Shown here piece by piece: positions 1 to 64,000 of a stretch of 64,000 nucleotides of DNA. Source of the DNA: Zhongshania aquimaris (GTDB lineage Bacteria > Pseudomonadota > Gammaproteobacteria > Pseudomonadales > Spongiibacteraceae); the NCBI RefSeq assembly GCF_019312595.1, contig NZ_JAHWDQ010000001.1:1164788-1228787 (forward strand), given 5' to 3'. The position numbers and the translations under genes were made by a program. The first letter of the stretch is position 1, and each line of letters starts with the position of its first letter. The notes beneath the pieces were generated by a model, which was given only the letters and a program-made list of their open reading frames with translations, was not told the origin of the DNA and did no database searches.

Positions 1-26
1 TGGATATCTAAGCAATTCCAATTACC

Positions 27-146
27 GTCATCCCCGACCCCGATCGGGGATCCAAAAACCTCGAAATCTAATTTACTCCGCGCTTGGTAAAATTCAAAAG
101 CATTCGCTCACGCTTACTCGGGATACCCGATCAAGTCGGGTATGAC
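27..146. repeat. Dispersed intergenic repeat, copy 1
   Basis: Bases 27-54 hold a GC-rich hairpin unit (GTCATCCCCGACCCCGATCG followed by GGGATCCA). Bases 101-146 hold a second unit that starts CATTCGCTCACGCTTACT and ends in the palindromic arms ATACCCGA and TCGGGTAT. The same two modules recur around 10.33-10.91 kb and 29.69-30.04 kb. No gene is visible in 1-175. The element lies downstream of dcd and may act as a transcript end or a REP/MITE-like repeat; the function is inferred. Confidence 0.7.
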
Positions 147-175
147 CATAGATACCTAAGTAAGCTAACAGCCCA

Positions 176-742
176 TCAGGTCTTTGGAAGAGTCACACCC
201 GTCTGGCCCTGATACTTGCCGCCGCGATCTTTGTAGCTGACTTCGCAAATTTCGTCTGATTCAAAAAACAGCATCTGCGCCACGCCTTCGTTAGCGTATA
301 TCTTTGCTGGCAAGGTTGTGGTGTTTGAAAATTCCAAAGTCACATGCCCCTCCCACTCCGGCTCTAGCGGCGTGACATTCACAATAATACCGCAGCGCGC
401 ATAGGTCGACTTGCCCAAACACATGGTTAACACACTGCGGGGAATACGGAAGTATTCAACCGTGCGCGCCAGTGCAAAGGAGTTTGGCGGAATAATGCAG
501 TAGTCGGCGGTGATATCGACAAAGCTTTTTTCATCAAACGCTTTAGGATCTACCGTCGCAGAGTAGGTATTTGTAAATACTTTAAACTCATTTGAACAGC
601 GTACATCGTAGCCGTAGCTAGACGTGCCGTAAGAGATAATTTTAGCGTCGTCGCGAGTACGAATCTGCCCTGGCTCAAAAGGCTCAATCATGCCCTCGCT
701 CTCTGCCATGCGGCGAATCCACTTGTCGGCCTTAATACTCAT
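176..742 (-). CDS. dcd: dCTP deaminase
   Basis: This enzyme deaminates dCTP to dUTP and ammonia in the cytosol, feeding dTMP synthesis through dUTPase. The 188-residue product has the full family length. The nucleotide-binding stretch GKSTYARCG lies at residues 110-118, the catalytic glutamate is E137 in VTLEF, and the C-terminal lid [12 protein letters not shown] is intact. The ATG is preceded by an AGAGGGG ribosome-binding site at a good distance. The gene lies 53 bp downstream of apbC on the same strand and is probably co-transcribed with it, the same neighbour pair as in pseudomonads. Nothing is unusual. The identification rests on motif recognition and is close to certain. Confidence 0.96.
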
Positions 743-795
743 TGCATCCCCTCTGGTAGTTCATTTCAATTTTTAAATTGGCTATGGCGACGATA

Positions 796-1893
796 TTAAT
801 CATCGCTGATCGAAATATTCGGAAAAGCATTACTCTGCAGGCGCTGGCGCTTGGCCAACTCGGCGGTCATGCTGATGGCGACCTGCCGATATAACATCGC
901 CGCATCGCTATCTGGATGAGCGGCTAACACCGGTTTACCGCAATCTGCCTGCTCGCGAATTTGCATTGAAAGAGGCAGGGAGCCCAACATCGGCACATCA
1001 TAAGATTGCGCCATACGCTCGCCGCCGCCTTGACCAAATACATGCTCATGATGGCCGCACTGACTGCAAATGTGCACTGCCATATTTTCAATAATGCCCA
1101 ACACCGGCACCGACACCTTGCGAAACATTTCAATGCCTTTCTTGGCATCTAATAGCGCAATATCTTGCGGCGTCGTCACCACTACCGCGCCAGACACCGG
1201 CACTTTTTGTGAGAGCGTCAATTGAATATCGCCCGTGCCCGGCGGCATATCAATAATCAAATAATCCAAATCCTGCCAATACGTCTGATTCAACAACTGC
1301 TGCAGCGCGCCAGTCGCCATCGGCCCACGCCACACCATCGGTGTATCGGCCGTCACCAAATAGCCCATCGACATCGACTGCACGCCATAGGCTTCAATCG
1401 GCAATAAATAATGCGTGCCATACTGCTTTGGGCGCTGCCCCTCAGGGATTCCCAACATCATTTGCACGCTGGGGCCATAAATATCAGCGTCCAACAATCC
1501 TACCCGCGCGCCTTCAGCAGCCAAAGCCAAGGCTAGATTCACAGACGTAGTAGACTTGCCGACCCCGCCCTTGCCAGACGCGACCGCAATGATATTACGG
1601 ACATTTTCCATGCTCTTAATATTTTGCTGCGCCGCATAGGCCGCGACCTTCCACCCAAGCTGCACCGTCGCTTGGGTAACACCGGCCACCTGTTTTAGCT
1701 CTTCGCACAATAATTTCTCATATTGCTGCTGCGCACTTTTTGCGGGAAAACCAAGCTCAATTACCACATCGACGCGGTCGCCGCTGACAAGCAAAGACAC
1801 AATATCGGCAAGCTCAGCCAGTGGCGAAGCCAAACCGGGCAGCACCACCGCCATCAGTTGCTCGCGTACTCTGGATTCCAGCGCTGCCGTCAT
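796..1893 (-). CDS. apbC: Mrp/ApbC-type iron-sulfur cluster carrier ATPase
   Basis: A cytosolic P-loop NTPase that carries and delivers iron-sulfur clusters to apoproteins. The 365-residue product starts with a MIP18/DUF59-like domain (about residues 1-90). The deviant Walker A GKGGVGKS follows at 107-114, and the CxxC cluster-binding pair is at C276 and C279 in CSQCG. It is divergent from metG, as in many gammaproteobacteria, with 181 bp between the start codons. An outward TATACT hexamer lies at 1935-1940. Length and motifs are normal. The alternative names mrp and apbC refer to the same family. Confidence 0.95.
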   Translation of the reverse strand: MTAALESRVREQLMAVVLPGLASPLAELADIVSLLVSGDRVDVVIELGFPAKSAQQQYEKLLCEELKQVAGVTQATVQLGWKVAAYAAQQNIKSMENVRNIIAVASGKGGVGKSTTSVNLALALAAEGARVGLLDADIYGPSVQMMLGIPEGQRPKQYGTHYLLPIEAYGVQSMSMGYLVTADTPMVWRGPMATGALQQLLNQTYWQDLDYLIIDMPPGTGDIQLTLSQKVPVSGAVVVTTPQDIALLDAKKGIEMFRKVSVPVLGIIENMAVHICSQCGHHEHVFGQGGGERMAQSYDVPMLGSLPLSMQIREQADCGKPVLAAHPDSDAAMLYRQVAISMTAELAKRQRLQSNAFPNISISDD

Positions 1894-1934
1894 ATCTTTC
1901 CCCTGCCTTTAATAAATATTGAATCAGCCGGCGA

Positions 1935-2002
1935 GTATACGCCCCGCACCCATATCGAACAACGCCGAGACAGATGCGCCAAGCAGTCAAAAACGCTATA
2001 AT
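1935..2002. promoter_or_regulatory. Divergent apbC/metG promoter region
   Basis: On the plus strand a perfect TATAAT at 1997-2002 lies 72 bp before metG; its -35 is poor. On the minus strand TATACT at 1940-1935 has a TTGTTC-like -35 16 bp upstream and faces apbC. Both are hexamer matches only; start sites are inferred. Confidence 0.45.
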
Positions 2003-2074
2003 CTCGCGCCTTTAAGTCCATTCAAGCCACCGACTATATGCAGTCACGGCTAGCACCACTAAACAAGGAAACCC

Positions 2075-4105
2075 ATGTCGCGCAAGATTCTGGTCACCAG
2101 TGCCCTGCCCTACGCCAACGGCCCACTTCATCTCGGTCATTTACTGGAATCTATCCAGACCGATATTTGGGTGCGTTACCAGAAACTACGCGGCAATGAC
2201 TGCATTTATTTATGCGCCGACGACGCCCACGGCACCGCCATCATGCTCACGGCAGAAAAACTCGGCATTACCCCGGAAGAGCAAATTGCACGGGTAAAAG
2301 CCGAGCACGAGCGTGATTTAGCGGGCTTCCATATCCGCTTCGACAATTACCACTCCACCCATTCCCGTGAGTGCCAACATTACTCAGAAGAAATTTATCG
2401 TCGCCTCGATGCCAACGGCCATATTGAGCGCCGCGACGTCACCCAGCTTTTCGACCCGGAAAAGAATTTGTTTTTAGCCGACCGCTACATCAAAGGCACC
2501 TGCCCCAAGTGCAAAACCGACGACCAATACGGCGACAACTGCGAAGCCTGTGGCGCGACGTACACGCCCGCGGAATTAATTAATCCGCGCTCGGCAATCT
2601 CTGGCGCCACCCCAATCGAAAAAAGCTCCACGCACTTTTTCTTTAAACTCGGCGACTTTGAAAACCTGCTGCGCAACTGGACCAGCAGCGACGCACTGCA
2701 GCCGCAAATTGCCAACAAATTGCGGGAGTGGTTAGACGCTGGCCTGCAAAGCTGGGACATATCCCGCGACGCACCCTACTTCGGTTTTGAAATTCCCGGC
2801 GCACCCGGTAAATTTTTCTACGTGTGGCTAGATGCCCCCATCGGCTATATGGCCAGCTGCGCCAACTGGTGCGAGAAAAACGGCCGCGACTTTGATGAAT
2901 ATTGGGGCACGGACTCCACCGCCGAGCTTTACCACTTTATTGGTAAAGACATTATCAATTTCCACGGCTTGTTCTGGCCCGCCATGCTGGATTCAGCCGG
3001 CTTCCGCCAGCCCACCGCAATTTTTGCCCACGGCTTTTTAACCGTCAACGGCAAGAAAATGTCAAAATCTCGCGGCACGTTCATCAAGGCGGAAACCTAC
3101 CTAAAACATTTACCCGCCGAATATTTGCGTTACTACTTTGCCGCCAAACTGTCTGGCGCCGTAGATGACATCGATCTTAATCTGGAAGATTTCATCAATC
3201 GCGTGAATTCTGATCTGGTCGGCAAACTCGTCAACATCGCCAGCCGCAGCGCCAAGTTTGTGCAAAAAGGCAATGACGGCAAACTCAGCACCACCCAGCA
3301 CAATGCCACACTGTGGCAGCAAGTCACTGGCGCAGGCGAATCGATCGCCGAGCTATACGAGCAGCGTGAGTACAGCAAAGCCGTGCGCGAAATCATGGCA
3401 TTGGCAGACGCCACCAACGAATACTTTGACGCCTGCGAACCGTGGAAACTAGCCAAATCCGATGACACCATCGGCCAAGCAGCCGACGTCGCGTCGCAGT
3501 GCATCGACATATTTCGCGTACTCGCCACCTATCTTTCACCGGTATTGCCTGAACTAGCTAAGCAGGCCGAGCAATTTTTAAATATCCCACTGACTTGGCA
3601 GGGCGAGTTTGCGCCGCTGCACAATCACAGCATTGAGCCATTCAAAGCAATGATGAGCCGAGTCGACGCCGACAAGGTTGCGGCGATGGTGGAAGAAAGC
3701 AGTGACAACTCACCTGCGCCGACACCTGCCGCCAAACCGAAAAAGGCGGCGAAAGACAAAGACTCGGGTATAGCCGACACAATCGCCTACCCCGACTTTG
3801 CTAAAATTGATTTGCGTGTGGCGGAAATCGTCGCAGCAGAGGCCGTCGAAGGCGCCGACAAATTGCTAAAACTGACGCTCAGCTTAGGTGATTTGGGCAC
3901 TCGCCAAGTCTTTGCCGGTATTAAAACCGCGTACAATGCCGAGCAGTTGGTGGGCAAACTTACCGTGATGGTCGCCAACCTGGAGGCGCGCAAGATGCGC
4001 TTTGGCATGTCTGAAGGCATGGTGCTCGCCGCCGGCCCTGGCGACCAAGAGATATGGTTGCTCAGCCCCGACAGCGGCGCCAAAGCGGGCATGAAAATTC
4101 AGTAA
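2075..4105 (+). CDS. metG: Methionyl-tRNA synthetase
   Basis: Class I aminoacyl-tRNA synthetase that charges tRNA-Met and initiator tRNA. At 676 residues it matches the long E. coli-type enzyme. The HIGH-type signature is HLGH at 19-22. A zinc knuckle has paired CPKC and CEAC motifs around residues 146-165, and the KMSKS loop is at 328-332. A Pro/Ala/Lys-rich linker (about 545-570) joins a C-terminal OB-fold tRNA-binding domain of about 100 residues, which is the dimerising form. AAGGAA precedes the ATG. A GC-rich hairpin follows the stop codon. The call is secure. Confidence 0.98.
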
Positions 4106-4112
4106 GCGCAGA

Positions 4113-4135
4113 CACCTGCCCAGCAAAGGCAGGTG
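4113..4135 (+). terminator. Hairpin after metG
   Basis: A perfect 8-bp inverted repeat, CACCTGCC / GGCAGGTG with a 7-base loop, starts 8 bases after the metG stop codon. The T-rich run comes only about 17 bases later, so this is a weak or non-canonical terminator candidate. Confidence 0.4.
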
Positions 4136-4277
4136 AAATGCATTACCGCTTTTTAAATTGAACGCTTGATCGAAATAAACTAAGATCGCCCGATAATGAC
4201 GATCTGGCCCGTAATACTGCGTATTGCCCAGCCAGAGTAGATTTCGCATAAGCGATGCAAAGGTGAGGCTAAAAATT

Positions 4278-4856
4278 GTGTTAGCAGACTATTCACTATT
4301 GTTAATCAGCGCCATTCTGGTTAACAACTTCGTACTGGTGCAGTTTCTGGGCCTGTGCCCGTTCATGGGCGTGTCTAATAAACTCGAAACTGCCATCGGC
4401 ATGTCTAGCGCCACCACCTTTGTACTCACCCTCGCGTCTATTTGCAGCTGGCTGACCTATGAGTGGCTACTCATTCCACTCGGCCTAGAATACCTGCGCA
4501 CGATCACCTTTATTCTTGTCATCGCGGTGGTTGTGCAATTCACTGAAATGGTAGTGCGCAAAACCAGCCCCATGCTCTACAAGGTACTTGGGGTATTTTT
4601 ACCGCTGATCACCACCAACTGCGCGGTATTGGGTGTCGCTCTGCTCAATATCAACAAAGACCACAGCTTTGTCGAATCAACCCTTTATGGCTTCGGCGCC
4701 GCTGCCGGCTTCTCAATGGTATTAGTGTTATTCGCCGCCATGCGCGAACGCATCACCGCTGCCGACGTACCCGCCCCATTTAAAGGCCCCGCCGTCGGTA
4801 TGATTACCGCCGGCCTGATGTCGCTCGCCTTTATGGGCTTTGCAGGATTGGTATAG
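4278..4856 (+). CDS. rsxA: Electron transport complex subunit RsxA (RnfA)
   Basis: Integral membrane subunit of the Rsx/Rnf complex, which couples electron transfer from NADH to ion movement or, in E. coli, keeps SoxR reduced. The conserved opening ([19 protein letters not shown]) and the LITTNC segment are present, with about six membrane spans. I place the start at GTG 4278, giving 192 residues. An AGGTGAGG ribosome-binding site lies 9 bases upstream, and the homologous N-terminus begins here. The upstream ATG at 4224 would add 18 residues absent from the family. First gene of rsxABCDGE. Confidence 0.93.
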
Positions 4857-4865
4857 GCTGCAAAC

Positions 4866-5474
4866 ATGATTGAACTGATTGCCCAAAACCCGTTTTTAGC
4901 CTCACTGCTGGCCCTAGTCGGCCTCGGCTTGGTATTCGGCGCACTGCTGGGTTTCGCCGCGGTGAAATTTAAAACCGAAGGCAACCCCATCGCCGAGCAA
5001 ATCGAATCGCTGCTGCCGCAAACCCAGTGCGGACAGTGCGGCTACCCCGGCTGTCGTCCCTACGCGCAAGCTATCGCTGAGGGCGACGATATCAATAAAT
5101 GTCCACCTGGCGGCGAAGCCACCATCGCCGCCCTCGCTGATTTACTTGGCGTTGAAGCCAAGCCACTAGACGCCGCTGAAGAAGCCGTACCCTCGGTTGC
5201 CTTTATTCGTGAAGCAGAATGCATTGGCTGCACAAAATGTATTCAGGCCTGCCCCGTGGATGCCATTCTCGGCTCTGCCAAGCACATGCACACGGTCATC
5301 GCCAGTGAATGCACCGGCTGTGATTTGTGCGTAGAACCTTGCCCGGTAGACTGTATCGACATGCTCCCCATACAAACCAGCCTGCAAACCTGGCATTGGG
5401 ACAAGCCCAAGCCGGCAGAAGATCTTATTGCGTCGGATCGCGGCACCACGAAACAAAGTGGAGCTGCGGTATGA
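4866..5474 (+). CDS. rsxB: Electron transport complex subunit RsxB (RnfB), ferredoxin-like
   Basis: Membrane-anchored iron-sulfur subunit that passes electrons within the Rsx complex. The product is 202 residues long, with an N-terminal transmembrane helix at about 8-32. A first [4Fe-4S] motif uses C55, C58, C63 and C79. Two 8Fe ferredoxin motifs follow, [12 protein letters not shown] and [12 protein letters not shown]. It starts 9 bp after rsxA and its stop codon overlaps the rsxC start (ATGA). Family length and all cluster cysteines are present. Confidence 0.95.
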
Positions 5475-7840
5475 GAAAAATATGGGATATTCACGGCGGC
5501 ATTCACCCCGCAGAAAACAAACATCAGTCGCTACACAACCCAATTGAAAATGCCGGCATTCCGCCGCAACTCATTCTGCCCCTGGCGCAACATATCGGCG
5601 CGCCAGCCAGCCCGATAGTTAATGTCGGCGACCGCGTGCTTAAAGGCCAGATGATTGCCGAAGCGAAAGGCTTTGTCAGCGCGCCAGTTCACGCGCCAAC
5701 ATCCGGTGTTATTGCCGCCATCGAATCTCGCGTTATTCCGCATCCATCGGGCATGAGCGCTAGCTGCATTGTGATCGACACCGACGGCAAAGACGAATGG
5801 ATCGCCCACCAAGGCATTGAAGATTACACCCAGCTCAGCAAGATAGAATTAGTCGACCGTGTTCGCCAAGCCGGTATTGCAGGCATGGGCGGTGCGGGTT
5901 TTCCCGCTGCGGTTAAACTCAGCACCCGCGACGACAAGCCAATAGAAACGCTAATTCTGAACGGCACCGAGTGCGAACCCTACATCACCGCCGATGACAT
6001 TCTAATGCGCGAACGCGCAGCGGAAATCATCGCCGGCGCCGAAATACTTCGGCACCTGATTAAGCCCAGTAAAGAAACCCTGATTGGCGTAGAAGACAAT
6101 AAACCCGAAGGCATAGCCGCGCTTAAAAAAGCGGCTGAAGGCACGGGTATTGAGATTGTGGTATTCCCGACCAAATACCCATCCGGCGGTGAAAAACAGC
6201 TGATTCAGATTTTGACCGGCAAAGAAGTCCCCTCCGGCGGCTTACCGTCAGACGTCGGCATTGTGTGTCAAAACATCGGTACCGCAACCGCCATTTACCG
6301 CGCTATTCGTTTTGGCGAGCCGCTTATTTCACGGATCACCACCGTCACAGGCGAAGCCTGCGGCCAACCACAAAATTATGAGGTTTTGCTCGGTACGCCG
6401 GTTCAGTATTTATTAGATAAAAGCGGCTTCAACAAAGACAATTGCATCCGCTTAATTATGGGCGGCCCTATGATGGGCTACACGCTACAAGACACGGCGG
6501 TACCCATTGTAAAAACCAGTAACTGCGTGCTGGCGCCAACCGTGGCCGAACTGCCACCGCCGCCGCCAGCGCAAGCGTGTATCCGTTGCGGCATGTGTGC
6601 AGAAGCCTGCCCTGTATCGTTGCTGCCTCAGCAAATGTACTGGTTCGCGCGCGCCCAAGAACACGAAAAATTAGAAAATCATCAGCTTTTCGACTGCATT
6701 GAATGCGGTGCGTGTTCGTTTGCCTGCCCAAGTAATATCCCGTTGGTGCAGTACTACCGCGCATCAAAAGCCGAAATTCGCCAAGCTCAGCAAGACAAAA
6801 TTAAAGCCGAGCGCTCAAAAGAACGTTTTGAAGCGCGCACCGCCAGATTAGAACAGGAAGAGGCTGAAAAAGAAGCCAAACGCGCAGCCCGAATGGAAGC
6901 GGCGAAAGCCAAAGCAGCCGCCGCGGCAAACGCACCAGAAGCCGGCAAGGCCGATATCATTCAAGCGGCAATAGAGCGCAGCAAGGCCAAAAAAGCCGAA
7001 TCGGCTGACCCAGCGCAAGCCGCCATCGCTCGTGCGCAGGCCAAACGTGACGGCAATGTCGAGGAAGAAAGCCCGCAAGAGAAAACCGAGCGCTTGCAAA
7101 AATTGTTAGCGAGTGCAGAGAAGCGCCTCTCAGCAGCTAAAGAAAAACTCGCTCTAGCCCAGGAACAGCAAAACGAGAATGCAGACGCCTTTGCAACGGC
7201 GGTTAGTAAAACTGAAGAGAAGCTCGCCGCCATACAAAAAGAACTGAGCGAGCACGAGGCAAGTTTAGCGCCGACAAAAGCGTCACCCGCGAGCGACAAT
7301 GCCGATCCCGCGCAGGCTGCGATTACCAGAGCACTAGCAAAACGCGCTGGCGCTAACGCAGATGAAACTGACGAAGACAAAACCACACGCTTGCAAAATA
7401 CCGTCGCCAGTACCGAAAAGCGCCTAAGCGCAGCACAAGAAAAATTGGCCGCGGCGCAGGAGCAGAACGACGCCAATGTCGCCGCCTTTGCGACTGGTGT
7501 TGAGAAAACTCAGGCGAAACTCGACACAGCAAAAAAAGAACTGAGCGACCATCTCGCCACGCTGAAAACGAGCAGTGCGAGCGAAGCGGTAGCGAGCGAC
7601 GATCCGGTTCAAGCTGCCATCGAGCGCGCCAAAGCGGCTCGTGAAGCACAAGCGAATATGAGCGACGCCGACAAAATTAAGCAGACTATCGAGTCCCTGG
7701 AAAGCCGCATCGCCCGCACCAAAGAGAAACTTGAAGCTGCGCGCGCAGAAGGCGATGACAAAGCCGATCTATTGGCCGACTCGCTAGTTAAACTAGAAGA
7801 TAAATTGGCCGCCGCTCAGCAAACGCTGAGCGAAACCTAG
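5471..7840 (+). CDS. rsxC: Electron transport complex subunit RsxC (RnfC) with long repetitive C-terminus
   Basis: Peripheral NADH- and FMN-binding subunit of the Rsx complex. The start is the ATG at 5471, overlapping the rsxB stop. The open frame continues upstream, but that part lies inside rsxB in another frame. The 789-residue product has a biotinyl/lipoyl-like hybrid segment near 70-80 (APVHAPTSG) and a flavin/NAD core. Two [4Fe-4S] motifs lie at C370/373/376/380 and C409/412/415/419. From about residue 440 it becomes a charged, alanine-rich coiled-coil tail with about 98-residue repeats. Long tails are common in gammaproteobacterial RsxC; the repeat number here is worth noting. Confidence 0.95.
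7005..7840 (+). repeat. Three tandem about 98-residue coiled-coil repeats in RsxC
   Basis: Repeat heads of the form DPxQAAIxRAxAKR start near residues 513, 611 and 711 of RsxC. A partial fourth head ([13 protein letters not shown]) lies at about 496. Each of the three full heads is followed by a segment of the type ExRLSAAxEKLAxAQEQ, then EKLAxxxKELS. At DNA level the units have diverged, so this is an old protein-level duplication and not a slippage-prone array. Confidence 0.8.
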
Positions 7841-7861
7841 AATACGAGCACGAATGAGACT

Positions 7862-8911
7862 ATGGGATTTTTAAAAGTCAGTTCACCACACGCCCACGGG
7901 CCAATGAGCACCGCGCGAGTCATGCGCTTGGTGCTGCTGGCAACCATCCCCGGTCTTTTTTCACTAACGTGGTTTTTCGGTTTCGGCAGCCTCGTCAACG
8001 TGCTTTGGGCAAGCATCACCGCACTGTCATTTGAGGCACTGGCTTTAAAATGGCGCAAGCGCCCAATCGGATTTTATCTCAACGACTACAGCGCACTCGT
8101 CACCGCTTTTTTATTAGGTATCGCGCTACCACCTGGATCACCATTTTGGTTGATCATGATCGGCACCGGTTTTGCCATTCTTATCTGTAAACAACTCTAC
8201 GGCGGCATGGGCTACAATCCATTCAACCCAGCCATGGCGGCTTACGTCATGCTGCTCATTTCCTTCCCCGTACAAATGACCACATGGCTTGCGCCGCAGG
8301 GCAGCTTTGCCGGCGACCTGTTAGGGCCGATAGACGCCCTGCGCTACTGTTTTGGATTCGGTCGCGACAGCATCGACGCCATCACCATGGCAACGCCGCT
8401 AGATGTGCTCAAACAAAACAATTCACTGCTGATAGAAGACTTGTGGCAGGAGTCGTCACAGTTCGGCCAATTTGCAGGCATCGGCTGGGAATGGGCTAAC
8501 ATCGGCTTTTTACTCGGCGGTATGTATTTACTGTATCGACGCGTATTTACCTGGCATGCGCCGATCAGCATGCTGACATCGTTAACCGTTATGTCCACTT
8601 TGTTTTACGATGGCGGCAGCTCAGCTTCTGGCGGATCACCGCTGTTTCACTTGCTCAGTGGCGCCACCATGCTCGGCGCATTTTTTATTGTGACCGACCC
8701 TGTTACCTCTGCCGTATCGAATCGTGGCCGCGTCATTTACGGCGCACTGATTGGCATTTTGGTTTACGTCATTCGAGTGTGGGGCAACTACCCTGACGCG
8801 GTGGCCTTCGCAGTACTATTGATGAACTTCGCGGCGCCCTTTATTGATCACTACACTCAGCCACGAACCTACGGCCATAAATTAAAAGATCAGCAGGGAG
8901 GAAAGTCATGA
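7862..8911 (+). CDS. rsxD: Electron transport complex subunit RsxD (RnfD)
   Basis: Polytopic membrane subunit carrying covalently bound FMN. The 349-residue product has the family N-terminus, ending HAHGPMSTARVMRLVLLA, and about nine membrane spans. The FMN-linkage threonine should be T178, in TMATPLD, which matches the usual SGATPL-type site with a relaxed first half. The ATG is 21 bp after the rsxC stop with a weak ribosome-binding site. The stop codon overlaps the rsxG start (ATGA), which suggests translational coupling. Confidence 0.95.
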   Translation: MGFLKVSSPHAHGPMSTARVMRLVLLATIPGLFSLTWFFGFGSLVNVLWASITALSFEALALKWRKRPIGFYLNDYSALVTAFLLGIALPPGSPFWLIMIGTGFAILICKQLYGGMGYNPFNPAMAAYVMLLISFPVQMTTWLAPQGSFAGDLLGPIDALRYCFGFGRDSIDAITMATPLDVLKQNNSLLIEDLWQESSQFGQFAGIGWEWANIGFLLGGMYLLYRRVFTWHAPISMLTSLTVMSTLFYDGGSSASGGSPLFHLLSGATMLGAFFIVTDPVTSAVSNRGRVIYGALIGILVYVIRVWGNYPDAVAFAVLLMNFAAPFIDHYTQPRTYGHKLKDQQGGKS

Positions 8912-9582
8912 ATATCCTCGGCCGATCCATCACAAAAAACGGCATTTTGCTCGGCGTCTTCGCCGTCGTCACCACCGGTGTTATCGCGGGAACGTATTTA
9001 TCGACCCGCGGTTTAATCCAAGACAATATCCGCCACGCAGAAGAGAGTGCACTACTAGAGCTCTTCCCAAAATCGAGCCACGACAACTCCATGCTAGACG
9101 ACGCCATAAGCGCCAGCGACAGTGAGCTCTTAGGCCTGCGGGAAAGCAAAAAGCTCTACCGCGCCAGCATGAACGGCGAATTTGTCGGCGCCATATTGCC
9201 CGCCACCGCCCGTGATGGCTACACCGGCGATATCGATATGATTGTCGGCATTACCGAAGATGGCACCATCTCTGGCGTGCGCGTACTCTCTCATCGCGAA
9301 ACACCGGGCCTCGGCGACCAAGTCGACTACAAAAAAAGTCATTGGGTTGATGGCTTTCTGGGTAAAAGCCTAAGCAACCCAGAAGAATCAAAGTGGGCGG
9401 TTAAAAAAGACAAGGGCGTGTTCGACCAATTCACCGGCGCGACCATTACCCCCCGCGCCGTTACCAACGCCGTACACAAGGCGTTACAGTATTACGACGC
9501 CAATAAAGCGCAAATCATCAATGCCGTCGCAGCAAATACGAGCGAACAGCAAGTAAATACCGACGCAGGAACTCAACCATGA
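8908..9582 (+). CDS. rsxG: Electron transport complex subunit RsxG (RnfG)
   Basis: Periplasm-facing flavoprotein of the Rsx complex with one N-terminal anchor (about residues 10-30). The covalent FMN site is the threonine T179 of the S/TGATxT motif, here TGATIT. The product is 224 residues long, slightly longer than the E. coli protein because of a polar C-terminal tail rich in N, T and Q. It overlaps both neighbours by ATGA, and GGAGGAAAG just upstream is a strong ribosome-binding site. Confidence 0.95.
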
Positions 9583-10292
9583 GTGATATCAGTTACCGCG
9601 AGATCTCCCTAAACGGTCTATGGAAAAACAACCCGGCCATTGTTCAGCTGCTGGGTTTATGCCCCTTGCTCGCCGTCACCGGCTCGGTCATCAATGCCTT
9701 AGGCATGGGCTTAGCCACGATGTTAGTGCTTACCGTCTCTAACACCGCCGTCTCCATGATCCGCAGCTTCGCCTCAGACGCCATCCGCCTGCCCGCCTTC
9801 GTCATGATCATCGCCGCAGCGGTAACCTGTATAGAACTGCTCATGCAGGCCTTCGCCTACGAACTATTCCAAATACTCGGTATCTTCCTGCCGCTGATTA
9901 CCACCAACTGCGTCATACTCGGTCGTGCAGACGCCTTCGCCTGTAAAAACAAAGTCCTGCCCGCCATGTACGACGGCTTTATTATGGGCGTCGGCTTCGC
10001 GTTCATCCTAATGTTGCTAGGCGCCGTCAGAGAAGTGATCGGCACCGGCGCCATCTTCGCCAATATGGATTTATTATTTGGCGAAGGCGCAAAAAGCTGG
10101 AAAATTGTTTTAGTAGACGACTACACCGCCGTGCTAGTCGCCATACTGCCACCCGGCGCTTTCATATTTACTGGCATGATTATCGCCCTGAAAAACATCA
10201 TCGACACCGGCATTAAAAATCGCGAAGCGGCGAAGACGGAGAAAGTGGCGCCGACTAGCCGGCGGGTTCGGGTGACTGGGAATATTAGTTAA
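9579..10292 (+). CDS. rsxE: Electron transport complex subunit RsxE (RnfE)
   Basis: Membrane subunit homologous to RsxA, related to it by ancient duplication (both carry the [12 protein letters not shown]-type segment). The 237-residue product has about six spans and a basic C-terminal tail. It is the last gene of the operon. In E. coli nth follows; here it does not, and a 966-bp repeat-filled region follows instead. Confidence 0.95.
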
Positions 10293-10581
10293 GGCTTTGG
10301 GAATGCTGGGAGTTGGGCGTCTGACGTAACGTAATTCGCTAACGCTCACTCTGGATCCCCGATCGCGGTCGGGGATGACGGTGGTTTTTTTAAAGTTTTG
10401 AATGGTCGGGGCTGGCGTGTAGTTGCTTAACGACGTGGCTTTAATGGCTCAGTTTTGAAGGCGCAGAGGTTGCGCCACCTTCAACCTCGACGCCTCATCA
10501 ACGCACATCGCCATCGCCATCGCCATCAACGGTCCTCCAACATCAACGCCCAAAAGCCGTCACCATTAACGACCCAAACCT

Positions 10582-10677
10582 GTCATCCTCCACGTCCCAC
10601 CGTCGTCATCCTCAACGCCCCACCATCGTCATCCTCAACGCCCCACCATCGTCATCCTCAACTCGATTGAGGATCCA
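10582..10677. repeat. 23-bp tandem array ending in a perfect hairpin (array A)
   Basis: Three 23-bp units of the type GTCATCCTCAACGCCCCACC+ATC occupy 10582-10604, 10605-10627 and 10628-10650. The fourth unit runs into GTCATCCTCAACTCGATTGA+GGATCCA, whose arms ATCCTCAA and TTGAGGAT form a perfect 8-bp stem. There are no variable spacers, so this is not a CRISPR array. Confidence 0.85.
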
Positions 10678-10760
10678 TATACCTCGGGCTTTGCCGCACG
10701 CCACAATGCGGCGAAGTAGCGTCGGAAGTCAGACGTCTGGCGTCCGACGCGAAAGGCGTT

Positions 10761-10910
10761 CACTTGCGCTCACATGGATCCCCGATCCGAGCCGGGGATG
10801 ACTTGGTATAGTGTTGCCCTCAACAACGTCCCACCGCCGTCATCCTCAACGTCCCACCGCCGTCATCCTCAACGTCCCACCGTCGTCATCCTCAACTCGA
10901 TTGAGGATCC
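10761..10910. repeat. Hairpin unit plus second 23-bp tandem array (array B)
   Basis: 10761-10802 is a copy of the CACTTGCGCTCAC...GGATCCCCGATC...GGGGATGAC module. After a partial unit, 10839-10861 and 10862-10884 are 23-bp units (GTCATCCTCAACGTCCCACC+GYC). 10885-10910 is the same closing hairpin as in array A. The nearly identical order of modules shows duplication of a composite element. Confidence 0.85.
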
Positions 10911-11258
10911 ACAACCCACGGGGCTTACTCAACTACATTAGTCGTCAAAACCAAAGGTATTCGCTGCGCCTATTAGCGTTCCCCGTTTTCCGTCTAGCCT
11001 AAAGCATCACTAGCGCTCCCCGCCTCCCATCCTCGCCTTTCTCGTCTGACCCCAGACGCCAGACTCCCGTCCCGCCTACTCTTCCGACGCCAGATAAAAG
11101 GCCAGCATCACAAGCCACACAAAAAGCCAAATCGACTTACATTAACGAGATAAAAACTAGCGTCAGTCTGCACAAGCAGTGTAGATTAAGCCCTTGTAAA
11201 AAAGCAGTTCTAAACTGATCGCAGCAATAATTAGCCACATCTCAAACTAGGTAAAAAA

Positions 11259-12563
11259 ATGAGTTCCGCAAGTCTATTACAACGAATCAACAACAAAGAG
11301 ACTGTAATCGGCGTGTTTGGCCTAGGTTACGTAGGCCTCCCCCTTGCCCTTTGCTTTGCAGAAGCGAATTATAAAGTCATTGGCTTCGACACTGACCCCG
11401 CGAAACCCAAACAACTTTCTCAAGGCCAAACCTACCTTAAGCATATCAACGCTGAGCGAATTCAAACGGCAATAAAGGGCAATTTTTCGGCAACATGCGA
11501 CTATGCAAAAGCCAGTCAGCTAGACGCCATCATCATCTGCGTACCCACACCGCTGAACAAATACCGCGAACCCGACCTGAGCTACGTAACAAATACCGTC
11601 TCGCAGTTGTTACCGCATTTAAAAGCGCAGCAAATTCTGTCACTAGAAAGCACTAGCTACCCCGGCACAACTGAAGAACTCGTCCGCCCATTAATTGAAT
11701 CCAAAGGCTTCACCATTGGCGAAGATTACTTTTTAGTCTATTCCCCCGAGCGAGAAGACCCCGGCAATAGCAGCTATACAACCAAAACAATACCAAAAGT
11801 CTGCGGCGGCGAAACACCCGCTTGCTTGAACGCTGGTGTGAAATTATACGAAAGCATTATAGATACAGTAGTACCCGTCAGCTCAACTAAAGCAGCTGAA
11901 ATGACCAAGCTGCTAGAAAACATCTATCGCGCCGTCAATATCGGCCTAGTCAACGAAATGAAAATCGTCGCCGACAAAATGGGCATCAACATCCACGAAG
12001 TCATCGATGCCGCCGCCACCAAACCCTTTGGCTTTACCAAATTCACGCCCGGCCCCGGCCTAGGCGGACACTGCATACCCATCGACCCATTCTATCTAAC
12101 ATGGAAAGCGCGAGAATACGGCATACATACTCGTTTTATAGAGCTAGCTGGTGACGTAAACCGCGCCATGCCGGAATGGGTGGTGCAAAAAACCACAGAT
12201 GCACTCAACGAACACGGGAAGGCGGTTAAAGGCAGCAGAATTTTAATTTTGGGCTTGGCTTACAAGAAAAATGTTAGTGACTCGCGCGAAGCTCCAGCGT
12301 TCGAAATTATCGCTAAGCTCAAAACAAAAGGCGCTAATGTAGATTACAGTGATCCGCATATACCGTTGTTTCCAAAGAAACGAGATTACATTTTTAATAT
12401 GCAATCCATCGAATTAACACCAGGTAATCTCCAACAATATGATTGCGCAATATTGGTTACTGACCACGATAGCTTTGACTGCTCAATAATCGCAAGAAAT
12501 AGCAAACTGGTAATCGATACCCGAAACCGCTTGGCTCACGACGCACATATTATTTCCGCATAG
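11259..12563 (+). CDS. wbpA: Nucleotide-sugar dehydrogenase, UDP-GlcNAc 6-dehydrogenase type (WbpA/TviB-like)
   Basis: Four-electron oxidation of a UDP-hexosamine (probably UDP-GlcNAc) to the uronic acid with NAD. At 434 residues it is close to WbpA. The N-terminal Rossmann motif is GVFGLGYVGLPLALCFAEA. The central domain has SPEREDPGN and the helix TKAAEMTKLLENIYRAVNIG. The catalytic cysteine is in GPGLGGHCIPIDP, and a C-terminal UDP-binding Rossmann domain follows. AGG lies upstream of the ATG. It opens the polysaccharide island. The exact substrate (GlcNAc or a modified HexNAc) cannot be read from sequence. Confidence 0.88.
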   Translation: MSSASLLQRINNKETVIGVFGLGYVGLPLALCFAEANYKVIGFDTDPAKPKQLSQGQTYLKHINAERIQTAIKGNFSATCDYAKASQLDAIIICVPTPLNKYREPDLSYVTNTVSQLLPHLKAQQILSLESTSYPGTTEELVRPLIESKGFTIGEDYFLVYSPEREDPGNSSYTTKTIPKVCGGETPACLNAGVKLYESIIDTVVPVSSTKAAEMTKLLENIYRAVNIGLVNEMKIVADKMGINIHEVIDAAATKPFGFTKFTPGPGLGGHCIPIDPFYLTWKAREYGIHTRFIELAGDVNRAMPEWVVQKTTDALNEHGKAVKGSRILILGLAYKKNVSDSREAPAFEIIAKLKTKGANVDYSDPHIPLFPKKRDYIFNMQSIELTPGNLQQYDCAILVTDHDSFDCSIIARNSKLVIDTRNRLAHDAHIISA

Positions 12564-12651
12564 AAAAGCGACTCGATAATTACTTGCAGAGGCCTAGCAT
12601 TGTCGTGATGAAAGCCACTACTAACCGAATACCTTAATACAAGGACAACAA

Positions 12652-13740
12652 GTGATTCATATAATCCTTGGCACCAAAGCTCAACTGATTAAAATGGCGC
12701 CAGTCATGGTTGAACTCAATACACAAGGCACCCCTTACAGGTTTATCTCTACAGGCCAGCACCGTGACACGATGAACGAGCTTCTGGACAACTTCGGCTT
12801 GAGAAGGCCTGACTACACTCTTTACAACGGCAAAGACATTACCTCAATTCTGAGCATGACAGTGTGGGCAAGTCGAATACTGTTAATGACCTTATTCAAA
12901 AAGCAGAAAATTTTTGGAGAACAAAAAAAAGGCATTGTTCTCGTCCATGGAGATACGTTTTCAACCCTGCTGGGTGCCTTTATGGGGAAATTCGCGCGGT
13001 TACTTGTCGGCCATGTCGAATCAGGACTCAGATCGCACAACTGGTTCCATCCTTTCCCCGAAGAATTGATCCGCGTTCTGGTATTCAGGCTCAGTGACTA
13101 CTACTTCTGTCCAGACGACAACGCGATAAAAAATGTATCCAAGTATCCGGGCGCTAAAATCAGCACAGGCGCCAATACCCTGCTCGATGCGCTGCGCTTG
13201 GCGGAAAAAAACATAGATGCAAGCGAGGTAGACATTCCACAAGAAGCCTACGCGGTAGTATCGCTCCACCGATTTGAAAACATACGCAACGAACGCGCCC
13301 TAATGCGAGTAGTAAATTTGATTGAAGAGAGTGCAAAACATAACATCAAACTATTGTTTATCCTGCACAACCCCACAGAAAAGAAACTCAAAAAATTAGA
13401 CCTCTACAATCGGCTAGCAAACAATCCGAACATTGAACTACGCCCACGCTACGACTACTTTAAGTTTATTAAACTAATTAAGCACAGCGAATTTGTGATT
13501 AGTGATGGCGGTAGTAACCAAGAAGAATGCGCCTATCTAGGAAAGCCAACACTGCTCTTTAGAAAAACTAGTGAACGAGGAGAAGGACTCGGAAGCAACT
13601 GCGTAATTAGTGAATACAGCCTCAAGATCGCATCAGAATTCTACGATAACTACAAAAATTACAAAAAGGAGCCACAATTGCTGAAGCATCAACCGAGCAC
13701 CGTGATCGTTAAAAATCTTAGACAAAAATCCAACCCCTAA
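12652..13740 (+). CDS. UDP-N-acetylglucosamine 2-epimerase family protein
   Basis: Resembles WecB/WbpI-type non-hydrolysing epimerases that convert UDP-GlcNAc-type sugars to ManNAc-type ones. The product is 362 residues long from a GTG start with AAGGAC upstream. Counterparts of the catalytic acids are visible: D101 in VHGDTFS, E123 in HVESGLRS and E137 in PFPEEL. H206 in SLHRFEN matches the active-site histidine. The usual N-terminal GTRPE is changed to GTKAQ, so the UDP-contacting arginine is lysine. The GSNQEE substrate loop near the C-terminus is kept. It probably acts with the preceding dehydrogenase. The substitution leaves exact activity uncertain. Confidence 0.8.
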   Translation: MIHIILGTKAQLIKMAPVMVELNTQGTPYRFISTGQHRDTMNELLDNFGLRRPDYTLYNGKDITSILSMTVWASRILLMTLFKKQKIFGEQKKGIVLVHGDTFSTLLGAFMGKFARLLVGHVESGLRSHNWFHPFPEELIRVLVFRLSDYYFCPDDNAIKNVSKYPGAKISTGANTLLDALRLAEKNIDASEVDIPQEAYAVVSLHRFENIRNERALMRVVNLIEESAKHNIKLLFILHNPTEKKLKKLDLYNRLANNPNIELRPRYDYFKFIKLIKHSEFVISDGGSNQEECAYLGKPTLLFRKTSERGEGLGSNCVISEYSLKIASEFYDNYKNYKKEPQLLKHQPSTVIVKNLRQKSNP

Positions 13741-13879
13741 ATAAAAATGCCGCTCGTAGTAGGAGGGAATACCAAAAGAAGATCTCTCGTGAGCAGCAAC
13801 CATTTGCCAAGTGAAGCGTTCCGACAATTTAACCGAATACAGGCTTATATCAGACCTATTGCAGAGGATTGGCATTATC

Positions 13880-13905
13880 AAAAAAAAGGGGGGGCTCCCC
13901 GAGAA
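13880..13905 (-). terminator. Rho-independent terminator of the acyltransferase gene
   Basis: Read on the minus strand directly after the stop codon, a GGGG-AGC-CCCC mini-hairpin is followed by CCC and eight T residues. The stem is short but the T-run is strong. The convergent gene ends at 13740. Confidence 0.5.
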
Positions 13906-15864
13906 TTAATTTGGCCAAACAACGTCTTTTAATAACATTATCGAACCTTCAGGAGTCAAATGCCCATAGTCTCTATAGAGGAAAATATCACCTATTTTGG
14001 TTTCACATCGTTCTGCACTACATAATTTTTTGTACAGCCAAACAACATCAACACTTGCCCTCTCTGCAATAGCACCAACCAATTGATGGCTTAATGTCTG
14101 CCGGACGGAACTTGCCGACATGGGGATAGTACAACCATCCAAAAAAGTAACTAAGCCTTCAAGAGCTCGCATATAACAGCCGTGTATATCAACTGCATCT
14201 TCAGTTTGAGGAGTTGGGCTGACAATGACGACTTTTTTACCAGCCTCTTCGATCTTTGATATCACATCAACCCAGCGCGCAATGAAGTCACTTCGATCAA
14301 ACCTCTTCAGTTGACCTTCCGAGAGAAACATATTCCCATCATCCCCATAGTAACTAAACTGAGATGAAATAATAACCAAATTTATACTACTTTTATTAAG
14401 TATATAATCCAATGCTTTTTGATTATTAGAATTACAAAGTCGAGCACGCGCAAGAGGGAAATCTTTATTAACATGAGAATATTCCAAAGCCGGAGCACAA
14501 CTCGACATGGTAAGTTGCACCAAGTACTTCTCGGCCTGCAAGACGCCAGCGACAATGTGCATAGCGTAGCTATCCCCCCAAACGGCCACAGTCGGATTTT
14601 CTGCCGTCCGGCATTCTCCCTCCAGCACTCCATCTACAAAGGAGCCAAATCTACATTTTCTAGACAACCCGTAATTTCGCCCCGGCGTGCCGGCAGCATC
14701 TGAAGACAGTGAATATTTTTCATATTGCTTTTCGATTGCGACAGGTATTACACCGCACGATAGTGCTGCGAGCGAAATCAGCCCAATCGCAACTCGCTTT
14801 CTCCCAAATATAATATTTTTAAATTTACTCTCAATGTACTTATACTGTAAACCACCTAGGAGTATGCTCACTACAACAAGAGAAAAAGAAAAATATATAG
14901 GTATGCGTCCCAAAAAGAAAAGGGACGAAAACACAAACAATGGCCAATGTATTAGATAAATCGAATATGACCAATCTCCAATTTTGCAAAGACTTCGTAT
15001 GATAAAATTATTCGGAAATATCTGCCTCTTATCCAATAAAACCATACCTGTAATGAACACTACCAAAACAGAGTCAAAACCAGGACTCTGCAGCGATATA
15101 CTCTTAAAACACAAGCATATCAAAAAAAAAGAAAGCACGCCCTTCACAAAGAAAGGGAATCTCCCCCCCCCTTGCGACTGAAAATAAACTGCGCATAACG
15201 ATCCAAAAAGCATTTCCCAAGCTCTATAAGGCAATAAATAGAATGCCCAAGCTTGGTTATCAATAGAGTTTTTTATTGGCAGGGCATTTATCTGATCACT
15301 TACTACAAGAAAACACATCCCTAGGCTTATTAGAAAAAGCATTGCCAAAACAAAGGTTCTTTTCGCAGAGAAAAAAAACAAAATTGCTGGCAAAATAAAG
15401 TAAAACTGCTCTTCCAACGAAAGAGACCATATGTGCATCAACGGTTTGGTATGAGCTGCGTTTTCGAAATAACCCGATTGAAACGGAAGAACTAAATTCT
15501 CCGAAAATAAAACAGCCGCCCAAACTTGATTAACAAAATCACCCCACTGCTCATTTGTCAGGAAAATAGGCGCCAGAGAGATAGTGACCAATAGCGTACT
15601 AAAAAAGGCTGGAAGAAGCCTTCTCGCACGACGCGAGTAAAACCCAATAAACGAAAAGTTCCCGGAATCCAAGGATCGCACTATTTGTAGGGTAATTAAG
15701 TATCCCGATATAACAAAAAAAATATCAACGCCTAGATATCCGGCATCAAAGATGCCAAGCTGAGTGTGATAAAAAACAACGACAAGGACAGCAATGGCGC
15801 GTAAAATTTGAATATCAACTCGAGTTACTGCGTTTTGTAAATTTACTCTGTCTAATGTACTCAC
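13906..15864 (-). CDS. OafA/YrhL-type membrane acyltransferase with C-terminal SGNH domain
   Basis: Likely O-acetylates a surface glycan. The 652-residue product has an N-terminal acyltransferase-3 domain of about ten spans. It begins RVDIQILRAIAVLVVVFYHT and has the family R/H motifs, GYLGVDIFFVISGYLI and FYSRRARRLLPA. After about residue 400 a periplasmic SGNH hydrolase-like domain follows, with GDS in VAVWGDSYAMH and a late D-x-x-H in DYGHLTPEG. The start is GTG 15864, only weakly supported. It lies 46 bp downstream of the Stealth gene. The frame crosses a G9 and a T9 tract (15122-15171), so the gene is poised for phase variation and currently reads as ON. Confidence 0.88.
   Translation of the reverse strand: MSTLDRVNLQNAVTRVDIQILRAIAVLVVVFYHTQLGIFDAGYLGVDIFFVISGYLITLQIVRSLDSGNFSFIGFYSRRARRLLPAFFSTLLVTISLAPIFLTNEQWGDFVNQVWAAVLFSENLVLPFQSGYFENAAHTKPLMHIWSLSLEEQFYFILPAILFFFSAKRTFVLAMLFLISLGMCFLVVSDQINALPIKNSIDNQAWAFYLLPYRAWEMLFGSLCAVYFQSQGGGRFPFFVKGVLSFFLICLCFKSISLQSPGFDSVLVVFITGMVLLDKRQIFPNNFIIRSLCKIGDWSYSIYLIHWPLFVFSSLFFLGRIPIYFSFSLVVVSILLGGLQYKYIESKFKNIIFGRKRVAIGLISLAALSCGVIPVAIEKQYEKYSLSSDAAGTPGRNYGLSRKCRFGSFVDGVLEGECRTAENPTVAVWGDSYAMHIVAGVLQAEKYLVQLTMSSCAPALEYSHVNKDFPLARARLCNSNNQKALDYILNKSSINLVIISSQFSYYGDDGNMFLSEGQLKRFDRSDFIARWVDVISKIEEAGKKVVIVSPTPQTEDAVDIHGCYMRALEGLVTFLDGCTIPMSASSVRQTLSHQLVGAIAERASVDVVWLYKKLCSAERCETKIGDIFLYRDYGHLTPEGSIMLLKDVVWPN
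15122..15171. repeat. Homopolymer tracts A9 and C9 within the acyltransferase gene
   Basis: On the plus strand nine A (15122-15130) and nine C (15163-15171) lie within 50 bp. In the coding strand these are T9 and G9. The G9 encodes three glycines (SQGGGRF) in a loop between membrane spans. Gain or loss of one base would truncate the protein near its middle and remove the SGNH domain. Confidence 0.9.
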
Positions 15865-15910
15865 GATGTCACAACACTTCAGCCAAATCGAAATAGGGTA
15901 AAATCAACCC

Positions 15911-16831
15911 TTACTCACCAAAATATTTTTCAAGAAAGCGCGAGACGAGCCAGTCCCGCAGGGATGAACAAAACTTAATATCATTTACTTCATTAAGGCA
16001 AAATACTTCATATTTTCGACGCCGTATTCCCGACACAGGACTCAAAAGAAGCATGCCAAGAGGATCACCTATATCCACATATCGACAATCTATAGACCCA
16101 AGCACACTAGCACCAGTACTAAGCCCGTAATAAGCTTGCATTGTAGTTGCTACAGGAAGATCGTCTCTCGACTTGAACTGACTCTTTCTGGTAGTAACGA
16201 TCTCATCAACGTACCTCTCCTCAATTTCACACATTATCGATCGAAGCATAGGAAAAGGCGCGTGATGAAGTTTTTTATCAGGGACCACTCCAAAATCTCT
16301 TAAAATTAGCTCCCCCGCCCTCGCCGCTGCATAATCAACAGGCCTTCTATCGTCTCCCCAATATTTAATATCATGGCGCGTTAGAAATACTTTTGGGCGC
16401 CCACTACTATCAAAGAATTTGTCGAAACCAACCGGCCGTGCAACGAATACATCGTCATTAAAATAGATAAATTTTTCTGACAATCCATCTATCCTATGCA
16501 AACAGCTCTCAATCGCTCGAGAATTAAAACAAGGAAGACACTTTTCATCCGGAAATATTTCCTCATGACTGACGGGAAGAATGTTGTACTCTTCCAAACG
16601 CTCTGGCAAACGGCAATTAGAGACGATAAATATGTTTCTGACCCACGGACAGTATTTTCTGACAGCGGCAACTGAATAAACCAGCTCCCCTCTATTTCGA
16701 TATCTTGCTCCGGAGTTAACGCTGCTGTGCCATAAATCCTTGCCCTCACTGCGCAATGACGCATTTTGATGAAGAATACGCCAAGCTGGGTCGCTGCTAT
16801 TGACCCAAGTAAATACGACATCTATCTCCAT
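15911..16831 (-). CDS. Stealth family sugar-phosphate transferase
   Basis: Stealth proteins transfer hexose-1-phosphate from a UDP-sugar to a glycan, forming phosphodiester links; relatives include capsule polymerases and animal GlcNAc-1-phosphotransferase. The 306-residue product shows the conserved blocks in order. CR1 is DVVFTWVNSSDPAW near the N-terminus and CR2 runs from RNRGELVYSVAAVRKYCPWV to EKFIYFNDDVFV. CR3 surrounds HHAPFPMLRS, and a short CR4-like CLNEVND is near the end. It starts at ATG 16831 and faces a divergent glycosyltransferase. The predicted product is a phosphate-linked surface sugar; donor and acceptor are unknown. Confidence 0.88.
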   Translation of the reverse strand: MEIDVVFTWVNSSDPAWRILHQNASLRSEGKDLWHSSVNSGARYRNRGELVYSVAAVRKYCPWVRNIFIVSNCRLPERLEEYNILPVSHEEIFPDEKCLPCFNSRAIESCLHRIDGLSEKFIYFNDDVFVARPVGFDKFFDSSGRPKVFLTRHDIKYWGDDRRPVDYAAARAGELILRDFGVVPDKKLHHAPFPMLRSIMCEIEERYVDEIVTTRKSQFKSRDDLPVATTMQAYYGLSTGASVLGSIDCRYVDIGDPLGMLLLSPVSGIRRRKYEVFCLNEVNDIKFCSSLRDWLVSRFLEKYFGE

Positions 16832-16913
16832 AAAATAACTCTATGTCTGGTTGCACAAACTTGAAAATCATATACCATTAAAACGCCATCATCATGAACC
16901 CATTTGTTACATA

Positions 16914-17822
16914 ATGAAAATACGAATCGACATTTGCATCTGCACCTACAAACGACCCATCTTACTATCAAAATGCATCGAAAGTCTTTTAAACCAACAA
17001 TCAATTGACAGTTATGATTGCACCATAATTGTAACAGACAATGACGCCAACCAATCAGCCATGACAGTCGTTGCAAATTTCAGCGATCAAAACAGGCCTA
17101 ACCCACGATTTCTTTATTTATGCGAACCCGATAAAAATATTGCCAAAGCCAGAAATAAATGTTTAGAACATTCATCTGGAGATTTCATCGCATTCATAGA
17201 CGACGATGAAGATGCAAGCCACAACTGGCTCTTTACACACCTTAATAGCATCGAACTATATCAATCGGCCGTATCAGCCGGCCCAGTTCTATCTAGATTT
17301 TCAGAACACACGCCAGCATGGATATCAAATGGATATTTTTTTGATCGAACTAGATATGCTACAGGCACTATCCTATCCACCACTCGAACGGGGAATGTAT
17401 TACTGAAAAAATGTTTAATTCCTACAGAAGAATTCTATTTTAAAGAAGAGTACGGACTCACAGGAGGTAGCGACTCAGAATTTTTTAGAAGATTATCAAA
17501 CAAAAATGTGAAGATCATCTGGACCGATGAAGCAATTGTTACAGAAGAAGTCCCGGAGTCCAGAGCATGTTCGGCTTGGCTTTTAAAAAGATCATATCGA
17601 ATCGGCCAAGGTATGACTAGAATTTCAGTTGAACAGAATAGTATCAATCACCTCCCTATTTTTATTTTACGAAATTTTTTATTGGCTTCATATGCTATTA
17701 CGCAGTATGTAGTTTTTTTGCCTATAGATAGAAAATCCAGCTTTAACGCTTTGAGAAAATTTTCAAAGAGACTAGGAATGCTTACTGCACTGTCAAAAAA
17801 TTACTATCAAGAATATAAGTAA
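16914..17822 (+). CDS. Family 2 glycosyltransferase
   Basis: Cytosolic GT-A fold glycosyltransferase. The 302-residue product opens MKIRIDICICTYKRP. It has VTDNDANQS for nucleotide binding and an acidic metal-binding motif FIDDDEDASHNW. A C-terminal amphipathic or membrane-associated helix (LPIFILRNFLLASYAITQ) follows. I prefer ATG 16914 because the family N-terminus begins there; an in-frame start at 16851 would add 21 unrelated residues. It is the only plus-strand gene in a leftward block, is AT-rich, and ends 5 bp from the convergent stop of the tagD-like pseudogene. Sugar specificity cannot be predicted. Confidence 0.82.
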   Translation: MKIRIDICICTYKRPILLSKCIESLLNQQSIDSYDCTIIVTDNDANQSAMTVVANFSDQNRPNPRFLYLCEPDKNIAKARNKCLEHSSGDFIAFIDDDEDASHNWLFTHLNSIELYQSAVSAGPVLSRFSEHTPAWISNGYFFDRTRYATGTILSTTRTGNVLLKKCLIPTEEFYFKEEYGLTGGSDSEFFRRLSNKNVKIIWTDEAIVTEEVPESRACSAWLLKRSYRIGQGMTRISVEQNSINHLPIFILRNFLLASYAITQYVVFLPIDRKSSFNALRKFSKRLGMLTALSKNYYQEYK

Positions 17823-17827
17823 CCATA

Positions 17828-18220
17828 TTATATTTTTATTTTTTCAATCTGCTCGGTCTTCGATATCGCAGGAGTCTTCTCAAAGTACACAACATCACAA
17901 ACATTACTAAAACAATCAAATTTTCCACGCCAATCATCCCCCATCACAAGAATATCGGCTTTGAAAAACTTAACCTATCCGGATTTCTCTTCCAAACTCT
18001 CTTCAAAGAATACTTCATCAACATACTTTACAGCTGACACGATCTCTATCCTCTCATGCTCGGAATAAACTGGAAGTCTGCCTTTCTTCTCGCAGTTCAA
18101 TTTGCCCGTAGACACCCCAACCGCCAGCTTACCACCAAGCGCATTAGCTCTTTGCAATATTCTCAAATGCCCCACATGAAATACATCAAAGGTCCCAAAT
18201 GTTATCACCACTTTACTCAT
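17828..18220 (-). pseudogene. Glycerol-3-phosphate cytidylyltransferase (TagD-like), interrupted by an in-frame amber codon
   Basis: TagD-type enzymes make CDP-glycerol from CTP and glycerol 3-phosphate. The start gives MSKVVITFGTFDVFHVGHLR with the nucleotidyltransferase HxGH at 15-18, and continues to EESLEEKSG. Codon 82 is TAG (plus-strand 17975-17977). The same frame then continues with VKFFKADILVMGDDWRGKFD and a C-terminal KTPAISKTEQI, and stops at 17828 after 130 codons, the normal family length. The second half includes the conserved MGDDW block, so one base change inactivated an otherwise intact gene unless TAG is read through. A tyrosine codon is the likely ancestor. Confidence 0.85.
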
Positions 18221-18229
18221 GGGCAGCCC

Positions 18230-19384
18230 TCATACAATTCTAAATAATTCCTTACACGCCCTATCGGATGATGAGCCGTCTGCATAGCTCTCATAAACTA
18301 TTGTCTTTATCATCTTACGTCGCTCATCAACGCTTAGCCGCCCAGCCTCTGACGTTTCAACTGCGTTTGCGATTGCCAATTTAAACCCCGCGAGGTCAGT
18401 GGCTGCTTCGCCATACCGGTAGCTGCCATCCAAGCTAAATCCCTTTCTAAATGGTGGTGGCACATCAAGGTATATCGTGGGGCGATCCAACAGCAGAAAA
18501 TCAAACGCTATCGATGACCAATCGTATATCAAGATGTCGCTCAACAGGAGCAGTCGCTCAGTATCTGGGTATTTATCAGCTGGCACTGTATATACATTGT
18601 CGAATCGCTCGCGGTGCTCCGAGGTCGCGTTCAAATGCATGCGTATCAGAAATAGGCAGTTCTGCTCTTCCGCCATCTGGCTGAGCGCATGAAGAAACTC
18701 AGCCTCTACCATGCCAAAGGGGTATAGGCTTCTCGCTGTGTCGTCCTGTTTCCATGTTGGCGCATACAGGACGATTTTTTTGTCCGCGACAGGAAAATCA
18801 TACTCCCGCATCAGCTCGTTCCGGCAGATTGCTCCAGGATTGATCAGCACATCTGTTCTGGCATAGCCGACCGCTTTCAGTTTTTCTCGCTTAAAACCAA
18901 ACTTATTCTCATACAGGTCGGCCATAAAATTTGACGCCACCCAGATTTCGTCATAGCGGTGTTGTACTTTGAAATCGCTTTTATCAAAGCCTTTGAAGGG
19001 TATTCCATGCCAGACATCGATAAACTTCAGGGAAGAATAGTCCAGCAACAAGACCAATGAATGAAGGCCGTGGTCGCTGATGAGCGCCTTCGCTTTAACG
19101 AGCAGTATTAATCCTTGAGGACTACCTGCCCAGACCACCGATACGCCCTCACTTTTTAACTGTCGATAGTATGAGTAATCCATGGTGAGGTAGGTCAGGC
19201 TCAACTCATCATATTTCAAGCTCTCGCGGTATATGGCACCAAGGTTACCATTGAGCTTGTGAGCATAGAGTACCACCCGATTGTCGCTGGCTATAAATCG
19301 TCGCAACACCACCGCCAACAAGGTATTGAGGGTCAGTAGCACTAACCATAGCCAGTGCCACGGATTGACCTTATGGATTTTCAT
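18230..19384 (-). CDS. CDP-glycerol glycerophosphotransferase family protein
   Basis: Family members transfer glycerol phosphate (or a similar polyol phosphate) from CDP-glycerol, as in TagB/TagF teichoic acid synthesis. From ATG 19384 the product is 384 residues with an N-terminal hydrophobic helix at about 7-28. Family motifs are DVWHGIPFKGFDKSDF, KIVLYAPTWKQD and DILIYDWSSIAFDFLLLDRP. An earlier in-frame ATG at 19420 would add 12 residues deep inside the ABC gene. The start overlaps the ABC transporter end by 14 bp. It lies directly upstream of the tagD-like pseudogene, which should supply its donor. This points to a glycerol-phosphate-containing envelope glycan. Confidence 0.85.
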   Translation of the reverse strand: MKIHKVNPWHWLWLVLLTLNTLLAVVLRRFIASDNRVVLYAHKLNGNLGAIYRESLKYDELSLTYLTMDYSYYRQLKSEGVSVVWAGSPQGLILLVKAKALISDHGLHSLVLLLDYSSLKFIDVWHGIPFKGFDKSDFKVQHRYDEIWVASNFMADLYENKFGFKREKLKAVGYARTDVLINPGAICRNELMREYDFPVADKKIVLYAPTWKQDDTARSLYPFGMVEAEFLHALSQMAEEQNCLFLIRMHLNATSEHRERFDNVYTVPADKYPDTERLLLLSDILIYDWSSIAFDFLLLDRPTIYLDVPPPFRKGFSLDGSYRYGEAATDLAGFKLAIANAVETSEAGRLSVDERRKMIKTIVYESYADGSSSDRACKELFRIV

Positions 19385-21101
19385 GGCCGCTGGCACTTGA
19401 TGTGATTGATGTTTGTGCATTAGCCGGCTGCAGCATCAGTTCTTGATGCCCCTTCTCCAGCTCCTCACTTCTATGGCTGATGATAAAGATGCAGCAAGCG
19501 GGAAAGGTCTGCTGAATACCACGCAGAATGGCTTTAGCCGAACCAACATCCAAGGGAGCAAGGCTCTCGTCCAGGAAAAGCAGTTGCGCCTTTTTATAGA
19601 GCGCTCTGGCAATTAACACTCGGCATTTTTGTCCGCCAGAAAGATTGGTCGCACCTTCGCTGACTGCGCCACCGGGCAATGAGTCTAAGCCGCAGATATC
19701 ATAGATACTGTCATATAGCGGCGCATCGTAGGTGCTAGCGCTACCCGCAATATTTTCCAGCAAGGAGCCTTCAAACAGGTAACCATTCTGGTTGACGTAA
19801 GCAATGGAAGCCCACCACTGGGGCCGAGGAATATCATTCAGATCCCCGTGATCTAGGCGGATTGTTCCGAGCTGGGGCTTACGTAAGCCTGCCAGCAGCT
19901 CAATAAGGGTGGTCTTACCGGCACCCGATGGCCCATTTATTCGCACTACCCCGGTAAGCGTAAGATCTGCAGTTAGATTCTGGATCACCCAGTCTTGCCC
20001 ATGGTGGGCATAGCACAATCCATCCAGGCTCAGTTGCCTGAAATCATCGACTGCCCTGGAAGGCGCCGTCATCGACGCCGTGAAGGGAAGCGATTTCCAT
20101 TCTTCTTTCACTCTTTCAAAAACCACTGTAGCACCGGTGACCTTACTGACGGCGTGGTAGATTTGCTGAGCCGCTGGAAGGATTTTGTAGGCCGCTATGG
20201 CGAAGAGTGAAATCGTCGTTACCAATTGATGGGGGTTGTCAGCTGATTTCCCAAGATAGTATGCCGCAATCAACAACAGCGTCATTCCCAATACTTCAAT
20301 GAAGTTTCGCGGAATGGTGCCGAGAATTTCGATATTGGCGGTTTTCCTGGAGGTCCCTGTTTTGATCTGCCGAAAATGCTCCAGGTAATCTCTCAAGCGA
20401 CCATCAATATGAATGTTCCGATAGTCCGCATAGCTGCCAGTGATCATCTGATTGAGCTGTTTCTGAGATTCGAAATTTTCAGCACTCATGCTCTTTAGCT
20501 TTGTTTTAATCAGCGAGTACACGAGGAAGTAGGCTCCCGCAATAATAAGCAGGATAAAGAGAGTGACGCGCACATTGAATGCCATCAGTAGCGCAGCAAT
20601 TACGCCAAGCTGCACGGAACGGGAAAGTATAACGAAACTCGAATCGATAATGCCGGCTGACACGCGCTCACTGACGCCATTGACGTTGCGCAAAAACTCC
20701 GACCCAGGACGACTATAAAACGGCTCTATTGATTGCACCATATAAAAGTTGAAGGCTCTCGCTGAGATATCAGCACTTACTCGACGAATAAAACGTTGCC
20801 GAGCAAAGACTCCCAGTGTGGTCATAAGTGCGCCACCCCATATAAAGCCAACTGCACCCAATGTAGTCATCGCCAGAAATTTTGACTTCTCCGGCTCTCC
20901 AAGCCACACATACAATGTATGCAAGTAACCTTTTTCCACAGCACTTTCGAAGTCAATCAGGGATGTGATGGCCGGGATGACGGCCGCAATACCAATCAAA
21001 TCTGCTATAGCGGTAATGCTCAACAAAACTGCAACAAGCCAGTATTCACGCCGCTGCTTTGCAGTTAGCAAGCCGAATGCGGATTTAATCGCAGAATACA
21101 T
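19371..21101 (-). CDS. ABC exporter half-transporter (lipid or glycan flippase type)
   Basis: The 576-residue fused permease and ATPase works as a dimer. The first about 320 residues form six membrane helices. The ATPase has Walker A GPSGAGKTT near 390, signature NLSGGQKCRVLIARAL, Walker B LLFLDES and a switch histidine in FIISHRSEE. Its layout resembles MsbA/PglK-like flippases for lipid-linked glycans, but the substrate is inferred from context only. It shares a transcript with the downstream glycerophosphotransferase gene through overlap. Base composition is less AT-rich than the flanking acyltransferase and glycosyltransferase genes, hinting at a different origin for this pair. Confidence 0.85.
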   Translation of the reverse strand: MYSAIKSAFGLLTAKQRREYWLVAVLLSITAIADLIGIAAVIPAITSLIDFESAVEKGYLHTLYVWLGEPEKSKFLAMTTLGAVGFIWGGALMTTLGVFARQRFIRRVSADISARAFNFYMVQSIEPFYSRPGSEFLRNVNGVSERVSAGIIDSSFVILSRSVQLGVIAALLMAFNVRVTLFILLIIAGAYFLVYSLIKTKLKSMSAENFESQKQLNQMITGSYADYRNIHIDGRLRDYLEHFRQIKTGTSRKTANIEILGTIPRNFIEVLGMTLLLIAAYYLGKSADNPHQLVTTISLFAIAAYKILPAAQQIYHAVSKVTGATVVFERVKEEWKSLPFTASMTAPSRAVDDFRQLSLDGLCYAHHGQDWVIQNLTADLTLTGVVRINGPSGAGKTTLIELLAGLRKPQLGTIRLDHGDLNDIPRPQWWASIAYVNQNGYLFEGSLLENIAGSASTYDAPLYDSIYDICGLDSLPGGAVSEGATNLSGGQKCRVLIARALYKKAQLLFLDESLAPLDVGSAKAILRGIQQTFPACCIFIISHRSEELEKGHQELMLQPANAQTSITSSASGHENP

Positions 21102-21171
21102 CTTCAGACTCGCGCAGACTGTTGTAATTGCAAACAGCTGATAATACGTGCAAATAGCTCATGGTTTTGTA

Positions 21172-22017
21172 TCAACGCTCTTTATACATCAACGTAGTTA
21201 TCTGCTCAGATATCAAACCCATCATAAACAGCATGAACCCGCTGGTTAACAATAGAGCGCTCATATTCGTAAATCTGCTCATCACTGTGAATGTATATCC
21301 ATACCAACCCAAACCAAGCAAAAAGAAGAGCGCCGCCGCAGGAGTAAATAATTTTAACGGCGAATACAGGGTAGCTACTTTAAAGATGATTAACAAAAAT
21401 CGCATACCGTCTTTCAAGGGTTTGATATGACTCTTACCTTCTCTTTGTGCGGCATGAATCGGTACATACTTCACAGAGTAACCTGCCCTAAAAAATGCCA
21501 TTGTGCTCGTTGTTGGGTAGGAAAAACCATTCGGTAATAAGTAAAGAAATTCTTTAAATTTCTCAGCACGCACCGCGCGAAAACCCGATGTTAGATCCTC
21601 GACTTTATGACCAGTCATATATGTTGCCAGCTTATTATAAAGGCTATTAGCCAATCCACGCCCGACACTTGCTTGAGAGCCAGGCTGGCGCGCGCCAACT
21701 ACCAAATCATAGCCTTCATCAATCTCCGTCAATAATGAGCCAATATCTTTGGGATCATGCTGGCCATCGGCGTCCATAAAAATAATTGTGTCGCCGACTG
21801 CCGCTCTAGCACCGGATTTTATAGATGCACCATTGCCCTTAGGGTAAGGATGGTTGATTATCGTCGCCCCTGCGGAATAGGCTGACTCTCCCGTGTTATC
21901 GTTTGAGCCATCGTTAACAACAATAATCTCTGCCTCAGGAAACTGCTCTTTAATTGCCGTAACTACTATAGCAACTGTAGCTGCTTCATTCTTTGCCGGG
22001 ATAACTACACTAATCAT
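21172..22017 (-). CDS. Family 2 glycosyltransferase, polyprenyl-phosphate sugar transferase type
   Basis: The 281-residue product has a DPM1-like GT-A domain: VVIPAKNEA at the start, VVNDGSNDNT, and the metal-binding DADGQHDP. After residue 215 two transmembrane helices follow, the layout of enzymes that load a sugar on polyprenyl phosphate at the inner membrane. Such lipid-linked sugars are donors for GT-C enzymes, and a GT-C-like gene lies directly upstream on the same strand (38 bp away). The pair may form a donor and transferase module. The start codon ATG at 22017 fits the fold. Confidence 0.87.
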   Translation of the reverse strand: MISVVIPAKNEAATVAIVVTAIKEQFPEAEIIVVNDGSNDNTGESAYSAGATIINHPYPKGNGASIKSGARAAVGDTIIFMDADGQHDPKDIGSLLTEIDEGYDLVVGARQPGSQASVGRGLANSLYNKLATYMTGHKVEDLTSGFRAVRAEKFKEFLYLLPNGFSYPTTSTMAFFRAGYSVKYVPIHAAQREGKSHIKPLKDGMRFLLIIFKVATLYSPLKLFTPAAALFFLLGLGWYGYTFTVMSRFTNMSALLLTSGFMLFMMGLISEQITTLMYKER

Positions 22018-22055
22018 TAATAACTACCGCACTCTTCGTTAATTTGCCGTTGAAT

Positions 22056-23993
22056 TTATTCGCCCTGCTGAAGGTCTTTGCGCACAACCTTCTCAAACTC
22101 ATCTATTTCAAGCTTGAAATCTTCACTCGTCCGCTTCGACGCCCCTAAACGGCCTTTTGATATATAGCTTCGCGCCAACTCAGCGTAATCCAAAGCCTCT
22201 TTATAATAACCTTCCGTAGCGAGTAACGCTGCAATATACATCGCTGAGTCTGGTGATGGTCTTGCAGAAAGCGAATTTTTAAAATATTGTCGCCCCAACT
22301 CTACATCACCCTGATATACCGAAAGCACTCCCAAAAGATAGTGAATTTGGGCGTACCGTGCGGACCGAGTATTCGCATTAACCGGATTCTCGAGCAATGC
22401 CGATACAATTGAAAACGTATCTGACAACGCTAAGTTTTCACAATTATGCCGGTGAACTGTATTTACTAAGAACTTATAGTATTCAAATGTACGTAAATCG
22501 TATTTAGTTACTTTGGCTAAAGTAATAGCCTCAGCAACATTAATCGCACCCACCCTGCCAACCTGACAACTTACAATTAGCTCCCAGACTCGCAAATCAA
22601 ATGCCTTCGGATTATTCGCGATGGCTTCATTGGTAACTCGAATTGCTGCGTCTATATTTCCGCTATTATATAATTGCATTGAAGCTTGTTGTTGAGCACG
22701 AGACGAGTTTGGAGAAAGGCTAGCCCATGACAAAACCATTGAATCGTAGTTTGACCATATTTTCGCTACATTAAATGTCATCGTTCCCAGTAATAAGAAA
22801 ATCAATAACGACATAACAATAGCTAATGAAGCAGAAAGGTACTTATATAACAAATAAATGAAAGGCAGTATTAAAAATGCCGCTCCAAGATAATTCCTAT
22901 GTTCAAAATAGAGCTCCAAAGGTACGGTTGTAGACTCTATTAAGTGACTCGCATAGAAAAACAAACCAGCAAAACTTAAAAGTGCCCATCGTTTTCTTAT
23001 CCAAAAAAAGAAAATTAGCAACACAGAGTGAAAAGCTAAGGCCCAGAATGTCGATATAGGATTAAAAATCCCAGTCGACTTTAAATAGTCATCTTGAAAC
23101 ACTCCCCCAGTATAGAGACGAGGAAAAAACCAACGTGATTGATAGTCCAGTAGAATGCGCCCCTCGGTTAAAAGACGCTCATATATACTAAATCCACGGC
23201 TTGAAATTACCCTGTACAAGCCGCCGTCTACTACTCGCCAAATCAAGTATCCAGCAATTAACATTGACGGAAGCTGTAAGAACAAAAACTTCCAAATTTT
23301 GTTTAATTCAGTATTGTGCTTTGTATCATTAGCTAAAATCGTAAATTCCAATACTAAGACCAGCATCGGCAACAACGCGCCATTTTCCTTAGAAAACATC
23401 GCTAGAACAGTGCCCACGCCAACGCTTATACCCATGATAAAATAGGCTTTCATGGGTTTAATGAATATCAATGACCGACCGTATAAATAGCCCGCGATAC
23501 CAGCAAAGCAAAACAATGCCGCGAGCTGGGCCATGCGCTGCACAACGTACAAGGTCGTAGAGATTAAAAAGGGATGAAGCAACCAGATTCCCGCAGTCGT
23601 AGCAGAAATCAACATAACGCTCCTGCCGTCAGCAATCTTAAGAAAATTTAAAATTTGGATGCAAATGAGGTATACCAATTGACCACAAAGTACATGAACG
23701 GCTAGGTTTGTTAATTTAAAAGGGAACGGATCTGCAGGCCAATTCTGGGCATTCATTAAAAAACTTAGTAACGAGATCGGTCGACCCGTTGGCCCCGAGG
23801 TACCGCCGAATACAAAAGCATTAAATGTCGCCCAATTATCTACGCCACCAAGTGCCCCCAACTTATCTAAATTACCAAAGTCATCAAATAAAAATGGTCC
23901 GTACATGCCTGGCCAATAAACTATGACGACCAGCACACCAACGAGCACCAACATCACCCATGCGAAACTTCTATTTTTTCCAGGAACAGCCAT
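22056..23993 (-). CDS. GT-C-like polytopic membrane protein with C-terminal TPR domain
   Basis: The product is 645 residues from ATG 23993. An upstream in-frame GTG at 24032 lies inside the pilA terminator and is rejected. About ten or more membrane helices fill residues 1-420. The first external loop carries an acidic motif (GPFLFDDFGN) as in GT-C transferases such as TMTC/PMT proteins. Residues from about 425 form tetratricopeptide-like helices (RAQQQASMQLYNSGNIDAAI onward). It lies directly downstream of pilA, where pilin glycosyltransferases (TfpO, TfpW) lie in pseudomonads. A role in pilin or surface glycosylation is an inference. Confidence 0.7.
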   Translation of the reverse strand: MAVPGKNRSFAWVMLVLVGVLVVIVYWPGMYGPFLFDDFGNLDKLGALGGVDNWATFNAFVFGGTSGPTGRPISLLSFLMNAQNWPADPFPFKLTNLAVHVLCGQLVYLICIQILNFLKIADGRSVMLISATTAGIWLLHPFLISTTLYVVQRMAQLAALFCFAGIAGYLYGRSLIFIKPMKAYFIMGISVGVGTVLAMFSKENGALLPMLVLVLEFTILANDTKHNTELNKIWKFLFLQLPSMLIAGYLIWRVVDGGLYRVISSRGFSIYERLLTEGRILLDYQSRWFFPRLYTGGVFQDDYLKSTGIFNPISTFWALAFHSVLLIFFFWIRKRWALLSFAGLFFYASHLIESTTVPLELYFEHRNYLGAAFLILPFIYLLYKYLSASLAIVMSLLIFLLLGTMTFNVAKIWSNYDSMVLSWASLSPNSSRAQQQASMQLYNSGNIDAAIRVTNEAIANNPKAFDLRVWELIVSCQVGRVGAINVAEAITLAKVTKYDLRTFEYYKFLVNTVHRHNCENLALSDTFSIVSALLENPVNANTRSARYAQIHYLLGVLSVYQGDVELGRQYFKNSLSARPSPDSAMYIAALLATEGYYKEALDYAELARSYISKGRLGASKRTSEDFKLEIDEFEKVVRKDLQQGE

Positions 23994-24020
23994 TACTAAA
24001 CCAAAATATGAAGCCAAAAT

Positions 24021-24052
24021 AAAAAAGCCCACTCACGTATGAATGGGCTTTC
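24021..24052 (-). terminator. Rho-independent terminator of pilA
   Basis: On the minus strand AAAGCCCA and TGGGCTTT form an 8-bp stem around a 12-base loop, followed by a T-rich run. It lies about 30 bases after the pilA stop and should isolate the abundant pilin message from the next gene. Confidence 0.85.
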
Positions 24053-24080
24053 GCACTACCGACCTTTGAAAAAGGCTAAA

Positions 24081-24515
24081 TCATGATGCAGTACGGCAAG
24101 AAGAAGGCATGTACTTTAACTCACCATCAAAGCTGCAGTTCCATGACAATGAACCGTCATTTGTAACTGGGGACAAGGTAATAACTTGACCGGAAATCGT
24201 GGCCGACGCATCTCCCCCAATGGTTGCAGTAATGACACCAGTAGCAACAGTAACCGAAGTCGTATATTTACCAGAAACAGAGGCAGCAGCGGGAATACCA
24301 TCGCTTCCAGATGAAGCATCATCAAAATCACCCTTATCAGAATAAGAGTCCGCTACGGCGATCTTCAAACCACCAGCCAAATTCATCGCTTCAGCAGCTT
24401 GCGAGCGTGAAACGTAATCTTGATAAGCAGGAAGAGCAACAGCTGCCAAAATACCGATAATCGCGACAACGATCATCAATTCGATAAGGGTAAAACCTTG
24501 TTGTGTTCTTTTCAT
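24081..24515 (-). CDS. pilA: Type IVa major pilin
   Basis: Structural subunit of the type IV pilus. From ATG 24515 (GGAG 9 bases upstream) the prepilin is 144 residues: leader MKRTQQG, cleavage before F8, and the E5 of the mature form at position 12 in [20 protein letters not shown]. The globular domain ends with a disulfide loop C127-C140, then RTAS. The final serine after the loop is where some Pseudomonas group I pilins are O-glycosylated. An in-frame ATG at 24530 would break the leader and is rejected. It is divergent from pilBCD and preceded by a sigma-54 promoter candidate. Confidence 0.95.
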
Positions 24516-24578
24516 AATGAACTCCGGCAAATTTAGTCATTTCTTGGTGTGACAATGAATTATCACTAAGCATCGACA

Positions 24579-24595
24579 TACAATAACTATGCCAA
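24579..24595 (-). promoter_or_regulatory. Sigma-54 promoter of pilA
   Basis: On the minus strand TTGGCATAGTTATTGTA matches the -24/-12 consensus (TGGCAC-N5-TTGC) with TGGCAT and TTGT at exact spacing. The implied start is about 54 bases before the pilA ATG. Sigma-54 with PilR is the known control of pilA in pseudomonads. Confidence 0.7.
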
Positions 24596-24703
24596 CATAT
24601 AAAGAAACACTTACAGATGGAGAATGTCGCGCTATAAGGTTGTTTTCTAGGCGCGCCAACCATCTAGAGCCCCGTCAATGGGAGTTGAGCGCCGGCATAA
24701 GAC

Positions 24704-24718
24704 TGACAAAAAATGTCA
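24704..24718. promoter_or_regulatory. Palindrome TGACA-N5-TGTCA in the pilA/pilB intergenic region, possible PilR site
   Basis: A perfect 5-bp inverted repeat lies about 110-125 bases upstream of the sigma-54 element. Two more TGTC words are nearby (24733-24736 and 24643-24646 on the plus strand). Enhancer position and TGTC content fit reported PilR sites; this is an inference. The rest of the 314-bp gap (24516-24829) holds no gene, and a TATACT for pilB lies near 24788. Confidence 0.4.
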
Positions 24719-24829
24719 CCCGCCGCAGATTATGTCAGCTTCATAAGTAACTAACTCAAGCACTAGTGCTTAATCAATCTTTAGGCACTATACTGTTTTC
24801 ATTACATTTTTTAACCACAAAGCGATGCG

Positions 24830-26551
24830 ATGAATAGCCCAGTCACTCCCTTAAACGGTCTAGCGAGACGCCTTGTTTACGACGAAATTCTTGATGAAGA
24901 TACCGTTCGCAAGGCACAGGAAACCGCCCAAAAAGACAAAAAGAGCTTAGTGTCTTATTTGGTGAGCAAGCAACTTGCCGATGGCGTGAAAATAGCAGAG
25001 ATAGCCGCAGACGAGTTTGGCATTCCGTTTATAGATTTGCGTTCTTACACCACTGAACTCGCCCCGCAAAAAATTATTGATAACAAGCTAATTAAGCTTC
25101 ACCGCACACTACCGCTTTGGAAGCGTGGTAAGCGTCTGTTTATTGGCATGTCCGACCCAACCAATATCCACGCTTTAGACCAAATCAAGTTTCATACCGG
25201 CCTAACGACTGAACCAATTATTGTCGAGGAAGCGGCGCTCAATGCCGCTATCGACAAATACCTTTCTGCCCAAGAGGAATCCCTCGCCGACAGCCTTGGC
25301 GATATGGACGACATCAGTCTTGAAAATCTCGATATTGAAGCCGTTGACGAAGACGGCGGCGGTGGCGAAGTTGAGCTCAAGGGTGCCGACGAAGCGCCGG
25401 TGGTTAAATTTGTAAACAAAGTTCTTATAGATGCAATACGCGGTGGCGCTTCAGATATTCATTTTGAACCTTATGAAAAGATTTACCGCGTGCGTTTTCG
25501 TACCGACGGTATCTTACAGGAAGTAGCGCGACCACCTGCATCATTAGGATATCGCCTTGCCGCTCGCTTAAAGGTTATGTCTCAGATGGACATTTCCGAG
25601 CGGCGAGTGCCGCAAGACGGCCGGATCAAAATGAAGCTATCTAAAACCCGCGCCATCGACTTTCGGGTTAACACTCTGCCGACACTTTGGGGAGAAAAGG
25701 TTGTACTACGGATACTTGACCCAAGCTCGGCGCAAATGGGCATTGATGCTCTAGGTTATGAGCCAAGCCAAAAAGACATGTATATGAAAACCTTGAATCA
25801 GCCGCAGGGCATGATTCTGGTTACTGGGCCTACCGGCTCGGGTAAAACGGTTTCTCTCTATACGGGCCTTAACATCCTTAATACCCCTGAGCGTAATATC
25901 TCCACTGCTGAAGATCCGGTAGAGATTAACCTAGAAGGTATTAACCAAGTACACGTAAATGCCAAAGTTGGCCTCGGCTTCCCTGAAGCGCTGCGCTCTT
26001 TCTTGCGCCAAGACCCTGACATTATCATGGTCGGTGAGATTCGTGATTTGGAAACGGCCGAAATTGCCATTAAAGCGGCCCAGACAGGTCACTTGGTGTT
26101 ATCTACACTTCACACCAATAGCGCCTCAGAGACCTTAACGCGCCTATTGAATATGGGCGTACCGGCTTTCAACGTGGCAACATCAGTTAGCCTGATCATT
26201 GCCCAGCGCTTAGCGCGACGTTTATGTAAGGAGTGTGCCATTCCGCTAGATGTGCCACAGCACACCTTAATAGAAGAAGGGTTTACCGCAGAACAACTGG
26301 AAAAGGCAACAATCATGCATCCAGTAGGCTGCGAGCGCTGCAATAATGGGTATAAAGGCCGGGTAGGGATTTACGAAGTAGTTCGTATCACTCCCGATAT
26401 TTCTCGTATTATTATGGAAAACGGCAATTCGCTTGAAATTGCCGCACAGGCGCAAAAGGAAGGATTTCCAAATTTACGGCAATCAGCGCTAAAGAAGTGC
26501 GCGCAGGGCGTAACCAGCCTTGAAGAAGTAAACCGAGTGACCAAGGATTAA
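24830..26551 (+). CDS. pilB: Type IV pilus extension ATPase
   Basis: Cytosolic hexameric motor that drives pilus assembly. The 573-residue product has an N-terminal MshEN/GspE-N domain (about 1-160) and an acidic Gly-rich linker near 170-185. Walker A GPTGSGKT is at 333-340, followed by Asp and His boxes. Walker B is in IIMVGEIRDLETAE. A C-terminal zinc tetracysteine has CKEC and CERC, as in PilB. The ATG is divergent from pilA and starts the pilBCD-coaE-yacG set. Confidence 0.96.
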   Translation: MNSPVTPLNGLARRLVYDEILDEDTVRKAQETAQKDKKSLVSYLVSKQLADGVKIAEIAADEFGIPFIDLRSYTTELAPQKIIDNKLIKLHRTLPLWKRGKRLFIGMSDPTNIHALDQIKFHTGLTTEPIIVEEAALNAAIDKYLSAQEESLADSLGDMDDISLENLDIEAVDEDGGGGEVELKGADEAPVVKFVNKVLIDAIRGGASDIHFEPYEKIYRVRFRTDGILQEVARPPASLGYRLAARLKVMSQMDISERRVPQDGRIKMKLSKTRAIDFRVNTLPTLWGEKVVLRILDPSSAQMGIDALGYEPSQKDMYMKTLNQPQGMILVTGPTGSGKTVSLYTGLNILNTPERNISTAEDPVEINLEGINQVHVNAKVGLGFPEALRSFLRQDPDIIMVGEIRDLETAEIAIKAAQTGHLVLSTLHTNSASETLTRLLNMGVPAFNVATSVSLIIAQRLARRLCKECAIPLDVPQHTLIEEGFTAEQLEKATIMHPVGCERCNNGYKGRVGIYEVVRITPDISRIIMENGNSLEIAAQAQKEGFPNLRQSALKKCAQGVTSLEEVNRVTKD

Positions 26552-26553
26552 TA

Positions 26554-27768
26554 ATGGCAACAGCATCCAAAACACAGGTTTTTATTTGGCAGGGCGTAGA
26601 TAAGCAGGGCCGCAAAACACGAGGCGAGCTTACAGCTGCATCTAGCGCCTTGGTAAAAGCACACCTACGTAAACAAGGCATTGCTGCTAAAAATGTTAAG
26701 CGCAAACCTAAGCCTCTATTTAGCAGTAAAAAACCTATCAAGCCCGCAGATGTTGCTATTTTTGTCCGCCAGATGGCTACGATGCTTAAAGCTGGGGTTC
26801 CTTTAGTTCAAAGTTTTGACATCGTTGCGGAAGGTGTCGAAAACCAGACGATGCAAGAATTAGTCGTAGATATTAAAAATGAAGTCGCCTCCGGTGGCGG
26901 ATTTGCGGCAGCCTGTGCAAAGCACCCGAAGTATTTTGACGAACTATTTTGCAGCTTAGTCGCCTCCGGAGAGCAATCCGGTACGCTGGAAATCATGTTA
27001 GATAGGGTTGCCACATATAAAGAAAAGACCGAAGCACTCAAGGCCAAAATTAAGAAAGCTCTTACGTATCCAATTGCCGTTATCGTTGTCGCCGTTATCG
27101 TTACCACAATTCTACTAATAAAAGTTGTACCTCAATTTGCGTCAACATTTGAAAGTTTCGGCTCGGATCTTCCCGCTTTCACAAAAATGGTAGTTGCCAT
27201 GTCAGAATGGATGCAAGCCTATTGGTATATTGTGCTCGGCGTATCAATTGCTGCATTTTTTAGCTTTTCAAAGGCAAAAGAAAAGTCAAAAGCTTTTGCT
27301 GACTGGGTAGATAAAATAATGCTTAAAATCCCAGTTATTGGCGATATTGTTTACAATTCCGTTATTGCTCGGTTTTCTAGAACCCTTGCAACTACTTTCG
27401 GAGCAGGTGTTCCACTTGTCGATGCGCTAAACTCTGTAGCTGGCGCAGCCGGGAATGCCGTTTACTCAAAAGCGATCATTCAAATTAGGGATGATGTTAC
27501 AACTGGGCAAACCTTGTACTCATCGATCAAATTCACAAACCTTTTCCCAAGCATGCTGCTACAAATGGTGTCGATCGGTGAAGAATCAGGCTCTTTAGAC
27601 GACATGTTGGACAAAGTCGCGACGCATTATGAGGAGGCCGTAGATAACGCAGTAGACACACTGACGTCCTTGCTTGAGCCATTCATCATGTCGATACTCG
27701 GCGTGTTAGTTGGTGGATTAATGATCGCGATGTACTTACCCATATTCATGCTTGGTTCCGCCGTGTAG
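26554..27768 (+). CDS. pilC: Type IV pilus inner-membrane platform protein
   Basis: Inner-membrane platform on which PilB acts. The 404-residue product contains two T2SSF domains. The first includes FVRQMATMLKAGVPLVQSF and the second FSRTLATTFGAGVPLVDAL, with about four membrane helices (near 180, 225, 375 and 395). It starts 2 bp after the pilB stop codon, which suggests translational coupling. Family length and order are normal. Confidence 0.96.
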   Translation: MATASKTQVFIWQGVDKQGRKTRGELTAASSALVKAHLRKQGIAAKNVKRKPKPLFSSKKPIKPADVAIFVRQMATMLKAGVPLVQSFDIVAEGVENQTMQELVVDIKNEVASGGGFAAACAKHPKYFDELFCSLVASGEQSGTLEIMLDRVATYKEKTEALKAKIKKALTYPIAVIVVAVIVTTILLIKVVPQFASTFESFGSDLPAFTKMVVAMSEWMQAYWYIVLGVSIAAFFSFSKAKEKSKAFADWVDKIMLKIPVIGDIVYNSVIARFSRTLATTFGAGVPLVDALNSVAGAAGNAVYSKAIIQIRDDVTTGQTLYSSIKFTNLFPSMLLQMVSIGEESGSLDDMLDKVATHYEEAVDNAVDTLTSLLEPFIMSILGVLVGGLMIAMYLPIFMLGSAV

Positions 27769-27814
27769 CCGATGCGCGAAGAGCGCACACCAAACATCAC
27801 AGTAGACTTTATTT

Positions 27815-28699
27815 ATGACATTTTTTGAGGCTCTCGCAAGCGCCCCAGCATTTACCATTACAACAATTGGTATTTTCGGATTATTGATCGGCAGCTTCTT
27901 CAACGTTGTCATATACCGCCTCCCGAAAATGATGGAAGCTAACTGGCGGGAGGAATGTGAGTATTTATTGAATGACGGAGAGCCTTCTACTCCACCGGCG
28001 CCAGCCACTGAATTTAATTTAGCGATCCCCAATTCTCACTGTCCATCCTGCAATGCGCCAATTAAAGCTTGGCAAAATATCCCTGTGATAAGCTACGCTG
28101 TACTGCGCGGGCGCTGCGCGAATTGTAAAGTTAGTATTAGTCTCCGCTACCCACTTATTGAAGTTATCACAGCGCTGATCAGTATTATGCCGCTGCTGAT
28201 TTTTGGCATTACTCCTTACGCGTTTGCGATTATTTTATTTAGCTGGCTGCTATTAATTCTTACCGTCATCGATATCGATCATCAGTTATTGCCGGATCAA
28301 ATCACCCTGCCACTACTGTGGCTAGGACTGCTGTATAACAGCATATTTGGACATATCCCTATTACCGATGCGCTGTGGGGTGCAATGGCTGGGTATATGA
28401 TTTTATGGAGCGTCTTCTGGCTCTTTAAAATAGTCACCGGCAAAGAAGGCATGGGTTACGGCGATTTTAAATTACTCGCCGCACTAGGAGCTTGGCTCGG
28501 TTGGCAGTATCTGCCGCTGATCATTTTATTATCATCCGTTGTTGGCGCCGTATGCGGCGGACTTATCCTGGCGCTAAATCGCAAGTCAACGTCGACGCCA
28601 ATGCCGTTTGGGCCGTACTTGGCCGGCGCAGGCTGGATTGCTGTTTTTTGGGGCGATGCCATCATTGACGGTTACCTGGGTTTCGCCGGCCTACGCTGA
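27815..28699 (+). CDS. pilD: Prepilin leader peptidase / N-methyltransferase
   Basis: Membrane aspartic protease that cleaves type IV prepilins after the leader glycine and N-methylates the new terminus. The 294-residue product carries the cytoplasmic tetracysteine CPSC...CANC (near residues 74-109). Its two catalytic aspartates lie in DIDHQLLPDQ and GYGDFK, with about seven membrane spans. It also processes other pseudopilins in relatives. Position after pilC is standard. Confidence 0.95.
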   Translation: MTFFEALASAPAFTITTIGIFGLLIGSFFNVVIYRLPKMMEANWREECEYLLNDGEPSTPPAPATEFNLAIPNSHCPSCNAPIKAWQNIPVISYAVLRGRCANCKVSISLRYPLIEVITALISIMPLLIFGITPYAFAIILFSWLLLILTVIDIDHQLLPDQITLPLLWLGLLYNSIFGHIPITDALWGAMAGYMILWSVFWLFKIVTGKEGMGYGDFKLLAALGAWLGWQYLPLIILLSSVVGAVCGGLILALNRKSTSTPMPFGPYLAGAGWIAVFWGDAIIDGYLGFAGLR

Positions 28700-28871
28700 G
28701 GAATTACTGACTAATTACTGCGCTCTGTATTTTGAACGTCTGCGGTGCTCGGAATACTCATTTACTCCGCCCCGAAGACGTCTAAACTTCCTTAGCTAGC
28801 GACATTACTCAGGAATCCCCAGGATCCATAATTCATTAAAAAGCTAAATTTAAATATGACCGAAACCAAAT

Positions 28872-29477
28872 ATGAGTAATTTAATAGTAGGTTTAACCGG
28901 CGGTATTGGCAGTGGCAAAACCGCCGTTTCTGATCGCTTTGCTAAACTTGGTATTGGTATCGTCGATGCCGATGTGATTGCGCGAGAAGTTGTTGAGCCG
29001 GGTACCGAAGCACTGGCAAAAATCGCGTCGCATTTTGGCAATGATCTAATTCAAGAAGACGGGCAACTCAATCGGGCAGCGCTTAGGCAAACCATTTTTG
29101 CCGACGCCAATGCAAAAACCTGGCTTGAGTCCCTTCTTCACCCACTCATTGCAGATGAGACACTCAAACAGCTTGACGGGATTCAAAGCACCTACGGTAT
29201 TTATGTCTCGCCGCTACTCGTCGAGAGTAATCAGCAAAGCTTTTGCCAGCGCTTGGTCGTGGTCGATGTGCCCGAGTCAGTACAATTGACCCGCACAATG
29301 ACACGAGACAGTAACGAACAAGAGCAGGTTGAGCGCATTATAGCGAGCCAAGCAACACGCGATGAAAGATTATCCGCCGCCACAGACGTCATCGACAACA
29401 CCTCAGGGTTTACTGATCTAGACCGACAAATCACCCGGCTTCACCAACAATTTTTAGAACTAGCGGGAGCGAATTAA
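28872..29477 (+). CDS. coaE: Dephospho-CoA kinase
   Basis: Last step of CoA synthesis: phosphorylates the ribose 3-OH of dephospho-CoA. The 201-residue product has P-loop GGIGSGKT near residues 10-17 and the substrate motif DADVIAREVVEPG. A lid region precedes IIASQATRDERL. The pilD-coaE-yacG order is typical of gammaproteobacteria. The stop codon overlaps the yacG ATG by one base (TAATG). The 172-bp gap before it shows no gene. Confidence 0.95.
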   Translation: MSNLIVGLTGGIGSGKTAVSDRFAKLGIGIVDADVIAREVVEPGTEALAKIASHFGNDLIQEDGQLNRAALRQTIFADANAKTWLESLLHPLIADETLKQLDGIQSTYGIYVSPLLVESNQQSFCQRLVVVDVPESVQLTRTMTRDSNEQEQVERIIASQATRDERLSAATDVIDNTSGFTDLDRQITRLHQQFLELAGAN

Positions 29478-29686
29478 TGGCCAACGCAAGCAAGAAGCCC
29501 ACGACAGTGGTGGCGTGCCCAAACTGCGGCACAGAACAGGTTTGGGATACCCGCAATGAATTCCGCCCTTTTTGCTCAGCCCGATGTAAGAATAATGATC
29601 TTGTCGCATGGGCGAATGAGGATCACGCTATTCCAGGACAGCCCTTAGAGGATGTTTTTAGCGAAGATTTGGAAGGTAATTATTAG
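29477..29686 (+). CDS. yacG: Zinc-binding DNA gyrase inhibitor YacG
   Basis: Small zinc protein; in E. coli it binds GyrB and inhibits gyrase. The 69-residue product has four zinc cysteines in CPNCG and FCSARCK, then the conserved NDLVAWANEDHAIPG. It is translationally coupled to coaE. It is the last gene before a repeat region. Confidence 0.94.
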   Translation: MANASKKPTTVVACPNCGTEQVWDTRNEFRPFCSARCKNNDLVAWANEDHAIPGQPLEDVFSEDLEGNY

Positions 29687-29691
29687 AAAAA

Positions 29692-30042
29692 AGGACATTC
29701 GCTGACGCTCACACTGGATCCCCGATCGGGGTCGTGGATGACGTGGAGTAGTGGCGTCATTCTCAGCGCACCACCGCCATCATCCTCAACTCGATTGAGG
29801 ATCCATAACTTCGGGCTTTGTAGCACTCCGCCGTTACGTCAGAAGTCAGACGCCTGGCGTCCGACGCTAAAGGCATTCGCTGACGCTCACACTGGATCCC
29901 CGATCGGGGTCGGGGATGACGTGGTGTGTTATATAAAGGTGTTCGCTTCGCCCATTTAGATCCCTGATCGGGGATGACATGGTGTGTTATATAAAGGCTT
30001 TCGCTTCGCCCATTTGCGTCCCCGGCCGGGGTCGGAGGTGAC
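29692..30042. repeat. Composite intergenic repeat cluster
   Basis: Modules in order: ATTCGCTGACGCTCACAC with a CCCCGATCGGGG palindrome (29692-29742), and a closing hairpin ATCCTCAA-CTCGA-TTGAGGAT (29782-29802). A GTCAGA...GACGCCTGGCGTC piece is near 29838-29866, followed by a second palindrome copy (29872-29920). Two 58-bp tandem variants beginning GGTGTGTTATATAAAGG sit at 29923 and 29981. The modules match those at 1-146 and 10.33-10.91 kb. No gene is present from 29687 to 30203. Confidence 0.85.
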
Positions 30043-30087
30043 GTCATTTTATAGAGCCGCGGAATGACGTACTTCAGGCTTCAGGCA

Positions 30088-30188
30088 CGTAGGTTGGGTA
30101 GAGGAACGAAACCCAACATTGATGTGGAGGCGTACTCCGATTGTTAGGTTGCGCCACACTCATGTTGGGTTTCGCTCTGCTCTACGCC
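30088..30188. repeat. Inverted repeat with GTTGGGT...ACCCAAC hairpins
   Basis: 30088-30119 (CGTAGGTTGGGTAGAGGAAC then GAAACCCAACAT) forms a small hairpin. It is mirrored at 30161-30188 by CATGTTGGGTTTCGCTCTGC followed by TCTACGCC. This word pair is a common dispersed repeat in several proteobacterial genomes. It lies between yacG and the end of mutT and could end both transcripts. Confidence 0.7.
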
Positions 30189-30203
30189 AAGCTACAGGCT
30201 CTT

Positions 30204-30617
30204 TTACGCTGATTGTATTACGTCGATAATTGCTACATTAGCAGCTGGAAATTCGTATTCACGAAGTGTGCTCGGCTTCACCCAGCGCAGTGGTTGACCT
30301 TCCTTTCCGATTGGCTCGCCTTCAAAACCTGACACCGCCCACACGTCTAGCAATACCACTTTATCTGTGTAGTCATGACGTATTTCTAGTAACGCGGTGC
30401 AGCTCGAAGGGGTGACAACGATTCCTAGCTCTTCGCGCAACTCGCGAGCTAGAGCATCACAGACTGTTTCACCTTGCTCAACTTTGCCACCGGGAAATTC
30501 CCACAAGCCGCCTTGGTGTGCGTCGTCGTGACGACGAGCGATAAGTATCTGCCCTTGGGAGTTATAGATTACCCCTACCGCAACGTGTATCTGTTTATTA
30601 GCTGCGGTATTCGGCAT
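30204..30617 (-). CDS. mutT: 8-oxo-dGTP diphosphatase MutT (Nudix hydrolase)
   Basis: Cleans the nucleotide pool by hydrolysing 8-oxo-dGTP. The 137-residue product has a perfect Nudix box from G44 to I66, with E50, R58, E59, E62 and E63 in place. It overlaps the argJ 3' end by 20 bp in another frame, so the two are translationally linked. The argJ-mutT pairing is known from pseudomonads. A general Nudix activity cannot be excluded. Confidence 0.9.
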   Translation of the reverse strand: MPNTAANKQIHVAVGVIYNSQGQILIARRHDDAHQGGLWEFPGGKVEQGETVCDALARELREELGIVVTPSSCTALLEIRHDYTDKVVLLDVWAVSGFEGEPIGKEGQPLRWVKPSTLREYEFPAANVAIIDVIQSA

Positions 30618-31818
30618 TGATTTTGACGTAGTCGTAGGAGAAATCTGTCGTCCACACGGTCTCGGTATGCTGGCCGCGATTCAAATTAATACGAATTGTG
30701 ATTTCGGACTGCTTCATGACCGCCGCGCCCGCCGCTTCGGTATAGCTTGCCGCACGGCCGCCGTGTTCGGTAATTAACACGTCGTCGAGGTGTACTGTTA
30801 AAATCGATACATCCAAGGCTTCGACACCGGCACGGCCAATCGCTGCCAATATACGCCCCCAATTCGGGTCGCTGGCAAATAGCGCTGTTTTCACTAGAGG
30901 TGACTCTGCTACTGCATAGGCGACCTTCAGCGACTCTGACACGTCCTTGGCACCAGCCACTTCTACCGCGACGAATTTGGTAGCACCTTCACCGTCGCGC
31001 ACAATGGCATGGGCCAGTTCAAGAAAGACTTCGTTGAAAGCAGCTTGCAGCTTTTCGAAAGTTTGACCTTCCGATGCTGACAATAATTCACCGCCTGCCT
31101 TGCCTGTTGCGACCAAAACACAGGAGTCGTTTGTTGAGGTATCGCCGTCGATAGTAATGCGGTTGAACGACGCATCTGCAGCGACATCTAACATCGCCTG
31201 CAATACATCTGGCGCAATAGCGGCATCCGTTGCAACGTAGCCTAGCATGGTGGCCATATTAGGCTTAATCATACCGGCCCCTTTGGATATACCGGTGACA
31301 GTGATGGTACGACCGTCGATCTCTATTTTTCTTGAGGTCGCTTTAGGGCGGGTATCGGTAGTCATAATACCGTTGGCGGCCCGCTCCCACGCATCTGCCG
31401 ATAGCGCGGTCACTGCGGCGGGCATGGCGGCAACAAGTTTATCGAGGGGAAGTTTTTCGCCAATAACGCCAGTAGAAAAAGGTAAGATCTGCTCTGGAGC
31501 AACACCTACGTGTTCCGCTAACTCTGCACAAGAGGCGTGCGCGTCTGCCATACCGATTGCTCCGGTACCGGCGTTGGCATTGCCAGTGTTGATCAATAAA
31601 TAGCGTGGTGAATCTGCAGCAAGGTGCTTTTTAGCAACCGTAACGGGGGCCGCGCAGAACGCATTAAGTGTGAATACGCCAGCAACGGAACTGCCTTCGG
31701 CTAACTCGAAAACAACGGTATCTATGCGCCCTGCCTTTTTAATGCCGGCACTTGCTACCCCTATGCGCACGCCATCGACTGAATGCAATGTACCCAAATC
31801 ACCCGAACCTACCGCCAT
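30598..31818 (-). CDS. argJ: Bifunctional glutamate N-acetyltransferase / ornithine acetyltransferase
   Basis: Recycles the acetyl group in arginine synthesis (acetylornithine + glutamate to ornithine + acetylglutamate). The 406-residue precursor is self-cleaved before the threonine of the conserved PNMATMLGYVATDA block, giving alpha and beta chains. The N-terminal VAGVFTLNAFCAAPV and the late DPNWGRILAAIGRAG also fit. It starts 13 bp after the secA stop codon. Confidence 0.95.
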   Translation of the reverse strand: MAVGSGDLGTLHSVDGVRIGVASAGIKKAGRIDTVVFELAEGSSVAGVFTLNAFCAAPVTVAKKHLAADSPRYLLINTGNANAGTGAIGMADAHASCAELAEHVGVAPEQILPFSTGVIGEKLPLDKLVAAMPAAVTALSADAWERAANGIMTTDTRPKATSRKIEIDGRTITVTGISKGAGMIKPNMATMLGYVATDAAIAPDVLQAMLDVAADASFNRITIDGDTSTNDSCVLVATGKAGGELLSASEGQTFEKLQAAFNEVFLELAHAIVRDGEGATKFVAVEVAGAKDVSESLKVAYAVAESPLVKTALFASDPNWGRILAAIGRAGVEALDVSILTVHLDDVLITEHGGRAASYTEAAGAAVMKQSEITIRINLNRGQHTETVWTTDFSYDYVKINAEYRS

Positions 31819-31831
31819 GCTGGTGTCTTCC

Positions 31832-34564
31832 TCAGTCTAATTTGCCATGACATTGTTTGTATTTTTTGCCGGAACCACAGGGGCATGGCTCGTTGCGTCC
31901 CACTTTAGGTGCCTCACGCACAAAGGTTTCTGGCTGCGCAGCTTCCTGCGCTGGTTCGCTGACATCTTCTTCGACACTTAAGCCGCTAGATTCAGCATGT
32001 TGAAACTCCATCGCCCGCTTCGCTTGCTCTTCTCGGCGCTGCTGCTCTAAAGCCTCGGAGTTTTCATCTTGCTGTAAGCGTAAATGCGATAAGAATCGAA
32101 CCACATCATGCTTAAGCGTTTCGAGCATTTGTTGGAACAATGTAAACGCTTCACGCTTGTATTCTTGCTTCGGATTCTTCTGTGCAAAAGCGCGCAAATG
32201 AATACCATGACGCAGGTGATCCATAGTCGCCAAGTGCTCTTTCCACAACGTGTCTAAGACCTGCAGAAAAATATGTCGCTCTATCTTGCGCATATCGGCG
32301 CCAACCAAAGCACACTTAGATTCATAGGCGAGATCCACCGCCTCGTAAACACGCTCGTGGATGACCGACTCATTCACGGAACGATCTTCATCCAGCCACT
32401 GCTGAATAGGCAGCTTTACCTCAAACTCAGACTCTAGACGATGTTCAAGCCCACTGATATCCCACTGTTCTTCGAGGGTTTGCGGCGGTATATATTCGCT
32501 AACAACATCACCGACCACATCGGCACGAATAGCTTTGAGCATTTCGCTAATGTCGTCAGCTTCTAGCAGTTCGTTGCGCTGCTGATAAATAATTTGGCGC
32601 TGGTCGTTGGCTACATCATCGTATTCAAGCAACTGCTTACGCATATCGAAGTTACGACCTTCAACTTTGCGCTGCGCTTTTTCAATTGCATTTGAAACCA
32701 TACGGTGTTCTATGGCTTCGCCCTTCTCTAATCCCAGCGCCTGCATAATGCCGCGCACGCGATCAGAGGCGAATATACGCATCAGGCTGTCTTCTAGAGA
32801 CAGGTAGAAACGCGATGCACCGGGGTCGCCCTGACGACCAGCACGTCCGCGCAACTGGTTATCTATCCGGCGTGACTCGTGACGCTCGGTACCAACGATG
32901 TGCAGTCCGCCTGCTTGCATGACTTTTTCGTGACGAATTTTCCACGCTTCGCGAAGCTCGTTGATCATCCCATCAGATGGATTTTCTAACTGAGCTATTT
33001 CAACATCAACATTACCGCCGAGCACGATGTCAGTACCGCGCCCCGCCATGTTCGTCGCAATGGTTACCACGCCAGGGCGTCCAGCCTGGGCAATGATTTC
33101 CGCTTCTTGTTCGTGGTATTTTGCGTTGAGGACTTTGTGCTGAATGCCGGCTTTTTGGAAGCGCTGAGACATTTCCTCAGAGGTCTCGATAGAGGCTGTA
33201 CCAACCAGAATTGGGGCACCACTTTCAACAACACCCTTAACATCTTCAACAATCGCGTCGTATTTCTCTTCTTTGGTCAAGTACACCAAATCATTAGAGT
33301 CTCGACGGGCACTCGGCTTATTAGTGGGAATCACCACGACATCCAAGCCGTAAATCTGACGGAATTCAAACGCTTCCGTATCTGCGGTGCCGGTCATACC
33401 CGCTAGTTTTTCGAACTGACGGAAGTAGTTCTGGAAGGTTGTTGATGCCAGCGTTTGGCTCTCGGCCTGAACCGTAACACCTTCTTTTGCTTCAATCGCT
33501 TGATGGAGACCTTCTGATAAACGGCGGCCCGCCATCGTCCGGCCAGTGTGCTCATCAATCAGCACAACCTGATCATTCTGAATAATGTATTCGACGTTGT
33601 TATGGAATAAAACATGGGCGCGCAATGCCGAATTCACATGATGAAGTAAATTCAAGTTTCCTGCCGCATAAAGGCTGTCGCCCTCGTCCAGCAATTTCGC
33701 CTGCACAAGCATGTCTTCGACGAGCTGATGGCCGTGCTCGGTTAATTCCACCTGGCGCATTTTTTCATCGACGGTGTAGTGACCTTCGTCAGAGGGTTTT
33801 CCGGCTTCATCCATTTCAGCGGGAATGAGTGACGGAATAAACAGGTTAATTTGCTTGTATAACTTGGAACTATCTTCGGCGGGACCAGAAATAATAAGCG
33901 GGGTACGCGCCTCATCGATAAGGATCGAGTCGACTTCATCAATAATGGCGTAATTCAAACTGCGCTGAAAGCGATCGCTAATGGCAAACGCCATGTTATC
34001 GCGCAGGTAGTCGAAGCCGAATTCGTTGTTGGTGCCGTAGGTGATGTCTGCTTGGTAGGCCGCTCGCTTTTGCTCGGACTCTTGGCCTGAGCGAATAATT
34101 CCAACACTTAAACCTAAAAATTCATAAAGAGGGCGCATCCAGTTCGCATCGCGCTGCGCGAGGTAATCGTTGACGGTTACCACAAATACGCCATTGCCTT
34201 CCAGGGCATTTAGATAAACCGCCAAGGTAGCCACAAGGGTTTTACCTTCACCGGTGCGCATCTCTGCAATAGTGCCTTCATGTAGGCTGATGCCACCGAT
34301 AAGCTGCACGTCAAAGTGGCGCATTCCCATCACTCGGCGGCTCGCTTCACGACAAACAGCAAAGGCTTCAGGCAGTATCTGATCTAGGGTTTCACCACTG
34401 CTTAAGCGCTGCTTGAACTCACTGGTTTTCGCCGCAAGAGACGCATCATCTAGGGTGGTTAAGCCCTCTTCAAAGGCGTTGACCTTGGCCACCACCTTGC
34501 GCATCCGCTTGAGTTCGCGGTCATTTTTACTACCAAAAACTTTCTTAACTACTGCTGTAATCAT
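31832..34564 (-). CDS. secA: Preprotein translocase ATPase SecA
   Basis: Motor ATPase of the Sec pathway. The 910-residue product is of standard size: Walker A GEGKT at 105-109, DEAD-like [15 protein letters not shown], and helicase motif [22 protein letters not shown]-terminal acidic linker leads to the zinc and SecB-binding tail [14 protein letters not shown]. It starts at ATG 34564 with a leader of up to 330 bp and no SecM-like gene upstream. It is followed by argJ and mutT on the same strand. Confidence 0.97.
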
Positions 34565-34681
34565 GATGAATTCGTTACTGTTCCCGGGATTATATCCCTA
34601 TCTTTGATGGCGCTTGCAGATTGTCGACATTCTAAATATCGTCAGCTCAGACACTAAACTCAGTTCCAAGCTACGCATTAA

Positions 34682-34709
34682 ATTATACAGCCCGCAAAAA
34701 CCGCACCAA
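34682..34709 (-). promoter_or_regulatory. Possible secA promoter
   Basis: On the minus strand TTGGTG (34709-34704), a 16-base spacer and a perfect TATAAT (34687-34682) face secA. A second TATAAT lies at 34594-34589, only 25 bp before the ATG, without a good -35. The 336-bp gap 34565-34900 holds no gene I can support. Confidence 0.45.
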
Positions 34710-34857
34710 GCTACATTGTCCGAATGAAAATATGATGACGGCTCCGGACTTAATATCCAAAAGAATCAACGCCAAAGATCGCGCTTGTTACCTGCAGGCT
34801 GGAAGTAAGCTATACCGTAACACCGAGGCGCAATATCGCATAGATGAGACAATATTA

Positions 34858-34889
34858 CCATGCTTAGACCGACGCCAGACTAAGCATGG
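34858..34889 (-). terminator. Perfect 10-bp hairpin after lpxC
   Basis: CCATGCTTAG and CTAAGCATGG form a perfect 10-bp inverted repeat around a 12-base loop, 11 bases after the lpxC stop codon. No T-run follows on either strand. It could stabilise the 3' end or be a Rho-linked or protein-bound site; the role is unproven. Confidence 0.5.
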
Positions 34890-34900
34890 AGGAGGGAAAA

Positions 34901-35812
34901 CTAGGCGACAGCAGCTGGCGCCATGTAGCTAATTGGCGCGTCGGCGGGGTCTTCAAATGTTACCCATTCCCACGCATCGGTATCTTTAATAAGGGCGCGT
35001 AGCGACACATTATTCAAGCCGTGTCCCGACTTGTGCGCTTTAAACTCGCCGATAAGACTCGTGCCCAGCAGATATAAATCACCGATGGCATCTAAGACCT
35101 TATGCTTTACAAACTCATCTTCATAACGAAGACCGTCTTCGTTAAGAATGCGGTATTCGTCAACAACAATCGCGTTGTCAACACTGCCGCCCTGCGCCAA
35201 ACCTTTCGAGCGCAGGTATTCAATCTCGTGCATAAACCCAAAGGTCCGCGCCCGACTCACTTCTTTAACAAACGAGGTGCTGGAGAAGTCTAACTCGGCA
35301 TGACCAGTCCGGTCTTTGAAGACCGGATGATCAAAGTCGATAGTGAAAGAGACTTTAAAGCCGTCAAAAGGGAGGAAACTCGCGACTTTATCGCCATCCT
35401 TCACTGTTACCGGACGCTTGATACGGATGAATTTCTTAGGTGCATTTTGCTCCTCAATCCCAGCGGACTGGATGAGAAATACAAAAGGCCCCGCACTGCC
35501 ATCCATAATAGGCACTTCCGACGAACTGACTTCAACATAAGCATTATCAATACCCAAACCAGCCATTGCAGAAAGCAAATGTTCTACCGTCGACACTCTC
35601 ACGTCACCGTTCATTAACGTGGTGGAAAGCGTTGTATCACCCACATTTTCAGCGCGAGCATGGATTTCAACAACGGGATTCAAGTCGGTGCGACGGAAAA
35701 TCACACCGGTATCAACCGGCGCTGGCTTCAGCGTCAGGTAGACCTTTTCCCCCGTATGCAAACCAATTCCGGTGGCACGGATGGTGTTGCGCAAGGTGCG
35801 TTGTTTAATCAT
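34901..35812 (-). CDS. lpxC: UDP-3-O-acyl-N-acetylglucosamine deacetylase
   Basis: Committed zinc-dependent step of lipid A synthesis. From ATG 35812 the product is 303 residues and begins [20 protein letters not shown], as in E. coli. Zinc ligands are in STVEHLLSA and [10 protein letters not shown], and the catalytic histidine is in KSGHGLNN. Two closely spaced upstream in-frame starts (GTG 35824, ATG 35818) would add up to four residues. The gene closes the division cluster after ftsZ. The tail ends AAAVA-like, the type of hydrophobic end recognised by FtsH in E. coli; this regulation is an inference. Confidence 0.95.
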
Positions 35813-35920
35813 GTTCATACTCACTCTATGGGCCGGACGGCTACATTTGCAGAGACGACGCTACTAATGTGCTAGCGATAAATCGCTGGCACTTCGCCCT
35901 GCTGTACCGGCTACAGCTGG

Positions 35921-37078
35921 TTAATCGGCTTGACGCCGCAGAAACGCAGGAATATCCAAGTATTCCATGTCCTTATCTGCCATCGGCGCCGGAGCCACAT
36001 CTCGCGCAACCGCCGCCTGCTGGTTATTGCGCATTACTGTTGGTCGATCAAGCTTACGGTAGTCGGTTGAGCGAGCTTCTACAGGTCGAGACTCAACAAC
36101 TTTAAGCGGTGCTTCTTGACCCAATCCATCCAGGCCTGTTGCCACCACTGTGACGCGTAATTCATCGACCATATCGGGATCAATTACAGTTCCGACCACG
36201 ACTGTCGCGTTCTCGGAAGCAAACTCCTCGATAGTATCCCCGACATCGTTAAACTCGCCTAGGGATAGATCTAGACCTGCGGTAATATTAACCAAAATCC
36301 CGCGCGCCCCTTGCAAATTCACATCTTCGAGCAATGGACTGCGTATAGCGGCTTCTGCTGCTTCGCGAGCGCGATTTTCGCCGGTGGCAACACCGCTGCC
36401 CATCATCGCCATACCCATCTCAGACATGACGGTACGTACGTCAGCGAAATCGACGTTAATCATACCTGGGCGAATAATGAGATCGGCAATGCCCTGTACT
36501 GCACCCAACAATACATCGTTGGCGGCTTTAAACGCATCGAGCAAACTGGTGTTTTTACCCAAAACCGGCAGCAACTTTTCGTTCGGAATAGTGATCAAGG
36601 AATCCACGTGTTGACGCAACTCCTTCATACCTTCCAGTGCCACCGCCATGCGCTTCTTGCCCTCAAACGGGAACGGCTTGGTAACGACTGCCACAGTCAG
36701 AATACCCAGCTCTTTTGCTACTTGCGCAACTACTGGCGCCGCGCCGGTACCCGTGCCGCCGCCCATACCGGCAGTGATGAATACCATATCAGCACCTTGC
36801 AGCGCCTCGGCGATACGGTCGCGATCTTCCATCGCTGACTGACGGCCAATTTCTGGATTCGCACCTGCACCCAAGCCCTTGGTAATGGTTGTGCCTAATT
36901 GCAGCACTGTTTTAGAAGACACATTGGTCAGTGCCTGCGCATCGGTATTGGCGCAGATAAAATCCACACCATCAACGTTACAGGCAATCATATGCTTCAC
37001 AGCATTGCCTCCACCGCCACCAACACCTACTACTTTTATTACTGCGTTCTGAGGAACGTTATCTACTAGCTCAAACAT
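35921..37078 (-). CDS. ftsZ: Cell division GTPase FtsZ
   Basis: Tubulin homologue that forms the Z ring. The 385-residue product has the tubulin signature GGGTGTG at 106-112, the T7 loop region [11 protein letters not shown] and a variable linker after 320. The conserved C-terminal peptide [13 protein letters not shown] binds FtsA and ZipA. The gene lies 60 bp downstream of ftsA. Length and motifs are normal. Confidence 0.98.
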
Positions 37079-37138
37079 GGTTTTTTCTCCCTTTTTGCAT
37101 AATCAATCGCGCTGCCAACGCGACCGCCTATCACATCG

Positions 37139-38368
37139 TTAAAAATTGTTTTGAATCCACTGTTTTAAATTCGCCAAAAAGCCACCGCTGCGAACGCGAC
37201 CGCGCCCGCCGTGTTCAGCCTGGTGTTTAATACCGTAATGCAGTAAACCGACACCCGTTGCGTATATGGGGTTGCGTACAATATCGGTTAAGCCACGCGC
37301 GTCTTGCGGAACCCCGATACGAACTGGCATATGGAAAATCTCTTCCGCCAGCTCGACAACACCTTCCATTTTTGAGGTGCCACCAGTTAACACGATGCCC
37401 GCGGCGCAAAGATCTTCGTAACCGCTGCGGCGCAATTCCGCCTGAATCAAGGTGAAGAGTTCGTCGTAGCGGGGCTCGACTACCTCGGCAAGTGCTTGGC
37501 GAGAAAGCTCACGCGGAGCGCGATCGCCCACACTGGGCACCTTGATCATTTCACCCTCGCCCGCGAGTTGCGTTAGTGCGCAAGCATATTTGATTTTGAT
37601 TTCTTCGGCGTACTGGGTCGGGGTACGCAAGGCCATGGCGATGTCATTAGTGACCTGGTCACCCGCAATCGGTATAACACCGGTATGACGAATCGCGCCG
37701 TCGGTAAAGATCGCGATGTCGGTGGTTCCACCGCCAATATCTACCAGACATACACCAAGTTCTTTTTCATCATCCGTCAGCACGGCGTAGCTTGATGCCA
37801 GCTGCTCAAGAATGACGTCCTCAACTTCGAGGCCGCAGCGCCGAATACATTTCTCAATATTCTGAACCGCGTTCACCGCACAGGTCACCAAGTGCACTTT
37901 CGCCTCAAGGCGCACACCCGACATCCCCAACGGTTCTTTAATGCCCTCTTGCTCGTCGATGACAAATTCCTGCGGCAGGATATGCAGTACTTTTTGATCC
38001 GCTGGAATCGCCACGGCTTGCGCTGCATCAATAACCCGGTCGAGATCAAGCTGGAACACTTCGCGGTCGCGAATTGCCACAATGCCGTGGGAATTCAAAC
38101 TGCGTATATGGTTGCCCGCGATACCAACGTAAACGCTGTGAATCTCGCAGCCCGCCATCAGCTCCGCCTCTTCAATCGCGCGCTGAATGGAGTGCACCGT
38201 CGACTCGATATTAACCACCACACCTTTTTTAAGGCCTCGCGATGGATGCGAACCAATGCCGACAATTTCCAGCTTGCCGTCTTCGTTCATCGACCCAACG
38301 ATAGCCACCACCTTCGAGGTGCCAATATCCAGACCGACTATCATCCGGCTTGCATGTGAACTAGCCAT
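37139..38368 (-). CDS. ftsA: Cell division protein FtsA
   Basis: Actin-like membrane tether for FtsZ. The 409-residue product has phosphate-1 motif IVGLDIGTSKVVAIVG at the N-terminus, phosphate-2 VDIGGGTTDIAIF and adenosine motif GIVLTGGTSKMEGV. A C-terminal amphipathic helix (FLANLKQWIQNNF) binds the membrane. It sits in the usual ftsQ-ftsA-ftsZ order. Confidence 0.97.
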   Translation of the reverse strand: MASSHASRMIVGLDIGTSKVVAIVGSMNEDGKLEIVGIGSHPSRGLKKGVVVNIESTVHSIQRAIEEAELMAGCEIHSVYVGIAGNHIRSLNSHGIVAIRDREVFQLDLDRVIDAAQAVAIPADQKVLHILPQEFVIDEQEGIKEPLGMSGVRLEAKVHLVTCAVNAVQNIEKCIRRCGLEVEDVILEQLASSYAVLTDDEKELGVCLVDIGGGTTDIAIFTDGAIRHTGVIPIAGDQVTNDIAMALRTPTQYAEEIKIKYACALTQLAGEGEMIKVPSVGDRAPRELSRQALAEVVEPRYDELFTLIQAELRRSGYEDLCAAGIVLTGGTSKMEGVVELAEEIFHMPVRIGVPQDARGLTDIVRNPIYATGVGLLHYGIKHQAEHGGRGRVRSGGFLANLKQWIQNNF

Positions 38369-38434
38369 TGCTTTGCTTCTCCCAATTTAGCGATCCGTCC
38401 CGCACCGGCAACGCACTTACTTTAGCCATTTACT

Positions 38435-39217
38435 TTAACTACCTTCCAACTCGTGCCACGACACGGCCAAACCATTGATGTAACGGGTATCTACCCGCTT
38501 TAAGCGTTCAAAATCTGCAGCCAATTGCTGCTTGTAAACCCACATAAAGCGACGCAATTTTTCCAATGGTCCCTGCCGTCCTAAAACCAATACCGCACCA
38601 CCATTTAAGGTGGCAGTCCAGGCACCGCGATCATTCATTTGCAAACGCTGCAGTACCAAATTTTCATCACCCAACAACTGACTCATCAAACGGTACTGAC
38701 GCATAATTTCTATTGCACTGCCGTCTGGACCGCTCAGCAATGGCAAATCCACATCGCTACGCATTCCCTTTGTTGGCAAAAAAATCTTGCCCCGATGATT
38801 CAGTAAACCGCCATTACCCCAAGCGGCAATCGGCGTCTCCTCAACAATCGTAATCTTTAGCTCTCGCGGCCAAACTCGCTCCACAATTGCTCTATACACC
38901 CAAGGCTCTTGTTCCAGCTCACTCTGAATACCCTCCAGATCCAAACCGATATAACCCACCGCCAAATGACTGGTCACCCTATCCACCAGCACATCGCGGC
39001 TGACGTGGCGGAAATCACCTGCAAACACCACGCGATCAACTGGGATAGATTCCAACTGACTGCCCAGGCGCTCCACGCCGTATATAAACCCCATCACTGC
39101 CGCCAGCAGCAGCAAGCGATTAAAAATTCGCCCCCATTCCCGCGATATCGCTTTACGCTCACCGCGCTCCGGCTTGCTGCGTTTAAAGCGATTATGCTTA
39201 ACGCTGACAAGCTTCAT
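38435..39217 (-). CDS. ftsQ: Cell division protein FtsQ
   Basis: Bitopic divisome scaffold that binds FtsB and FtsL. The 260-residue product has a basic cytosolic tail, one membrane helix (about 32-50) and a POTRA domain near 57-125 (VDRVVFAGDFRHVSRDVL onward). The FtsQ beta domain follows. Its start codon overlaps the ddlB stop by one base (TAATG). Confidence 0.95.
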   Translation of the reverse strand: MKLVSVKHNRFKRSKPERGERKAISREWGRIFNRLLLLAAVMGFIYGVERLGSQLESIPVDRVVFAGDFRHVSRDVLVDRVTSHLAVGYIGLDLEGIQSELEQEPWVYRAIVERVWPRELKITIVEETPIAAWGNGGLLNHRGKIFLPTKGMRSDVDLPLLSGPDGSAIEIMRQYRLMSQLLGDENLVLQRLQMNDRGAWTATLNGGAVLVLGRQGPLEKLRRFMWVYKQQLAADFERLKRVDTRYINGLAVSWHELEGS

Positions 39218-40164
39218 TAGCCCAACTCACCCTCATCGATGCTAGCTAGCAAAATTGCCCGCACCAGTTGTTCAAAATCTAAGCCAGCCTGTTTGGCCGC
39301 CATCGGCACCAAACTGTGATCAGTCATACCCGGCACAGTATTCACTTCCAGCAAATAGAAGCGACCATCACTATCGCGCATCACATCAACCCGTCCCCAA
39401 CCTTCACAGCCCAAGCTAGTGAAGGCAGCTAGCGCCAATTCGCTAAGCTCCAACTCGTCGCTCGCACTCAATCCGCAGGGACACAAGTAACGCGTATCAT
39501 TCGACAAATACTTGGCGTTGAAATCATAAAATGCCGCATCGGTTTCCAGCTTTATTGCAGGCAAGGCCACGCCATTTAAAATGGCTACTGTGAACTCACT
39601 GCCCACCACCCACTGCTCAGCGAATACACGCCCATAAGCCTGCGCGTTCTGCCAAGCGCTCTGTAATTCTTCAGCGCTGGCTGCGCGCGACATGCCGATA
39701 CTTGAACCTTCGCAAGCCGGCTTGACTATCACCGAACCCAAGTCGGCAATGATCGCCGCCCAATCGCTGGCCGCGGTTAGCTCAATAAACTTAGGTGTGG
39801 ACAAGCCCATACCCAACCACAACAATTTGCAGCGAAACTTATCCATCGCCAGCGCAGAGGCCATTACGCCGCTACCGGTGTATGTCACGCCCAAGCACTC
39901 CAATGCACCTTGCACCGTGCCGTCTTCCCCTCCGGGACCATGCAGCGCAATAAACGTATGACTGAAATCTGCCTCCACACGCTGCATCCATCCGCGATCA
40001 GCAACATCGATGGCCTCAACTGCAATCCCCTGGCGTTGAAACGCCGCCGTCACTGCGGCACCGCTTTTTAACGAAATTTCACGCTCGGCCGAATGTCCGC
40101 CAAACAGGACCGCAAGCTTGCCGCCAATGGCTTTATTAATTTCCGCTACCGTCATATCGCTCAT
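39217..40164 (-). CDS. ddlB: D-alanine--D-alanine ligase
   Basis: ATP-grasp ligase that makes D-Ala-D-Ala for peptidoglycan. The 315-residue product has N-terminal VLFGGHSAEREISLKSG, serine loop EGSSIGMSRA and the metal and catalytic region EVNTVPGMTDHSLVP. It lies between murC and ftsQ as in most gammaproteobacterial clusters, with a 9-bp gap after murC. Confidence 0.96.
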   Translation of the reverse strand: MSDMTVAEINKAIGGKLAVLFGGHSAEREISLKSGAAVTAAFQRQGIAVEAIDVADRGWMQRVEADFSHTFIALHGPGGEDGTVQGALECLGVTYTGSGVMASALAMDKFRCKLLWLGMGLSTPKFIELTAASDWAAIIADLGSVIVKPACEGSSIGMSRAASAEELQSAWQNAQAYGRVFAEQWVVGSEFTVAILNGVALPAIKLETDAAFYDFNAKYLSNDTRYLCPCGLSASDELELSELALAAFTSLGCEGWGRVDVMRDSDGRFYLLEVNTVPGMTDHSLVPMAAKQAGLDFEQLVRAILLASIDEGELG

Positions 40165-40173
40165 CAGTAATAC

Positions 40174-41592
40174 CTACACCCAATCCTGACCAGACAATTG
40201 CTGCGCCAAGGCGCCAATATTTCCCGCGCCCTGTGTCAGCAATACATCACCAGGACGAATACGTGTTTTTAAAATATCAAATGCCGCTTCAGTGCTTTCC
40301 ACAAACACCGGCTCAAACTTACCCTGCAGACGAATGCTCCTGCACAAGCTGCGACTGTCCGCGCCAGCAATTGGCTCTTCACCTGCGGAGTAAACGTCTA
40401 ACAACAGTAAGCTGTCGACCGTCGACAACACCCGCACAAAATCCTCATACAAATCTTTGGTGCGACTAAAGCGGTGCGGTTGATACAGCATCACCAAACG
40501 GCGATCAGGCCATGCCTGACGCGCTGCTGATATTGTCGCCGCCACTTCAGTCGGGTGGTGACCATAGTCATCCACTAACATGAATTCACCTTCGCTTACC
40601 GCCAATTCGCCGTAGCGCTGAAAGCGTCGGCCAACTCCTTGGAAATTGGCAATCCCGGCGCAAATCGCATCGGCAGATATGCCTTCATCACTTGCCACCG
40701 CTATCGCCGCAGTGGCATTCAACACGTTGTGCACACCCGGCTGATGGATGCACAGAGCCAGCTCACTGCCATCGGGACGGCTTACTGAAAAACGACTTTG
40801 CATTCCCTGTTTCTCTAAGGAGTGAATTCGAAAATCAGCGTCGTCGCTAAACCCGTAGGTCAATGTGGGGCGACCAATATCTGGCAACAACTCACGAACA
40901 ACCGGGTCATCAATACAAACCACTGCAATGCCGTAAAATGGCAAATTGTGAAGGAACTCAATAAAGGTCCGCTTCAACTTGCTAAAGTCGCCGCCATAGG
41001 TCGCCATATGATCGGCTTCAATATTCGTAATAACAGACACCATCGGCTGCAAATGTAAGAATGACGCGTCACTTTCGTCTGCCTCCGCTACCAAATAGCG
41101 GCTCTCACCCAAGGCTGCATTGGTACCAGCACTATTCACCAATCCACCAATGACAAAAGTCGGATCTAGACCGGCCTCTGCAAAAATAGACGTAATCAAA
41201 CTTGTGGTCGTTGTTTTTCCGTGGGTACCTGCAACGGCGATACCGTGACGATAACGCATTAACTCAGCCAGCATTTCGGCACGACGAACAATTGGAACTC
41301 GGCTACTGCGTGCGGCAATAATTTCTGGATTGGCGTCATTTATCGCGCTGGATACCACCACCACATCGGAGTCACCAATATTCTCACCACGGTGGCCGAA
41401 GGCGATCCGCGCACCCAGCTGCTGTAAACGCGCGGTACTAGGCGATGCCTTTAAATCTGAACCCGAAATAATGTACCCAAGATTTAGCAACACCTCGGCG
41501 ATGCCACACATACCAGCGCCGCCAATACCGATAAAATGTATGCGCTTAACTCTGCGCATTTCTGGCACAACGAAGGGGTGCTTAGGACTCAT
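40174..41592 (-). CDS. murC: UDP-N-acetylmuramate--L-alanine ligase
   Basis: Adds L-Ala to UDP-MurNAc. I start it at ATG 41592 (472 residues), which overlaps the murG end by 11 bp. An upstream in-frame start at 41634 would add 14 residues with no family match. It carries the Rossmann opening [22 protein letters not shown] loop [11 protein letters not shown] and [12 protein letters not shown]. Confidence 0.96.
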
Positions 41593-42667
41593 GGGCAAAC
41601 TCCATGCAGTAATCTGCCGCGACATCGGCAGCATCTATTTTTGCCAACCGTCTTGCCGCTTCCGCGTTATTCAACAGATTCCCCCGCTGTGCCTTTTCAC
41701 TTTGCAGCCACTCTAATAACGCTGAGGCTGTAAATTCTTTTTGATCAATGATTTCGCCTGCACCGCCATCCGCAAACCATTTCGCGTTCGCGCGCTGATG
41801 GTCATCTATTGCGTGAGGTAGCGGAACTAATATTGCTGGCACTCCGGCTGCGGCTAACTCAGCAACCGTCAATGCACCTGCGCGACAAATCACCACATCC
41901 GCCCAACTATAAGCCGCCGCCATATCGTCAATAAATGCTTCCGCCAGAACGGCCACATCAGCCTCGGCATAGGCCGCTAGTACAGCCTGCTCATGGTCGC
42001 GACCAGTTTGATGCCACAGCAATGGTCGCTCGGCTGCTGGCAATGTCTGCCAAGTTTGAATCACTACATCGTTGATTGGTTTAGCTCCGAGGCTGCCCCC
42101 CAATACCAATACTCGCAATTGTCCGCTGCGCTCAAGCCATCTTGCGGCCGGTGTATCCAGCGCCGCAATTTCACGACGGACAGGATTGCCGATATAGCGA
42201 TTTTTTATACCGCCGAGTGCGATTGGATATCCGGTCAGACACAATTTGGCAATTTTCGCTAACAGGCGATTCGTGGTGCCTGCAACCGCATTCTGTTCTT
42301 GAATCACCACCGGCACGCCCAATAATTTTGCGGCCAGCCCACCCGGGCCAGAGGCGTAACCGCCCATACCCACCACACAAAAGGGTTTCAACTTTAGAAT
42401 CAAGCGCATGCTTTGCAGCACAGCCACGCCCGCTTTGAATATCGCCACAACACGAAACAAAGGATTTTTGCCTCGCACACCCGACATATTTAAACAGTGC
42501 AAAGGTAAATCCGCAGCCGGCACTAAACGCGCCTCTATGCCTGCGGCAGTACCCAACCAGTGCACGGCGACACCGCGTTCAGCCAAGGCTCTAGCTACGG
42601 CTAATGCGGGGAAAACATGGCCACCGGTGCCGCCGGCCATCATCAATACGGTGCGCTCAGCGGCCAT
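41582..42667 (-). CDS. murG: Lipid II synthase MurG (UDP-GlcNAc transferase)
   Basis: Membrane-associated GT-B enzyme that converts lipid I to lipid II. From ATG 42667 the product is 361 residues and begins [20 protein letters not shown]. It has the second glycine-rich loop [13 protein letters not shown] and the donor-binding [15 protein letters not shown]. The start overlaps the ftsW end by 11 bp; an in-frame start at 42709 lies deeper inside ftsW and is rejected. Confidence 0.96.
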
Positions 42668-43796
42668 CTTGCCTCCGACATTCCCGTTCGATTCGTCCAA
42701 CCAATGCAACCATTGCCATACATACCATTAAGCTACTGCCGCCATAACTCATGAACGGCAAGGTCAGTCCTTTGGTCGGCAACAATCCGGCATTTACACC
42801 CATATTGATAAAAGCCTGACCGCTAATCATGATGGCAATCCCATAGGCCACCAATGCGTGAAATTGCTTGCCCATCGATTCCGCATATCGACCAATAAAT
42901 AAAATCCGCCCAATCAAGGCGACAAACAGACCGAGAATTAATAAGGTGCCTAAAAAACCAAATTCTTCCGCAAAGATAGCGAACACAAAATCGGTATGCG
43001 CTTCAGGCAAGTAAAATAATTTCTGCACGCTATTTCCTAAACCGACACCACTAAATTGGCCGCGACCAAAGGCAATCAATGACTGGGTTAACTGATAGCC
43101 AGTATTAAATTGATCTGCCCACGGATCAGTAAAAGCGGTTAAGCGCTTCATCCGATAGGGCTCAAAGATCACCATGGCGACAGCGCCAGCAACGCAACTT
43201 AAAATCACGAGCAAGAACTGGCCTAGCTTTACGCCGCCAAGAAAAATCATCACAAACGCGGTGCCAGCGGTGACAACGGTTGCACCAAAATCGGGCTCAA
43301 GCATTAGTAATAAGGTTACGGCAAAGAGCAGGGCCATAGGTTTAACAAAGCCTGACCAACTTTCACGAACCTCATCGTGTCTGCGCACGAGATAGCCCGC
43401 CAGATAAAAGATCACACATAGCTTTACAAACTCAGATGCTTGCAAGGTTATTGGGCCTAGGGATATCCAGCGGCGACTACCATTAACTTCGCGCCCAACG
43501 CCGGGAATAAGTACTAATGCCAACACCACAAAGCCAAGCAACAGCAACAGCCAACCGCTGCGTTCCCACACGTCGATTGGCGTGAGATACATGACAAGGC
43601 TAAGCACTGAAGCCAAACTAAAGTGGAATAGATAGCGCTTAGCAAAATAGAACGCGTCGTCGTAGCGACTCGCCGCGTGCTCAACCGATGCGGATGTCAT
43701 CGCGACAAACCCAACCACCAGCAAGGCAACTATGATCAATTGTAAATGGCGATCAAATTGCTTGACCTCGGCAATGCTATTGCTCAGGTAGCTCAT
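42657..43796 (-). CDS. ftsW: Septal peptidoglycan polymerase FtsW
   Basis: SEDS-family glycosyltransferase that polymerises lipid II with FtsI. The 379-residue product has ten membrane spans, the conserved LMLEPDFGATVV block and the large loop LPEAHTDFVFAIFAEEFGFL. The start overlaps the murD stop codon by ATGA. A short basic C-terminal tail ([12 protein letters not shown]) is cytosolic. Confidence 0.97.
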   Translation of the reverse strand: MSYLSNSIAEVKQFDRHLQLIIVALLVVGFVAMTSASVEHAASRYDDAFYFAKRYLFHFSLASVLSLVMYLTPIDVWERSGWLLLLLGFVVLALVLIPGVGREVNGSRRWISLGPITLQASEFVKLCVIFYLAGYLVRRHDEVRESWSGFVKPMALLFAVTLLLMLEPDFGATVVTAGTAFVMIFLGGVKLGQFLLVILSCVAGAVAMVIFEPYRMKRLTAFTDPWADQFNTGYQLTQSLIAFGRGQFSGVGLGNSVQKLFYLPEAHTDFVFAIFAEEFGFLGTLLILGLFVALIGRILFIGRYAESMGKQFHALVAYGIAIMISGQAFINMGVNAGLLPTKGLTLPFMSYGGSSLMVCMAMVALVGRIERECRRQDGR

Positions 43797-45148
43797 ACAG
43801 ACACTCCCCTTGCCAAAGATTTAACGGCATCGCTAAATACTTCGCCGCGGTGCTCATAGTTTTTAAACATATCGAAGCTTGCGCACGCCGGCGACAAAAG
43901 CACCACGTCGCCGTCGACTGCATAATTTGCCGCTGCGTTTACCGCCGACAACAAGGTATCGCAAATAGCAGCGGGAATTCTGCCGGCTAAAAGCTCGAGC
44001 ATTTTTGGCGCCATCTCGCCAATAAATACTGCCGCGCGGGCGGAATCTGCAGCAGCGTTCATCAATGGCGTAAAATCCGCTCCCTTGCCGATACCGCCGG
44101 CAATCAATACGACCTTGCCAGAACCTGCTAAACCGCGCAGGGCCGACACCGCGGCGCCAACATTAGTGCCCTTGGAGTCGTTGTAATAACGGACGCGGCC
44201 AATTTCAGCTACAAATTCGCAGCGATGCGGCAAGCCCTTAAACTCACACAGCGCAGTTAACATGGCTGGCATGGCTAAACCGATAGCACTGCCCAGTGCC
44301 AATGCAGCTAGTGCATTGCTAATATTGTGCGAGCCCACTATTTTCATGGCTGCTACCGGAAGTAAGGGTTCCCTCGCTAAGGCTAAATACTGTTCGCCTT
44401 CTTTTTCCATCAAACCGAAAGCCCGAAAATCTGAGCGTCCCAATCCGAAGCTCCACTTCACTACATCATCGGGAACCAAGGGTGTACTCAGCGCATCGTC
44501 ACGATTGATAACAACTTGCTTACACTCTCTGAAAATACGGTGCTTGGCTTGGTGGTAATTAATAAGACTGCCGTGATGATCTAAGTGGTCTTCACTGACA
44601 TTCAATACAGTGGCTACTTCCGCGCCGACCGAAGCGCAGCGCTCTAGCTGAAACGACGACAGCTCCAGCACATACAACTCGACACTATCGTCTAACAAAT
44701 CTAACGCAGGTGTACCGAGGTTGCCCCCAACAGCGACCCGACGGCCTTCGCACGCGGCCATTTCGCCAACCAAGGTGGTCACTGTACTTTTGCCGTTAGA
44801 CCCGGTGATAGCGACAAGTGGCGCTTTAGCCTCGCGACAGAACCACTCTATATCGCCAGATACATGAACACCTTGAGACTTAGCCGCGGCAATAGCAGGC
44901 TCTGCTAGGGAAATACCAGGACTAATTACGAGCTCGGTTGCGCTTAAAAATTGATCTTCAGAAAATTCGCCCAATGTAAGCTCAACACCGGGAAACTCCC
45001 GCCGAAATTCTTCTAATCCGGGCGGGATATCTCGACTATCTGCAAGCGCAAAAGACAGTCCTTGGCGGGTAAAATAACGGGCGATAGAAAGCCCGGTATT
45101 ACCTAAACCAATAACGACCCGTCTATTGTCGGATGCAATCAAACTCAC
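43793..45148 (-). CDS. murD: UDP-N-acetylmuramoyl-L-alanine--D-glutamate ligase
   Basis: Adds D-Glu. I choose GTG 45148 (451 residues), since MSLIASDNRRVVIGLGNTG matches the Pseudomonas N-terminus residue for residue. The TTG at 45160 would only add four residues. The ATP loop is TGSNGKSTVTTL, followed by LELSSFQLE and NVSEDHLDHH. It begins 27 bp after the mraY stop codon. Confidence 0.95.
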   Translation of the reverse strand: MSLIASDNRRVVIGLGNTGLSIARYFTRQGLSFALADSRDIPPGLEEFRREFPGVELTLGEFSEDQFLSATELVISPGISLAEPAIAAAKSQGVHVSGDIEWFCREAKAPLVAITGSNGKSTVTTLVGEMAACEGRRVAVGGNLGTPALDLLDDSVELYVLELSSFQLERCASVGAEVATVLNVSEDHLDHHGSLINYHQAKHRIFRECKQVVINRDDALSTPLVPDDVVKWSFGLGRSDFRAFGLMEKEGEQYLALAREPLLPVAAMKIVGSHNISNALAALALGSAIGLAMPAMLTALCEFKGLPHRCEFVAEIGRVRYYNDSKGTNVGAAVSALRGLAGSGKVVLIAGGIGKGADFTPLMNAAADSARAAVFIGEMAPKMLELLAGRIPAAICDTLLSAVNAAANYAVDGDVVLLSPACASFDMFKNYEHRGEVFSDAVKSLARGVSV

Positions 45149-45175
45149 TTTTTGTACCAACCCCGAATAAAAATT

Positions 45176-46258
45176 TTAACGTAGTTTTAAAGTTGCCAAA
45201 CCGAAAAGCACCAGCATCACAGTAATAATCCAGAAACGCACAATGACACGTGGTTCCGGCCAACCCTTTAATTCAAAATGATGATGAATAGGTGCCATGC
45301 GGAAAATACGTCGCCCCGTTAATTTGAAGGAAGCGACTTGTAAAATGACCGACACCGTTTCTAATACAAAAATGCCGCCCATGATAAAAAACACAATTTC
45401 ATGCCGCGTAATAACGGCAACGGTTCCCAGTGCAGCGCCTAATGCAAGCGCACCGACATCGCCCATAAAAACTTGCGCGGGATAGGTGTTAAACCACAGG
45501 AATCCCAAGCCTGCGCCTGCCAAAGATCCACATATAACAATCAACTCACCGGCACCTGCCACATAGGGAATGTGCAAATACTCCGCGAACTTAACGTTAC
45601 CGGTCAGATAGGCAATTAAACCTAAAGCAGCACCAACCATAACCGTCGGCAAGATTGCCAAACCATCCAAACCGTCGGTCAAATTGACTGCGTTACTGGA
45701 ACCAACTATCACGAAATACGTGAGCACGATAAAAAATGCGCCCATCTGCCAACTTACGTTTTTGAAGAACGGAAAAAACAATTGGGTGTCGACCGGACTA
45801 TCTGCGGTTACATATAAAAAGATCGCCGCACCTAAGCCGGCGATACTTTGCCAAAAATATTTCCAGCGCGCTGGAAGCCCACGTGAATTGCGCTGTATAA
45901 CCTTGCGATAGTCATCTACCCAGCCCACTGCGCCAAAAATCGCAGTAACCACAAGTACGGTCCATACAAAGGGGTTCCGCAAATCTGACCACAACAAGGT
46001 GCTGGTAAAAATCGCCACTAAAATAAGTGCGCCGCCCATCGTTGGAGTACCTGATTTACTCAGGTGCGACTTAGGACCATCGTCACGGATTGCCTGGCCA
46101 ATTTGATAGAAATTTAATTTACGTATCATGAACGGGCCAACTAACAAGGAGATAGCCAAAGCCGTTAAGACGCCGAGAATGCCGCGAAAACTCAGATACT
46201 GAAATACCGCAAAACCGCTTATATGCTGACTTAGGTACTCAGATAGAAATAGCAACAT
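45176..46258 (-). CDS. mraY: Phospho-MurNAc-pentapeptide translocase
   Basis: Makes lipid I on undecaprenyl phosphate. The 360-residue, ten-span product carries GWVDDYRKV (Mg site), [10 protein letters not shown] and the cytosolic [19 protein letters not shown]. The start codon overlaps the murF stop by one base. Confidence 0.97.
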
Positions 46259-47622
46259 TAGCTATTACTCCCTGTTAATTCCGCAGAGAGCGCGTCAACT
46301 ACTTCTTCCATCGCGGCACTGCGCGAACCCTTGACCAATACCGTATCTCCCGATTTTACAAAACGACCTAACTTAGCAATTAGTTCCGCCTTCTTAGCGA
46401 AGGCAAAACTCTCTCCACCGAACTCGGAGGCCATTAATTCAGCAAACTCGCCCACCACAAATAGGGCGTCTATTCGATTCTCACGGGCGTAAGCGGCAAT
46501 CTCGCGGTGTCGCAAATCGGCCTCAGCACCAAGCTCAGCCATATGCCCCATGACAAATACTTTTCTACCAACACCGCTCGCTAACACATCAATCGCGGCG
46601 CGCACCGAACCAGAATTAGCGTTATAACTATCGTCAATCACTGCGACACCGGCGATGTCTCGCCGCAACAGACGCCCGCTAACACTGCGCATAGACTCTA
46701 AACCTGCAACAACGTCTGCAAGGCTTACACCAGCGGAAAGTGATGCCGCTGCTGCCGCCAATGCATTCGCTATCATATGGCGCCCCGACAAAGGCATGCA
46801 CACTCTTGCACTACCGTTAAAACTCACCAATTCAAACCGAACCGTTCCCGGTACACTCAGGTCAATATCACGAGCAAACACATCGACATCCTCACGCACA
46901 AGGCTGAATAGACGTTGTTTTACGTGCTTGGCAATGCTCCGCCACAACTCGCAATACGTGTCATCAGCGTTTATGACGGCAAGGCCATGTTGCGGCAAAC
47001 TACTAAATATCTCGCCCTTGGTCTTCGCCACACCTTCCAGTGATCCGAAGCCAGCAATATGCGCTGGCTGTGCGTTTGTTAATACCGCGATATCCGGCTC
47101 AGCAAACTCACATAAATAAGCAATATCACCTTGTTTGGCAGCGCCCATTTCGATCACTGCAAAACGATGTTTTTCTTCGATAGCGAGCAAACTCAATGGC
47201 ACGCCGATCTCATTGTTTAAATTACCTTGCGTGGCGAATAAATCACCGTGCTGCGCAAAGATACTTGCAAGCATTTCTTTGGTGCTGGTCTTCCCGCTAC
47301 TGCCAGTAACCGCAACTAGTGGCCCTGAAAATTGACGACGATTTTCTCTTGCGATCAATCCCAAAGCATGACGACTGTCTGTGACCAACACACTGGGCAG
47401 AATATCCGTTGATTCACTAACTAATGCTGCTATTGCGCCATTTTTTTTAGCGTCTTCAACAAATTTATTGCCGTTAAAATTTTCGCCAGACAGCGCAACA
47501 AATAAATCGCCACGTTTAATTTTCCGAGTGTCAGTGGATAAACCCAGCACTTGTACATCGGCGCCGCACAACTTTCCGTCAGCACAGTTCGCAATTTGCC
47601 CTAAGGTCATCGGAGAAATCAC
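46258..47622 (-). CDS. murF: UDP-MurNAc-tripeptide--D-Ala-D-Ala ligase
   Basis: Adds D-Ala-D-Ala to the tripeptide. I choose GTG 47622 (454 residues). It overlaps the murE stop as GTGA, and AGGA lies 7 bases upstream. The later ATG 47610 is possible, while the longest frame (47658) starts inside murE. The ATP loop is [24 protein letters not shown] and MGHMAELG are family blocks. Confidence 0.95.
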
Positions 47623-49100
47623 AGCGATGTCCTCGCGGCTAGAGCAAGACGCGCACATTGCACATCGCTAAATGGCAATCGGTGACCAGCTATTTCCTGG
47701 TAATCTTCGTGCCCCTTGCCTGCCACTAAAACAATATCACCCGATCTTGCAGACGCAATAGCGGCTTGAATAGCTGTCGCTCGCTCAGGCTCTAAAAATG
47801 GTTTCTCACTCATTCCCGCGCAGATATCGGCGATAATTCCCTCGGCAGATTCCGATCGTGGATTATCGTTAGTCACCCAAACCTGATCTGCATATTGCTC
47901 AGCAATCGCACCCATCAACGGCCGCTTTGATTTATCTCGATCACCACCGCAACCCATCACACAAATAATTTTTCCGAGAATAACGGGGCGCAATGTTTGC
48001 AACACTTTTTGCAGTGCATCTGGTGTATGAGCGTAGTCAACGACGGCCAATACATCATCTTCCGAACGTAAACACTCCATTCGGCCAGGCACAGGTTTCA
48101 ATAACGGCAAGGCCGCCTCGATATCTTTTGCGGGAACTCCCAAACCTAATAATGCGGCACTCGCCGCCAGTAAGTTTGATAAGTTAAATGCGCCCAACAG
48201 AGGAGAGCTAATACTTATATCACCCCAGCCACTGCGTAATTGCGCACGAATGCCATTCATATCGCAGCTCACATTTTCTGCGTATACCTTTGCTCTTTCG
48301 TCAAAAACACTAAAATCAATAATCTGTTTCGCTGTTGATCTAGCCAATAATTTGCGACCAAACTCGTCATCCCGATTTATAACCGCCAGCTGCAATCCCG
48401 ACCAAGCAAATAGCCGAGCTTTTTCTTCGCCATAGGCCTCCATCGAGCCGTGGTAATCAAGGTGATCTTGGCTAAGGTTGGTAAACACGGCGGCGGCAAA
48501 GTTTAAAGCGGCAACACGGTGCTGCGCCAAGCCGTGAGACGACACTTCCATCGCCGCCCAACTTGCACCGCCATCGCGCCAATCACCAAGAATTGCCTGT
48601 ACAGAAACCGCATCCGGAGTCGTATTGGCGCCGCTGCTTAAGCGCCCAAAACGACCACTGCCCAATGTACCTATAAGGCCACAGGGTTCACCGATTGCCT
48701 CTAGTAACTGTGCAACCATCCACGCGCAACTCGTCTTACCGTTGGTTCCGGTAATACCGATCAATTTAAGTTGCGAAGATGGATTGCCATAAAAACGGCC
48801 AGCTATATCGCTCAACTTTGCCAGTAAATCATCAACCACGACCACGGGTAATGACCACTGCGCGGGATCGAATGGTGCGTCAGCTATCACGGCAACTGCG
48901 CCAGCATGAATCGCGGCATCAATATAATCTCGGCCATCGACGGTATGCCCACGCACCGCCAAGAACACATCGCCAGCTTGCACGTCGCGACTGTTCAGTG
49001 CCAAGCCGGTTACCGGCACGGCTGCAACTTCCGGCGGTAAATCGTTTAGCAAATCGCCGAGTAATCTTGGTACTGTGTAATCCTGTTGCTCTGCCATCAC
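47619..49100 (-). CDS. murE: UDP-MurNAc-L-Ala-D-Glu--meso-diaminopimelate ligase
   Basis: Adds the third stem residue. The motif DNPR in VTNDNPRSE is the hallmark for meso-DAP, so the wall is DAP-type. The 493-residue product has ATP loop GTNGKTSCAWM. GTG 49100 overlaps the ftsI stop codon (GTGA) and the next codon is ATG 49097; either start gives the same protein within one residue. AGGGAGA lies upstream. Confidence 0.96.
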   Translation of the reverse strand: MMAEQQDYTVPRLLGDLLNDLPPEVAAVPVTGLALNSRDVQAGDVFLAVRGHTVDGRDYIDAAIHAGAVAVIADAPFDPAQWSLPVVVVDDLLAKLSDIAGRFYGNPSSQLKLIGITGTNGKTSCAWMVAQLLEAIGEPCGLIGTLGSGRFGRLSSGANTTPDAVSVQAILGDWRDGGASWAAMEVSSHGLAQHRVAALNFAAAVFTNLSQDHLDYHGSMEAYGEEKARLFAWSGLQLAVINRDDEFGRKLLARSTAKQIIDFSVFDERAKVYAENVSCDMNGIRAQLRSGWGDISISSPLLGAFNLSNLLAASAALLGLGVPAKDIEAALPLLKPVPGRMECLRSEDDVLAVVDYAHTPDALQKVLQTLRPVILGKIICVMGCGGDRDKSKRPLMGAIAEQYADQVWVTNDNPRSESAEGIIADICAGMSEKPFLEPERATAIQAAIASARSGDIVLVAGKGHEDYQEIAGHRLPFSDVQCARLALAARTSL

Positions 49101-50821
49101 GCCGCCGAATCTCCCTTCACTTTAGGTTTAGGGTCAGCCGGCTCTAGGTTGTCCGGCGCAATATTTAACAAGCGCAAAGCGTCAGACACCACTTTCGAAA
49201 AAACCGGTGCGGCAACCAAGCCACCAAAATAATCTCCATGGGGTTCGTCTATAGTTACTACCGCCACAATCCGGGGATTACTTGCCGGTGCAACACCTGC
49301 AAACAAGGCGAAATAGCGATCCTTTGCGTACCCACCGGCTTCAGCTTTATGAGACGTTCCCGTTTTACCGGCAATTCGATAGGCATCTACTTGCGCTCGC
49401 GTTGCAGTGCCACCCAGCTCGGTCACCTCCTCAAGCATTGAAACAACTTGCCGAGCTATTTTTGCTGAGATCACTTGTTGCTTAACGGGCTTTTCGGTTC
49501 GCTTGAGCAGCGAAACCTGCTGAAACATGCCGCGGTTTGCAAACACAGAATACGCCTGAGCAAGCTGTAAATTTGTTACCGTCAAACCGTAGCCAAATGC
49601 AAATGTAGCGCGTTCAATAGCACGCCAATTTGGTCTATTCGGCAACATACCGTTGCTTTCGCCAGGAAAGCCCGAACCAGTTGAACGACCGAGGCCAAAG
49701 CGATTAAAAACGCCCCAAACATCGTTCTCATCGAGTGACAAAGCGATCTTAGTTGTCCCGACTTGGCTAGATTTTTTCAACACCTCCGCAACGGTAATCG
49801 AACCGTAGTTGCGGTGATCCTCAAGGACCTTCGGGCCGACCTTTATATAACCGGGATTGGTATTAATAATTGTATCAGGCGTGTATTTACCACTTTCTAA
49901 ACCGGCAACAATTGTTAGCGGCTTAACAGTGGAGCCAGGCTCAAACATATCTATTACCGCGCGATTACGCATCGCATCTGGCACTAGCTGGCTCCGATTA
50001 TTCGGGTTGAATGAAGGCTGATTTACCATTGCTAGTACTTCACCAGATTCGCTGTCGATAATAACGACCGAACCGGCTTTAGCGCCGGTTTTGGTGATTG
50101 CTGACTTGAGTTCTTTGTAAGCAAGATATTGCAAACGCAAATCTATACTGAGCTGTATATCTTTGCCGGGGCTAGCAGCCTCGCCGGCGTCTATCTCCCT
50201 AATAATATTGCCGTATAAATCTTTTAATACCTGCTTGCGCCCCGGTGTGCCGTTAAGCCATTCGTCGTAGGCAAGCTCCAACCCTTCCTGGCCGCGATCG
50301 TCGATATCGGTAAAGCCAAGGACATGCGCAGTGACCTCTCCCGCTGGATAAAATCTGCGGTACTCCCGTTGCAAATACACACCCGGTACTTTCATTTGCA
50401 TAATCTGCTGAGCCGCTGCGGGTGCCATGTGTCGACGCAGATACATAAATTGACTGCCGCTATAACGTGCTATACGGCGCGACAATTCAGCTGGCTTCAT
50501 TTCTAAACTAGTGGCTAGGCGAGCCCATTCTTCCTTCGCATTTTTTAACTCTTGAGGGTTTGCCCAAATAGACGCAACCGGAGTACTTACCGCCAAAGGC
50601 TCGCCATTGCGATCTGAAATCATGCCACGATGAGCTGGAATCACCTCGGTACGATTTGTACGGGCATTGCCCTGGCCCTGCAAAAACTCGTAACCACGAT
50701 CGACATCTAACACTTGCAGCGTTAGCGTACGCCATACTAAAAGAAGCGCGAGCACAAATAGCGCCCCCACAACAATGCGGAAACGCCACGGCGAAATAGG
50801 TGCTTTAACCTGCTTTCCCAT
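49097..50821 (-). CDS. ftsI: Septal transpeptidase FtsI (PBP3)
   Basis: Class B penicillin-binding protein that cross-links septal peptidoglycan. From ATG 50821 the product is 574 residues: membrane helix at about 14-32, pedestal domain, and active-site S297 in STVK. KTGT is at 486-489 and GYG in FGYGLTV. The second motif, normally SSN, reads SSQ at 351-353 (codon CAA at 49765-49763). The C-terminal tail is short and acidic. It overlaps ftsL by 17 bp. An upstream TTG at 50830 is rejected. All else fits. Confidence 0.96.
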   Translation of the reverse strand: MGKQVKAPISPWRFRIVVGALFVLALLLVWRTLTLQVLDVDRGYEFLQGQGNARTNRTEVIPAHRGMISDRNGEPLAVSTPVASIWANPQELKNAKEEWARLATSLEMKPAELSRRIARYSGSQFMYLRRHMAPAAAQQIMQMKVPGVYLQREYRRFYPAGEVTAHVLGFTDIDDRGQEGLELAYDEWLNGTPGRKQVLKDLYGNIIREIDAGEAASPGKDIQLSIDLRLQYLAYKELKSAITKTGAKAGSVVIIDSESGEVLAMVNQPSFNPNNRSQLVPDAMRNRAVIDMFEPGSTVKPLTIVAGLESGKYTPDTIINTNPGYIKVGPKVLEDHRNYGSITVAEVLKKSSQVGTTKIALSLDENDVWGVFNRFGLGRSTGSGFPGESNGMLPNRPNWRAIERATFAFGYGLTVTNLQLAQAYSVFANRGMFQQVSLLKRTEKPVKQQVISAKIARQVVSMLEEVTELGGTATRAQVDAYRIAGKTGTSHKAEAGGYAKDRYFALFAGVAPASNPRIVAVVTIDEPHGDYFGGLVAAPVFSKVVSDALRLLNIAPDNLEPADPKPKVKGDSAA

Positions 50822-51155
50822 AGCCCCCAACCATTTTTACTTCCCGCGCCTTAGGCGCTTGCATTTTTAATTTTTGAACAGCCATGTCTTGCACACGATC
50901 TGGTGACGCCCATGTACTTTGTTCGAGCAATAAACGGCCCCAATCTTCTTCGAGCAACATTGCATCACGGCGTAAATCTTGTAGCTGGCCAAATAACTTG
51001 CGACTCTTATGCGAACTTTGAACCACGGCAATGCACGAAATAATCACTAGCAATATTAGTAGCGGCACAGCCACGCCGCCGATAGGAGCCTGAACTTCAG
51101 CTTCTGCTAGCACATAATTCTTTTTATTTGTGCTGCGCTGCTTTTTGCCCAGCAT
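50805..51155 (-). CDS. ftsL: Cell division protein FtsL
   Basis: Small bitopic divisome protein that pairs with FtsB and activates FtsWI. From ATG 51155 (GGGGGA upstream) the product is 116 residues: basic N-terminus, one membrane helix (GGVAVPLLILLVIISCIAVV) and a leucine-rich coiled coil (LFGQLQDLRRDAMLLEEDWG). A GTG at 51173 would add six residues. Sequence similarity in this family is low, so position between rsmH and ftsI carries much of the call. Confidence 0.9.
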   Translation of the reverse strand: MLGKKQRSTNKKNYVLAEAEVQAPIGGVAVPLLILLVIISCIAVVQSSHKSRKLFGQLQDLRRDAMLLEEDWGRLLLEQSTWASPDRVQDMAVQKLKMQAPKAREVKMVGGYGKAG

Positions 51156-51163
51156 ATATCCCC

Positions 51164-52114
51164 CTATGCACACTCGTCGTATGCTAGTTTTTCTGCCACT
51201 CGCATGACTGCACTGCGCGAACGGGGATTCATCTCGACCTCTTGCTCCGACGCCTTTACTGCCTTACCAATAATTTTTAAACGGCGATTACGCTGACTTT
51301 CTGTCACCGGTATATATGCCGGCACATCGTCACCTTCAGATTGACGCCGCATGAAACGCTTAACCATCCGATCTTCTAAGGAGTGAAAACTAATCACGAC
51401 CAAACGACCACCAACCGCTAATTGATCAACCACACTTCCGAGCAATCTTTCTAAATCGGTCAATTCATTGTTAATAAAAATTCTAATTGCTTGGAAACTC
51501 CGAGTCGCCGGATGCTTGTGCTTTTCCCAAGCAGGATTTGCTTCAGTTACGATTTTTGCCAGCTGCAATGTCCGTGTAATCGGCGCCTCTTCCCGCGCAG
51601 CAATAATCGCTCTGACAATGCGCTTGGCAAATCGCTCTTCGCCGTAGTCACGCAAGACCTTAACCATTTCCGCCTCTTCAGCAGTCGCAATCCACTCCGC
51701 CGCACTCATACCGCTGCCGGTATCCATGCGCATATCGAGATCGCCATCGCGCATAAAGCTAAAGCCGCGCTCAGCTTGATCAAGCTGCGGGGACGACACC
51801 CCTAAGTCGAGTAACACCCCAGTAAATGGGCCGCCAAAATCCGCTTCTTGTGCTAATTTCGCAAGCTCGGCAAATGAACCGCGTGCGATACTAAAGCGGT
51901 GATCACCAGCCGCTAACTGCTCACCCTCGGCAATTGCCTGGGCGTCTTTATCAATCCCTAATAAACTGCCATCGACAGCCAACCGCGAGAGAATCAATCT
52001 GCTATGCCCACCACGACCAAACGTGCCATCAACGTAACGACCGCTGGCATCGGTTACTAGCGCGCTGACCGCCTCGTCAAGCAGTACTGTTAAATGCTGT
52101 TCCAAGCTATCCAC
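51164..52114 (-). CDS. rsmH: 16S rRNA (cytosine1402-N4)-methyltransferase
   Basis: Methylates C1402 in the ribosomal P site. The 316-residue product from a GTG start has SAM-binding [34 protein letters not shown] and the late [17 protein letters not shown]. It follows mraZ by 5 bp. Confidence 0.96.
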
Positions 52115-52119
52115 TCTCG

Positions 52120-52560
52120 CTAAAGGGAAAGGGATAACATTTCTTCTGGCATGTCACCCTCTCCCGCTGCACCCAGCCAATCGAACCAGCCAGATTCACT
52201 CCACAGTTCTAGTTTTTTACCCTGACCAACCAGCAATAGCTTCTTATCAAGATCGGCGTAATCACGTAATGGCTGAGACAGAAGTACACGCCCATTGCCG
52301 TCCATTTCTAGAGGTGTTGCATAACCCAGCAATAGGCGCTGCGCTAGCCGAGCTTTGCGGTGAATATTGGGAAGCGCCTCGATCTTTGGCAGTAAATCCA
52401 GCCACTGAGGTTCGGGGTAGACCAGTAAGCAGCGCTCTTCGGTATGGGCGGTTATCACTAAACGGCCGTCACAGGCAGACATCAAGGCGTCGCGAATTTT
52501 GGCTGGTATCGCCAAGCGCCCCTTGCTATCCATTGTGATTGTATGACTGCCGAGGAACAT
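52120..52560 (-). CDS. mraZ: Transcriptional regulator MraZ
   Basis: AbrB-like DNA-binding repressor of the division cluster, including its own gene. From ATG 52560 (GGTGGGAA upstream) the product is 146 residues with the two DXXXR repeats, [12 protein letters not shown] and [12 protein letters not shown]. It is the first gene of the leftward cluster and has its operator directly upstream. A GTG/ATG four codons earlier is less likely. Confidence 0.96.
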
Positions 52561-52586
52561 AATTCCCACCAAGCTCCGCTTTTAAA

Positions 52587-52620
52587 CCGCAAAATACCAC
52601 GAAAAACCACTTTTACCCAC
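52587..52620 (-). promoter_or_regulatory. MraZ operator (10-bp spaced GTGG repeats)
   Basis: Read on the minus strand, GTGG occurs at 52620-52617, 52610-52607 and 52600-52597, exactly 10 bp apart; GCGG at 52590-52587 is a degenerate fourth copy. Known MraZ sites are TGGG/GTGG direct repeats spaced by one DNA turn. They lie between the promoter and the mraZ start. Confidence 0.85.
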
Positions 52621-52628
52621 TGGGGCAC

Positions 52629-52658
52629 ACTATAGGAACTTGCAAGCCTAGGTGTCAA
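52629..52658 (-). promoter_or_regulatory. Promoter of the division and cell-wall cluster (Pmra)
   Basis: Minus strand TTGACA (52658-52653), 18-base spacer, TATAGT (52634-52629). It is the best sigma-70 match in the window and lies about 70 bp upstream of mraZ, just above the MraZ operator. Confidence 0.85.
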
Positions 52659-52769
52659 GCAGCGCAGAAGGGAATTTTTGTAAATGTGTCAGTAACTTGC
52701 GTGATAAATTGGGCAATGGAAATTGAGTTTTTTTAGCTAGCTTCTATAAAACAAAGACATGAGGAAGTG

Positions 52770-52790
52770 ACTTAATGTAGAACATTAAGT
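52770..52790. other. Perfect 9-bp palindrome downstream of rnpB
   Basis: ACTTAATGT-AGA-ACATTAAGT. It is AT-rich with a 3-base centre and no T-run on either strand, so more like a protein-binding site than a terminator. It sits between the 3' end of rnpB and the mra promoter. The remaining gap 52659-52820 shows nothing else. Confidence 0.5.
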
Positions 52791-52820
52791 GCGGGAATAC
52801 TTTAGCGAGAAATGAAAGAA

Positions 52821-53173
52821 AGTTGAGTCGGCCGATAAGCCGGGTTCTGTCTTGGACGACCATTCATCTGGGACCTGCGTCACCGCAAGCCTCTAGCAGC
52901 CTACCCGAATCCACTGTGGGCCACAGCAAAGGATTCCTATTTGGCCTTGCTCCAGGCGGGGTTTACCATGCCACGAACTGTTGCCAGTCGCGCGGTGCGC
53001 TCTTACCGCACCATTTCAACCTTACCGGCAGCTTGCGCTACTTAGGCGGTGTATTTTCTGTTGCACTTTCCGTAGGCTCGCACCTCCCAGGAGTTACCTG
53101 GCGCCTTGCCCTGCGGAGCCCGGACTTTCCTCCCAACAGTAAACTGAAGAGCGATCGTCTGGCCGACTCAACT
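52821..53173 (-). ncRNA. rnpB: RNase P RNA (M1 RNA, type A)
   Basis: Catalytic RNA that matures tRNA 5' ends. The outer stem P1 is formed by 53173-53161 and 52833-52821, which are perfectly complementary over 13 bp (AGTTGAGTCGGCC). The 5' part has the conserved GGAGGAAAGTCCGGGCTCC core, and the 3' part has ACAGAACCCGGCTTATCGGC. Its size is about 350 nt. The position between mraZ and rsmI matches Pseudomonas. An open frame on the opposite strand here is an artefact. Confidence 0.97.
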
Positions 53174-53176
53174 GTA

Positions 53177-53205
53177 AGGATAACCAGTAGTCTGGGCTTT
53201 AGCAA
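53177..53205 (-). promoter_or_regulatory. Promoter of rnpB
   Basis: Minus strand TTGCTA (53205-53200), 17-base spacer, TATCCT (53182-53177). The implied start, about 53170, coincides with the predicted 5' end of the RNA. It lies between the rsmI stop codon and rnpB. Confidence 0.6.
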
Positions 53206-53218
53206 GCGCTATTTCAGG

Positions 53219-54061
53219 CTAATCCTGAAGCGGAAAGTCTAAACCATATTGGTATAACTGGTTTTTTTTGAGACCACTGATTTTTGAGCACAAAGCGGCG
53301 GCCTGCTTCAAGGGCAATTCGGCCCGCAATATATTCAGCATATCAATTGTCGCCGCGGGAATACCCTCATCCCCTTTAAAGCCCTCTATTAACAATACAC
53401 ACTCACCGCGTTGCTGATTGCTATCTGCACTGACCCAGTCATGAAGCTCTGATGCCGGCAGGCGCTTCACTGTTTCGAATAGCTTGGTGATCTCCCTAGC
53501 CAATACGACAAGCCGATCCCCGCCCATTGCGGCGCTAATATCCGCGAGGCTATCTCGGACCCGATGCGGCGCCTCATAAAAGATCATAGTGCGGCGCTCA
53601 CGCTGCAAACCTTTCAACACCGTTAACCTCGCGTGCTGTTTGGCAGGCAAAAAACCTTCAAACATAAAACGATCAGATGGCAGTCCAGCCACACTTAAGG
53701 CCGCAATCACCGCACATGCCCCTGGAATAGGAACAACTTTAATCCCTTCCCGCAGTGCCAAATCAACTAAGCGGTAGCCGGGGTCTGATACCAAAGGCGT
53801 ACCCGCGTCCGAAATCAGTGCCAAACTTTTACCGCCGCGCAAATGAGCAAGCAAACGCTCTAGCTCTGCACTATTACTGTGATCGTGATAGGCACAAACA
53901 GGTGTACGTATATCAAAATGACTAAGTAACGTGCGACTGTGACGGGTATCTTCAGCGGCAATGAGCGCTACTGTTTGTAGGATCTCTACGGCTCGGGGTA
54001 CCATGTCCGATAAATTACCTATCGGCGTGGCAACAACATAGAGGGTCGGGGTATTATCCAC
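53219..54061 (-). CDS. rsmI: 16S rRNA (cytidine1402-2'-O)-methyltransferase
   Basis: Methylates the ribose of C1402, the same nucleotide that RsmH modifies on the base. The 280-residue product is a tetrapyrrole-methylase fold: LYVVATPIGNLSDMVPRA at the start, AEDTRHSRTLL, and SDAGTPLVSDPGYRLV. It begins with GTG and is divergent from lpoA, as in E. coli (yraL-yraM). Confidence 0.95.
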   Translation of the reverse strand: MDNTPTLYVVATPIGNLSDMVPRAVEILQTVALIAAEDTRHSRTLLSHFDIRTPVCAYHDHSNSAELERLLAHLRGGKSLALISDAGTPLVSDPGYRLVDLALREGIKVVPIPGACAVIAALSVAGLPSDRFMFEGFLPAKQHARLTVLKGLQRERRTMIFYEAPHRVRDSLADISAAMGGDRLVVLAREITKLFETVKRLPASELHDWVSADSNQQRGECVLLIEGFKGDEGIPAATIDMLNILRAELPLKQAAALCSKISGLKKNQLYQYGLDFPLQD

Positions 54062-54114
54062 GGGCTAGCCTCACTCAATCTTACATGACCGCGCAGACTA
54101 ACAACGGCCAATCA

Positions 54115-56031
54115 ATGAAGACAAGCACTTTCATACTTATACTCATCGCCGCACTCCTGGCGAGCTGTAGTTCGGCACCCGTTACGCAGACAAAGCCTAG
54201 GCCAAGTAACGTCGAGAGGTACACGGCTAAACCCCGCCCCGTGTCGACGCCAAGCGGCGAGTTCAACCCCGCAACTGTAGATATCGCCACCGCCGAACAG
54301 TGGTTAACGGACGCCAAAAGTTTAGATCCCGATGAGTCAGCAGAGCTATTACTGCAAGCTGCTGAGGTATTGCTAAGGGAAGGAGAACTTGCGCGCGCAG
54401 ACGATGTAACCGGCGAATTGATTCCCCCGGAACTTACCGCAGACCAAGCGCTGCGCTTAGCTATTATTCGAGCGCGAGTTCACCGCGGTCACGCCGAATT
54501 TGCACAAGCCTTAGCGCAACTTTCAGAGCCGCTAGTAGAACGTGCCGTGCTGGAAGCGCCGGTTCGTCGACAAATGCAATACAGCCAACTTCGCGCCTCC
54601 TTATACGAAATAGAAGGTGATTATTTATCTGCCGCCCGCGAGCGGATATTTATAGACCCGCTGCTTACCATCACCCAACAGCCAGCCAATAGAGAATCGA
54701 TCTGGGCCTCTCTAATGCAAATACCGACCTCGGTGCTCGTCAAAAATATCAACAGCACTAGCAATAGAGACTATATCGGCTGGCTCGAACTTGCCTCTAT
54801 TGCTAAAGACAATCAGAACAATATCGATGCACAAGTAAAACAACGTGATGCATGGCTGCGCAACTGGCCCCAGCATCCCGCCCACAACGCACTCCCAGGC
54901 GGACTGGACAAGCTAAATGATTTGATTGTTGAGCGCGCCGATCAAGTGGCCCTGATTCTGCCAGTTACTGGCCGCTTAGCAGCATACGGCAAGGCGATTC
55001 GCGATGGCTTTTTTGCAGCTTATTACGAGACCTTAAATGAAGGCGGCAATGTCCCTCAGATCAACCAATATGACAGTAATTCAACAGACATCAGTTCCCT
55101 GTATCAGCAGGTTTTAGACAGTGGCAATAAGCTTGTCATCGGCCCACTGGAAAAAGAAAATCTAAGCGCCTTGGTCGCAAGTCATCCAAGCACAATGAAT
55201 GTACCGACACTGGCACTCAATCGCATAGATGGCGACCGCTTTCCCAAGGGCTTATACCAGTTCGGTTTAAATCCAGAAGATGAAGCAGAGCAAATCGCCG
55301 ATATCGCGAAAAGCAAAGGCTATTCACGCGCACTTATTCTCACGCCAGAGGGAACATGGGGACAGAAAGTCGCGGCAGCTTTTGCCCAGCGCTGGCAAAG
55401 TTTAAATGGCAGAATAGTCGCCAGCCAAACTTTCGACGCGTCGAAAAATAATTATTCGCAACGCATTAAAAGCACATTACAAATTGACAAGAGCCAACAG
55501 CGTCTGCAGCGCTTGCAGCAGATTATTGGCATACGCCCCAACTACGAGCCTTATCGGCGATCGGACGTAGATTTCATATTTTTGCTAGCTAGACCAAACG
55601 AAGGCCGCGCGATTAAGCCTCTTCTCGCATATCACTACGCTGGTGACATCCCGGTGTATGCAACATCGCACATCTATCGGGGCAGTAATTCGCCCAGCAA
55701 AGACCGAGATATTAATGGCGTCCGCTTTATCGATATACCCTGGATATTTGACGAAAAATCGGCAATCCGCCAAGAAATTAATACTGGAATACCATCAAGC
55801 CCCGCCTACCAAAGGATGTACGCGCTGGGTGTAGACAGCTTTCGACTGCATTTACGCCTCAAGCAATTACGCAATGGTGCGAGCGCACGCGTGTTTGGCG
55901 AAACCGGTACACTTACACTGAATGCGCTTGGCCAAATAGAGCGCGAGCTGGCCCTAGCCGAAATTCAAGACGGAATCGCTGTCGTCAACCCGATGGGGAT
56001 TGCTAGCAAAGACGCGGAAAATGATTTTTAA
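54115..56031 (+). CDS. lpoA: Penicillin-binding protein activator LpoA (outer-membrane lipoprotein)
   Basis: Stimulates PBP1A from the outer membrane. From ATG 54115 the product is 638 residues: signal peptide with lipobox LLAS-C18, TPR-like N-domain to about 270, then a periplasmic-binding-protein-fold domain starting VALILPVTGRLAAYGKAIRD. An in-frame ATG at 54085 would precede the signal peptide by ten residues and is rejected. First gene of lpoA-yraN-diaA-dolP. Confidence 0.93.
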   Translation: MKTSTFILILIAALLASCSSAPVTQTKPRPSNVERYTAKPRPVSTPSGEFNPATVDIATAEQWLTDAKSLDPDESAELLLQAAEVLLREGELARADDVTGELIPPELTADQALRLAIIRARVHRGHAEFAQALAQLSEPLVERAVLEAPVRRQMQYSQLRASLYEIEGDYLSAARERIFIDPLLTITQQPANRESIWASLMQIPTSVLVKNINSTSNRDYIGWLELASIAKDNQNNIDAQVKQRDAWLRNWPQHPAHNALPGGLDKLNDLIVERADQVALILPVTGRLAAYGKAIRDGFFAAYYETLNEGGNVPQINQYDSNSTDISSLYQQVLDSGNKLVIGPLEKENLSALVASHPSTMNVPTLALNRIDGDRFPKGLYQFGLNPEDEAEQIADIAKSKGYSRALILTPEGTWGQKVAAAFAQRWQSLNGRIVASQTFDASKNNYSQRIKSTLQIDKSQQRLQRLQQIIGIRPNYEPYRRSDVDFIFLLARPNEGRAIKPLLAYHYAGDIPVYATSHIYRGSNSPSKDRDINGVRFIDIPWIFDEKSAIRQEINTGIPSSPAYQRMYALGVDSFRLHLRLKQLRNGASARVFGETGTLTLNALGQIERELALAEIQDGIAVVNPMGIASKDAENDF

Positions 56032-56395
56032 ATCTCTAAAAAGCGCAGACATTGGAGACAGGGCTGAACGCGGCGCCCGCCGACTACTCGAAAAACACAA
56101 GCTTAAGATTTTGCACCAAAATTACCGAAGTCGTTTCGGAGAAATCGATCTTATTGCGATGTCAGAAAAATACCTTATTTTTGTTGAGGTGCGCTTCAGA
56201 GAAAATTCGTTCTTTGGCAGCGGAGCTGAAACCGTCACCAGTAAAAAGCAACAACGCATAATTCTTACCGCACGCCACTTCCTCAGCAGTGGCGCATACA
56301 CTGAACTACCTTGCCGCTTCGATGTCATTGAAGCAAGTAACGATAAAAGCGGTAAACTACATTTTAACTGGCTAGAAAACGCGTTTCAGGAGTGA
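56021..56395 (+). CDS. yraN: YraN family endonuclease-like protein (UPF0102)
   Basis: Predicted restriction-endonuclease-fold protein of unknown physiological role. The 124-residue product has GDRAERGARRLLEKHKLKIL, then the PD-(D/E)xK-like pattern FGEIDLIAMSEKYLIFVEVR. ATG 56021 overlaps the lpoA stop codon by 11 bp; an earlier in-frame start at 56000 lies inside lpoA. It ends in a GTGA overlap with diaA. Confidence 0.92.
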   Translation: MIFKSLKSADIGDRAERGARRLLEKHKLKILHQNYRSRFGEIDLIAMSEKYLIFVEVRFRENSFFGSGAETVTSKKQQRIILTARHFLSSGAYTELPCRFDVIEASNDKSGKLHFNWLENAFQE

Positions 56396-57000
56396 AAGAC
56401 AAAATTACCGTGGACTATTCCGAGCAAGTAGTAGATTTATTTCACCGCCACATTGAGAGCTGCATGTACACCATGGAGGCACTTGGCGAGGCCATTGCAC
56501 AGGCTAGCGAGTGCCTTGTAGAAAGCATGCTCCAAGAGCACAAAATTATCTGTTGCGGAGAAGGCAACAGCGGCTTAATTGCCCACCATTTAGCAACCAA
56601 TTTACTGAATAGCTTTCAACACGAGCGTCCAGCATTGCCCGCGATGGTGCTAAGCTCCGATGCTGCGACCGCAATAGCAGCCGATTCCAGTTACAACGAT
56701 ATTTACGCAAATCAGATACGCGCGCTAGGGCAAACAGGCGACTGCCTTGTTCTTTGCTATAACGGCGGCGGTGCAGCAGCTACGCTTAGAGCAATCCAAG
56801 CGGCCCACGAGCGAAATATGCGCGTAGTCTCAATCAGCAATGTCAAAGGTGGCGATGCCAGCGCCCTGCTATTGCCAGACGATATAGAACTTACTTTTCC
56901 GATCGAAGACCGTGCAAGAGCAATTGAAGTTCAGCTCGTTGCCGTACACAGCATTTGCGAATTAATAGACACTCAACTATTTGGAACCCCCCACGCATGA
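56392..57000 (+). CDS. diaA: SIS-domain DnaA initiator-associating protein
   Basis: In E. coli DiaA binds DnaA and helps assembly at oriC. The 202-residue product has one SIS domain, with EGNSGLIAHHLATNLLNSF and the sugar-phosphate-like loop LVLCYNGGGAAATLRAI. It is close to GmhA (sedoheptulose-7-P isomerase) in sequence, so the name relies on the yraN-diaA-dolP order. GTG start with GGAG upstream. Confidence 0.88.
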   Translation: MKDKITVDYSEQVVDLFHRHIESCMYTMEALGEAIAQASECLVESMLQEHKIICCGEGNSGLIAHHLATNLLNSFQHERPALPAMVLSSDAATAIAADSSYNDIYANQIRALGQTGDCLVLCYNGGGAAATLRAIQAAHERNMRVVSISNVKGGDASALLLPDDIELTFPIEDRARAIEVQLVAVHSICELIDTQLFGTPHA

Positions 57001-57569
57001 ACATATTTATACGTTTTGGCCTTACGATAGCGCTCACCCTATTCATGAGCGCATGTACGCAAATTATCACCGCAACCACCGACAAACCCATTGCCGATGA
57101 TCCAGGAAGCCGAAGCCTAGGCAGCTACGTTGACGATGAAATCATTGAAACCAAGGTTCTCGTGAACATCAACAAAACCGATCCCGCGCTAAAGGCATCT
57201 CGTATTAGCGCCACCAGTCACAACGCTATCGTACTGCTAACAGGGAATACCGCCAGCGAAGACCTCCGGCAACTTGCTGGCGAGGTTGCAAGCGGCGTCA
57301 AAAAAGTACGTAAAGTGCACAACGAACTAAGCGTAGGGGCCGATGTAAGCATGCTAGCCAGAAGCAATGACGCCTGGATAAGCACCAAAGTAAAGAGTCG
57401 ATTATCACTAAACGAACAGCTAGATGCATCAAAGATTAAAGTCGTCACCGAAAACGGCATCGTTTATTTAATGGGCCTGGTATCTAAAGCAGAATCTGAC
57501 ACCGCCGCCACTGTTGTTAGTGAAACTAGCGGTGTGCAAAAAGTGGTGCGGGTTTTTGAATACTACTAA
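56997..57569 (+). CDS. dolP: Outer-membrane lipoprotein DolP (BON domains)
   Basis: Division- and envelope-stress-associated lipoprotein (formerly YraP). From ATG 56997 the product is 190 residues: signal peptide with lipobox FMSA-C20, then two BON domains (DDEIIETKVLVNINKTDP onward and DAWISTKVKSRLSLNEQL onward). The start overlaps the diaA stop codon. The longer open frame from 56955 lies in diaA. Confidence 0.94.
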   Translation: MNIFIRFGLTIALTLFMSACTQIITATTDKPIADDPGSRSLGSYVDDEIIETKVLVNINKTDPALKASRISATSHNAIVLLTGNTASEDLRQLAGEVASGVKKVRKVHNELSVGADVSMLARSNDAWISTKVKSRLSLNEQLDASKIKVVTENGIVYLMGLVSKAESDTAATVVSETSGVQKVVRVFEYY

Positions 57570-57585
57570 CTTTCATTAAGAAAGC

Positions 57586-57617
57586 TGAAAAAGTCGCTAA
57601 GTTTATTTAACGACTTT
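57586..57617 (-). terminator. Terminator of sspBA
   Basis: On the minus strand AAAGTCG and CGACTTT flank a 14-base loop, followed by T-residues. The upstream arm overlaps the last codons of sspB. It lies between convergent dolP and sspB. Confidence 0.65.
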
Positions 57618-58013
57618 GAGACTTGGCTTAGATTTAGTCGGGAGCTTGCTTAAACTCGCCGATGGGCGGGAACCAGCAGGCTGCGGAGGTGGCGTTGGCT
57701 CCTCTGCATCGAACAACATACCTTGGCCATTTTCCTTAGCGTATACGCCTAGCACAGCACCGACAGGCGCGCTTACCTCTTGTGACACACCGCCAAAGCG
57801 ACCACTGAAGCTGAGAATGTCATTGCCGACATTTAGCCCCATGACCGCCGAGGGGGATATATTCAGAACAATTTGACCATCTTGGACATACTGCTGCGGA
57901 ACAAAAACACCTTCGCGCAGGGCATCCACCAAAATATAGGGTGTGCAGTTGTTATCCACCACCCACTCATAAATTGCTCTGATCATATAAGGTCGACTAG
58001 ACGTCATTGCCAT
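57603..58013 (-). CDS. sspB: ClpXP protease specificity-enhancing factor SspB
   Basis: Adaptor that delivers ssrA-tagged proteins to ClpXP. The 136-residue product has substrate-binding domain MTSSRPYMIRAIYEWVVDNN through GLNVGNDILSFSGRFGG. A flexible Pro-rich linker leads to the ClpX-binding tail PSLKVVK. It lies downstream of sspA as in most gammaproteobacteria. A second ATG two codons later is also possible. Confidence 0.95.
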   Translation of the reverse strand: MAMTSSRPYMIRAIYEWVVDNNCTPYILVDALREGVFVPQQYVQDGQIVLNISPSAVMGLNVGNDILSFSGRFGGVSQEVSAPVGAVLGVYAKENGQGMLFDAEEPTPPPQPAGSRPSASLSKLPTKSKPSLKVVK

Positions 58014-58031
58014 ATAAATTAAAGCAGCAAA

Positions 58032-58679
58032 TTAAGCTACTGATGCCTCGCTACGCAATTCACGCTCTTTTTCAGTCAGACTTTCTTGGAAAGCCGGACG
58101 CTCAAACAACCGCTCCATATAGTCAAACAAAGGTTTTGACTGGCGGGTTTGCGGAATCACCACACCCAACTGCGGTAAACGCCATAAAATAGGCGCCAAA
58201 CAGCAATCAACTAAGGTAAATTCTTCGCTCATAAAAAAGGGCTTTTCTGCAAAAATTGGCGCCACAGTTAACAAGCTGTCACGTAATTCCTTGCGCGCCT
58301 TTTCGGCGTTTTTCGGGTTATTACCAGCGAGCAGCTCGTCAACTAATCGACACCAATCCCGCTCTATACGATAGATATACTGGCGACTTTCACCACGCGC
58401 TACTGGGTAAACCGGCAGCAAAGGTGGATGCGGGAACCGCTCATCCAAATACTCCATCATGACCTTGGACTCATACAAGGCCAAGTCGCGATCAACCAAG
58501 GTTGGCAAAGAGTTATAGGGATTTAGTTCGGCGACCTCTTCCGGCAAGTTATCCGGCTTCACATCGACGATATCAACAGTCACGCCTTTTTCGGCCAATA
58601 CGATTCTTACCCGATGGCAGTAATGACTCGCTGCGTCGGAAAAGAAAGTCATGGTAGAACGCTTGGCTACAACGCCCAT
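58032..58679 (-). CDS. sspA: Stringent starvation protein A
   Basis: RNA-polymerase-associated GST-fold regulator. From ATG 58679 (GAGGTGA upstream) the product is 215 residues: thioredoxin-like N-domain ([34 protein letters not shown]) and helical C-domain with [21 protein letters not shown] nine bases upstream is less likely. It is separated from petBC by a strong terminator, so it probably has its own promoter, which I cannot place. Confidence 0.94.
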
Positions 58680-58697
58680 TGATCTCACCTCAAATTA

Positions 58698-58740
58698 GAA
58701 AACTAAAACAACAAACGGGCAGCTCTAACTAGAGCCACCC
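58698..58740 (-). terminator. Terminator after petBC
   Basis: The minus strand hairpin GGGTGGCTCT / AGAGCTGCCC (10 pairs, two of them G-U, with a 4-base loop) is followed by a T-rich stretch GTTTGTTGTTTTAGTTT. It lies about 50 bases after the petBC stop. Confidence 0.8.
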
Positions 58741-58788
58741 GCCAACTATTACAAGCCCTTACAAAAGCGTAAAAACTAGTAGCAAAAT

Positions 58789-60846
58789 TTAATGCACATC
58801 TTTCCAATATTCACGGTTTAGCAAGTACGCAAATATAAAGAACAGCGTGATGAACAGCAGCACAAATACACCAATACGCTTACTTTTCGCTTGCGCAGGC
58901 TCACCCACGTAATCCAAGAAGTTAACCAGATCATAGATTACTTTATCATATTCAGCCGGGCTCAAAGCGCCTTCGGGGGAATAGGTAAATGATCCACACG
59001 GATTTAACGCCTTGCCGTCTTCATCGAACAATACATCGTCACCCGTTAATGGGTCGCGAAGTATACCACCATTGTGCGCGTGAACCGGACCTGGCGCGCA
59101 GTGCGGCATACCTTGCAATTCAACTAAAACATGCGGCATACCAACATCTTTAAAGACTTTGTTATTAACACCCCAAGGACGTGACGGATCTGAATGGAAA
59201 GTACGAAGATAGGTGTACAACCAATCAGTGCCGCGAGCTCGCGCAACCAAGGTCAGATCTGGAGGTGCTGCGCCAAACCACTTTTTTGCATCATCCGCCG
59301 CCATCGCATTGGTCATTAACGAGCCAATTTTTGCATCAGCGTCAAACTTTAAGTTTTGCTCAAACAAATCAACGGGAATACCGAGATCATCTGCAGTGCG
59401 CTGATAACGACCGTATTCTAATGAATGACAGCCCATACAATAATTCATATAAGTCTTAGCGCCGCTTTGCAGCGACGCCTCGTCAGTCACATCAGTATCA
59501 ATTTGATCGCAAGCCATGGTGCCACAGTTAAATGCAGACTCAGCACCAGCGGCTTTGAGAGGTAATACCGTCAGCACGATTACAGCCAACAGCACCAACA
59601 TACTCTTCCAAAAGCCCATACCGCCATCGGTAGTGCGGGTTGGCTCAGGTTTAGTCGCCTCCCACTTGGTCCAGAAAGGCATCAGAATGAAGAAGGCGAA
59701 ATAAATAACCGAACAAATACGCGCCAACAAAGTACGCGCTTCGGTTGGTGCTTTCACACCAAGCACGCCCAAGATCAGGAATGAAGCAACAAAAATCAAG
59801 ATTGCAGCTTTACTCACACGGCCTTTGTAGCGAATCGACTTCACAGGACTGCGATCCAACCATGGCAACAAGAATAGAATCGCAACCGAGGCACCAAAGG
59901 CAATAAAGCCGAGCAACTTATCAGGAACCGCGCGCAATACCGAATAAAACGGTGTGAAGTACCAAACTGGCGCGATGTGATCTGGCGTTTTCAGACCATT
60001 AGCAATTTCAAAGTTCGCATACTCGATGAAATAACCACCCATTTCTGGGCCAAAGAAGATAATAGCTGCGAAGACGAACATGAATACCGCTATCGCCGTT
60101 AAATCATGCACGGTGTAATAAGGATGGAAGGCAACGCCATCCAGAGGAATACCATTTGCATCCTTATTCTTCTTAATTTCAACGCCGTCTGGGTTGTTAG
60201 AACCCACTTCGTGCAAGGCAAGTAGATGCAATACAACCAAGGCAATTAATACAATTGGCAGTGCAACAACATGAAGAGCAAAAAAGCGGTTCAAGGTAAT
60301 ACCCGATATCAGGTAGTCACCGCGAATCCACTGCACGATATCCTCACCGACAACAGGAATAGCACCGAACAAGGAGATGATAACCTGTGCACCCCAGTAG
60401 GACATTTGCCCCCATGGCAGCACGTATCCCACAAAGGCTTCAGCCATCAGCGCCAAGAAAATGAACATACCAAAAACCCAGATTAATTCCCGCGGTTTTT
60501 TGTACGAGCCATAAATTAAGCCGCGGAACATATGCAGATACACCACAACAAAAAACGCTGACGCGCCGGTGGAGTGCATGTAACGGATTATCCAGCCAAA
60601 CTCGACATCCCGCATGATGTATTCAACAGAGCGAAATGCTTCTTCAGAGCTTGGTGTAAAGCTCATAGTCAACCAAACACCAGTCAGTAGCTGGTTTACC
60701 AGCACAACTAGAGAAAGGACGCCAAAGAAATACCAGAAATTGAAGTTTTTCGGCGCATAGTATTTACCCATATGGGTATCCCACGCACGCATAATAGGTA
60801 GGCGGGCATCAACCCAGTCACGCAGACCCACTAACATTTTGATCAT
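58789..60846 (-). CDS. petBC: Fused cytochrome b / cytochrome c1 of the bc1 complex
   Basis: One 685-residue frame joins two bc1 subunits. Residues 1 to about 405 are cytochrome b with eight spans, heme-ligand histidines (MHSTGA, HMFRGL, ALHVVALP, LLALHEVGSNNP) and PVWY at the Qo site. After a short linker, MGFWKSMLVLLAVIVLTVLP looks like the cytochrome c1 signal peptide ending KAAGA. CMGCH at 470-474 binds heme c, and a C-terminal anchor ends REYWKDVH. No stop codon separates them. In Pseudomonas these are separate genes; Bradyrhizobium fbcH is a known fusion cleaved after export. It overlaps petA by TAATG. Confidence 0.94.
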   Translation of the reverse strand: MIKMLVGLRDWVDARLPIMRAWDTHMGKYYAPKNFNFWYFFGVLSLVVLVNQLLTGVWLTMSFTPSSEEAFRSVEYIMRDVEFGWIIRYMHSTGASAFFVVVYLHMFRGLIYGSYKKPRELIWVFGMFIFLALMAEAFVGYVLPWGQMSYWGAQVIISLFGAIPVVGEDIVQWIRGDYLISGITLNRFFALHVVALPIVLIALVVLHLLALHEVGSNNPDGVEIKKNKDANGIPLDGVAFHPYYTVHDLTAIAVFMFVFAAIIFFGPEMGGYFIEYANFEIANGLKTPDHIAPVWYFTPFYSVLRAVPDKLLGFIAFGASVAILFLLPWLDRSPVKSIRYKGRVSKAAILIFVASFLILGVLGVKAPTEARTLLARICSVIYFAFFILMPFWTKWEATKPEPTRTTDGGMGFWKSMLVLLAVIVLTVLPLKAAGAESAFNCGTMACDQIDTDVTDEASLQSGAKTYMNYCMGCHSLEYGRYQRTADDLGIPVDLFEQNLKFDADAKIGSLMTNAMAADDAKKWFGAAPPDLTLVARARGTDWLYTYLRTFHSDPSRPWGVNNKVFKDVGMPHVLVELQGMPHCAPGPVHAHNGGILRDPLTGDDVLFDEDGKALNPCGSFTYSPEGALSPAEYDKVIYDLVNFLDYVGEPAQAKSKRIGVFVLLFITLFFIFAYLLNREYWKDVH

Positions 60847-61442
60847 TACGCAGCCCCCTGATCAACACCGATAACAATCACATTGTCACCCTCGTAGGAA
60901 TACGGAGGAATAACAAGGTTTTGAGACGCAGGCGAACCTTGGTAAACGCGTCCCGCCAAATCAAAACGTGAACCGTGACATGGGCAAAAGAAACCACCAA
61001 GCCACGCCTTACCGCCCAAATCGGGAACACCGACCTCAGGGTAATGCTTTGGCGCACAACCTAAGTGGGTACACAAACCAACAAGGACAAGATATTCCGG
61101 GCGAATAGCGCGAGTTGCCGAATCAACGTACTCTGGCTGCTCGGAACCCGCAGAGGCTGGATCCTTCATGTACTGATCAAGCTGCTTTAAACCTGCAACT
61201 TGCTCTTCGGTGCGACGCACCACATAAACGGGCTTACCGCGCCACTCAACAACAACCATCTGGCCCGGTTCCAGTTTACTAATATCAGCCTTTACCGGTG
61301 CACCAGCAGCCTTTGCTTTAGCGCTTGGATTCCAAGAACCCACGAAGGGTGTTGCTATACCGACTGCGCCTGCGGCACCCACAACGGATGTTGCAGCGGT
61401 CAGAAAGCGTCGACGCCCTGTATTTATGCCGTCATTGCTCAT
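60846..61442 (-). CDS. petA: Rieske iron-sulfur subunit of the bc1 complex
   Basis: Carries the [2Fe-2S] cluster that takes electrons from quinol. The 198-residue product has a Tat-type N-terminus (TGRRRFLTAA) with its membrane helix, then CTHLGC (C124, H126, C129) and CPCHG (C153, C155, H156). GGGGGA precedes the ATG. It is co-transcribed with petBC. Confidence 0.96.
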   Translation of the reverse strand: MSNDGINTGRRRFLTAATSVVGAAGAVGIATPFVGSWNPSAKAKAAGAPVKADISKLEPGQMVVVEWRGKPVYVVRRTEEQVAGLKQLDQYMKDPASAGSEQPEYVDSATRAIRPEYLVLVGLCTHLGCAPKHYPEVGVPDLGGKAWLGGFFCPCHGSRFDLAGRVYQGSPASQNLVIPPYSYEGDNVIVIGVDQGAA

Positions 61443-61598
61443 GACGATTCCCCCATAATATACGAAAACTCAGGCAGGCCCCGCCTCTCGAAACGGAGCC
61501 AAATCCAAAATTCCAAATGGGCCAAATAGTAATGAACTTGGCCCTTACTGACAACATTAATGCGCAGCACAGACCTATATCAGGGCCTTTGCTTGAGC

Positions 61599-61632
61599 AA
61601 AAAAAAACGCCCACATAAAAGCTCGTGGGCGT
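61599..61632 (-). terminator. Terminator of rplM-rpsI
   Basis: On the minus strand ACGCCCAC and GTGGGCGT form a perfect 8-bp stem with a 10-base loop, followed by nine T. It separates the ribosomal genes from petA. Confidence 0.9.
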
Positions 61633-61681
61633 TTTCCGAGTGCCGTAGCGGCAATCTCCACAGACCAGATGGCCGTCGCGG

Positions 61682-62074
61682 TTAACGCTTGGAGAATTGC
61701 GGCTTCTTACGTGCTTTACGCAGACCGACTTTCTTACGCTCAACTTCGCGAGCATCGCGAGTTACGTAACCAGCTTTACGCAGACCGCTGCGCAAACCCT
61801 CGTCGTATTCCATAAGAGCACGAGTAATACCGTGACGAATCGCGCCAGCCTGGCCAAAACTACCACCACCGCTAACCGTTACAGTCACATCAAACTTTTC
61901 AGCCATTTCGACCAGCTCAAGCGGCTGACGAACGATCATACGCGCAACTTCACGACCAAAGTACTGGTCAAGAGTCCGGGCATTAACTGAAATAGCACCT
62001 GTTCCTGCTTTCAGGAATACACGAGCTGAGGAGGTTTTACGGCGACCTGTACCGTAATACTGGGTGGCTGACAT
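61682..62074 (-). CDS. rpsI: Small ribosomal subunit protein uS9
   Basis: The 130-residue product has [15 protein letters not shown] at the start, [15 protein letters not shown], and the basic tail KKPQFSKR that reaches the P-site tRNA. It lies 12 bp after rplM, the universal rplM-rpsI pair. Confidence 0.98.
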
Positions 62075-62086
62075 ATTGCGCTTCCG

Positions 62087-62515
62087 TTAGATATTCAGTT
62101 CAACTGGCTGCTGAGCGGCATGGGGATGCTCAGTTCCAGCGTAGACTTTCAATTTTTTAAACATTGCACGACCCAGCGGATTCTTGGGTAACATACCCTT
62201 TACCGCACCCTGGATCACGCGCTCAGGGGCTTTATCAATCAACTTTTCGAAGCTTATAGACTTCAATCCACCTGGATAACCAGTGTGGTGATGATAGATC
62301 TTGCCAGTTGCTTTGTTGCCAGTAACGCGAATCTTCTCCGCATTAACAACAACGATATAATCGCCAGTATCAACATGAGGCGTGTATTCAGGCTTATGCT
62401 TACCGCGCAAACGATGCGCAATCTCACTGGCCAAACGACCCAATGTTTTTTCGGCGGCGTCTACTACGTACCAGTCGTGTATTACGTCACTGGGTTTTGC
62501 GCTTAAGGTTTTCAT
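62087..62515 (-). CDS. rplM: Large ribosomal subunit protein uL13
   Basis: The 142-residue product is the E. coli length. Conserved blocks are [35 protein letters not shown] and the late [20 protein letters not shown]. It is the first gene of the rplM-rpsI operon. Confidence 0.98.
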
Positions 62516-62555
62516 GTTTCTCGCCTATAGGGCCCGTACCGAACAAAGAGCGCGA

Positions 62556-62584
62556 ATACTACATAAGTGCCAAGGGTTTTTCAA
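62556..62584 (-). promoter_or_regulatory. Promoter of rplM-rpsI
   Basis: Minus strand TTGAAA (62584-62579), 17-base spacer, TAGTAT (62561-62556). This predicts a leader of about 35 nt before the rplM ATG. Confidence 0.65.
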
Positions 62585-62622
62585 GTGGAATATTGATTTT
62601 GTAAGCCATAATTCTCAATGAC

Positions 62623-63732
62623 CTATGGCCGGTGCTCGCAGGCCAGATATTCCTCTGATTGCATTTCAAGCAAGCGACTCTGAGTGCGCTCAAATTCGAA
62701 ATCCAATCGACCGCCAGTATACAACTGCTCCAGCGGTGCAGCCGCAGATAATACCAGCTTAACGTTACGGTCGTAAAACTCATCTATCAAATTAATGAAA
62801 CGACGCGCCTGATCATCCCTTCCAGCACCCATTTGCGGGACATTACTAATAAGTACCGCATGGAACACCCGCGCCAGCTCGATATAATCATACTGACTGC
62901 GCGGCCCATCACACAACTCTGAAAAATCAAACCACGCAACATCATCAGCGACAAATAAGGCCTGAATCTGCCGCCCCTCGATATCAAGCAGCTGATCTGC
63001 ACTGGCAGCCTCAGGCGCCAAGCGCTTAAAACTCAGGGCCAAACTTTGATCCGCAGCCTCACCCAATGGGTGATAATAGAGCTCGGCCTGTTCAAGCGCC
63101 CGCAGACGATAATCCACGCCACCATCGACGTTAACCACATCAACCCTATCTTTTATCAAGGCAATGGCAGGCAAGAACCGCGCCCGCTGCAAACCATCTT
63201 TGTACAAACCGTCCGGAACAATATTTGACGTCGCAACAAGAACCACGCCGCGCGCAAAGAGCCGATCAAATAAGCCGGCCAATATCATCGCATCGGTGAT
63301 ATCTGACACAAAGAACTCATCAAAACAAATCACCCTCGCCTCGTCGGCAATGCGATCAGCAACAATGACTAATGGGTTTTTCTCACCTGACAGGGATTTC
63401 AACTCGCGATGCACTCGCTGCATAAAGCGGTGAAAGTGCGCGCGCATTTTGTTTTCGAAAGGCAATGTATCGAAAAAAGTATCCATGAGATACGTCTTCC
63501 CTCGACCTACACCGCCCCAAAAATAGAGCCCGCGAATCGTCGGCGGAGGGGTATTTCGTCCTGATAGCTTGGCCCCTACACGAGCAAAAAAGCTGCTACC
63601 ACCCTGCGAGGGCTGAGCAAGCAGATCATCATATAAGCGCTGCAAACACTGCACAGCGTGCTCCTGAGCCGGATCATAAGAAAAATCGGCCTGCGTGAGA
63701 TCGTGCTGATAACGCTGTATGGGAGTAGACAT
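62623..63732 (-). CDS. zapE: Cell division AFG1-family ATPase ZapE
   Basis: P-loop ATPase linked to late Z-ring constriction in E. coli. From ATG 63732 the product is 369 residues with Walker A GGVGRGKT at 73-80, Walker B VICFDEFFVSD and a sensor ATSNIVPDGLY. An in-frame start at 63789 would add 19 residues without family match. It is divergent from zapG, as in relatives. Confidence 0.94.
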   Translation of the reverse strand: MSTPIQRYQHDLTQADFSYDPAQEHAVQCLQRLYDDLLAQPSQGGSSFFARVGAKLSGRNTPPPTIRGLYFWGGVGRGKTYLMDTFFDTLPFENKMRAHFHRFMQRVHRELKSLSGEKNPLVIVADRIADEARVICFDEFFVSDITDAMILAGLFDRLFARGVVLVATSNIVPDGLYKDGLQRARFLPAIALIKDRVDVVNVDGGVDYRLRALEQAELYYHPLGEAADQSLALSFKRLAPEAASADQLLDIEGRQIQALFVADDVAWFDFSELCDGPRSQYDYIELARVFHAVLISNVPQMGAGRDDQARRFINLIDEFYDRNVKLVLSAAAPLEQLYTGGRLDFEFERTQSRLLEMQSEEYLACEHRP

Positions 63733-63880
63733 TCGTGTAGCCTCTTTCAAGACGGGCGCAACTGTACCGAGCCACAACCCAATTGGCAATTTTTTATCCC
63801 GGAGTACTGAACCCCAGCCAACGAGGGGTTATACTGTAGCGAAGGAGTGACAACTACGTCGACTCATCGGAGGAACCTCT

Positions 63881-64000
63881 GTGCAAGACATCAATACATT
63901 AATCGCCGTCGCCATTATCTGCTTACTCATCGGCGCAGCGGTAGGCTATTTCATTGTTGGTCGAATGAGACCTGAACAACAAAACCGCGCAGCGTTAGAA
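63881..64000 (+). CDS. zapG: ZapG (YhcB, DUF1043) N-terminal fragment, cut by the window end
   Basis: A GTG start at 63881 with GGAGGAAC upstream gives MQDINTLIAVAIICLLIGAA then VGYFIVGRMRPEQQNRAALE, open to the end of the window. One membrane helix followed by a GxxxG-like turn and a charged segment is the YhcB/ZapG N-terminus, and zapE-zapG divergence is typical. It coordinates envelope growth and division in E. coli. A weak TATACT lies near 63830. Confidence 0.85.
   Translation, partial: MQDINTLIAVAIICLLIGAAVGYFIVGRMRPEQQNRAALE

Follow-up and report, generated by a model that had tools for sequence, protein, structure and literature searches.

The nine-guanine run of a surface-glycan acyltransferase gene in Zhongshania aquimaris is probably an incidental, somewhat mutable tract rather than an evolved switch

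Homopolymer switching of glycan acylation is known mainly from mucosal pathogens and, where O-antigen genes are concerned, from Vibrio cholerae. Within the AT3 family of acyltransferases, pglI carries a poly-G tract, and the repeat of Haemophilus influenzae oafA is reportedly a tetranucleotide. Of the confirmed variable repeats of Neisseria meningitidis, homopolymers of eight or more mostly varied in four or all five of the genomes resequenced (PMC5084427), and in 41% of carriage isolate pairs phase variation altered pglI, a meningococcal gene listed as encoding an O-acetyltransferase (PMC5445459). H. influenzae oafA is described as a phase-variable enzyme of the AT3 type that adds O-acetyl groups to a surface glycan, oafB as switched epigenetically with signature sequences upstream (PMC9558356), and Salmonella oafB as an AT3-SGNH fusion (PMC9833829). 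In V. cholerae O1, A8 and A9 tracts in wbeL and manA gave phage-resistant variants, although the wbeL tract did not differ among the 37 genomes that were compared (PMC3441752), and the Escherichia coli K1 prophage enzyme NeuO performs phase-variable capsule O-acetylation (PMC3046976). Since the wbeL tract gave variants while being the same in 37 genomes, constancy across assemblies is no proof against switching.

We analysed a window, the whole stretch of 64,000 nucleotides from the Zhongshania aquimaris genome, in which an AT3 acyltransferase gene carries runs of nine G (G9) and nine T (T9) on its coding strand. The features referred to below are the following.

13906..15864, minus strand: AT3-SGNH (OafA/OafB-like) acyltransferase gene, GTG start, 652 aa, intact frame
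14857..15816, minus strand: Acyl_transf_3 domain (PF01757), residues 17-336, Pfam 92 bits (cut-off 31)
13930..14655, minus strand: SGNH domain (PF19040), residues 404-645, Pfam 133 bits (cut-off 27)
15163..15171, minus strand: G9 run, codons 232-234 (GGG GGG GGG) of the acyltransferase, reading C9 on the plus strand
15122..15130, minus strand: T9 run, codons 245-248 of the acyltransferase, reading A9 on the plus strand
15371..15378, minus strand: T8 run inside the acyltransferase gene
15715..15722, minus strand: T8 run inside the acyltransferase gene
15911..16831, minus strand: Stealth-type gene, directly upstream of the acyltransferase on the same strand
12652..13740, plus strand: UDP-GlcNAc 2-epimerase gene, convergent neighbour of the acyltransferase

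According to Pfam, the product fuses an N-terminal Acyl_transf_3 domain to a C-terminal SGNH domain and thus has the architecture of AT3-SGNH enzymes of the OafA/OafB/OatA type. Residues R15, H33, G430-D431-S432, D632 and H635, which from established knowledge we take to be the conserved N-terminal Arg and His and the SGNH catalytic residues, do not change across six aligned proteins (its own counted), and because of this invariance the acyltransferase looks, judging from its sequence, like a functional enzyme. The Stealth-type gene is probably co-transcribed with it, and the other neighbours encode a UDP-glucose/GDP-mannose dehydrogenase, a family-2 glycosyltransferase and a CDP-glycerol glycerophosphotransferase. 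These neighbours mark a surface-polysaccharide locus, in agreement with the surface acyltransferase proposed by an earlier sequence-only reading. The acyltransferase probably O-acetylates a polysaccharide of the cell surface, its presumed substrate. GC content is 0.37-0.42 at 14 to 18 kb of the window versus 0.54-0.55 at 9-11 kb (1-kb steps), and we infer a foreign origin for the low-GC glycan locus.

Compared with the described systems, the acyltransferase resembles pglI in being an acetyltransferase of a surface-glycan system (for pglI, Neisseria protein glycosylation), but unlike pglI, where variation has been observed, it is known from a single genome. It is an AT3 enzyme of a surface glycan like H. 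influenzae oafA, from which it differs in that the repeat of oafA is, reportedly, a tetranucleotide rather than a mononucleotide. Salmonella oafB has the same AT3-SGNH architecture but is switched epigenetically, not by a coding repeat. V. cholerae O1 wbeL and manA are likewise surface-polysaccharide genes with mononucleotide tracts of eight to nine in an aquatic gammaproteobacterium; there, however, the tracts are poly-A, the enzymes are others, and the variants were isolated by phage selection. A literature search on phase variation in Zhongshania returned no match. If the switch were real, it would be a further case of the already known phase-variable glycan acyltransferases.

Direct reading confirmed that both tracts lie on the coding strand, spanning exactly 15122-15171, and that G9 is in frame as three glycine codons, all of them GGG. 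The frame is open now, as had been noted. A gain or loss of one base at G9 makes the frame stop at 239 or 253 residues; the sequence-only reading had placed this cut before the SGNH domain, which holds but understates the loss, as both stops fall within the AT3 domain and remove part of it together with the whole SGNH domain. In form, G9 thus resembles a homopolymer contingency locus, a coding-region tract of about eight bases or more whose change in length truncates the product, and the premise that tracts of this length can act as switches agrees with what the sources cited above describe for other bacteria. Both tracts had also been assigned to a loop between membrane spans. In a simple hydropathy scan, residues 170-188 and 238-256 come out as spans, which leaves G9 between spans but puts T9 within the second; the topology around the tracts is rough, because residues 206-228 fell below the threshold of the scan. 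The coding strand also allows pairing of the G run with a CCCTT just downstream (AAGGG...CCCTT, window 15153-15173), which appeared as terminator-like in a scan that found six such structures in total against 3.7 expected, the pairing being possibly due to chance. A run of A8 followed by G7 lies at window positions 13880-13894, in the gap where the epimerase and acyltransferase genes converge and just beyond the acyltransferase stop.

That the length of nine is an assembly or consensus error is very improbable: homopolymers are well known to be error-prone on some platforms, but an error would usually break the frame, and G9 keeps the 652-codon frame with both domains intact. The T9 run needs no special explanation. 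A/T runs of nine or more came up in 41-61% of codon shuffles of the acyltransferase gene, so that T9 alone carries no meaning, and in the 100 homologous loci described below there was an A/T run of nine in one (L140) and of eight in 18, so that T9 is no kept feature either. T9 was accordingly dropped as independent evidence of switching. The same figures bear on slippage during expression, by which polymerase or ribosome at T9 or G9 would yield a minor truncated product from unchanged DNA. We regard this as improbable, if less so than an assembly error: non-standard decoding was inferred at an A7 of V. cholerae wbeL (PMC3441752), and the acyltransferase gene has two T8 runs besides T9, but T runs this long are what codon shuffling predicts and are also met, as counted, among the homologues.

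According to the sequence-only reading, the gene is likely phase-variable, that is, a true simple-sequence contingency locus in which slipped-strand mispairing at G9 (possibly T9) switches the acyltransferase OFF and ON; switching would alter surface-glycan acylation, for instance against phages. Precedent speaks for this: among confirmed variable repeats of N. meningitidis, homopolymers of eight or more mostly varied in four or all five of five genomes (PMC5084427), AT3 genes switch elsewhere in H. influenzae oafA (PMC9558356) and meningococcal pglI (PMC5445459), and A8/A9 tracts vary in V. cholerae O-antigen genes under phage attack (PMC3441752). The genome itself argues against it. No G run in the 4.25 Mb exceeds nine, and this length is reached at four sites: one in a PQQ dehydrogenase gene, one in the acyltransferase gene and two, spaced by 281 bases, in an intergenic repeat, so that only two of the four are within ORFs of at least 150 aa. 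About 12 would be expected from a first-order Markov model of the window, and about 17 in coding sequence from a codon shuffle scaled up from the window, an estimate inflated by the acyltransferase gene being itself part of the shuffled sample. With four seen against about 12-17 expected, there is no genome-wide excess of G9, and the idea of a genome rich in G runs was rejected. Distinct sites of eight or more G (overlapping matches merged) number 17 against about 51-53 expected, and long G runs are under-represented genome-wide.

The genes in which these runs occur are mostly ordinary ones. Fourteen of the 17 sites lie inside ORFs of at least 150 aa, only one of which, the acyltransferase, is a surface-glycan gene; the other 13 include no glycan family. 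Pfam assigned these to RecO, PQQ dehydrogenase, response regulator, AMP-binding ligase, GHMP kinase, histidine kinase, RPE65-type oxygenase, CTP transferase, amidohydrolase, (type III) pantothenate kinase, MerR regulator and AAA/PRTase-CE protein families, and one (L015) had no Pfam match at 1e-6; in the amidohydrolase ORF (L034) the run is upstream of the domain and covered by a second long frame as well, and in one case (L017) the coding strand carries the run as C. A contingency genome would be expected to have more long tracts than chance predicts and to have them mainly in surface genes; this genome shows neither. Separately, the minus strand of the respective contig carries 15 of the 17 distinct sites, which would be an odd skew for arbitrarily oriented contigs, and the two C9 runs of the intergenic repeat (L003:1300-2000; G000:C1, about 1915250-1915950) have near-identical surroundings.

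Taken by itself, the window contains one coding G9 where codon shuffling expects 0.26, and a G/C run of nine or more appeared in only 0.6% of shuffles of the acyltransferase gene with window codons, both of which count against an incidental run. With the gene's own codons the figure is 6.7% (5.9% for G alone), and GGG makes up 14 of its 42 glycine codons versus 151 of 1480 in the window. Other long-run genes gave codon-shuffle chances of 0.0035 (NAD kinase), 0.0008 (HI0933-like), 0.003 (thiolase) and 0.11 (Hda-type). As ordinary genes thus scored similar or smaller values in this comparison of 13 chosen genes, a low shuffle value is no mark of a switch.

No close orthologue of the acyltransferase was found in searches of the genus, family, order and wider contigs. 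With its own genome counted, matches were obtained in six of 18 genus genomes (the remaining rows have 28-34% identity, and one, L013, is a second AT3 gene in the window genome), in eight of 21 family genomes and, at E <= 1e-60, in seven of 390 genomes of the order. A wider contig scan with the single protein as query confirmed none of 76 candidates; with the six-protein alignment it gave at least 591 candidates, 573 of them confirmed, and the best 80 of at least 573 confirmed homologues, which were kept, are at most 38% identical to the acyltransferase. These 80 and the 20 loci from genus, family and order make up the set of 100 homologous loci, representing 99 distinct genes, as L006 and L180 have identical proteins and are one gene; four further pairs have more than half of their 9-mers in common. 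All 100 gave a frame, three of them under 550 aa (L192, L039, L040).

G9 was found nowhere in these 100 loci (99 distinct genes, all distant, the best 80 of at least 573 included), which also weighs against a contingency locus. The longest G/C run was 4-7 in 99 of them and eight in one (L197); the G9 of the acyltransferase is therefore the longest G/C run across its own gene and all 100 loci, a point against an incidental run. In the 20 genus, family and order loci the position of G9 falls in an unconserved loop of varied length and residues, and the aligned codons hold no run of over four G. An RxWE motif is present in 97 of 101 proteins (own counted), and in the 34 codons after it a G/C run of six or more occurs in five of the 97 and three or more Gly in a row in two, the acyltransferase itself and L136. 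The latter, top-ranked among the matches listed by the wider contig scan, has a Gly-rich stretch at the G9 site with no run over three bases, and therefore writes its glycines in varied codons. The sequence-only reading had named varied glycine codons in homologues as evidence against a switch, and this was found in part, in the unconserved loop and in L136. Retention of the tract at the same place in related genes, which would support a switch without being strictly required, was not seen: the AT3-SGNH family as a whole does not keep G9, and strains of this species could still do so.

Taken together, the lack of a genome excess, the occurrence of G8-G9 runs mostly in ordinary genes and the absence of G9 from all 100 distant homologous loci do not bear out the word likely. 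We consider an evolved switch possible but on balance unlikely, and favour, as the likelier of the two and with some confidence, the explanation that G9 is an incidental, somewhat mutable run. Its most likely source is the gene's frequent use of GGG codons, which by chance would have produced the run in an unconserved loop, with slippage perhaps adding to its length; selection for switching would not have been involved. As is true of a G9 in general, its length should change by a base more often than average sequence mutates, and rare OFF mutants are therefore to be expected. If the tract truly varies, homopolymer switching of glycan acylation would be extended to a free-living marine genus, with phage pressure suggested as the driver; if it does not, it illustrates how too much can be read into a G9 in a surface gene, as the same genome has such runs in RecO and pantothenate kinase family genes.

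Long G runs are also present elsewhere in the genus, with at least one G9 in 18 of 18 genomes. The 17 siblings hold 79 runs of nine or more (47 of nine, 22 of ten, four of eleven, five of twelve and one of thirteen). Of these, 31 are G in the sense direction of an ORF of 150 aa or longer, 14 are C when read that way and 34 fall outside such ORFs. Together with the two from the window genome this gives 33 coding-strand runs; the Pfam scan took in 27 of the 31 sibling runs, leaving out L103, L110, L068, L056 and the 14 C rows, so that four of the 33 were not scanned. Glycan genes account for four of the 33: the AT3 gene described here, a GT1 glycosyltransferase (L041), a gene whose upstream half is a GT2 glycosyltransferase (L060) and a capsule-synthesis gene (L083, Capsule_synth match at E 3.8e-6). 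TonB receptors account for two, with the same four of 33 unscanned, and runs of G9-G10 are in open frame in a sibling NAD kinase, Hda/DnaA-type protein, D-Tyr-tRNA deacylase, thiolase and others. The window genome has eight GT2, eight GT1 (two under the cut-off) and two AT3 matches. The binomial chance of three or more of 33 in glycan genes is about 0.0005 with 3900 genes assumed, and at a 2-3% background 0.03-0.08 for three or more and 0.005-0.02 for four or more, values that depend on a background only estimated and on gene classes picked after the hits were seen. Glycan genes thus carry such runs across the genus above a rough background, which speaks for contingency and against an incidental run; because the classes were chosen once hits were seen, we treat the surplus as a lead only.

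Some frames in the genus are interrupted at such a run, which likewise speaks for contingency. In L121:1501-1511 (G015:C1, about 171245-171255) the frame of a D12-class DNA adenine methylase is interrupted at a G11, and this methylase is possibly phase-variable; in L076:1501-1509 (G001:C1, about 386419-386427) the start and signal-peptide frame of a TonB receptor is, by eye, offset from the receptor frame at a G9. The frame of the second TonB receptor (L109, G10) is open, and that of L044 (G9), which has no confident family, is possibly broken at the run. A mechanical scan flagged a frame switch at the run in 13 of 96 rows, some of which are probably adjacent genes, for example around ccmB (L100). 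From such cases it might be argued that Zhongshania, as a free-living marine genus, keeps a poly-G contingency gene set (the acyltransferase, glycosyltransferases, a capsule-synthesis protein, TonB receptors and a DNA methylase) in which slippage switches surface structure and DNA methylation, probably against phages and outside an animal host; we think this doubtful. Mismatch repair (MutS/MutL) should lower slippage, and the presence of its genes counts against contingency: all 18 genus genomes gave a MutS match and 17 of them a MutL match, the window genome having both and the one MutL miss being a genome 84% complete. The break in L060 counts against it as well, being upstream of the tract and not at it.

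The candidate of a GT2 gene broken at its own G9 was therefore rejected for L060; in L060:950-2022 (G003:C11) the GT2 is split over two frames upstream of G9, with no long homopolymer at the break. In three further loci (L099, L107 and L125), frames that by eye resemble TonB receptors have G/C runs of 9-12 some 0.2-1 kb upstream.
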